Origin: an uncultured Gammaproteobacteria bacterium
GTDB lineage: Bacteria; Pseudomonadota; Gammaproteobacteria; SZUA-229
Reading direction: 5' to 3'
Length of the DNA: 33,618 nt
Assembly: GCA_913065105.1 (NCBI GenBank)
Contig: CAJXZZ010000029.1
Location: 1 to 33,618, forward strand
The notes beneath the pieces were generated by a model. The model searched no databases and was not told the DNA's origin. It saw nothing but the letters and a program-made list of their open reading frames with translations. Of the stretch, positions 1-33,618 are shown one piece after another. Numbering within the stretch: position 1 is the first letter of the stretch; each line of letters opens with the position of its first letter. The position numbers and the translations under genes were made by a program.

Positions 1-2
1 GG

Positions 3-248
3 CATGTGGTGTGTGACAGTGGCCCGTACCGGTTTGTGCGGCATCCGGGTTATGCCGGAAATATTCTTGCACTGTTCGGTATTGTTCTTGCTCTGGGCTC
101 GGTATGGACACTGATTCCTGCGGCGGTGGCATCAATCATCACGGTGATTAGAACCGTACTTGAAGACCAGACTTTACAGGAAGAGTTGCCGGGCTATCGA
201 GACTATGCACGACGCGTGCGCTATCGGTTGATTCCTGGGATATACTGA
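3..248 (+). CDS. Isoprenylcysteine carboxyl methyltransferase (ICMT/PEMT)-family protein, C-terminal part
   Basis: The reading frame is open at the left edge, so only the last ~81 residues are visible and the true start lies outside. The fragment has the family signature SGPYRFVRHPGYAGN near its beginning, a hydrophobic stretch (ALFGIVLALGSVWTLIPAAVASI), then the C-terminal block EELPGYRDYARRVRYRLIPG. These are typical of integral-membrane SAM-dependent methyltransferases of the ICMT/phospholipid methyltransferase superfamily. The substrate cannot be told; bacterial members act on varied lipids or small molecules. An attC site follows 80 bp downstream in the same orientation, so this may be the gene of the first visible cassette, but it could equally be ordinary chromosomal sequence. 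Confidence 0.8.
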   Translation, partial: HVVCDSGPYRFVRHPGYAGNILALFGIVLALGSVWTLIPAAVASIITVIRTVLEDQTLQEELPGYRDYARRVRYRLIPGIY

Positions 249-328
249 GAGAGTTGATTGCTGGATGTCCCAGATCAGTTAGGAACTAGTTATGTGTTTC
301 ATATATTTACATCAGGAGCACATCAATC

Positions 329-395
329 TCCTAACAATTCGCTCCAGCCGACGTCGTCGCTAACGCGCCGCCTCGGCTGAGCTTAAACGTTAGAA
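329..395 (+). other. attC recombination site 1
   Basis: R'' box TCCTAAC (329-335) pairs with R' box GTTAGAA (389-395). The inner stem is GCTC-C-AGCCG against CGGCTGAGC, leaving one unpaired C. This is the extrahelical-base design that IntI uses to choose the bottom strand. Confidence 0.88.
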
Positions 396-414
396 ATTAA
401 AAAGGAAAAACTTT

Positions 415-816
415 ATGGTATCTATGAAAGCAGAACGATCCATTTGGATTTGGATTATTACTATCATCGCAGTTATATTTGGTTTGCTTACCATCAAGTC
501 TGGCGGATCGGTTTTGTTTGTTGATGGTGTCGCTAGAGAAGAAGCCGGTAACTTTGTGCCATTTGTTATCTGGTTTAATTTTCTCGCAGGTTTTGCTTAT
601 CTTATAGCTGGAGCTGGCTTGTTCATGCAAAAACTCTGGGCTGCGTGGATGTCCGTTTTTATTGTTGTCGCAACCATTGTCATATTTGCACTTTTTGGAT
701 TACACATACTAAATGAAGGAATGTACGAATTCCGTACAGTAGCGGCTATGAGTTTACGAACTGTCATTTGGGCATTAATTGCAACGTTTGCTTATAGAAA
801 TATTATTCGTCAATAA
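415..816 (+). CDS. Cassette-encoded small integral membrane protein
   Basis: This 133-residue protein has about four hydrophobic segments: roughly residues 9-27 (WIWIITIIAVIFGLLTI), 48-69, 74-97 and 110-128. I do not recognise a named family. The start ATG lies 8 nt after an AAGGA ribosome-binding site that begins only 7 nt after the R' box of attC 1, so the cassette carries its own translation signal; a second in-frame ATG is three codons later. It is the only gene between attC 1 and attC 2. Small membrane proteins of unknown role are common cargo in chromosomal integrons. No catalytic motif is visible, so no function is proposed. Confidence 0.8.
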   Translation: MVSMKAERSIWIWIITIIAVIFGLLTIKSGGSVLFVDGVAREEAGNFVPFVIWFNFLAGFAYLIAGAGLFMQKLWAAWMSVFIVVATIVIFALFGLHILNEGMYEFRTVAAMSLRTVIWALIATFAYRNIIRQ

Positions 817-833
817 TTTGTAAAAAACAGTTT

Positions 834-910
834 CTAACAAGGCACTCCAGTTGACCACCAAAAGCGGTGTTTCACTTGCTTTTGGAGTCAGCTGAGCTAA
901 ATCGCGATAC
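834..910 (+). other. attC recombination site 2, with a degenerate R' box
   Basis: The left box is CTAAC (834-838). The stem is long: CTC-C-AG with CTGAG, TGAC with GTCA, and CAAAAGC with GCTTTTG, including an extrahelical C. The right box, normally GTTRRRY, reads GATACCC or similar around 904-912 and no longer complements CTAAC. The fold is clearly attC-like, but the crossover box seems altered. Confidence 0.7.
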
Positions 911-912
911 CC

Positions 913-1329
913 ATGAATAAAAATAAAAGTGCAAAAATAATAGCCCCATTAATTGTTATGCCATTATCATATATTGGCGTAGTAATTATAAATGGTTCAC
1001 ATCCTGAATCATTTTTAGATTTTATCGAGACAATACTATTTATAGCGATTATTTCTTTACCTGTAGGTTATGCAGGTTTGTTTCTAATAGTATTGCCTAT
1101 TGAAAAAATTTTAAAAAAAGGAAAACATACATCCCCCTTCATTCTTATATTATTATGCAGTCTTTGTGGTGGCACTATATTATTATCTCTAGACATATTA
1201 TTTATGCCAGGTCATGGGGGTTTTGAATTCTCACAGTTCTTATTTGTTTTCCCAATGGGGTTTGCTCTGGGCATGGCTGTTTCACTAAGCTACGTGCTAA
1301 TATCAGGTATAAAAAATCGTCCAACTTGA
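913..1329 (+). CDS. Cassette-encoded small membrane protein, AT-rich
   Basis: This 138-residue protein is almost entirely hydrophobic, with about four membrane segments (roughly residues 10-27, 35-62, 75-96 and 110-132). Family not recognised. The codons are markedly AT-rich compared with the ubi genes further right, which fits a transferred cassette. The ATG follows the degenerate right end of attC 2 by 2-3 nt and has no clear Shine-Dalgarno sequence, so translation may be weak or start elsewhere. The last few codons enter the R'' box of attC 3. A short cytoplasmic KKGKH patch lies between membrane segments 2 and 3. No function is proposed. Confidence 0.72.
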   Translation: MNKNKSAKIIAPLIVMPLSYIGVVIINGSHPESFLDFIETILFIAIISLPVGYAGLFLIVLPIEKILKKGKHTSPFILILLCSLCGGTILLSLDILFMPGHGGFEFSQFLFVFPMGFALGMAVSLSYVLISGIKNRPT

Positions 1330-1396
1330 CCCACATAAGCGCCGTTACGCTTCGCTACACTCTACTTTTGCGTTCAAGTTAACTCAAACGTTATGC
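1319..1396 (+). other. attC recombination site 3
   Basis: R'' box GTCCAAC (1319-1325) fits RYYYAAC, and R' box GTTATGC (1390-1396) fits GTTRRRY. The stem AACTTGA pairs with TCAAGTT, and an inner hairpin AAGCG/CGCTT closes the loop. The R'' box overlaps the end of the preceding gene. Confidence 0.82.
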
Positions 1397-1416
1397 TTAA
1401 AAAATAAGGAGGAACT

Positions 1417-1854
1417 GTGCAAGAAATTATAGGATGGGGATTATTGATTATGGGAGGTGCGCTATATCTTGCCCAAGTCATTTCATCCGTCAATTTCCAG
1501 TTAGCACAGCGATTGGGTATTCAAGAGAAATCTGAATTTACGGATCAAATATTACAAAGGTCAGAGCGATACACTGCTTATTGGGATTTACTTACACTTG
1601 GGTGGTTACCCTTAGCCGGCGTTCTTATGATTATCAATCATGAATGGTGGCCAATAATGTCACTGATTGGCGGTGCAATATATTTAGATACCTCAGGTAG
1701 AGAGGCGGCAAAAAATATTAGCTTTCGCCATGAAGGTATTAAAGTCGGCACAGAAAAGCAGAAAAAATTATTTTTTTCGAGTTATATAATTATGGCAGTT
1801 ATAGCCGTAATCGTCATTACATACTCTGTCAGCGTTCTGGTATCAAGACTTTGA
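1417..1854 (+). CDS. Cassette-encoded membrane protein, GTG start
   Basis: This 145-residue protein has an N-terminal membrane segment (GWGLLIMGGALYLAQVI), a charged stretch (LAQRLGIQEKSEFTDQILQRSERY), two central hydrophobic segments around residues 55-90, a KVGTEKQKKL stretch, and a C-terminal segment (SSYIIMAVIAVIVITY). I do not recognise the family. GTG is chosen because a near-ideal AAGGAGG lies 6 nt upstream, the strongest ribosome-binding site in the array. It is the sole gene between attC 3 and attC 4. No enzymatic motif is visible. Confidence 0.8.
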   Translation: MQEIIGWGLLIMGGALYLAQVISSVNFQLAQRLGIQEKSEFTDQILQRSERYTAYWDLLTLGWLPLAGVLMIINHEWWPIMSLIGGAIYLDTSGREAAKNISFRHEGIKVGTEKQKKLFFSSYIIMAVIAVIVITYSVSVLVSRL

Positions 1855-1890
1855 ATTCTTACATATCAAAAATCTTTACTAGGAATATCA

Positions 1891-1951
1891 GCATAACAAG
1901 TCAATTAACTGCGACCGCAAAAAGCGCGTCGCGTTATTTCAAACGTTAGGG
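1891..1951 (+). other. attC recombination site 4 (short)
   Basis: R'' box GCATAAC (1891-1897) and R' box GTTAGGG (1945-1951). The stem AAC-T-GCGAC pairs with GTCGCGTT, leaving an unpaired T as the extrahelical base. At 61 bp it is the shortest site of the array. Confidence 0.85.
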
Positions 1952-1969
1952 CTCACAGTCAATTATGCT

Positions 1970-2677
1970 ATGAAGGTTGTATTATTAATCGTCATTTTAT
2001 TTCTGTTGACAGCGTGCTCGTCAAAGCCATATGCGGTTAAATACACTGAAATTCCTACTGTGGCTGGACAAGAAGAAATATATATAGTGAACCATGGTTG
2101 GCATACTGGAATTGTTGTCCCTGCCAAAAAAATTCAAAATCAACTTCCTAAGTTAAGGAAAAGGTTTGGGGATATACCTTATATAGAATTCGGGTGGGGT
2201 GATAAGGATTACTATCAAGCTAAAGAAATAACAACAGGCCTAACTCTAAACGCAATACTTTGGCCAACGGAGTCGGTTATCCATGCAGTGGCTGTGCCTA
2301 AGAAAGCTGATAAGTATTTCGCAAATAGTATAGTCGAGGTATTATGCCTTAGTGGAAGAGAGTACTCTTCTCTATTACGATTTATTTCAGAAAGTTTTTA
2401 TAAAGATGAGCATGGTGAAATATTAGAGCTTAAGGGTGGAATATATGGAAATAGTCAGTTTTATAAAGGGGTAGGTAATTTTTATTTCATGAACACATGC
2501 AATAAATGGACGGCTAAAGGACTAAAAAGCGCAGGAATGGATATATCTCCTACCTTTAAATTAACTGCTGGCAGTATTATGGATTATATGAAGGAATATA
2601 GGCAAGCCCTAACAATGGGTTCCACCGGACATTCAAATGCTGCGCCGCTTCGCACTGCACCTTTTGAATGCCAGTGA
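1970..2677 (+). CDS. DUF2459 (TIGR02117-type) lipoprotein in a cassette
   Basis: This 235-residue protein begins with a lipoprotein signal (residues 1-16, lipobox LLTAC, lipidated Cys16). The body matches DUF2459/TIGR02117: NHGWHTGIVVP around residue 40, then FGWGDKDYYQ, then NTCNKWTAKGLKSAG. Family members are uncharacterised envelope proteins, and I know of no proven reaction. The last ~23 residues (from about residue 213, after YRQALT) are encoded by attC 5 itself, so the natural C-terminus was probably replaced when the gene became a cassette. No good Shine-Dalgarno lies at the normal distance; the GTTAGGG of attC 4 is ~19 nt upstream of the ATG. Confidence 0.82.
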   Translation: MKVVLLIVILFLLTACSSKPYAVKYTEIPTVAGQEEIYIVNHGWHTGIVVPAKKIQNQLPKLRKRFGDIPYIEFGWGDKDYYQAKEITTGLTLNAILWPTESVIHAVAVPKKADKYFANSIVEVLCLSGREYSSLLRFISESFYKDEHGEILELKGGIYGNSQFYKGVGNFYFMNTCNKWTAKGLKSAGMDISPTFKLTAGSIMDYMKEYRQALTMGSTGHSNAAPLRTAPFECQ

Positions 2678-2692
2678 ACGCAAGCGTTATGC
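2607..2692 (+). other. attC recombination site 5
   Basis: R'' box CCCTAAC (2607-2613) and R' box GTTATGC (2686-2692). The long stem is CATTCAAA against TTTGAATG, extended by TTCCACCGG against CCAGTGAA with unpaired bases. The DUF2459 ORF reads through most of it. Confidence 0.88.
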
Positions 2693-2713
2693 ATCAACCT
2701 TGAAGAGACACAC

Positions 2714-3601
2714 ATGAGTCACGGTCATATTTTAGACGGCATTAGGTACATTCTTCGTAGTCCATCTAACGAAGTAATCGCGTCCTGGCCCGATGATACT
2801 AACGTCATCGACACAGACGTTGGTAAGATCAGGATTAAAGATACTGGAGGCAATAAACCAGCTTTAGTCATGGTTCCTGATGGACCCTGCGTCATTGAGC
2901 ATTTCGAATCTTTGATCACCGAATTGTTGCCTCATTTCAGGGTTATCTGTTTCGATATGCCCGGTCTCGGTTTTTCTTATCCTAGATTAAGTTATGATTT
3001 TGGGCTTGAGCAAAATACAAAAATTATCATTTCAGTGATGGATGCACTTAAGATCGAAAGAGCAATACTCTCCTTTTCTTGCTCTAACAGTTATATTGCT
3101 ATTGCTGTGGCAAAATACTTTCCGGAGCGGGTTTCCAGACTAGTCCTTGCTCAAACACCCTCAATACATGAAATGAAAAATCAATGGACAAAACGCAATG
3201 TTCCAAAACCAATACAGCTTCCATATATAGGTCAAACTATTAATGCGATTATGTCTAAAAAAATGGCTTCAATATGGTACGACATGGCCCTACCAAGAGA
3301 TAGTCAGCACAAAGAAGATTTTGTAAACCTCTCTCTATCTGCTCTTCATTCGGGAGGCTGCTTTTGTCTGGCAAGCATCGTACAGGGTGTCCGTAACGTT
3401 GATGATAATGAGCTAAACGGTATAGAGGTTCCAACCACGATGGTATGGGGCAATAAAGACTGGTCTCATAAGAATACAAAATTTGAGAGCTTTCGTGAAC
3501 ATGTGCCTCATTGTGAAATACTTGAATTTGATGGTTGCGGCCACTTTCCAAATTTGGAGCAACCCAGGGCATTTGCTGCATTGTTACGGGATGCTCAGTA
3601 A
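2714..3601 (+). CDS. Alpha/beta-hydrolase-fold protein with Cys at the nucleophile position
   Basis: This 295-residue protein has the alpha/beta hydrolase pattern: strand LVMVPDGP, FDMPGLGFSYP (residues ~80-90), a nucleophile elbow, an acid at Asp249 in VWGNKDW, and the catalytic-type His277 in DGCGHFPNLEQP. The elbow reads FSCSNSYIAIAVA (121-133). Aligned by eye with the common GHSxGGxxAxxxA block, Cys123 takes the place of the usual Ser and Asn125 that of the first Gly. A Cys-Asp-His triad is known in dienelactone hydrolases, so it may still be active, but the substrate is unknown. It is the single gene of its cassette, with GAAGAGA before the ATG, and it stops 2 bp before attC 6. Confidence 0.85.
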   Translation: MSHGHILDGIRYILRSPSNEVIASWPDDTNVIDTDVGKIRIKDTGGNKPALVMVPDGPCVIEHFESLITELLPHFRVICFDMPGLGFSYPRLSYDFGLEQNTKIIISVMDALKIERAILSFSCSNSYIAIAVAKYFPERVSRLVLAQTPSIHEMKNQWTKRNVPKPIQLPYIGQTINAIMSKKMASIWYDMALPRDSQHKEDFVNLSLSALHSGGCFCLASIVQGVRNVDDNELNGIEVPTTMVWGNKDWSHKNTKFESFREHVPHCEILEFDGCGHFPNLEQPRAFAALLRDAQ

Positions 3602-3603
3602 TT

Positions 3604-3691
3604 GCCTAACAAGGCAAATGCACTCGGACGCCAAAAAGCGCCGCACCTTCGTTGCTTTGCTTTTTGCCGCCGGTGATTTGCGGCGTTATGC
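3604..3691 (+). other. attC recombination site 6 (last visible)
   Basis: R'' box GCCTAAC (3604-3610) and R' box GTTATGC (3685-3691) both match consensus perfectly. The stem CAAAT-G-CAC-T-CGG pairs with CCG-GTG-ATTTG, and the inner CAAAAAGC pairs with GCTTTTTG, leaving extrahelical bases. It ends the recognisable array. Confidence 0.9.
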
Positions 3692-3707
3692 ATATAAGGA
3701 TTAAAAA

Positions 3708-4202
3708 ATGAAAATAGAATCATCATGGATATTTGACTGCCTTCCAGAAGATATTTACCCTCACTTCTTTTACTCCACAATGGATGACTCGTACCCAATA
3801 GCCTTCCGCTTAGGCATACCAAAACCTTTAAGCTGCAAAGTTTTAGAGGGTGAGCCTAAGGTAGGCAACACTCGTCAATGTACTACTGACAAAGGCTATA
3901 TTCAGCAAAATATAATAGAGCTTGTTGAGAACACTAAACTTGTCTATCAAATGAATGATAGCAATGTCTGGTGTAAAAACTGGGTTAGTTTTTTACAAGA
4001 CTCATTTATCTTAGAAGCTATCGATGATAATAAAACCAAAGTAAAACGCATTACTGAATTTAGAGGTGTAATACACATACCTGTATTTAGTACAATTGCT
4101 TTATGGTTCTCTTTAAAGCAAGCACATCGCTATGCATCCAAAAACTGGCGCAGACTTTCTACAGAAACAAAGAATAGTCGCTTATCTCTAGTCAATTCAT
4201 AA
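3708..4202 (+). CDS. SRPBCC (START/polyketide cyclase-like) domain protein
   Basis: This 164-residue protein starts with the SRPBCC-like strand IESSWIFDCLPEDIYPHF. It alternates strands through CKVLEGEPKVGNTRQC and ENTKLVYQMND and ends in an amphipathic helix (ALWFSLKQAHRYASKNWRRL). Members bind hydrophobic ligands or act as cyclases and aromatases; the ligand here is unknown. The ATG is 17 bp after attC 6 with an AAGGA ribosome-binding site, like the cassette genes, but no attC follows. It is therefore either a final cassette that lost its site or the first chromosomal gene right of the array. Confidence 0.7.
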   Translation: MKIESSWIFDCLPEDIYPHFFYSTMDDSYPIAFRLGIPKPLSCKVLEGEPKVGNTRQCTTDKGYIQQNIIELVENTKLVYQMNDSNVWCKNWVSFLQDSFILEAIDDNKTKVKRITEFRGVIHIPVFSTIALWFSLKQAHRYASKNWRRLSTETKNSRLSLVNS

Positions 4203-4247
4203 AAAACTTTTAACAATTATTAAAACATTATATTCAAAGGACAAAAT

Positions 4248-4649
4248 ATGGATGCACCACTTACAAAAGGTATTCATCACATCGGTTTAACCGTTTCTAA
4301 ACTTGAAGAAAGTGCGAAATTTTTTATCTCTTTATTAGGTTGGAATGAGGTGCGCAGGAACAAGGAATATCCCGCTATATTTGTAAGCGATGGCAGTATT
4401 ATGGTTACTCTTTGGGAAACAAAGGAAGAACCGTCAAACCAGTTTGATAAAAACAAAAACGTTGGGTTGCACCATGTTGCGTTTCACGTTGAAAGTGAAG
4501 CGGATTTAAACAACCTTTATGAAAAGCTAGTAAATAGCGGTGTGAAAATTGAGTTTTCACCAGAGTTATTGGGGCCAGGGCCTGCGAAACACATGATATG
4601 TTATGAACCAAGTGGCATCCGGATAGAATTCACCTGGCCCGGTATCTAA
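4248..4649 (+). CDS. VOC superfamily (glyoxalase/dioxygenase-fold) protein
   Basis: This 133-residue protein has two beta-alpha-beta-beta-beta modules. Module 1 begins GIHHIGLTVSKLEESAKFF with His10/11 as a likely metal ligand. Module 2 begins VGLHHVAFHVESEADL with a second His, and the closing strand GIRIEFTWPG supplies the metal-binding Glu. These are the usual ligands of VOC metalloenzymes such as glyoxalase I and extradiol dioxygenases, but residues alone do not fix the reaction. An AAAGGA ribosome-binding site precedes the ATG. The gene is 45 bp after the SRPBCC gene and may be co-transcribed with it. Confidence 0.88.
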   Translation: MDAPLTKGIHHIGLTVSKLEESAKFFISLLGWNEVRRNKEYPAIFVSDGSIMVTLWETKEEPSNQFDKNKNVGLHHVAFHVESEADLNNLYEKLVNSGVKIEFSPELLGPGPAKHMICYEPSGIRIEFTWPGI

Positions 4650-4723
4650 ATTTATAATTAATCAACAATAAAAGTCATCGGACTCATCATTATAAGAGAT
4701 GAAAATATAATAATTTTACACCT

Positions 4724-4737
4724 ATGATTATAATCAT
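4724..4737. promoter_or_regulatory. Perfect 14-bp palindrome upstream of the Spy-like gene, FNR-like
   Basis: ATGATTATAATCAT is its own reverse complement. It has the FNR spacing (NTGAT-N4-ATCAN) but both outer bases differ from TTGAT-N4-ATCAA. A -10-like TATAGA at 4761-4766 puts its centre near -42. That -10 lies inside another inverted repeat, GCGTAT-AG-ATACGC (4758-4771), which could be a separate operator. Binding protein uncertain. Confidence 0.4.
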
Positions 4738-4802
4738 TTGGTCTGCTAGATTTCCTGGCGTATAGATACGCTGTTATTAATTCAATAAACAAGAGCACTA
4801 TT

Positions 4803-5393
4803 ATGTTACGTTACAGTATTATTATATTTTCAATATTATGCATATCTTTCACAAATGTCGTTATTGCATCTCAGCAATATCAGTCCAAGTATGTTGGCCA
4901 GGAAAAGCGGCTGATTAAAAGCCTTTCTAAAGATGATATCGAGCAGCTCAAAAATGGTAAAGGCTGGGGTTTAGCTAAAGCCGCTGAATTAAATGGTATG
5001 CCGGGACCTTCACATATCTTACAGATGAAAGATGAGATATCACTTTCGAAAGAACAGGAAGAAAAGATTCGCTCACTGTTTGAGGACATGAAATCCAAAG
5101 CGATTCCGTTAGGAAATGAATTGATTGGATTAGAGAGAAAGCTTAATGAATCATTTGCAAATAGAACAATAACAAGTGAACTTTTAGATCAGCAATTAAG
5201 TTCTATTTCTGAAGTGCGTAAAAACCTTCGCTACGTACATCTTCAAACTCATCTGGTCACACCAACAATTCTCACGGCTGAACAAATACATAAGTATAAT
5301 CAACTGAGAGGTTATGGATCTGATGATGCCTGTGATAACCCACCTAAAGGCCATGACAGTAAAATGTGGAAGGAGCATAATGATTGCCAGTGA
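4803..5393 (+). CDS. Periplasmic Spy/CpxP-like protein
   Basis: This 196-residue protein has a cleavable signal peptide (residues ~1-22, IIIFSILCISFTNVVIA). The mature part contains LSKDDIEQLKNGKGWGLAKAAELNG, a block found in periplasmic Spy/CpxP-related proteins, followed by helices typical of that fold: EISLSKEQEEKIRSLFEDM, ELIGLERKLNESF and a long helix through RKNLRYVHLQTHL. Relatives act as ATP-independent chaperones or metal- and stress-sensing proteins in the periplasm. The C-terminus is polar with two Cys. The gene stands alone behind two palindromes (4724-4737 and 4758-4771), which suggests tight regulation. The assignment rests on the pattern only. Confidence 0.72.
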   Translation: MLRYSIIIFSILCISFTNVVIASQQYQSKYVGQEKRLIKSLSKDDIEQLKNGKGWGLAKAAELNGMPGPSHILQMKDEISLSKEQEEKIRSLFEDMKSKAIPLGNELIGLERKLNESFANRTITSELLDQQLSSISEVRKNLRYVHLQTHLVTPTILTAEQIHKYNQLRGYGSDDACDNPPKGHDSKMWKEHNDCQ

Positions 5394-5429
5394 TAGTGGC
5401 CAGGCAGGACGAAAATTACGATATAACAA

Positions 5430-5443
5430 TTGATAAAAATCAA
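5430..5443. promoter_or_regulatory. FNR/Dnr-type box (exact consensus) upstream of yhcC-ubiUV
   Basis: TTGAT-AAAA-ATCAA matches the FNR consensus at every defined base. It lies 107 bp before the first start codon of the anaerobic ubiquinone operon, in intergenic sequence. A second box lies 51 bp downstream (centre to centre), so it could act as an upstream activator site. Confidence 0.72.
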
Positions 5444-5480
5444 GGCGCAGACTCCTTGAAACTAACAAAAACTCCCCGCT

Positions 5481-5494
5481 TTGATGTAGATCAT
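5481..5494. promoter_or_regulatory. FNR/Dnr-type box (one mismatch) upstream of yhcC-ubiUV
   Basis: TTGAT-GTAG-ATCAT differs from the consensus only at the last base. With its centre at 5487.5, a start near 5529 would place it at -41.5, the class II position. The AT-rich TATTAATACAAAAT (5509-5522) could supply the -10. The leader to the ATG would be only ~20 nt. Confidence 0.6.
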
Positions 5495-5549
5495 TTATTT
5501 TCAACTGTATTAATACAAAATGGTCATTCTTTTGTTGACAGTGTTTTAA

Positions 5550-6524
5550 ATGAACCTAGCACAATATGTAAATACTTTCGGTCAGGCGATGCTGGCGCGT
5601 TATGGAGAACGTGTACATAAGATTGCCATTGATGCCGGGCTTACCTGTCCCAATCGTGATGGCACCATCGGTCGTGGTGGTTGCACATTTTGTAACAATG
5701 TTTCATTCAGTCCCAACGGGCGAAGACCCAATCAGATTGCTGATCAGATCGAAGCGGGTCGACAGGTCATAAGAAAACGCACCGGTGCAAAAAAATATAT
5801 CGCTTATTTTCAGGCTTATACCAATACCTATGCTGATGTTCGTGAGCTCACTCGATTATATGATGAGGCCTTGAGAGAACCTGATGTTATTGGACTGGAT
5901 ATAGGCACCCGACCTGATTGTGTGCCGGATGATGTGCTCGATCTACTGGTTGATTATCAACAACAGGGATACGAGGTCTGGCTGGATCTCGGTCTGCAGT
6001 CCGCTTTTGATGCCACGCTAAAACATGTCAACAGAGGCCACGGTTTTGCTGAATATAAAGAGGCAACGTTAAAAGCTCGCAGTCGCGGAATCAAAGTATG
6101 CACGCATCTTATCCTGGGGTTACCGGGTGAATCTACCGAACATCATATAACGTCACTTGAGCGTGTGCTTGACCTTGGTGTTGATGGTCTTAAGTTTCAT
6201 CCGTTACATGTTGTTAAAGGCACGCAGCTTGCTAATGAGTGGCGACGTGGTGAGTATCAGCCGCTGACCATGGATGAATATGTTCTTGATGTTGTTGAGC
6301 TGATTAATCGCACACCTGATGAGGTTATCTTTCATCGTCTGACCGGCACAGCGTCATCAAATGTTTTGCTTGCGCCGCAGTGGTGTTCGAAAAAATGGCA
6401 GGTGCTCAATAGCATAACGACAGAGCTTGCCAAACAGGCTAAACACGTGAAACACATTGCCAGCAATAAAGATGAAAGTTCTGATCTGCTGTTAGCCGCA
6501 GATTTAGCTTTTGTACCAGTATGA
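5550..6524 (+). CDS. yhcC: YhcC/TIGR01212-family radical SAM protein
   Basis: This 324-residue protein matches the TIGR01212 (E. coli YhcC) family along its length: VHKIAIDAGLTCPNRDGTIG, the [4Fe-4S]-binding Cys33-X11-Cys45-X2-Cys48 (GRGGCTFCNN), YFQAYTNTYAD, GLDIGTRPDCVPDDVLDLL and LILGLPGES. The spaced CX11CX2C replaces the common CX3CX2C. The reaction is unknown in any species I know of. An in-frame TAA directly precedes the ATG, so this is the earliest possible start, although no Shine-Dalgarno is visible. It heads a tight gene run (15 bp to the methyltransferase, which is 8 bp from ubiU) behind two FNR-type boxes. Confidence 0.9.
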   Translation: MNLAQYVNTFGQAMLARYGERVHKIAIDAGLTCPNRDGTIGRGGCTFCNNVSFSPNGRRPNQIADQIEAGRQVIRKRTGAKKYIAYFQAYTNTYADVRELTRLYDEALREPDVIGLDIGTRPDCVPDDVLDLLVDYQQQGYEVWLDLGLQSAFDATLKHVNRGHGFAEYKEATLKARSRGIKVCTHLILGLPGESTEHHITSLERVLDLGVDGLKFHPLHVVKGTQLANEWRRGEYQPLTMDEYVLDVVELINRTPDEVIFHRLTGTASSNVLLAPQWCSKKWQVLNSITTELAKQAKHVKHIASNKDESSDLLLAADLAFVPV

Positions 6525-6539
6525 AAGCGAGTGCTAATC

Positions 6540-7196
6540 ATGATGAATAAAAAAACTGATAATACCAATGCTAATGAAGCAGATTTTGATAGAAAAGATC
6601 ACTGGGAGCGTGTCTATTCAGATAAGAAATCTACCGAAGTAAGCTGGTATCAACAGCACCCGGAGTGTTCGCTTGATCTGATCAGGGCGACAGGCATCGA
6701 TAAAACCGCCCGTATCATTGATATTGGTGGCGGGGCATCCACGCTGGTCGATTTTCTGCTGGATGCTGGTTATCAAAATTTATCGGTACTTGATATCGCT
6801 CATAGTGCAATCGAACAGGCGAAATCTCGGCTTGGTGATCGTGCTGATAAAGTTGAATGGCTTGAGTCTGATATAACAAAATTTTCACCGGCGTTAGCCT
6901 TTGATCTTTGGCATGACCGTGCGGTATTTCATTTTCTTAGCGATGAAGATGATCTCTTAAGTTATGTGTCTACACTGACTAATGCATTAAACCCAGGTGC
7001 AGATGTGATCATTGCTACCTTTGGCCTTGATGGGCCCGAAAAATGCAGTGGTCTCGACGTGGTGCGTTACAGCCCTGAAACCATGTCGGCCGTACTGGGT
7101 GAAAATTTTCAACTGGTTGAAACCAGCACTGAAGTGCATACCACGCCGACTGAGGCTTCACAGAGTTTCGTTTATTGTCGATTTAAAAGAGTGTAA
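6540..7196 (+). CDS. Class I SAM-dependent methyltransferase
   Basis: This protein of ~218 residues has the Rossmann methyltransferase core. HWERVYSDKKSTEVSWYQQ comes at the N-terminus, motif I is RIIDIGGGASTLVDFLL, the acidic end of strand 2 is SVLDIAHSAIEQAKSRL, then WLESDITKF, and WHDRAVFHFL for motif IV. The substrate is not evident. It lies between the YhcC-type gene (15 bp) and ubiU (8 bp), so co-transcription is likely, but its size and motifs do not match UbiE or UbiG closely enough to call it a ubiquinone methylase. The start may be GTG 6531, ATG 6540 or ATG 6543; 6540 is preferred for its spacing from GCGAG. Confidence 0.85.
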   Translation: MMNKKTDNTNANEADFDRKDHWERVYSDKKSTEVSWYQQHPECSLDLIRATGIDKTARIIDIGGGASTLVDFLLDAGYQNLSVLDIAHSAIEQAKSRLGDRADKVEWLESDITKFSPALAFDLWHDRAVFHFLSDEDDLLSYVSTLTNALNPGADVIIATFGLDGPEKCSGLDVVRYSPETMSAVLGENFQLVETSTEVHTTPTEASQSFVYCRFKRV

Positions 7197-7204
7197 TAAC
7201 TACT

Positions 7205-8200
7205 ATGGAACTTGTCTGTCCTGCGGGTAATTTACCTTCACTGAAAGCAGCCGTTGATAATGGCGCTGATGCGGTGTACATGGGTTTTAAGGATGACACC
7301 AATGCACGTCATTTTGCCGGGCTTAATTTTGACGATAAACGCGCACAGGAAGGGATTGTTTATGCCCATGATCGTGGTACAAAAGTATTTGTTGCTATCA
7401 ATACTTACCCGCAACCCTCCGGCTGGTCACGCTGGAAGAAGTCGGTTGACCATGCGGCTGAACTGGGCGTTGATGCTTTGATCCTTGCCGATATAGGTGT
7501 CATGGATTATGCCCGTGAACGCTGGCCAGATCTGCGTCTGCATCTATCGGTGCAGGCCTCGGCAACGAATGCCGAAGCGATTAATTTTTATTTTAAAAAT
7601 TTTGGCATTCAGCGTGTTGTTCTGCCACGTGTGTTGTCGCTTAAACAGGTAAAACAGGTGGCAGAAAGCAGTCCGGTACCGATCGAAGTATTTGGTTTTG
7701 GCAGTCTCTGTGTGATGGTTGAAGGCCGTTGTATGCTGTCTTCGTATGTTACTGGCCGATCACCCAATACTTTTGGTGCCTGCTCACCGGCTAATGCCGT
7801 GAGCTGGAATGAGACGCCTGACGGTCTTGAAACCAGGCTTAACAATATTCTTATCGACCGACATGGCGAAGGCGAGTCGGCCGGTTATCCCACCTTATGT
7901 AAAGGCCGTTTTAATGTTAGCGGTAATACCTATTACGCTATCGAAGAACCGACCAGTCTGAACACTTTAGAATTGCTGCCTGAATTACAGTCTGTCGGTG
8001 TGGCGGCGATCAAGATCGAAGGCCGGCAACGCAGCCCGGCCTATGTGGCGCAGGTAACAAAAGTATGGCGAGATGCCATCGATCACTGTACGAAAAACCC
8101 TCAGGCTTATCGACCACAGTCAGACTGGATGGAAGCGCTGGAGAAAGTGTCCGAAGGTTCGCAGACCACACTGGGTGCTTATCATCGGCCCTGGCAATAG
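7205..8200 (+). CDS. ubiU: UbiU, O2-independent ubiquinone hydroxylation protein (U32 family)
   Basis: This 331-residue protein matches UbiU (formerly the putative U32 peptidase YhbU): MELVCPAGNLPSLKAAVDNG at the N-terminus and IKIEGRQRSPAYVAQVTKVW near the C-terminus. The four Cys that bind the [4Fe-4S] cluster in E. coli UbiU (169, 176, 193, 232) occur here at exactly the same numbers: GSLCV, GRCML, GACSP and TLCKG. In E. coli, UbiU with UbiV carries out the ubiquinone ring hydroxylations without oxygen. It sits 8 bp after the methyltransferase gene and before ubiV; the gap to ubiV holds a repeat-rich stretch. Confidence 0.96.
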   Translation: MELVCPAGNLPSLKAAVDNGADAVYMGFKDDTNARHFAGLNFDDKRAQEGIVYAHDRGTKVFVAINTYPQPSGWSRWKKSVDHAAELGVDALILADIGVMDYARERWPDLRLHLSVQASATNAEAINFYFKNFGIQRVVLPRVLSLKQVKQVAESSPVPIEVFGFGSLCVMVEGRCMLSSYVTGRSPNTFGACSPANAVSWNETPDGLETRLNNILIDRHGEGESAGYPTLCKGRFNVSGNTYYAIEEPTSLNTLELLPELQSVGVAAIKIEGRQRSPAYVAQVTKVWRDAIDHCTKNPQAYRPQSDWMEALEKVSEGSQTTLGAYHRPWQ

Positions 8201-8203
8201 AAA

Positions 8204-8315
8204 GCAGTGAATAATGAATAATGAATAGTGAATAATGGAAGAGTGAAGCAATGCAAAAACATTTCTGTTTTATGATTTTAAAAAATTTTCATTTTTCACT
8301 TTTCATTTAAAAGCG
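8204..8315. repeat. Repetitive ATGAATA-type element between ubiU and ubiV
   Basis: The left half (8207-8237) consists of tandem GTGAATA/ATGAATA units. The right half (8287-8310), read on the minus strand, is made of ATGAAAA/GTGAAAA units, so the two halves form an imperfect inverted pair. No ORF of note lies between them. It may be a small non-autonomous element or a simple-sequence expansion. Confidence 0.5.
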
Positions 8316-8343
8316 GTATCTTTATAAGAGAATGAGAGTGAAT

Positions 8344-9285
8344 ATGAAACAGATGCTACAAAATACATTTGCACCAAAGTTATCACTCGGGCCGCTTTTA
8401 TATTACTGGCCGCGTGAGGATGTTTTTAAGTTCTACGAGGCTATTGCCGATACTGCGGTAGATATTGTTTACCTGGGCGAGACGGTTTGTTCTAAACGCC
8501 GTTTACTGAAACCGGATGCCTGGTTACAACTGGCGGTCATGCTTGAGGATGCTGGCAAGGAAGTGGTGTTATCTACATTAACTTTGCTGGAAGCGAATTC
8601 CGAATTGAGCTCGCTGCGGAAGATCTGTGACAATGCACAATACATGGTTGAAGCCAATGATATGACAGCGGTTCATCTGATGTCCGGGAAAAAGCCTTTT
8701 GTTACCGGACCTGCGGTTAATATCTATAACTCCCGCACACTTGAAGTGCTGGCACGTTCTGGTCTGAAACGCTGGACGTTGCCAGTCGAGTTATCAAAAG
8801 ACACGCTGACTATAATGCACCAGGACAAACCGCCAGGTGTGGAAACAGAAGTGTTTGTTTTCGGTCGGCTGCCACTGGCTTATTCCGCCAGATGTTTTAC
8901 CGCACGTTCACATAATCTGCCAAAAGATGATTGTCAGTTCCGTTGTCTCGATGATGCTGATGGCTTGATGTTACGCACTCGTGAAGATGAATCATTTCTT
9001 GTGCTTAACGGTATTCAAACGCAATCAGCTAAAACACAAAATCTGATCAGGGATATCGATGATTTTATTAATCTTGAGATCGATGTATTACGCATCAGTC
9101 CGCAGTCAAAAAACACGCAACAGATTATTGAGATTTTTGATGACTGCCTGCATGGAAGAGTAAGCAGTGATGAAGCAGAAAAATCACTTCAGCCGTATAT
9201 CATGTCGGGCGAATGCAACGGTTACTGGCATGGCGAAGCGGGTATGGATAGTACAAAAATGAATGAAGAACAAGGTTATGCCTAA
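8344..9285 (+). CDS. ubiV: UbiV, O2-independent ubiquinone hydroxylation protein (U32 family)
   Basis: This protein of ~313 residues matches UbiV: LSLGPLLYYWPREDVFKFY, YLGETVCSKRR, LPLAYSARCFTARSHNLPKD and the ending ECNGYWHGEAGM. Counting from this ATG, the cluster ligands are Cys49, Cys184, Cys197 and Cys201; the spacings (13 and 4) equal those of E. coli UbiV (180, 193, 197). UbiV forms a heterodimer with UbiU. ATG 8344 is preferred over 8332 because GAGAG lies 5 nt before it, while the upstream purine run abuts 8332. Its stop overlaps the next start (TAATG), so the dioxygenase is probably translationally coupled to it. Confidence 0.95.
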   Translation: MKQMLQNTFAPKLSLGPLLYYWPREDVFKFYEAIADTAVDIVYLGETVCSKRRLLKPDAWLQLAVMLEDAGKEVVLSTLTLLEANSELSSLRKICDNAQYMVEANDMTAVHLMSGKKPFVTGPAVNIYNSRTLEVLARSGLKRWTLPVELSKDTLTIMHQDKPPGVETEVFVFGRLPLAYSARCFTARSHNLPKDDCQFRCLDDADGLMLRTREDESFLVLNGIQTQSAKTQNLIRDIDDFINLEIDVLRISPQSKNTQQIIEIFDDCLHGRVSSDEAEKSLQPYIMSGECNGYWHGEAGMDSTKMNEEQGYA

Positions 9286-10205
9286 TGGATTTATCTCAAA
9301 CGACAAGTCATTTTAGTGATAAGTACAAATTGGGTAGTCCTTTCGATCTTGATAATGAAGCGGCGTATCATGCCTGGCTTGAAAACAAGATGGACGATTA
9401 TCCGCAGGATATCAGCGATATTATCGTAGAAGTTAATGATCCACGAAAGTTAAGTACAGCTGAATATAAAGTCATCCGTGACCTGATCAAAAAAACCAAT
9501 ATGGCAATCTATGCGGGGAACACAGGCGATGATCCTGATAAAGATATACCCGATAAACTGGCCCAGCAGTTTGAGCTGTTTCGACCTGATGACAATATGG
9601 GCGCTGACGACGGCATTACCGCACTCAGGGTAGCCAGTGATGAATGGCGTGGTGAATATATTCCATACACAAATAAGTCTATCCACTGGCATACTGATGG
9701 TTATTACAATACGCTGGATCAGCAGATTAACTCTCTGTTATTGCATTGCGTTTCACCGGCAGCGAGCGGAGGTGAAAATGCATTGCTTGATCATGAGATA
9801 ATATACATCCGTCTGCGGCAGCATAATCCTGATTATATCCGCGCTCTAATGCAGCCGGATGTGATGATGATTCCCGCTAACATAAATAAACAGGGTGAAA
9901 TGATCCGTCCCGATCGATATGGTCCGGTATTTTCTGTTTCGGATGTTGGCGACCTCCATATGCGTTACACAGCACGAACCCGTAGTATCGAATGGAAACA
10001 GGATCCGCTTGTTCTTGAGGCTGTTGCACTCATGCAGGACTATCTGCATACAGATTCACCCTATATCTATAGAGGCACACTGCAATCGGGTCAGGGCCTG
10101 ATCTGTAATAATGTTCTGCATGACCGTTCAGGTTTTGAAGAAGATGAAGATCATAAACGTCTGTTGTACAGGATGCGTTATTTTCAGCGTATCGCAGGTA
10201 CTTGA
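9285..10205 (+). CDS. TauD/TfdA-like Fe(II)/2-oxoglutarate-dependent dioxygenase
   Basis: This 306-residue protein has the TauD-family metal triad: His136-X-Asp138 in SIHWHTDGYYN and His279 in CNNVLHDRSGF. Arginines downstream (RLLYRMRYF) could bind the 2-oxoglutarate carboxylate. Middle segments such as LLLHCVSPAASGGENALLDH also fit. Such enzymes oxidise a substrate with O2 and 2-oxoglutarate; the substrate cannot be told. The start overlaps the ubiV stop by one base, so it belongs to the same transcript, which is odd because UbiU and UbiV work without oxygen. It may process a related quinone precursor or serve at low oxygen, but that is speculation. Confidence 0.88.
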   Translation: MDLSQTTSHFSDKYKLGSPFDLDNEAAYHAWLENKMDDYPQDISDIIVEVNDPRKLSTAEYKVIRDLIKKTNMAIYAGNTGDDPDKDIPDKLAQQFELFRPDDNMGADDGITALRVASDEWRGEYIPYTNKSIHWHTDGYYNTLDQQINSLLLHCVSPAASGGENALLDHEIIYIRLRQHNPDYIRALMQPDVMMIPANINKQGEMIRPDRYGPVFSVSDVGDLHMRYTARTRSIEWKQDPLVLEAVALMQDYLHTDSPYIYRGTLQSGQGLICNNVLHDRSGFEEDEDHKRLLYRMRYFQRIAGT

Positions 10206-10272
10206 AGTCGTTTGTTAACTACCTGCTATCGTACGGCCACTGACTACAGGATGCAGATATAAAGTTATTGAT

Positions 10273-10386
10273 TTAAAGGAATAATGCCCATGTAACTGTT
10301 GCCAGTGTTGCAATTGCGATGGCTACTACGGCGATTGCAACGCAGCCGGTACAGAAATTTCCTACTGATTGTGTTGTTGTGTTCAT
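10273..10386 (-). CDS. Small single-span membrane protein, 37 residues
   Basis: On the minus strand, an ATG at 10386 preceded by CGGAGA opens a 37-residue frame. It starts MNTTTQSVGNFC, has two Cys (12 and 15) in a CTGC motif, then an uninterrupted hydrophobic helix VAIAVVAIAIATLATVTWALFL to the end. A good ribosome-binding site plus a complete membrane helix with a polar N-terminal cap argue for a real gene. No named family is recognised. It is convergent with the dioxygenase gene and divergent from sixA. A CXXC just before the membrane could bind metal or be redox-active, which is inference only. Confidence 0.6.
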   Translation of the reverse strand: MNTTTQSVGNFCTGCVAIAVVAIAIATLATVTWALFL

Positions 10387-10529
10387 TTCATTGTCTCCGT
10401 TTTTTTACATTTGCGACCTAAAAACTACATTTTATGTCATGGTTAAGTTATATAATTCCCTGAGTTTTAAATAAAGTCAATACTAACATGGTTTTTTTTA
10501 TGATTTATGGGTCAGAGTGCAGGATCTAA

Positions 10530-11045
10530 ATGTTTGAATTAATGTTAATGCGTCATGCCAAGTCAGACTGGCATAGTCATACGGCTGATATCGATAGACC
10601 TTTGAACGAAAGAGGACGTCAGGATGCATTCCGTATGGGCGAACATCTGAAGCAAGTGGGGATTGTGCCTGACAGGATGGTCGTCTCTTCAGCGCAACGT
10701 ACACAGGAAACAGCCAGACTGTTATTAGAAAGCCTTCCACTGGCTGAAGAGGATATTATCGTCGATAAAGCGCTTTATCTGGCTGATACTGATACGCTGT
10801 GTGATACCGTTGAACTTTATGCGAGTGATAATCAACGATTACTGATCCTGGCGCATAATCCCGGTATGGATTACCTGGTGAGTTATCTTGCCAGTACATC
10901 ACCGCCACTAACTGCTAGTGGCAAGCTGATGACCACCTGTGCGCTGGCCTGTTTTTCTATGAACTCGCTCGAAACATTAAAAAAACCCGGTCAGGCTACA
11001 TTAACAAACCTGTTTCGTTCTGGGGAGATTGCCAGGCCGGAGTAA
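10530..11045 (+). CDS. sixA: SixA, phosphohistidine phosphatase
   Basis: This 171-residue protein is of the histidine phosphatase superfamily with the RHG-type motif as LMRHAKSDW (Arg8, His9 the phosphate-accepting His), Arg57 in SSAQRTQET and the second catalytic His109 in ILAHNPGMDYL. The short, single-domain form and RHAKSDW match SixA, which removes phosphate from phosphohistidine in Hpt or PTS-type proteins. A tripartite kinase with an Hpt domain is encoded at 21000 in this window, so it could be a target, though there is no direct evidence. An AGGAT ribosome-binding site precedes the ATG, and TATAAT at 10451-10456 is a possible -10. Confidence 0.9.
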   Translation: MFELMLMRHAKSDWHSHTADIDRPLNERGRQDAFRMGEHLKQVGIVPDRMVVSSAQRTQETARLLLESLPLAEEDIIVDKALYLADTDTLCDTVELYASDNQRLLILAHNPGMDYLVSYLASTSPPLTASGKLMTTCALACFSMNSLETLKKPGQATLTNLFRSGEIARPE

Positions 11046-11067
11046 AACCAGACGCTAAGGTGGATTT

Positions 11068-11181
11068 ATGAAAAAGACTGAAAACAAAAGTGACAAAGCG
11101 CCGAGTCATCTTGTTATAGGTCTGCTGACGTTTCTTATGTTTATACTATTTATGAGTGTGTGGATGTATTTCTCCGTTTAA
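11068..11181 (+). CDS. Small single-span membrane protein, 37 residues
   Basis: An ATG at 11068, 4 nt after AAGGTGGA, opens a 37-residue frame: a charged N-terminus (MKKTENKSDKAPSH) followed by one hydrophobic helix LVIGLLTFLMFILFMSVWMY and a short tail. The strong ribosome-binding site, the basic cytoplasmic cap and its place 22 bp after sixA suggest a real gene co-transcribed with sixA. Family not recognised. It may modulate a membrane partner, as many small proteins of this layout do, but nothing here shows which. Confidence 0.62.
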   Translation: MKKTENKSDKAPSHLVIGLLTFLMFILFMSVWMYFSV

Positions 11182-11209
11182 TAAAACATAAAAGTTATTC
11201 TGTTAAACA

Positions 11210-14200
11210 TTACGATTTCTGACTCTTTAAGAGCTCTGTTATTTTTTCTGCATCTGCCGGCTTACCAAAGTAATAACCCTGGCCAAAATCACAACCCAGG
11301 TGTTTTAAATAGGCCAGCTGTTCTTCTGTTTCAATACCCTCAGCGACAACTTTGAGTTTTAGGCTATGCGCCATGGCAATGGTAGCGTTTATTAGTTCGC
11401 GATCGGCGGGGTCACTCGTTATGTCACGGATAAAACTGCGGTCAATTTTTAGTACATCAAAGGGATAATTACGCAGATAGCTGAGTGAAGAGTAACCGGT
11501 GCCAAAGTCGTCCATGGCAATACTTACATCTAGATCATTTAATTCGGTTAATGCACTAGCAATATAGGCGTGTCCACTCATTAACACTCCTTCAGTAATT
11601 TCTAGCTCCAGAGATTTGCCCGCGACGTTCGCCTGTTCGAGCGCACTTTCAACAAAGTTGACCAGCTCAGGATCACGAAACTGGCGTGGTGACAGATTTA
11701 CGGCGACACGAATTTCAGGGTCACAGTCCCGTTGCCATTTTGCTACCTCGGCAAGTGCTTCTTTTAATACAAATTCACCGAGAGACACGATCAGACCGGT
11801 TTGCTCACTTACGGGAATGAACTCATGTGGCGAGACCTGACCGAGTACCGGGTTTTGCCAGCGAAGCAGGGCTTCGGCGCCGATTATCCTGCCGCTGCTA
11901 ATCTCGACTTGAGGCTGGTATACGACGGTAAACTCATTTCGCTCTAGTGCATCATGAATCTGTTCTTCCAGTGCCAGACGTCTGGAGACCGCCTGGTTCA
12001 TGGCATCGGTATAAAATGAATAGGTGTTGCGCCCGAGGTCTTTTGAGTGATACATGGCTGAGTCTGCGTTGCGCAGAAGATCTGATGCATTATCACCATC
12101 TTCAGGGAACACCGAAATACCGAGACTGGCGGTAAGCATTAATTCACGCTCATCTATTCTGAACGTATCTCTTAAGCGATTAAGCAAGTTCTCTGCAACT
12201 GGGAGAACATCGGTCGCATTAGTTAGCCCACTGAGAAGAATGATGAATTCATCGCCGCCGAGTCGTCCGACGGTATCGCCGCTGCGTGTGATCTTGCGTA
12301 ATCGTTCAGCGGCCTCAATCAACAGTTTGTCGCCAGTCTCATGCCCAAGGGTATCATTGACTTTTTTGAAGTCATCCAGATCCAGAAATAATACCGCCAC
12401 CTTTTCATCCTTACGCTTTGCTTCGTTTATAAGCTGCGTTAGCCGGTCAAGTGCCAGGAAGCGATTGGGCAGGTCTGTTAAGGTATCAAAATGTGCCTGA
12501 TGCAGGATACGTTCATCCTGTTTTTTACGTTCGGTAATATCAAGGATGGTAGCACTGAAATAAAGTTTGCCATTGCTCTTCCAGCTGCTGAGCGTTAACT
12601 GTATTGGAAACACCTCATTGTTTTTTCGTAAACCGTAAACTTCATGTGTCTCGCCATTGCCAGAAATTGCTTCATTTTCTATTGCCAGCTTGAAACCTTT
12701 ATTATGGGAGTGTAAATGCTGTTCAGGAATCAACATGGTCAGCGATTTACCGATAACCTCATCGGATGAGTAACCAAATATATGTTCAGCACCAGTGTTC
12801 CATTCCGAGATAGTGCCTTCTTCCCCTGTGACCAGAATAATACCTACTACTGCAGATTGAAATATTGAGCGAAATTTTTCTTCATTCGCTATTAATGCAA
12901 GTTTGGCTTGAAGCTGATCGGTGATATCACGGATCGTACCTAAGACTTGATCCTGGCCATTAATTTCAATCCGTTTGCCGATGATTTCAGAGGTAAACGT
13001 TGTTCCGTCTTTGCGCTGCAGTAGCACCTGAACCGGTAGACCTTCTTTACTGCTTTTTGAGCGGGCAAATGATGATGTGTCCTGCTCGGGTGCTTTCATG
13101 TCAAAAACGGTCATCTGCAGAAGTTCTTCTTCAGAATATCCCATCATTTTACAAAAGGTTTCATTGACAAAAGTGTAGTTTCCTTCAGGGTCTGCAACGG
13201 TTATACCTTCAGTAGACTGGTTTGTTATGGCTTTAAACTTGCGTTCATTGGCTTCAGTTTTCTCTTTCAGTAAGGTCAGTTCTTTTTCTATTTTTTTACG
13301 CTCTGTGATGTCGGTTAATGATTGCACCATGCCACTGTTTTTATCGCCCACTCGGATCGGCGCCAGTGATGCAAGAAACCACTGTTGTTTTTCCGGGAAC
13401 AGCACAATATGATTTTCTAACGAATAGCCCTGCTTAATTGCGGTGCACAATTCGCAATTTTTCTCAGATAGTGTGCTGGGGTGAAAAAAATCATGCACTG
13501 GTTTATGTATGAGCTGGTGTGCCTGTTTTCCGCTGTGTTCTTCAGCAGCCCTGTTGACCTGTGAGATCACTCCATGGTTATCAACCACTATCGCTGGATG
13601 GGGGATGGCAACATAACTGCTCGAACTTTTTGCTAGAACACTAAAGGGTTCTATTAGCGTTGTTTGTACTATTGCCTGGTATATCATCCAGAAAGAGAGA
13701 AATTTAAAAAGATGTCCGATGACAAATGCTAAGCCATCAAAGTCTGTGTACAGCGTGAAAGAGAGTTCGGCAAAAATGGTTAACACTAGTGATGTGAGCA
13801 TGTAATAGAGCACTCTGGCAGCCAGATATTCTCTTAACCTGATGTAGGCAAAGACGGCAACCGCGAGCAGACCGATGATCAGGTATTCAGTATTGACCTT
13901 GAATGCTGTTAACCCTTCAGGGGTAATCATTAAGGGCTCTTTTAATGTGAGCGATGCCCACATGACCAGGAAGGCCAGACCTGCACAAAAAAAAGTCATT
14001 AATTGGGCATTTAGTTTTCGTTTTAAAAAAAACAATGCCGTTAACAGCAGTAGCGCTTCAAAAAGGCGAGTATAGATCCAGAAGTGTAATGTTACTCCGG
14101 CATCCGCTACGGCAAAAAATGGCATCTCTTTTAAAGTAAAGGTGTGCCAGGTGTCGAGTACAGCAATCCAGAAATAGCCTATACCAAGGTAAACCAGGAA

Positions 14201-14467
14201 ATCATTATGGGTAAAGCGACGTGTGTTCCATGCGATTACCATCATGAGAATGCCGACAGCGACAGAAAACAGCTCCGCCAGTGTGTGGAACAGGATCACA
14301 CTGTACTGCCAACGAATAAATGCCAGGAACAGTACCGCCAGAAGGGGGGGGATAAAACTTCTAAAAATGACTGATTTCAAATTCCTTGCATCCTTATCCT
14401 TGTATATAAAACAGCGAGATATCTTAGAAGTGGTAATAAGACGTTGATTCACTTCAACCAATCCCAA
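11210..14467 (-). CDS. MASE3-PAS-PAS-PAS-GGDEF-EAL cyclic-di-GMP protein
   Basis: This protein of ~1085 residues has an N-terminal multi-span sensor (about residues 35-270) resembling MASE3 (HTLAELFSVAVGILMMVIAWN, LDTWHTFTLKEMPFF). Three PAS domains follow, near 285-390, 405-520 and 528-648, each ending in a DIT-type motif. The GGDEF domain has an intact GGDEF at 737-741, and the EAL domain has EALLRW (865-870), NLSPRQFRDPEL and GIETEEQLAYL. Both active sites look complete, so it may make and break cyclic-di-GMP. No ATG opens the frame; the listed start is TTG. Another TTG at 14380, after AAGGATGCAAGGAA, would remove 29 residues. It is convergent with the sixA unit. Confidence 0.93.
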   Translation of the reverse strand: MGLVEVNQRLITTSKISRCFIYKDKDARNLKSVIFRSFIPPLLAVLFLAFIRWQYSVILFHTLAELFSVAVGILMMVIAWNTRRFTHNDFLVYLGIGYFWIAVLDTWHTFTLKEMPFFAVADAGVTLHFWIYTRLFEALLLLTALFFLKRKLNAQLMTFFCAGLAFLVMWASLTLKEPLMITPEGLTAFKVNTEYLIIGLLAVAVFAYIRLREYLAARVLYYMLTSLVLTIFAELSFTLYTDFDGLAFVIGHLFKFLSFWMIYQAIVQTTLIEPFSVLAKSSSSYVAIPHPAIVVDNHGVISQVNRAAEEHSGKQAHQLIHKPVHDFFHPSTLSEKNCELCTAIKQGYSLENHIVLFPEKQQWFLASLAPIRVGDKNSGMVQSLTDITERKKIEKELTLLKEKTEANERKFKAITNQSTEGITVADPEGNYTFVNETFCKMMGYSEEELLQMTVFDMKAPEQDTSSFARSKSSKEGLPVQVLLQRKDGTTFTSEIIGKRIEINGQDQVLGTIRDITDQLQAKLALIANEEKFRSIFQSAVVGIILVTGEEGTISEWNTGAEHIFGYSSDEVIGKSLTMLIPEQHLHSHNKGFKLAIENEAISGNGETHEVYGLRKNNEVFPIQLTLSSWKSNGKLYFSATILDITERKKQDERILHQAHFDTLTDLPNRFLALDRLTQLINEAKRKDEKVAVLFLDLDDFKKVNDTLGHETGDKLLIEAAERLRKITRSGDTVGRLGGDEFIILLSGLTNATDVLPVAENLLNRLRDTFRIDERELMLTASLGISVFPEDGDNASDLLRNADSAMYHSKDLGRNTYSFYTDAMNQAVSRRLALEEQIHDALERNEFTVVYQPQVEISSGRIIGAEALLRWQNPVLGQVSPHEFIPVSEQTGLIVSLGEFVLKEALAEVAKWQRDCDPEIRVAVNLSPRQFRDPELVNFVESALEQANVAGKSLELEITEGVLMSGHAYIASALTELNDLDVSIAMDDFGTGYSSLSYLRNYPFDVLKIDRSFIRDITSDPADRELINATIAMAHSLKLKVVAEGIETEEQLAYLKHLGCDFGQGYYFGKPADAEKITELLKSQKS

Positions 14468-14558
14468 TTATAGAATAATAATAAAATATTGGCTGTAAAG
14501 TTATCGTTTTTCGGTTTTTAGGTCTTTTTACTCATGGTTAAAGTGCAATTGAAGTTTG

Positions 14559-15053
14559 TTACCTGAATAAACGTTCATATACCGGCAGACCTTTCTTTAA
14601 CAAAGATTCGAAGTAAGCCGGCACTTTATGTGAATCCATATCGAGGCCATCGAGAAAGTTTTTTACATATAACCCTAGCTCAGTATCGCCCTGCATATGC
14701 AAACGCCGGCTGAAAAATAAAGTATCTGTATCTTCCTGGCGGCTTGCCAGCAACAGGTAGTTATATACGGTTCCTTGCAAAGTAAGGTCGGGGGAATGAT
14801 TTTTATCTGCAGCGGCTAATCTATTTTTATCTAGAGTAAATCGGTATTCAAAACCAGCGTCTTCAATAGAGATATGTATTATTTTTCCTTGCATGAAATC
14901 CAGTTCACCTTGTTTTAATTCATTGCTAAACATCCTGTTCAGTGTTGATACTAATACCTTATTATGTACAAAAGCAGGCAGAATTTTTAGTGGTAATGAC
15001 AGTGCTGCAGGCAATAGCGGATGTGACTTCTCTTTTTTAGTGGATATTTTCAT
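14559..15053 (-). CDS. ubiT: UbiT, SCP2-domain accessory factor for O2-independent ubiquinone synthesis
   Basis: This 164-residue protein carries an SCP2 lipid-binding domain and matches E. coli UbiT (YhbT) in LPLKILPAFVHNKVL, FSNELKQGELDFMQGK and the hallmark DTLFFSRRLHMQGDTELGLYVKN. UbiT is thought to bind isoprenoid quinone intermediates and is needed with UbiU and UbiV for anaerobic ubiquinone synthesis. Here it is about 5 kb from ubiUV, last in a minus-strand run after pdxS and pdxT (23 bp after pdxT), so it may be expressed with vitamin B6 synthesis rather than with its partners. No FNR-type box is seen directly before it. Confidence 0.93.
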   Translation of the reverse strand: MKISTKKEKSHPLLPAALSLPLKILPAFVHNKVLVSTLNRMFSNELKQGELDFMQGKIIHISIEDAGFEYRFTLDKNRLAAADKNHSPDLTLQGTVYNYLLLASRQEDTDTLFFSRRLHMQGDTELGLYVKNFLDGLDMDSHKVPAYFESLLKKGLPVYERLFR

Positions 15054-15076
15054 GTGACTTCGCCTGTTTACTATTT

Positions 15077-15658
15077 TTAGTTTGAAGCAGTTTGTTTGCA
15101 GCGGCTCAACCAGTAATTATGTATCCGCGTATCGTCATTTAATTCCGGATGAAATGATAAGGCGATATGTTTTCCCGCGCCTATCATTACGACTTCATCG
15201 TTATGGCTAGCTAACACTTCGACCTCTGGTGACAGTTCTTCGATGCCGGGTGCACGAATAAACTGCGCATGAAAAGGCCGGTGATCAAAGTTTAGTGTTA
15301 CATCTGCAGTAAAACTATGTACCTGCCGTCCGTAAAAATTACGTCTGGCCTTGAAAGCGATTAATTTAAGCGGTGTTACACGTTTATCGTCGACTTCATC
15401 TGCCATCAAAATTAAACCAGCGCATACCCCCAAAACAGGATGGTTCTCAGCAAACGATTTGATCGCTGGATAGAAACCGTATTCCTGCATCAGTAAACTG
15501 ATGGTGGTCGATTCACCGCCCGGTATAATTAGCGCAGAACATGCTTGCAGTTCGCCTGGTTTGCGTATCAGGCGTGATTCGACACCAAGCCTGGAAAGGC
15601 TCTTTACATGTTTTTGGTAAGCTCCCTGTAACGCCAGCACACCCACGGTAATAGTCAT
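15077..15658 (-). CDS. pdxT: PdxT, glutaminase subunit of pyridoxal 5'-phosphate synthase
   Basis: This 193-residue class I glutamine amidotransferase has the family triad at the usual numbers: Cys79 in VLGVCAGLI, His170 and Glu172 in LSFHPEL. The oxyanion/glutamine loop PGGESTT is at 47-52. It releases ammonia from glutamine and channels it to PdxS. It sits 19 bp after pdxS in the same direction, forming the deoxyxylulose-phosphate-independent PLP pathway; many gammaproteobacteria use the PdxA/PdxJ route instead. ubiT follows 23 bp later. Confidence 0.96.
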   Translation of the reverse strand: MTITVGVLALQGAYQKHVKSLSRLGVESRLIRKPGELQACSALIIPGGESTTISLLMQEYGFYPAIKSFAENHPVLGVCAGLILMADEVDDKRVTPLKLIAFKARRNFYGRQVHSFTADVTLNFDHRPFHAQFIRAPGIEELSPEVEVLASHNDEVVMIGAGKHIALSFHPELNDDTRIHNYWLSRCKQTASN

Positions 15659-15677
15659 CTGTTTTATCTAGCAGGGC

Positions 15678-16589
15678 TTACCAGCCTCTGGCCGCCAGAC
15701 GTTCTTCCTCGGGTATTTCTGACATTTCTAAACCTTTCATACCGGGTTGTAATCCACGGCTGACTTCCAGTAATACGGTAGCATCATCAAAGTGTGTCGT
15801 TGCCTTAACGATGGCTACTGCACGAGCGGCGGGATCCTCAGATTTAAAGATACCGGAACCGACAAATACCGCCTGTGCGCCTAATTGACGAACCAGTGCG
15901 GCGTCTGCGGGTGTGGCAATGCCACCGGCTGAAAAGTTAGGTACGGGCAGCTCACCGTGTTCTGCGACATAACAGACCAGGTCGTAAGGCGCGCCCATGT
16001 CTTTGGCCACACTCATCAGTTGTTCTCTGCCAAGTGTGGTCAGGCGTTGCATTTCATTTTGCAGGGCGCGCATGTGGCGAACCGCTTCAACGATGTTGCC
16101 GCTGCCGGCTTCACCCTTGGTACGTATCATGGCTGCGCCTTCGCCGATACGCCGCAGGGCTTCACCAAGGTTGGTGGCGCCGCAGACGAAAGGTACTTTG
16201 AAGTCGTGTTTGTAGATATGGTTCGCTTCATCGGCGGGTGTCAGTACTTCGGATTCATCAATAAAATCAACTTCCAGTGCCTGTATTATCTGTGCTTCAG
16301 CAAAGTGACCGATGCGGCATTTGGCCATTACCGGAATGGAAACAGTGTCCTTAATCTGCTGGATCATGTCAGGATCTGACATACGGGCCACGCCGCCATC
16401 ACGACGAATATCGGACGGGATACGCTCTAGTGCCATTACTGCGCAGGCGCCAGCATCCTCGGCAATCTTTGCCTGCTCGGCATTGGTCACATCCATAATC
16501 GTGCCGCCTTTGAGCATTTCGGCGAGGCCAACTTTTACCTTAAAGTCGTCGTTTGCATAAGGCGTACTTTCATTGTTATTATTTTTCAT
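15678..16589 (-). CDS. pdxS: PdxS, synthase subunit of pyridoxal 5'-phosphate synthase
   Basis: This 303-residue (beta/alpha)8 protein is highly conserved with Pdx[43 protein letters not shown], the Schiff-base Lys90 in [10 protein letters not shown], and Lys158 in [11 protein letters not shown], which transfers the chain between sites. It builds PLP from ribose 5-phosphate, glyceraldehyde 3-phosphate and ammonia from PdxT. The N-terminus is ~9 residues longer than B. subtilis PdxS and Asn-rich. It is the first gene of the pdxS-pdxT-ubiT run and is divergent from nnrS. Confidence 0.97.
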
Positions 16590-16657
16590 TGCAGCTCTTT
16601 GTTCGGTTGGATTATTTCAACGGCGAAATAATAAAGGTGGAGAAACGGACATATTCG

Positions 16658-16671
16658 TAAGCTAGAGCTTA
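16658..16671. promoter_or_regulatory. Inverted repeat in the pdxS-nnrS divergent region
   Basis: TAAGCT-AG-AGCTTA is a perfect inverted repeat with a 2-bp centre, 69 bp upstream of pdxS. It is a candidate operator for pdxS or nnrS; the binding factor is unknown. The rest of 16590-16869 shows only the FNR-type box at 16757. Confidence 0.35.
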
Positions 16672-16756
16672 TCTGTCCATGATGTAAGTCAAAGAGTGGT
16701 GAAATAAGCGGGCATAAAGGCGATAACCCAGCTTCAGCCAGGGTTTTCATTGCCGA

Positions 16757-16770
16757 TTGATGTGTATCAT
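16757..16770. promoter_or_regulatory. FNR/Dnr-type box upstream of nnrS
   Basis: TTGAT-GTGT-ATCAT differs from TTGAT-N4-ATCAA only at the last base. A -10-like TATTCT (16793-16798) would put the start near 16805 and the box centre at about -41.5, the class II activator position. nnrS genes are commonly under FNR/Dnr/NnrR-type control in denitrifiers. Confidence 0.68.
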
Positions 16771-16869
16771 TCGTGTTAGTAAATATAAAGGGTATTCTTG
16801 CTATCGCTGATTATGTTTCGCGCTAGCCAGAAAACCAGTAATTTAATTAATTTATAGAGTTATAAGTTC

Positions 16870-18081
16870 ATGTTAAATATTGAAGGTGAAGTTGTAGATT
16901 CAAAACCAGATGATTTTGGTCCACCGATATTACGTTTAGGTTTCAGGCCGTTTTTTCTCTCGGCAGGGGTTTTTTCCATCATCGCAATGGCCATCTGGAT
17001 GGCTTCTTATGTGTTTTCTGTCGAGTTTACTTTTTCAGGACTATCACCAAACTTATGGCATGCCCATGAGATGATGTTTGGTTATGTTATGGCGGTGGTA
17101 GCTGGTTTTTTACTCACGGCGATAAAAAACTGGACCGGGGTAGAAGTGCTGCGTGGTAAATCGTTAGGCTTTTTGTTCTCGCTCTGGTTAGTTGCACGTC
17201 TATTGCCGTTAACTGGTTTGATGATACCGATAGAAGTTATTGCTGTTGTGGATGTCGCGTTTTTATTCTTGCTGGCGATAGTTTGTTTACGCCCCGTGCT
17301 GAAGGTCAAACAATATAAGCAGGTAGGTATCGTTTCAAAAATATTTTTATTGATGTTGTGTAACATTACTTTTTATCTAGGTGTTACCGGTATTCTTGCA
17401 GAAGGTGTGCAGTGGGGATTGTATTCAGCGCTGTATATGATCATCGCTTTAATCTTTGTTATGTTGCGTCGTGTTATGCCGATGTTTATTCAAAACGGTG
17501 TCGATGGTGAGGTAGCGTTAAAAAATCGTGCCTGGGTGGATCATGCAAGTTTGGTACTACTGGTGTGTTTATGGATCAGTGATGTATTTACTGGCTATGA
17601 TACTTTGACTGCAATTTTCGCAGTGATGTTAACTTTATTACATGCGTTAAGGCTGCATGGTTGGTATAGCAATAAAATCTGGAGTAAATCGCTGGTATGG
17701 ATTTTGGTGGCGGCTTACGCATTTTTTATTCTAGGCTTTTTGCTAAAAGCATTATCGATAATATCGGGTATCTCACCTTTTTTATCAGTACATGCTTTTA
17801 CTATGGGCGGCATCGGTTTGCTGACCATCGGTATGATGTCACGTGTTTCTCTTGGGCACACCGGTCGCAGTGTTTTTGAACCGCCCGCCATCGTTTTCTG
17901 GAGTTTTGCGATATTATTACTTGGCGTTGTAGTACGCGTGGCGTTTCCATTAATTAACATGGATCTATATGTTTACTGGATCGGCATATCGCAGCTGTTA
18001 TGGATAATGGCATTTGCTATCTTTGTTTTTGTCTATGCACCGATGCTGTTGAGTGCGAGGGTTGATGGTAGAGATGGCTAA
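16870..18081 (+). CDS. nnrS: NnrS family heme-copper membrane protein
   Basis: This 403-residue polytopic protein (about 12 spans) carries the NnrS signatures: LRLGFRPFFLSAGVF at the N-terminus, LWHAHEMMFGYVMAVVAGFLLTAIKNWTG, and HAFTMGGIGLLTIGMMSRVSLGHTGR near the C-terminus, with His residues that could bind heme or copper. NnrS proteins protect against nitric oxide stress in denitrifiers and some pathogens; the mechanism is not fully settled. The FNR-type box 100 bp upstream agrees with expression under low oxygen or NO. The patatin gene follows 88 bp later. Confidence 0.93.
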   Translation: MLNIEGEVVDSKPDDFGPPILRLGFRPFFLSAGVFSIIAMAIWMASYVFSVEFTFSGLSPNLWHAHEMMFGYVMAVVAGFLLTAIKNWTGVEVLRGKSLGFLFSLWLVARLLPLTGLMIPIEVIAVVDVAFLFLLAIVCLRPVLKVKQYKQVGIVSKIFLLMLCNITFYLGVTGILAEGVQWGLYSALYMIIALIFVMLRRVMPMFIQNGVDGEVALKNRAWVDHASLVLLVCLWISDVFTGYDTLTAIFAVMLTLLHALRLHGWYSNKIWSKSLVWILVAAYAFFILGFLLKALSIISGISPFLSVHAFTMGGIGLLTIGMMSRVSLGHTGRSVFEPPAIVFWSFAILLLGVVVRVAFPLINMDLYVYWIGISQLLWIMAFAIFVFVYAPMLLSARVDGRDG

Positions 18082-18169
18082 GGGTATTAATTTTTTTGTC
18101 ACGATCTCTTAACGGTTAAGTAATTATAACAGTCAAGATCTATCGTTAAAAAATGGATAATGATAATCG

Positions 18170-19093
18170 ATGAATACAAAATTAAATATCGGTTTAGCGC
18201 TGGGTAGTGGCTCGTCAAGGGGCTGGTCACACATAGGTATTATCAATGAGCTGTCAAAGCTTGGCATTAAACCCAATATCGTATGTGGAACGTCTGTCGG
18301 CGCTATGGTCGGTGCTGCTTACGTAACGGGTAATATTGAAAAACTGGAAACATGGGCCTGTTCTTTAACAAAATTTGATGTTGCGAGATTTCTTGATATC
18401 AATACCTCGATGACAGGTTTTGTTAACACAGAAAGGTTTCACCATTTCTTAAATGAGAACATAGCTGGTGATGATGATCTCATTGAAGATCTTCCAAAAG
18501 TTTATGCGGCTGTCTCAACAGATCTGGAAACAGGGAGAGAGGTCTGGTTAAGAGAGGGTTCCCTGGTACAGGCGGTATGGGCATCTATGTCAATGCCAGG
18601 GCTTTTTCCTGCAATCAGACATGATAATCGGTGGCTGGTAGATGGTGGATTGGTCAATCCGGTACCCGTTTCCGTTTGTCGTGCATTAGGTGCTGACATC
18701 GTAATCGCGGTAAATCTAAATGGTGATATCGTCGGTAAACATTTTATTAAATCTACTGATAAATCTAAAACGGGAAAAAACCAAAAAGAAAGTGTGAGTG
18801 GGAAACTAACCGAGCTGGTAAGAGAATATACTAGCTTGTCTTTTTTTGATGATGAAGAAGATGAGGAACAGCCACCGAGCTTGCTGAATGCCATCGCAGC
18901 CTCCGTCAATATAACTCAGGACAGAATAACCAGAAGCCGTATGGCGGGTGATCCTGCGGATATAATTTTTTCGCCAAAATTATCAGATATCGGTCTTTTG
19001 GAGTTGTATCGTGCCGACGAAGCTATAGCAGAAGGCAAGAAGTGCGTACAGAGAAAGACCGCCGAGATCGAATACGTACTTGGCAGAGCCTGA
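18170..19093 (+). CDS. rssA: Patatin-like phospholipase, RssA-type
   Basis: This 307-residue patatin-domain protein has the oxyanion-hole loop IGLALGSGSSRGWSHIG at the N-terminus, the nucleophile Ser42 in GTSVG and the partner Asp158 in LVDGGLVNPVPV, completing a Ser-Asp dyad. GSGxxRGWSHIG matches E. coli RssA rather than secreted patatins, so it is probably a cytoplasmic lipid acyl hydrolase of unknown substrate. An acidic insert DDEEDEEQ lies near residue 227. It follows nnrS in the same direction and may share its transcript. A hairpin terminator lies at 19221-19250. Confidence 0.88.
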   Translation: MNTKLNIGLALGSGSSRGWSHIGIINELSKLGIKPNIVCGTSVGAMVGAAYVTGNIEKLETWACSLTKFDVARFLDINTSMTGFVNTERFHHFLNENIAGDDDLIEDLPKVYAAVSTDLETGREVWLREGSLVQAVWASMSMPGLFPAIRHDNRWLVDGGLVNPVPVSVCRALGADIVIAVNLNGDIVGKHFIKSTDKSKTGKNQKESVSGKLTELVREYTSLSFFDDEEDEEQPPSLLNAIAASVNITQDRITRSRMAGDPADIIFSPKLSDIGLLELYRADEAIAEGKKCVQRKTAEIEYVLGRA

Positions 19094-19220
19094 CAGATTA
19101 AAAACCCGCTTTATCTAAAATGCATTTATTCCTTATGTTTTATGCCTGTTGTTTGTTGTGGTCATACTATGCTGGTGGTTAACTATCATTTATAAAGACT
19201 TTTAGTGATTTTACCGCATT

Positions 19221-19250
19221 AAAGTCCCATCCATATAAGGGGCTTTTTTT
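19221..19250 (+). terminator. Rho-independent terminator after the patatin gene
   Basis: Stem AAAGTCCC pairs with GGGGCTTT (one G-T pair) around the loop ATCCATATAA and is followed by a T run. It ends the nnrS-patatin unit. Confidence 0.75.
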
Positions 19251-19300
19251 ATGTCAAAAAAAGAGTAAGATTTTGCTAATAGACTTTCCTGGAGTAAATC

Positions 19301-20074
19301 ATGCGATCAATTTTCCGTTTATTCATTTTCAGCCTTTTTATTCTGGCATTTAACAGTCATGCATCTGATCTGGCAAAAGAAAAACGCTGGGCCGATCAGG
19401 TGGTCGAAGCAATCATAGATGGTGACGCTGTCTGGTTAAATGATGGCAAAAGAGACTTTCTGGGGATCTATACCGAAGCGGAAGAAAATAAAAACCGCGC
19501 GGTTATCGTGATGCATGGAACCGGCGTACATCCCGACTGGCAGCAGGTGATACAACCACTGCGCGTTGGTCTGACCGAACACAACTGGAACACATTATCG
19601 ATTCAGATGCCGGTACTGGCTAACGATGCTGAATATGTGGATTATGCGCCTCTGTATGATGAAGTAGCCCCCCGCATAAATGCAGCCCTTAAGTATTTAA
19701 GAGGCGAGGCTATGAAAGAAATAATATTGATCGGCCATAGCAAGGGTTCTACGATGAGTGCTTATTATCTTTCCGCTAGCAAAGAGCCAGTCAACGGTTT
19801 TGTTGCTATCGGTATGTCCGCCTTTGGCAAAGACCCACGCATGAACGCTGTGTTATCGCTGGAAAAAATTCATATTCCGGTGCTGGACCTGTATGGCACT
19901 GAGGATCTGGATACTGTCATTGCATCCGCAGATTCACGGGTAGCCGCCGCCAAAAAAGCCGGTAATAAAAATTACACTCAGATCCAGATAACAGGCAATC
20001 ACTTTTTTGATGGACATGATGATGCTCTGCTGGAAACAGTCGCGCAGTGGCTGGAAAAAAATTCTGCAGATTAA
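19301..20074 (+). CDS. DUF3530 family alpha/beta hydrolase-like secreted protein
   Basis: This 257-residue protein has a signal peptide (residues ~1-21, LFIFSLFILAFNSHA). The body is an alpha/beta hydrolase of DUF3530 type: VIVMHGTGVHPDW, LRVGLTEHNWNTLSIQMPVL, a nucleophile elbow with Ser147 in LIGHSKGS, a likely acid in LYGTEDLD and a terminal His in ITGNHFFDGHDD. It is probably periplasmic; the substrate is unknown. It stands alone between the terminator at 19221 and the oppositely oriented YgaP-like gene. Confidence 0.86.
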   Translation: MRSIFRLFIFSLFILAFNSHASDLAKEKRWADQVVEAIIDGDAVWLNDGKRDFLGIYTEAEENKNRAVIVMHGTGVHPDWQQVIQPLRVGLTEHNWNTLSIQMPVLANDAEYVDYAPLYDEVAPRINAALKYLRGEAMKEIILIGHSKGSTMSAYYLSASKEPVNGFVAIGMSAFGKDPRMNAVLSLEKIHIPVLDLYGTEDLDTVIASADSRVAAAKKAGNKNYTQIQITGNHFFDGHDDALLETVAQWLEKNSAD

Positions 20075-20142
20075 GTTCATCTTTAGTGCATGATTGCACT
20101 GTCTTCCTGGCTCCTTGAGATATATAGTTTATCCCTGAGCAT

Positions 20143-20167
20143 AAAAAAGGCCGGTCAAAGACCGGCC
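20143..20167 (-). terminator. Rho-independent terminator of the YgaP-like gene
   Basis: The 8-bp stem GGCCGGTC/GACCGGCC with a 3-nt loop is followed, reading on the minus strand, by TTTTTTAT. It lies 25 bp after the stop of the minus-strand gene. Confidence 0.85.
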
Positions 20168-20191
20168 TGATACATACAGTTGTTCGTATGT

Positions 20192-20419
20192 TTATAATTT
20201 ACAGCCAGACTGTTTATCCTTAAAACCAATAGCATAAAGCAGTTTGGTCGCTGGACAGAACCCGGTAAAACCCATCTGGAACAGGTTAGCACCGACAAAG
20301 AAGGTGAGCCATAACCAGCTCATTGCCATCAGGTTTACTTGTCCCATAAAATGCGCCGCCAGCAGGCTTCCCATGATAACAAGGCCGGCAAAAACTCCAA
20401 TAACACTAAATACTTTCAT
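20192..20419 (-). CDS. YgaP-like (DUF2892) inner-membrane protein
   Basis: This 75-residue protein has two hydrophobic spans (about 3-24 and 33-51) and the characteristic [16 protein letters not shown], as in the membrane part of YgaP and the DUF2892 family. In YgaP this part follows a rhodanese domain; here it stands alone without one. Residual Cys occur in FCP and near the C-terminus (SGCKL). The role of stand-alone members is unknown, though they are often found near sulfur-transfer or redox genes. A strong terminator follows it. Confidence 0.85.
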
Positions 20420-20999
20420 TTTTTATCCTCTATATGGATTATTAAAACAGGTTGTACCAGAGGTGGTCATTATTACACGAAAAGCAGGTGCTGAGAAATT
20501 AAAAATGAGCTAATACTTAAGGATGGCTTTGCTCATAATAGCCATTCAGTAGTCACCGAAATTCCTTAACTATCAGAAGAACAGCGCTTGTTTATTCCCA
20601 TGTATAACGTAAATTTATTGTCTCACAGTGTTGTTCGCTCTCAAACCTGGCAGGTAATCTATCAGGAATTATGGAATGTCAACGGAGTCACAGATGATCA
20701 AAAATGCTGCACTTCCTGCACTTAGATAATTGATCTTATTCAATCGACTTGTTATGTTTTCAAGACTTTTTCTAAAAGCGGTCAAGTCACTATTAAAGCG
20801 TATTTTATGATTATTATGCTATTAATACACATATCTGGTGTGGTCGGTGTTTATCAGTCCAGTCAAACAATAATAAAAATTTCTGATGTTGTCAGTGTTG
20901 GTTGTTATTAAATGCGTCATCGTATGGTGCATCAGTATCGATATTACGATATACGGGTAATTGTGTTAATGGTTATGTTATTAGTGAGGATTAGTAAGG
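20420..20999. other. 580-bp gap without a convincing gene
   Basis: It contains a 41-codon frame (20600-20725) ending in Cys-rich KCCTSCT but lacking a ribosome-binding site, an FNR-like site with one mismatch (TTGAT-CTTA-TTCAA, 20730-20743), and an inverted repeat TATCG-N6-CGATA (20936-20951) close to the kinase start. No terminator-like hairpin or known RNA was recognised. Confidence 0.5.
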
Positions 21000-23033
21000 A
21001 TGCCTAAATCATCTTCCTCCTTGTTCCTTAAAGGAGTATTTGGTCATTTAACTTCAGATCAAGAGCAAGCGTTGGTGCGGGTTATGCTCGGCGTGCTGGC
21101 TACAATCTACATCTATTATATTCACTACAGTGGATGGATGGGAGGTATATCCGTTGATGCTATTTATGGCGCCAATATTTATGTGGCGGGGGCAGTAAGT
21201 CTCGTTATTTCATCATTTTTTCTCGACAGAGGAAAAAAAACTCAACGCGTAATCAGCATATTTCTCGACACTATTGCGCTAACCTATTTTCTTATTATTG
21301 GTGGACTGGTAACGGCGGCAATGTACGGAGGTTATCTATGGGTGGCGATTGCCAACGGCCTGCGCTTTGGACGTTATTATCTATATTTTGCAACCATTAT
21401 CAGTATTATTTTTTTTGCAATAGTCCTCGTCTTCAGTGAATTTTGGCAGCAACGAAGTGTGATGGGTGTGGGCTTGATGTTGTGGTTAGTGTTATTGCCT
21501 TTATACATATTGAAATTGTTACTCAAGCTGGAAGATGCGGTTGTAAAAGCTGATAGTGCTAATGAAGCTAAAAGTCATTTCCTGGCTAACATGAGTCATG
21601 AAATACGAACACCCTTAACAGGAATTTTAGGGTTTTCAGAAATATTACGAGATGGTAATTTAAAAATGGCAGAAAGGGCAGAATGTATATCGTTGATTAG
21701 CAAAAGCGGTAAACATCTATTAAGTATTATTAACGATATTCTAGATATATCAAAGATAGAAGAAAATAAAATCGAACTGGAAAGTATAGAATTTAATATT
21801 TTTCACCTGATTACTGATATCAAATCTATTATTTATCCTCAGATCATAGAAAAAAATATTGCGTTTACTGCTCGCTATGACTTCCCATTTCCAACGACGA
21901 TGCTGGGTGATCCGCTGAGAATAAAACAGGTGTTAATCAATCTATTCAGTAATGCTATAAAATTTACTGAAGATGGAAAAATATCAATCCGATTATCATA
22001 CGATGCATCTGAAGCCTTAATAGTTATGGAGGTATCTGATACTGGTATCGGTATGACGAAAGAACAAAGTGAGAAAATTTTTGAGGAATTTCAACAGGCC
22101 GATTCATCGACTACGCGTAAATACGGCGGTACTGGTTTAGGTCTGTCACTCTCAAAACAGCTTGCTGAAAAAATGGGAGGGGCTATCGAAGTTAGTAGCT
22201 TGATCGGCGTGGGAAGTAAATTTTTCTTTAGTTTTCCGTATTACCCATCCAGCAATGAAGTGCTGGTGTATGCAGAGGGGATAGCAGATAAAGAAGACCG
22301 TAATGAAACGATACGACATGAGAAAGTGAAAGGTAAAGTACTGCTGGCAGAAGATAACTTAATCAATCAGATGCTGTTAAAACTCTTTATCGGTGAAACA
22401 GGCGCGGAAGTTGACATCGTTGATGATGGTAAAAAAGCAATAGGGAAAACGATGACAGGATCATATGACCTGGTGTTTATGGATATGCAGATGCCTGTTA
22501 TCGGTGGGCTGGAAGCGATTAAAACGCTGAGGGAAAATGGTTATAAAGGTGCGATTGTCGCATTAACAGCTAATGCGATGAAGGAGGACATGCTGCAATG
22601 CCAGCAAGTAGGTTGCGATGGTTTTTTGACAAAACCGGTTGACAGGAATCAGTTGAGACAAGTGATTACTCAGTACCTGAAGGTAGTTACCCTGGTTGAG
22701 TGTGAAGATGAGATATATTCAGAATTAGAGGACTGTGAATCTAGATTAAAAGTTTTATCTGTGGAATATGCGCAGGGGTTACCTGATCTTGTGAAAAAAT
22801 GTGAGGATCTGCTTCAGGACAACTACATAGACGAGTTCAAGTCGGAGATACATCAACTAAAAGGTCTGGGTGGTGCAATGGGTTATCCACAAATGACAGA
22901 GGCTGCTGGCGAGCTCGAATTTGCGCTAGTGAAGCATAATATGGATGAAGTTAGAAGAATTCTTGATTCTATGAGTAATATGTCTCGGAGAATTGTAAAG
23001 GGCTTGAAGTCAACATCTGTTATTCATAGCTGA
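21000..23033 (+). CDS. RpfC-like hybrid sensor histidine kinase with REC and Hpt domains
   Basis: This 677-residue protein has about five N-terminal spans (residues ~28-175), including [20 protein letters not shown], which resembles the sensor part of RpfC, the DSF fatty-acid signal kinase. A HisKA domain follows with His200 ([13 protein letters not shown]), then a HATPase with [17 protein letters not shown] and GGTGLGLSL, a receiver with Asp495 (LVFMDMQMP), and a C-terminal Hpt with His618 ([12 protein letters not shown]). The domain order equals that of RpfC. No RpfF synthase or RpfG HD-GYP regulator is in the window, so the signal and the output are unproven. A bidirectional terminator follows. 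Confidence 0.9.
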
Positions 23034-23128
23034 TCATTTTACCCAGCTGAGTCTGTCTCCGATAACATACCTCCATACTTATACCTTCCCTATATTGTTA
23101 GTTTGATGTAAGCATATTATCCAGGTAA

Positions 23129-23167
23129 TAAAAAAGCCCGGATGTTTTCACATCCGGGCTTTTTTTA
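23129..23167. terminator. Bidirectional terminator between the kinase and adk genes
   Basis: The perfect 10-bp stem GCCCGGATGT/ACATCCGGGC with loop TTTC is flanked by an A run on the left and a T run on the right, so it can end both convergent transcripts. Confidence 0.92.
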
Positions 23168-23194
23168 ATTTAAAACAATTTAAAATTAAGCGGA

Positions 23195-23833
23195 CTACGC
23201 TATTTTTGCTTTAATCGCTTCGATTACTGCATCAGAAGATGTTGCTTCTACAGAAAGCAACAGACCTTCGTTTTTGTAAAAACCAACTAAGGGAGCAGTC
23301 TGGTCATTGTATACGTTCAGGCGGTTGCTGATAGCTTCTTCAGTTTCGTCATCACGTTGTACAACAGGCTCGCCACATTTGTCGCATTTGCCTTCCACTG
23401 CTGGTGGGTTTGATTTTACGTTGTAGATCTCTCCGCAACCAGTACAGGTACGACGTGTAGTCAAACGATCAAGGATAACGTCACGTGGCACGTCGATTTC
23501 TACGGCGCAATCTAACGTTTCGCCCATCTCAGCAAGTAAAACTTTTAAAGCTTCTGCCTGTGGAATGGTGCGTGGGAAACCATCGAGTAAGTAGCCGGCT
23601 TTGCAATCGTCTTCTTTAAGGCGTTCACCCATGATACCCATGATCAGATCGTCAGAAACCAGGTCACCGGCTTTCATTGCAGCTTGTGCCTGTTTACCTA
23701 ATTCGGTGCCAGCAGCAACTGCGCTACGTAAGATGTCACCAGTAGAGATCTGAACAGAACCGTCCAGTTTTGTCAGTAATTTTGCAACAGTACCTTTACC
23801 GGCACCTGGTGCGCCTAATAGAATTAATTTCAT
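23195..23833 (-). CDS. adk: Adenylate kinase with a four-Cys (zinc-type) lid
   Basis: This 212-residue protein has the P-loop MKLILLGAPGAGKGT, ISTGDILR, YLLDGFPRT and RRDDETEEAI-like lid residues of adenylate kinase, which interconverts ATP+AMP and 2 ADP. The LID domain carries Cys130-X2-Cys133 (CTGC) and Cys150-X2-Cys153 (CDKC), a zinc-binding arrangement common in Gram-positive enzymes and absent from E. coli Adk. ATG 23833 is chosen over an upstream in-frame ATG at 23893 because GAGGATA precedes it and family members begin there. It is divergent from ppk2. Confidence 0.97.
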   Translation of the reverse strand: MKLILLGAPGAGKGTVAKLLTKLDGSVQISTGDILRSAVAAGTELGKQAQAAMKAGDLVSDDLIMGIMGERLKEDDCKAGYLLDGFPRTIPQAEALKVLLAEMGETLDCAVEIDVPRDVILDRLTTRRTCTGCGEIYNVKSNPPAVEGKCDKCGEPVVQRDDETEEAISNRLNVYNDQTAPLVGFYKNEGLLLSVEATSSDAVIEAIKAKIA

Positions 23834-24056
23834 GGCTATCCTCGAATTGTTAAGAATGATTAATAATAGGGTTGCATGCGATAAAGGCTGCATGCGCTAA
23901 AAATTCAGGCGCGTATTTTCCTTTTTTCGGCCACTGAAAGCAATTAAATCGTCTTCTATACCCACGAATAGTGTTGAATTTGTTCTGTATCAGTAAATTT
24001 CTTACTTTTAGCTGTATTATGATGAACATATCAATCAAAAATATTAAAGGGTAGAA

Positions 24057-24911
24057 ATGGAATATCAGGCATTTTTAGAAGAATTAGAACAAGGTGATGA
24101 TGATTTCAAACAGCTGATCTATAGACGGTATTGCAGATATCTCGATGATATCTCGCTAAGACCTTATCAGGCAGAACTGATCAAATTACAGGATCATCTG
24201 GAAAGTGAGCAGCAGAAGATGATTATTCTGGTCGAAGGGCGAGATGCAGCCGGTAAGGGTGGTAGTCTGCGCCGTATTACACGTTATATGAATGAAAAAC
24301 ATTATCGAGTAGTGGCTTTAGGTAAACCGTCAAATGTGCAGCTGAGCCAGTGGTATTTTCAGCGTTATGTAGAGCAGTTTCCACGTGGTGGTGAAATCGT
24401 GTTGTTTGATAGAAGCTGGTATAACCGAGCTATGGTCGAACCCATATTCGATTTTTGTACGCAGAAGCAATACAGTACCTTTATGAAAACCGTGTCTCAG
24501 TTTGAAGATGATTTAGTCGAGCACGGTATCATTTTCCATAAAATTTATTTCTCAGTGTCTAAAGAAGTTCAGGCAAAACGATTTAATGATAGAGAGACTA
24601 ATCAGTTGAAGAAATGGAAGTTGTCAGAAATAGATGTGCAGATGCAGGAAAGGTGGGATGAATTTACTGAGATGAAATATCAGATGCTGAAACAGACGCA
24701 TAGCCATACCAGTCCGTGGGCAGTCATCCGCAGTAATGAGAAACATCGAGCACACATGAATGCAGTTAAAAGCATATTAAATAAGGTTGATTATGCCAAC
24801 CGCAATATGAGTCTGGACTACACCGTTGATTCAGACATCTATTATTCAGGTGCGCACGAAATCGAGCTGATGGAAAATCAATTGCGTGAAAAGGGTAAAT
24901 TCATCGTTTGA
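24057..24911 (+). CDS. ppk2: Polyphosphate kinase 2 (PPK2) family protein
   Basis: This 284-residue single-domain PPK2 has Walker A EGRDAAGKGG (60-69), the lid-type RITRYMNEKHYRVVALGKPS, Walker B VLFDRSWYNRA (Asp118) and a C-terminal SPWAVIRSNEKHRA. Such enzymes transfer phosphate between polyphosphate and nucleoside mono- or diphosphates; the class (ADP versus AMP acceptor) cannot be settled by eye. It is divergent from adk, which would supply or consume ADP and AMP. A GGGTAG ribosome-binding site precedes the ATG. The DUF4080 gene follows 38 bp later. Confidence 0.93.
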   Translation: MEYQAFLEELEQGDDDFKQLIYRRYCRYLDDISLRPYQAELIKLQDHLESEQQKMIILVEGRDAAGKGGSLRRITRYMNEKHYRVVALGKPSNVQLSQWYFQRYVEQFPRGGEIVLFDRSWYNRAMVEPIFDFCTQKQYSTFMKTVSQFEDDLVEHGIIFHKIYFSVSKEVQAKRFNDRETNQLKKWKLSEIDVQMQERWDEFTEMKYQMLKQTHSHTSPWAVIRSNEKHRAHMNAVKSILNKVDYANRNMSLDYTVDSDIYYSGAHEIELMENQLREKGKFIV

Positions 24912-24949
24912 TCGTTTCGCCATTTTTCAGCCTGTTATAATAGGCGGCT

Positions 24950-26467
24950 ATGGAAAAGGCAGAAACTAACCAAATCGTATTAACTACACTCAATGCGCGT
25001 TACATGCACGCTGCATTTGGCCTGCGTTATCTGTATGCAAATCTTGCTGATTTACAGTCGTCTGCTTGTATCGAAGAATTTACCATTCAGCAACGCCCCA
25101 TCGACATCGTAGAAAAATTATTAAACTATCAGCCAAAAATAATTGGTTTTGGTGTTTATATCTGGAACGTTTCAGAAGTCACAAAAACCGTTGAACTAAT
25201 AAAACAGATATCACCAGAAACGGTCATTGTTCTAGGTGGCCCTGAAGTCAGTCATCTACCCGATAAACCTGCTGTTGTTGATATTGCAGATTACGTAGTT
25301 ATGGGCGCAGCGGAAAAAAGCTTCCGTGAATTGTGTCAGTTGATTCTCTCTGGCAATAAACCCCTCGAACGAATAAAACAAAGCGATGAGTTAGCGCTGG
25401 ATCAACTGCAGTTGCCCTATGAATATTACACCGACGATGATATAAAAAATCGTTTGATCTACGTTGAAGCGTCACGTGGCTGTCCGTTCAAATGCGAGTT
25501 CTGCCTGTCATCGCTGGACAAAACCTCAAAACCTTTTGAGTTGGGAAAATTTCTTGATGAAATGGATAAGCTGCATCAACGCGGCGCCCGTAACTTTAAA
25601 TTTATTGATAGAACCTTCAATCTAAAAGTTAGCAGCAGTATTGCTATTCTTGAATTTTTTCTCGAGAGGATGAGCGATGACTTATACCTGCATTTCGAAG
25701 TAGTGCCCGATAATTTACCTGATAAATTAAAAATAGTAATAGAAAAGTTTCCGTATCATACCTTGCAGTTTGAAGTCGGCGTGCAAACCTTTGATGAAAA
25801 TATTCAGGCGTTGATCAGCAGAAAACAGAATAATATAAAAACCTGTGAAAATTTACGCTGGTTAAGAGAAAGTACGCATGCTTATGTCCATGCAGATTTA
25901 ATTTTTGGTCTACCTTCAGACACCCTGGGTAATTTTGCCAAAAGTTTTGATCAGTTAGTTGAGCTGAATCCGCATGAAATTCAACTCGGAATTTTGAAAC
26001 GTCTGCGTGGTGTTCCGCTCAATCGTCACAACGAAGAATATCAATTACGTTATAACCCGCAAGCGCCCTACAATATTTTATCTACGCGAGATATTGATTT
26101 TGCCACCATGCAGCGTGTTAATCGTTTTGCACGTTACTGGGATATGATCGCAAACTCAGGCCGTTTTAAAAACACGCTGAAAATAATTTTAAATGGTTTA
26201 GCGTTTGATAGTTTTATGCAGTTAAGTGACGATATATATCAAACAGTTGGCAGTACCTGGAAAATATCATTAAAACGTCAGTTTGTATTAATTTTTGAAA
26301 GCTTGAAGGTAAGAGATGATATTGATGAGACTGTATTGTTTGAAGCGATGCAGGCAGATTATAATCGTACCGCTGAGAAAGCACCGTTTGAATTGTTACT
26401 AAATGGAAAAAATAAAGTCACACGGACCGGTATAGCTAATAAGCGGCAACAGCAGATGCTGCAATAA
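24950..26467 (+). CDS. B12-binding radical SAM protein, DUF4080 type
   Basis: This 505-residue protein has an N-terminal cobalamin-binding domain (LTTLNARYMHAAFGLRYLYA, IIGFGVYIWNVSE, VIVLGGPEVS) and a radical SAM core with Cys178-X3-Cys182-X2-Cys185 (EASRGCPFKCEFCLSS). Further blocks are FKFIDRTFNLK and LQFEVGVQTFD, and the C-terminal region is of DUF4080 type. Members of this widespread group are thought to act as methylases or similar radical enzymes, but I know of no assigned substrate. It may be co-transcribed with ppk2 (38-bp gap). It is convergent with the DUF5666 gene, only 31 bp apart. Confidence 0.92.
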   Translation: MEKAETNQIVLTTLNARYMHAAFGLRYLYANLADLQSSACIEEFTIQQRPIDIVEKLLNYQPKIIGFGVYIWNVSEVTKTVELIKQISPETVIVLGGPEVSHLPDKPAVVDIADYVVMGAAEKSFRELCQLILSGNKPLERIKQSDELALDQLQLPYEYYTDDDIKNRLIYVEASRGCPFKCEFCLSSLDKTSKPFELGKFLDEMDKLHQRGARNFKFIDRTFNLKVSSSIAILEFFLERMSDDLYLHFEVVPDNLPDKLKIVIEKFPYHTLQFEVGVQTFDENIQALISRKQNNIKTCENLRWLRESTHAYVHADLIFGLPSDTLGNFAKSFDQLVELNPHEIQLGILKRLRGVPLNRHNEEYQLRYNPQAPYNILSTRDIDFATMQRVNRFARYWDMIANSGRFKNTLKIILNGLAFDSFMQLSDDIYQTVGSTWKISLKRQFVLIFESLKVRDDIDETVLFEAMQADYNRTAEKAPFELLLNGKNKVTRTGIANKRQQQMLQ

Positions 26468-26498
26468 ATAAATTTTTATAATACATATCTCAGCATTT

Positions 26499-27398
26499 TT
26501 ATCTGTGGTGCGATCTGACTCTGGTTGGTGTCGCACCTGAACGCGGCATCTGTCTTTGCATCATGCTGCCACCGCTCTGTCGAACGGGGCTTGGTGTGAT
26601 CTGACCACGGGGTATGCTCAACGGATCAATCACTCGGTTAAGTTCAATCTTCTCTTGTGCAGATTTCTGTAGTTGCAGAATTTTTATTACCAAAGGATCT
26701 TTAGATGATTTATCTGTTTTCTCCGTCAGGGTGAAAACATGCGTTGTACCATCGTGTTTGAAAGTTGCCTTGCCATCTTGTATGTGCGTCTGTATCAGCC
26801 ACTTATCAGCTTTATTATTAAACGGTAACTCTGTACGTGTCTGTAATAAAACCTGCCCAGTTTTAGCAGGTGTTACCCTGGTAGAGAAAATAGTCTGTTC
26901 ATTCATACGGAAACCAGATACCGCGACCGTTGTTCCAACTTCAGGGAATGTTGATTTACCTATTGATTGAATAACACGTTGTCCATGAACGGTAAAACTA
27001 GACGTCTGTGGTTCAACCGATTCAACTACACCAATGACTTCATGGCGCAGGTTAATCACTACAGCCTGTGTGTGTTGTTTGGCGTCAACGGTAAGTACTT
27101 CAACAATATCACCAATTTCCAGTTGTTGAGACGTTGAGGTCTCTCCATTTATTGTGAAAGCCGTCTCACTGTCATATTCAACTTCAGTACCGTTAACGAA
27201 TATGCTTCCATAACCGGTTATTTCGCCGACGATACCTGTACCACCCAGACCATTACCGGAATTAGCTAACATGCCGGTGCCACCTAGACCTATATCTTTA
27301 TCTTCATCGTTTGCTGTAGCCATGTTCGACTGGCTAGATACGCAGGCAGAAAGACTGAGAATTAGAAAAAGCGTTATTTTTCGGAAAATGTTGTTCAT
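26499..27398 (-). CDS. DUF5666 domain lipoprotein
   Basis: This 299-residue protein has a lipoprotein signal ending in lipobox LSAC (Cys19). The Gly-rich GLGGTGMLANSGNGLGGTGI is followed by the DUF5666 beta repeats: GEITGYGSIFVNGTEVEYD, LEIGDIVEVLTVDA and the related VIGVVESVEPQTSSFTVHG. The Arg/Pro-rich tail (residues ~265-299) appears disordered. The family is uncharacterised. Its start overlaps the stop of the DUF6502 gene by 4 bp (ATGA), so the two are translationally coupled. Next to the beta-propeller and secreted-protein genes, it suggests an envelope function. Confidence 0.88.
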   Translation of the reverse strand: MNNIFRKITLFLILSLSACVSSQSNMATANDEDKDIGLGGTGMLANSGNGLGGTGIVGEITGYGSIFVNGTEVEYDSETAFTINGETSTSQQLEIGDIVEVLTVDAKQHTQAVVINLRHEVIGVVESVEPQTSSFTVHGQRVIQSIGKSTFPEVGTTVAVSGFRMNEQTIFSTRVTPAKTGQVLLQTRTELPFNNKADKWLIQTHIQDGKATFKHDGTTHVFTLTEKTDKSSKDPLVIKILQLQKSAQEKIELNRVIDPLSIPRGQITPSPVRQSGGSMMQRQMPRSGATPTRVRSHHR

Positions 27399-28249
27399 TG
27401 TTTAGTTTCCTTGCTTGAATCTGAGCTGTCTTCAAGTTGTGTTTGGTACCAATAAACACCTAGACGCATCCGATAGGTCGCATCGTTTTTATGTTTATCT
27501 GCATCATAGAGTTTGATAGCTTGTTTGTTTAAATACTGTAGTAATTCATCGCCTTGTTTACTGGCAATGGCATTTAATTTATTTACGGAGTTTTCGGTGA
27601 GGCACGAGTAATAAACACTGCGCTCCAGCATAGGTTCATCTTCTTCGAGTATATTGTTGACACAGCTTGCCATGTGATCGTGAACATTGTGACCCAGGTA
27701 ATAAGCCATTTCTTTAAATTCTTTGTTGGTGACAAAAGCGGATTTGTTAAGTACCACGTAGTCATCTTTCAGACGTATGATATTAAGACGTAACCACTCT
27801 TCGAGGATGACACGAGACCTGACATCTTTGCTGACGCTAGATACCAGTTGATCAAATCCGGCGTCGTTGCCTTTTCCGCTTTTTAATAACTGTCTCGGTT
27901 TACCTTTATCATCAAGATATTCTGGCATGCTGCTCCACCTTGCGATGATTTCACCACTGAGCGATGCAGAGCTGGTTATCTGCTGATTATCCTGCTCGCC
28001 CAGTTGCCGTATGCGTTTTATATCTTTTCGGTGTATTCCGGTAAGGACGAAAATCCGGCTGTCACTGGGTTTTTTATCATCCAGTGAAAACTGTTCATCT
28101 GCCACTTCTATATAGAGTTCTTTCATCAATTCACGAAACTGGGGGAAGGTAATGCCTTTCTCTATCAACAGGCGAATTAAAGGCTTGCACAGCATATTTA
28201 TTGCTTTGACCAGGGCTAGCTGAGTTTTGTTGTATCCGTTTTTGCTCAT
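27395..28249 (-). CDS. DUF6502 family protein, possible transcription regulator
   Basis: This 284-residue soluble protein matches DUF6502: LCKPLIRLLIEKGITFPQFRELMKELY near the N-terminus, then SRIFVLTGIHRKDIKRIRQ (residues ~64-82), which reads like a helix-turn-helix with TGIHRKDIKR as recognition helix. The middle has IIARWSSMPEYLDDKGKPR and LEEWLRLNIIRLKDDYVVL. No signal peptide or catalytic motif is seen. The function of the family is unknown; DNA binding is inferred from this pattern. It is divergent from the propeller gene, whose promoter carries paired operators, making it a plausible repressor of that promoter. Confidence 0.8.
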   Translation of the reverse strand: MSKNGYNKTQLALVKAINMLCKPLIRLLIEKGITFPQFRELMKELYIEVADEQFSLDDKKPSDSRIFVLTGIHRKDIKRIRQLGEQDNQQITSSASLSGEIIARWSSMPEYLDDKGKPRQLLKSGKGNDAGFDQLVSSVSKDVRSRVILEEWLRLNIIRLKDDYVVLNKSAFVTNKEFKEMAYYLGHNVHDHMASCVNNILEEDEPMLERSVYYSCLTENSVNKLNAIASKQGDELLQYLNKQAIKLYDADKHKNDATYRMRLGVYWYQTQLEDSSDSSKETKQ

Positions 28250-28304
28250 TTATATTACTGCTCTTTATGTTCTGTATGGGATTGATACCTGGATTCACTT
28301 CTTG

Positions 28305-28318
28305 ATGATCCAGATCAA
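28305..28318. promoter_or_regulatory. FNR/Dnr-type box upstream of the beta-propeller gene
   Basis: ATGAT-CCAG-ATCAA has one mismatch (first base) to TTGAT-N4-ATCAA. Its centre is about -61.5 from the start predicted for the promoter at 28338, a class I FNR position. It lies within a larger inverted repeat CTTGAT-N7-ATCAAG (28301-28319), which may be the true operator instead. Confidence 0.55.
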
Positions 28319-28337
28319 GTCTTTGCACGATTATAGC

Positions 28338-28388
28338 TTGACGTGGGAAATATTACCACATAATATTGCTCGTGGGAATTAATCCCAC
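28338..28388 (+). promoter_or_regulatory. Promoter of the propeller gene with two GTGGGA/TCCCAC-type operators
   Basis: -35 TTGACG (28338-28343), 17-bp spacer, -10 TAATAT (28361-28366), start near 28373. Operator A GTGGGAAATATTACCAC (28343-28359) fills the spacer. Operator B GTGGGAATTAATCCCAC (28372-28388) begins at the start point. Both are inverted repeats of 17 bp, 29 bp apart. The same design recurs at 30019-30072. Binding at either copy would block RNA polymerase, so a repressor is expected. Confidence 0.72.
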
Positions 28389-28432
28389 ATAGTTAAATAT
28401 CATCTAGTAACAATTAAACAAAAGAGTTATTT

Positions 28433-29866
28433 ATGAAAAATTTGAATTTGAGCAGGACGGTTAAGTGCCTGACAAGTAAAAACCAGAGGCATATAGCAGC
28501 CATTTGTTTAGGTGGCGTACTGGTTATGGGGCTTAGTGCCTGTAATGAGGAAACAGCCAGTGATGAAACTGTAGAAAGTGCTGAGATCTCGGCTTTATTT
28601 AATCCTACTGATCTGGCGCAACTGCAGACGGTAGATGAGAACCATGGTCCATACGGTTACCGTCAACCGGGTTATGTGAATCAGGATGCCTACATAACCG
28701 AAAATGTGGAAGGCGTTGAAAACCTGGCCTACTACGGTGACTGGGATAACAATGTTGTTCAGATCATCGATATCGATAATATGAAATTGTTGAGGACAGT
28801 AAGTACGGGTGATGGCCCCTATGGTATCGATCAGCAGGGGCCAAACAAGGCCTATGCGCTTACTCGCAGGACTGAGTCGATGACCGTGGTCGATAACTAC
28901 ACACTGGATTATGATGGTTTGATCGATCTACAGCACAAGCCCCGCTCAACCAACTTTAATGCAAACACATTGTTATCGCTGGTTTCAGGTGGTGACAAAG
29001 CCATGACCAGTATCATCCGTACCGATATGGACAAAGTAACAAAGGTTGTCGGTGAAGATGTTCTGACCACACCTCATGATTTTGGTGGAACTTTATCAAC
29101 AGGACATCCATTGTGGGTAAGCGACCATCACTTCTTCATGATAGATCGTGCCGGTCGTCAGATACAGCTGTGGAATCGAGATGGTGATATGTTGTCATCA
29201 CTGGATACAGTGACTTCTACCCACCATATCTTTCAGCCGCCTGCATCAACCACGGAGTTCGGTGAGAGGAATGTGTTTTACGCAGTTATAGAAGGCAACC
29301 AGGATGAACAGGTTTCTCCGGGAATTATTCGCTTCAGCATCGTTCATAATTCTTTAAAGCAAACAGCTCAGGTCGATCTGCATGGTTTTGACCCTGAAAA
29401 TTTAGACATAAGTACGATGGGTTCGCACCATGCTACATTTCATCCAGACGGCCAGGTTATCTATATGGGTTCTGCCGAAGGACATGTATTCGTGATCGAT
29501 AGCGCTACGATGGAAGTGATCGAAATGGTCGATGCGGGTGCAGGGGCAGGGCATACGACCTTTCTGCCAATGCGTGATCAGGCCATCATAACCAATCATA
29601 ACTCAACCTATATGACTGTGATCGATACGGTTAACCATAACTTTGTGAGAAATGTTGAAGTTGCGAAAGATGCTTCCCCGGATTACAAGTCACAGGCACA
29701 TACTTCGGGCGTAAGTCTTGATATGAAATATTTCTATAGTGCAGCCAGCCACGATGGTGATTTTTTCAGGATAGATCTGGATAGCTGGGAAGTAAGTAAA
29801 ATGCACATCGGTGGTAACTTGCTAATGGGTAGCTTCGTGTGGAATGGAGAAGGAGTAAATATGTAA
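28433..29866 (+). CDS. His-rich beta-propeller (YVTN/YncE-like) lipoprotein
   Basis: This 477-residue protein has a lipoprotein signal with lipobox GLSAC (Cys37). Repeats of the form YYGDWDNNVVQIIDIDNMKLLRTV, VFVIDSATMEVIEMVDAG and MTVIDTVNHNFVRNV mark a seven-bladed-type propeller. Fourteen His fall mainly at blade-turn positions, several paired: 71, 215, 225, 232-233, 264-265, 332-333, 337, 374, 389, 423 and 440 (e.g. TPHDFGG, SDHHFF, GSHHATFHPDG). This pattern suggests a metal site at the propeller axis, as known for nitrous oxide reductase, though no close match to that enzyme is seen. It is transcribed from a promoter with two operators and an FNR-type box, and ends at a terminator (29891). 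Confidence 0.82.
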   Translation: MKNLNLSRTVKCLTSKNQRHIAAICLGGVLVMGLSACNEETASDETVESAEISALFNPTDLAQLQTVDENHGPYGYRQPGYVNQDAYITENVEGVENLAYYGDWDNNVVQIIDIDNMKLLRTVSTGDGPYGIDQQGPNKAYALTRRTESMTVVDNYTLDYDGLIDLQHKPRSTNFNANTLLSLVSGGDKAMTSIIRTDMDKVTKVVGEDVLTTPHDFGGTLSTGHPLWVSDHHFFMIDRAGRQIQLWNRDGDMLSSLDTVTSTHHIFQPPASTTEFGERNVFYAVIEGNQDEQVSPGIIRFSIVHNSLKQTAQVDLHGFDPENLDISTMGSHHATFHPDGQVIYMGSAEGHVFVIDSATMEVIEMVDAGAGAGHTTFLPMRDQAIITNHNSTYMTVIDTVNHNFVRNVEVAKDASPDYKSQAHTSGVSLDMKYFYSAASHDGDFFRIDLDSWEVSKMHIGGNLLMGSFVWNGEGVNM

Positions 29867-29890
29867 ATAAGCATATTTATCTGGTACTGA

Positions 29891-29928
29891 AAAAGGCAGG
29901 GTGTTCATGTTGAGCATCCTGCTTTTTT
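29891..29928 (+). terminator. Rho-independent terminator after the propeller gene
   Basis: Stem GCAGGGTG/CATCCTGC (one G-T pair) with an 11-nt loop, preceded by an A run and followed by TTTTTT. It separates the propeller gene from the next promoter. Confidence 0.87.
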
Positions 29929-29955
29929 ATGCTTTTTCAAAAAAGTGTTAATAAA

Positions 29956-29969
29956 TTGATCTCTATCAA
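29956..29969. promoter_or_regulatory. FNR/Dnr-type box (exact consensus) upstream of the Q/N-rich gene
   Basis: TTGAT-CTCT-ATCAA matches the consensus fully. Its centre lies at about -91.5 from the start predicted for the promoter at 30019, a spacing also used by class I FNR sites. It is 30 bp (about three helical turns) further out than the box before the propeller gene. Confidence 0.68.
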
Positions 29970-30018
29970 CTTTGAGCACTATATAGCGTCAGGAGTGTTT
30001 TTTTCGTGCGATATTTTC

Positions 30019-30072
30019 TTGACGTGGGAAAATTTACCACGCATAATTACTGTGAGTGGGAAATAATCCCAC
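30019..30072 (+). promoter_or_regulatory. Promoter of the Q/N-rich gene with two GTGGGA/TCCCAC-type operators
   Basis: -35 TTGACG (30019-30024), 17-bp spacer, -10 CATAAT (30042-30047), start near 30054. Operator A' GTGGGAAAATTTACCAC (30024-30040) sits in the spacer, and operator B' GTGGGAAATAATCCCAC (30056-30072) at the start. The layout copies the propeller promoter with 32 instead of 29 bp between operators. Confidence 0.72.
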
Positions 30073-30097
30073 ATTTGATAATTAGAGGATAAAGAAG

Positions 30098-30541
30098 ATG
30101 AGAACATTTAATAAATTATCAGTATTTGGGGTTACAGTTCTATTGGCAGCATCTATAGGCGTTGCTAGAGCAGAGCAAGGTGATGTAACGCAGATACGTA
30201 CACAGGAACGTACACAGTTGGATTTTAATCTGCAAACACCTAATGCTGATTTTGGACAGGCACAGAACCGTGAAGAACATACGGTTATGAATGAAAACCA
30301 AAATCAGAATAAATACCAGTACAAGTATCAGCACCAAAACAAGTATCAAAATGATGGCTCAAGTTCTGCTGATTCATCAATGAAGAGTATGAACAGAGAA
30401 GGCAATATTTGGCAAGGCAGTAATACGGCCAGCAGTATGGATCGTATGAACACAACCAATAGGTACATGCAGGGTAGTTCTGCTGCAGGTTCTATGAATC
30501 GTCAGAGCACTGCTAACCGCTCTGCGGGTGGTCGCCGCTAA
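30098..30541 (+). CDS. Secreted Gln/Asn/Met-rich low-complexity protein
   Basis: This 147-residue protein has a clear signal peptide (residues ~1-25, cleavage after GVARA). The mature part is low-complexity: NENQNQNKYQYKYQHQNKYQ (residues ~66-85), then a Ser/Met/Asn-rich half with repeated SSMDRMNTTNRYMQGSSAAG-like units, ending in a basic GGRR. No Cys occurs. No family is recognised; the composition could bind copper through Met/His or form an extracellular matrix, but neither is shown. GAGGATAAAGAAG precedes the ATG. It shares its promoter design with the propeller gene, so the two are likely expressed together. Confidence 0.75.
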   Translation: MRTFNKLSVFGVTVLLAASIGVARAEQGDVTQIRTQERTQLDFNLQTPNADFGQAQNREEHTVMNENQNQNKYQYKYQHQNKYQNDGSSSADSSMKSMNREGNIWQGSNTASSMDRMNTTNRYMQGSSAAGSMNRQSTANRSAGGRR

Positions 30542-30638
30542 AGACTTAATGCTGGTTTCAGTTGTTATCTTTTCCCCTCAAGAATGATGCAACTGAGCGA
30601 AGACTCACCAGCAAGTAAGAAGCAGTAAGTGTGAAGTT

Positions 30639-30682
30639 AAACCCGGGTTGGACAATGTTTATTATCTGATTCGGGTTTTTTT
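30639..30682 (+). terminator. Probable terminator after the Q/N-rich gene
   Basis: AAACCCG (30639-30645) pairs with CGGGTTT (30672-30678) across a ~26-nt loop and is followed by a T run. The loop is long for an intrinsic terminator. Confidence 0.6.
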
Positions 30683-30711
30683 AGACGGATTTAACATTTT
30701 TTTATAACATA

Positions 30712-30726
30712 AATTGATTCTCAATT
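30712..30726. promoter_or_regulatory. Inverted repeat before the DUF2202 gene
   Basis: AATTGA-TTC-TCAATT lies just upstream of the ribosome-binding site AGAGG. GATTCTCA also resembles half of a Fur box, but the match is too weak to assign. Confidence 0.3.
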
Positions 30727-30739
30727 AGAGGCAAACATT

Positions 30740-31444
30740 ATGGAATTTTTAAAACAAATAACGAAACCAGTGTTTTTATTACTGCTGGTTTTGCCGGTTC
30801 TTATTGTTGGTTGTAGTACTGATTCTGAAGACGTATTACCTGGCATCACTACAACGGACGCAGATGGTTCGACATCAGTCGATGATGCAACTTTAACCGA
30901 GGTGTTGGCCTCTTTACCACTTGACGATCTTAGCGTTGCAGAATCAGAGGGTCTTCTTTTTATGAGAGAAGAAGAGAAGCTTGCGCATGATGTTTATGTC
31001 GCTATGTTTGAGCTTGGATACTCACAGGTATTTGATAATATATCTAAAAGTGAGCAGACACATACCGATGCAATATTGGCATTGTTAGATAGATATGACA
31101 TTCTAGACCCTGTGGGAAATAATCCTGAAGGTGTATTTGTAAACACAGATTTACAGGCTCTATATGATGCTTTGATTCTACAAGGTTCACCTTCATTAAT
31201 TAATGCATTGTATGTTGGTGCTGAAATCGAAGAGATCGATATTATTGATATCCAGAATCTGGTGGATGCCTTAGAGGGTAACGAGGACATAGCTCTTGTT
31301 TATGAAAGCCTGATGAAAGGCTCTCGAAACCATCTGCGAGCGTTTGTTGATAACCTGGCCAAACAAGGGGTTGATTACCAACCGTTGCATCTATCACAAG
31401 AAGTGTATGACGCAATTATAAATGCAGATATTGAAACCAATTAG
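30740..31444 (+). CDS. DUF2202 ferritin-like lipoprotein
   Basis: This 234-residue protein has a lipoprotein signal with lipobox LIVGC (Cys25). The mature domain matches DUF2202, a ferritin-like four-helix family: SEGLLFMREEEKLAHDVYVA (Glu78/79, His83), SKSEQTHTDAI (Glu105, His108), EIEEIDIID (Glu162-165) and GSRNHLRAFVD (His198). These residues are placed to form a two-metal centre, but the reaction is unknown. It lies between terminators, so it is probably a single transcription unit. The segment GTGGGAAATAATCC at 31112-31125 inside this gene partly copies the operator found upstream. Confidence 0.88.
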   Translation: MEFLKQITKPVFLLLLVLPVLIVGCSTDSEDVLPGITTTDADGSTSVDDATLTEVLASLPLDDLSVAESEGLLFMREEEKLAHDVYVAMFELGYSQVFDNISKSEQTHTDAILALLDRYDILDPVGNNPEGVFVNTDLQALYDALILQGSPSLINALYVGAEIEEIDIIDIQNLVDALEGNEDIALVYESLMKGSRNHLRAFVDNLAKQGVDYQPLHLSQEVYDAIINADIETN

Positions 31445-31521
31445 TCAATACTGAAACATGGCGTTATCATTCACGTGATGTGGTTAAAAACTTTCTAACA
31501 TTTAAAGTTGATGTTAATATT

Positions 31522-31551
31522 AAAAGGCTCCGCACTGCGGGGCCTTTTTTT
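31522..31551 (+). terminator. Rho-independent terminator after the DUF2202 gene
   Basis: Stem GGCTCCGC (31526-31533) pairs with GCGGGGCC (31537-31544, one T-G pair), with a 3-nt loop and seven T. Confidence 0.9.
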
Positions 31552-31813
31552 GTTAACTGTGACATCAGGTATCTAGCGTTTATCACTTCCTGGGTTTTTA
31601 AAATCTGATTAATTGGAACTATGTAAAGAACTGGCTGTAATCAAAACAGGCAGCAATCAATAAAAGGTTATGTTAAAAAGCAATGGCCTTAAAATAGTAC
31701 ATCCTGTTTATATATGTAGATATGCTTGTTGTTAAACAGTCCTGTCATCTGACAGGCCAGTTTTTTGCAGGCCAGTCATGTATCACTAATGATATCTGAA
31801 TCAGCAAAAATAA
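31552..31813. other. Gap with a second hairpin-T run, possible small RNA
   Basis: No ORF is convincing here. CCTGTC-ATCT-GACAGG (31741-31756) followed after CCAG by TTTTTT (31761-31766) looks like an intrinsic terminator with no gene before it on the plus strand. A small RNA ending there is possible; no promoter is clear. The FNR-type box begins at 31814. Confidence 0.4.
31741..31766 (+). terminator. Orphan terminator-like hairpin
   Basis: 6-bp perfect stem CCTGTC/GACAGG, 4-nt loop, and a T6 run after a 4-nt offset. No coding gene ends near it. Confidence 0.5.
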
Positions 31814-31827
31814 TTGATAAGTATCAA
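31814..31827. promoter_or_regulatory. FNR/Dnr-type box (exact consensus) at -41.5 of the cytochrome gene
   Basis: TTGAT-AAGT-ATCAA is an exact match. With -10 TATATT (31849-31854) and a start near 31861, its centre lies at about -41.5, the textbook class II activator geometry. Confidence 0.8.
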
Positions 31828-31882
31828 GACGTGTATACATCCAACTGCTATATTTAAGAAAATATTATTAGGGTGTGACATT

Positions 31883-32254
31883 GTGCGTTTAACAATTTTT
31901 ATTATGGTTTTATTGTCATTGTTCGGTAGCAATATAATGGCGGGGGAATTAATCATCCCTGAAGACAAAACAGTTATCCAGTTTGAAACCAAAATTGGCG
32001 TGGTGACTTTTGCGCATCGAATGCATGCTGACCTGAGTATCACACAATGTACCACCTGTCATCATAAACATGAACCAGCTGATACCGTGATGAAACCCTG
32101 TCATGAATGCCATCAGCATAAATCTAAGGTACCGCCAAAAGCAAAAACAGCTTTTCATAACCGTTGCACAGGGTGTCATGAATATACGGTAGCTGGTGGA
32201 CACAGCGCTGGACCGCTAAAAAAGAAATGCAAGTTATGCCATATAAAAGAGTAA
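31883..32254 (+). CDS. Periplasmic tetraheme class III-type cytochrome c
   Basis: This 123-residue protein starts at GTG 31883, preceded by AGGG, which yields a proper signal peptide (RLTIFIMVLLSLFGSNIMA). An upstream TTG at 31814 would lie within the FNR-type box and is rejected. The mature part holds four CXXCH heme motifs, CTTCH, CHECH, CTGCH and CKLCH, with extra His (FAHRMH, HHKHEP, AFHNRC, GGHSAG) for bis-His ligation, as in cytochrome c3/c7 electron carriers. It probably shuttles electrons in the periplasm under low oxygen. The FNR-type box at -41.5 supports anaerobic induction. No partner reductase is adjacent. Confidence 0.92.
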   Translation: MRLTIFIMVLLSLFGSNIMAGELIIPEDKTVIQFETKIGVVTFAHRMHADLSITQCTTCHHKHEPADTVMKPCHECHQHKSKVPPKAKTAFHNRCTGCHEYTVAGGHSAGPLKKKCKLCHIKE

Positions 32255-32363
32255 TTTGAAACAGATTATTTTATTTCGTAACTATGTTCGTAGATTTAGT
32301 CTAAACGTTCGTAAGTATCCCGGTTAAACGATTGGCGTAGTTAGTCAATTCTCCAGGTCGCGG

Positions 32364-32400
32364 TTGACTTAATATTTCGATATTAAAAATATTAACGGAG
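32364..32400 (+). promoter_or_regulatory. Candidate promoter and operator for the Cys-rich peptide
   Basis: TTGACT (32364-32369) could be a -35 with AAATAT 17 bp later. The inverted repeat TTAATAT-TTCG-ATATTAA (32369-32386) fills the spacer, and the ribosome-binding GGAG is at 32397-32400. The -10 is weak. Confidence 0.4.
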
Positions 32401-32410
32401 CCGAATTGAA

Positions 32411-32551
32411 ATGAAATGGCTGCATCATAATCGAAGTACAGAACATGATTTACCTGAAAGACAACTTCTGATTACATCGGATTATAGTGTCACCACAACA
32501 GGAAATGATTGTTTCTGTAAGTCGACAAGATATACATGTAAATGTAGTTAA
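32411..32551 (+). CDS. Cys-rich 46-residue peptide, possible modified-peptide precursor or metal binder
   Basis: An ATG at 32411, 10 nt after GGAG, opens a 46-codon frame. The N-terminal part is charged and Cys-free (MKWLHHNRSTEHDLPERQLL). It is followed by ITSDYSVTTT and a core GNDCFCKSTRYTCKCS with Cys34, 36, 43 and 45 in two CXC pairs and several Ser/Thr. A leader-plus-Cys/Thr-rich-core layout resembles ribosomally made modified peptides; two CXC pairs could instead bind a metal. No modifying enzyme or transporter lies in the window. It has no signal peptide, sits between the cytochrome and Asp-box genes, and is short enough that chance cannot be excluded. Confidence 0.5.
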   Translation: MKWLHHNRSTEHDLPERQLLITSDYSVTTTGNDCFCKSTRYTCKCS

Positions 32552-32602
32552 CATCAGGGAAATCCCTAATATTCAGGTGACTACATTGTTTATTTTATAA
32601 AA

Positions 32603-32616
32603 TTGACGAATATCAA
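32603..32616. promoter_or_regulatory. FNR/Dnr-type box upstream of the Asp-box lipoprotein gene
   Basis: TTGAC-GAAT-ATCAA has one mismatch (C for T) to the consensus. With -10 TATATT (32639-32644) its centre is about -41.5. Alternatively, TTGACG here could be a -35 with TATACT (32625-32630) as -10. The inverted repeat ATACTC-TAAT-GAGTAT (32626-32641) overlaps the -10 region. Confidence 0.55.
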
Positions 32617-32711
32617 TACATTGCTATACTCTAATGAGTATATTTACCATACAAGGTTAAATTTAAGTTATGTTTTAAATATAGTTATATTAATGAGAGG
32701 ATAATTAAGTG

Positions 32712-33590
32712 ATGAATACTTCAAGTACGAAATATTTTCGATCCCGGCATAAGGGTCGGACGTTTGCATTAGCTGCTATTACGATGGCAGTCACTAGTGC
32801 ATTAATGGTCGGTTGTAGCAGTAGTAATGATTCCGCTGCGGTCGTTCCTACGCCCATACCTACTGAACCAGCAGCCATAGTTGTGAAGGGTAGCAGCCTG
32901 GCATGTGATGCGGTGAATAATGTAAAGGGAGTTTCTGTTATTGCCTCAACACTGGCAGAGGAAACACCTGATGCCATTCAAGCAATCAACGCCTCAAAAG
33001 ATGAGCTTAACGCATCTGAAGAAAGACCAAACGCGGGTAATAACCTCAAACGCCTGGCTGTAGTTGTTCCTGGTCAGAGGGCTGATGGAACTGAAGCTTA
33101 CGAAGAAGATCTCGTTACTCTAATTAGTGAAGTGCGTCCTCTGCTCGTGAGCTATGCCGAGCAGGTGGTGGGACCTTATGAGCTGGGCGACGGCAGTGCC
33201 GATATCGGTGACCCCTATACTCTGGACGATATATTTGCCTCGCTTTCGCTGGACAATGGCGCTACCTGGAAAAAGGTTGCTGTTGGTGAAACTGCCGGTA
33301 AAAGTTCCATCAAAGTATCATGGGATGGTACACCCATAGACTATAATGGTCACTCTCATAAACCCACCATGATGGCTGAGGGTAACAAGATTCTGGTCGC
33401 CTGGAATGATAAGTACTGTCCCAGCGGTAATACCTTTGACCTGGAAGATCCGGTAACAGAAGACTATTACAAGGGAAACGGTAGTCAGGGTTCTATTGAT
33501 TATGCGGGGATTGTCGCACCGAATGGCAAAACGCTTTACGAAGTGCCGTTCCGCTGTGTTTGGTCCGCACATGGTGTGATTGGGCCATAG
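32712..33590 (+). CDS. Lipoprotein with an Asp-box (BNR/sialidase-like) motif, possibly truncated
   Basis: This protein of ~292 residues has a lipoprotein signal with lipobox LMVGC. The N-terminal half is of unknown fold; the second half has SLDNGATW, a perfect Asp-box (S-X-D-X-G-X-T-W) as in sialidase-type propellers, then YNGHSHKPTMMAEGNKILVAWNDKYCPSG. One Asp-box makes too few blades for a whole propeller, and the frame stops at TAG 33588 with VWSAHGVIGP. The frame after the stop stays open to the window edge, so a nonsense mutation or sequence error in a longer gene is possible. GTG 32709 is an alternative start. A possible class II FNR-type promoter precedes it. Confidence 0.65.
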   Translation: MNTSSTKYFRSRHKGRTFALAAITMAVTSALMVGCSSSNDSAAVVPTPIPTEPAAIVVKGSSLACDAVNNVKGVSVIASTLAEETPDAIQAINASKDELNASEERPNAGNNLKRLAVVVPGQRADGTEAYEEDLVTLISEVRPLLVSYAEQVVGPYELGDGSADIGDPYTLDDIFASLSLDNGATWKKVAVGETAGKSSIKVSWDGTPIDYNGHSHKPTMMAEGNKILVAWNDKYCPSGNTFDLEDPVTEDYYKGNGSQGSIDYAGIVAPNGKTLYEVPFRCVWSAHGVIGP

Positions 33591-33618
33591 TTATTTTTAG
33601 GTGCTCCTCGTGGAGTTT

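Follow-up and report, generated by a model that had tools for sequence, protein, structure and literature searches.

Where is the integrase of this cassette array? The question arises from the left side of one contig (C29, 33,618 bp, analysed whole and called the window here) in the 3.06 Mb genome, in 147 contigs, of an uncultured gammaproteobacterium, where the initial annotation had seen an array with no integrase in view. Each cassette of an integron is a gene plus an attC, and the integrase IntI recombines the folded bottom strand of the attC at G|TT in the R' box; with attI as the partner a cassette is captured, and with a second attC it is excised. In our opinion the array is real and ordinary, a new example of a known system and not an integrase-less oddity, and it is likely to be the attI-distal, outer end of a chromosomal integron that went in between nrdJ and mnmL and whose integrase and attI are on another contig, C59.

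Are the sites really attC sites? The answer is yes for all six, which lie between 329 and 3691, one per gene, each at the 3' end of a + strand gene (Table 1); six ORFs and six sites, one gene and then one attC, make the pattern that defines an array. To avoid circularity, we built a covariance model, R1, from 13 attC sites of class 1 and other plasmid integrons (those of aadA1, catB3, dfrA22, arr-3, OXA-2 and others, taken from annotated plasmid integrons and none from this genome), aligned with the R and L pairings imposed, and scanned both strands of the window with filters off. The top five matches are five of our sites, all on the + strand, with E between 3e-8 and 3e-4; site 2 ranks sixth, at 13.8 bits and E 0.2 and with the wrong 3' end, and the best match elsewhere in the window reaches 13.2 bits. 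R1 also finds matches beside the intI genes of other genomes, and at E<=0.1 it finds none in 182 kb made up of 13 loci homologous to the mnmL locus in other genomes. The covariance-model check proposed with the initial annotation was therefore passed by five of the six sites, the sixth being supported by the match to its own cassette start, and the attC identity claimed there is borne out by the R1 matches together with the complementarity to own boundaries described below. Site 6 is, in addition, about 78% identical by blastn to the attC of ere (erythromycin-esterase) cassettes at cassette junctions on pALTS31 and Providencia plasmids, and this ere-cassette attC had been kept out of the R1 training set. 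Neither the window nor C59 has a match in Rfam, and a loose regular-expression scan for R''/R' pairs was useless alone, with 97 of them on a single strand of the window.

That there are six sites was confirmed, though not at the 61-88 bp first quoted for them: we find 67, 79, 90, 61, 86 and 88 bp. The accompanying idea, that mixed lengths are a sign of capture from several sources, proved weak, the mixture being not beyond the genome-wide background: attC sites elsewhere in the genome show the same division by length, into about 57-79 and 85-93 bp, and the mean pairwise identity is 0.57 within the window against 0.58 for the other sites of the genome.

Table 1. Cassettes, attC sites and right flank of the array, with positions in the window; R1, score under the covariance model; fold z, bottom-strand DNA folding against shuffles.
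Feature	Position	Strand	Description
Cassette 1	1-389	+	Cut by contig end; ORF 3-248, C-terminal part of ICMT/PEMT-type membrane methyltransferase (Pfam PEMT 1e-9, ICMT 2e-7)
attC site 1	329-395	+	67 bp; R'' TCCTAAC, R' GTTAGAA; R1 31.6 bits, E 6e-6; fold z -4.8
Cassette 2	390-904	+	ORF 415-816, 133 aa, 3 hydrophobic segments, no family; R'' TTCTAAC perfectly complementary to own GTTAGAA
attC site 2	832-910	+	79 bp, decayed; R' GCGATAC, not GTTRRRY; R1 13.8 bits; fold z -2.0
Cassette 3	905-1390	+	ORF 913-1329, 138 aa, 4 hydrophobic segments, no family
attC site 3	1307-1396	+	90 bp; R'' GTATAAA, R' GTTATGC; R1 25.2 bits, E 3e-4; fold z -1.2
Cassette 4	1391-1945	+	ORF 1417-1854, 145 aa, 2 hydrophobic segments, no family; R'' GCATAAC perfectly complementary to own GTTATGC
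attC site 4	1891-1951	+	61 bp; R1 25.7 bits, E 2e-4; fold z -2.3
Cassette 5	1946-2686	+	ORF 1970-2677, 235 aa, DUF2459/TIGR02117 lipoprotein; R'' CCCTAAC perfectly complementary to own GTTAGGG
attC site 5	2607-2692	+	86 bp; R1 40.7 bits, E 3e-8; fold z -2.4
Cassette 6	2687-3685	+	ORF 2714-3601, 295 aa, alpha/beta hydrolase (Abhydrolase_1 1e-14)
attC site 6	3604-3691	+	88 bp; R1 39.9 bits; fold z -3.6
Tail without attC	3686-5480	+	Lineage-specific; right limit of insertion approximate
Tail ORFs	3708-4202; 4248-4649; 4803-5393	+	Unknown; VOC/glyoxalase; weak LTXXQ
Ancestral right flank	5481-6524	+	TTGATGTAGATCATT-like box 5481-5495; mnmL/ytqA radical SAM gene 5550-6524

Did these genes ever move as cassettes? 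Once cassettes sit in an array, the final six bases of each attC are part of the cassette that follows, and the true partner of R'' is the first hexamer of its own cassette. This is what we see: most R'' boxes pair with the beginning of the cassette they close, which lies 400-900 bp upstream, and not with the neighbouring R'. When 21 cassettes from across the genome are taken together, 72 of 84 positions match the own boundary as against 52 of 84 for the adjacent R', and boundaries shuffled in 100,000 permutations give a mean of 43 matches and a maximum of 61. Within the window the pairing is 7/7 for cassettes 2, 4 and 5, and cassette 3 matches its own boundary at 4/4 informative positions despite mutations in both cores (the R'' of site 3 has its final core base changed, where ...AAC is expected); four of the five testable cassettes thus match in full at informative positions, and for cassette 6 the own and adjacent boxes fit equally (6/7). 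The 5' boundary of cassette 1, lost beyond the contig end, is predicted to be GTTAGGA. The junctions at G|TT agree with the circular form of the attC, in which R'' is joined to the 5' boundary of its own cassette, and the window cassettes have therefore existed as circles. Comparing R'' with the start of its own cassette makes a simple statistical test for real cassettes.

Site 2, whose end was chosen manually from the sequence ahead of the own-boundary test, is a real but decayed attC, with a mutated R' box and an intact own-boundary match. Its G|TT has become G|CG, and it is probably inactive in its array form; because the G|TT is lost, genes 2 and 3 have probably been locked together as one unit by the loss of mobility of this site.

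As for the cargo, the description of it as mostly membrane or envelope proteins was accurate: we count four membrane proteins (the cut methyltransferase and three small hydrophobic proteins), one lipoprotein and, as the sixth, one soluble hydrolase. The lipoprotein has the lipobox LTAC and scores 160 bits against a TIGR02117 cut-off of 131, the 3' end of its gene overlapping the attC, and the model nearest to the hydrolase is 3-oxoadipate enol-lactonase (PcaD), at 83 bits, far under the cut-off of 256. Distant plasmid homologues, mostly alphaproteobacterial, exist for the first small hydrophobic protein; none was found on plasmids for the third, and the defence (PADLOC) and phage (PHROGs) libraries gave no convincing assignment for the cargo.

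What, then, of the integrase? That none is in view holds for the window and fails for the genome, which has two full-length integron integrases, one on C59 (428 bits to TIGR02249, cut-off 265) and one on C10 (418 bits). Both align end to end with the V. cholerae IntI structure 2A3V and keep the active-site R, K, HxxR, H and Y, and this mark of a complete integron, an integrase of the family with its catalytic residues, is accordingly found in the genome and outside the window. Read in the direction of the window, C59 carries nrdJ, a short partner gene of nrdJ with an intact C-terminus, intI (reversed and convergent), an attI region, a cassette, an attC, a cassette, a damaged attC and the contig end. 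The attI, defined by position and repeats alone, holds repeats of the type CCCTTAAATATCGTAATAGGGCGCC and is joined to a cassette that starts TTATGTG and has CACATAAC as its R'', so that C59 shows the other mark of a complete integron, an attI beside intI to which a cassette is joined, at AAG|TT or an equivalent point. Where the C59 array ends, the second site has a damaged R' (CGTAAGC), and there follow, up to the contig end, a terminator-like hairpin and about 200 bp unlike a coding cassette, which speaks against a link with the window. On C10 (L030 1-1407) the second complete integrase is accompanied by an attI-like region and by a GNAT cassette that the contig end truncates. A related genome (L132 7545-8531, G011:C127) holds an IntI that is 87% identical to the C59 integrase, has a TAA stop inside and is not beside nrdJ in the flank seen.

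The link between C59 and the window comes from relatives. The closest named ones by mnmL (TIGR01212, 381 bits) are assemblies from uncultured Gammaproteobacteria, among which one bears the label Thiotrichaceae and another Thiotrichales. Relatives keep the gene order of the window from mnmL rightward, but not over its first 5.4 kb. In seven relatives (L031, L033, L036, L037, L039, L040 and L042) the partner gene of nrdJ is found to the left of mnmL, 83-1963 bp from it and pointing the same way, and because of this C59, reversed, and the window fit as the left and right flanks of one insertion; among the 12 closest mnmL loci, 5 have no nrdJ visible next to mnmL, in some cases owing to short contigs. 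The simplest history would be that a single chromosomal integron entered between nrdJ and mnmL and that its two ends were assembled into separate contigs; the window would then be on the far side of the assembly gap from the C59 intI and attI. No sequence spans C59 to C29, contig ends could not be joined by overlap (window 1-400 finds no match in the genome other than itself), and the join, drawn from synteny across this unsequenced gap, is the best reading; that one of the two intI genes belongs to the window array is very probable. The intI would be missing from the window because the contig ends inside the array, an assembly effect. More generally, where an assembly is fragmented, the synteny of relatives can lead from a seemingly integrase-less array back to its probable integrase. 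The integron may be active today, and its distal cassettes may be poorly expressed; a consensus scan of L006 1200-1800 for a sigma-70-like promoter found none, which does not exclude a Pc.

We have of course considered other explanations. The array might be a CALIN element, a group of attC sites with no neighbouring integrase that arose when intI was lost or through integration off target or in trans, and it would then have no connection with the C59 integron; such clusters are common and, like chromosomal integrons with diverse cassettes, well described (PMC8618304, PMC9668308, PMC9229058). The window indeed contains no intI, and there are other array pieces in the genome, some with attI-like sites and no intI. 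However, the absence of intI cannot be read from an array that runs off the end of its contig, and a complete intI sits beside the very gene that neighbours mnmL in seven relatives, which leaves us regarding this origin as unlikely. The second intI and some ten other attC contigs could also neighbour the window, and an array that belonged to the C10 integron would be attractive in that C10 offers a full intI and an attI-like region and that its array also leaves its contig, inside the GNAT cassette. That, however, would require a rearrangement to bring it next to mnmL, and no C10 gene is near mnmL in the relatives examined, making this a very improbable origin.

The most sceptical position, that small unrelated genes are here separated by inverted repeats that are terminator-like or due to chance, can draw on folding alone, by which site 3 is no better than shuffles and site 2 is marginal. 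Against it are the R1 matches, the occurrence of one site per gene on a single strand, the homology of site 6 to a known attC at cassette junctions and the complementarity to own boundaries, and we give it almost no chance; the R1 matches in the window, the clean 182 kb of homologous loci and the own-boundary test refute it.

To return to the proposed chromosomal integron between nrdJ and mnmL, its right side contains 1.8 kb without attC between site 6 and the mnmL promoter, a point against this reading. This tail is missing from the mnmL loci of relatives, and when its three genes were sought in 39 other genomes only one VOC homologue turned up, and its locus has no relation to mnmL. The three genes may represent a final cassette whose site has gone, or acquired DNA of another kind. 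The FNR-box-like palindrome upstream of mnmL, TTGATGTAGATCATT, is intact and is kept in several relatives.

How does the locus compare with known systems? With the sedentary chromosomal integrons of the Vibrio, Shewanella and Xanthomonas type it has in common a chromosomal setting, an intI of the TIGR02249 family, an attI and single-gene cassettes of mostly unknown function in one orientation, but its attC sites are diverse instead of near-identical repeats, and its array is in several assembly pieces. CALIN elements resemble it as attC clusters with no intI within view, whereas the absence here is apparent, coming from the contig end, with an intact intI at the syntenic left flank. The likeness of site 6 to the ere attC recalls plasmid-borne mobile integron cassettes, from which the locus differs in its chromosomal setting and in having no recognised resistance cargo.

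The genome as a whole suggests an integron-rich lineage in which some attI-like sites have no intI. R1 detects more arrays, on C14, C27, C126 and C101, as well as lone sites on C123, C98, C66, C65, C104 and C76, and strong attC hits number 17 in this genome as against 0-4 in 17 congeners. One unlikely idea is that this genome holds a scattered network of sites worked in trans by one or two integrases, with the window array as a node; more ordinary alternatives would be that intI was deleted at every such place or that attI fragments were duplicated wholesale. The attI-like sequences without intI on C66 (L122 853-955), C98 (L121 632-899) and C14 (L117 1286-1447) are 73-95% identical to the C59/C66 attI-like sequence, each continues at AAG|TT into a cassette with an R'' complementary to the hexamer at the junction, and no intI remnants were found beside them; C66 and C98 have a further upstream block in common. 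Similar attI-like sequences with no intI match nearby occur in two congeners (L143, G011:C97:452-548, and L144, G004:C2:27634-27694), the G011 site having an inserted cassette that appears non-coding. Finally, a repeat of about 57 bp, 82% identical between its copies at 28337-28390 and 30018-30074 of the window, is also present on C101.
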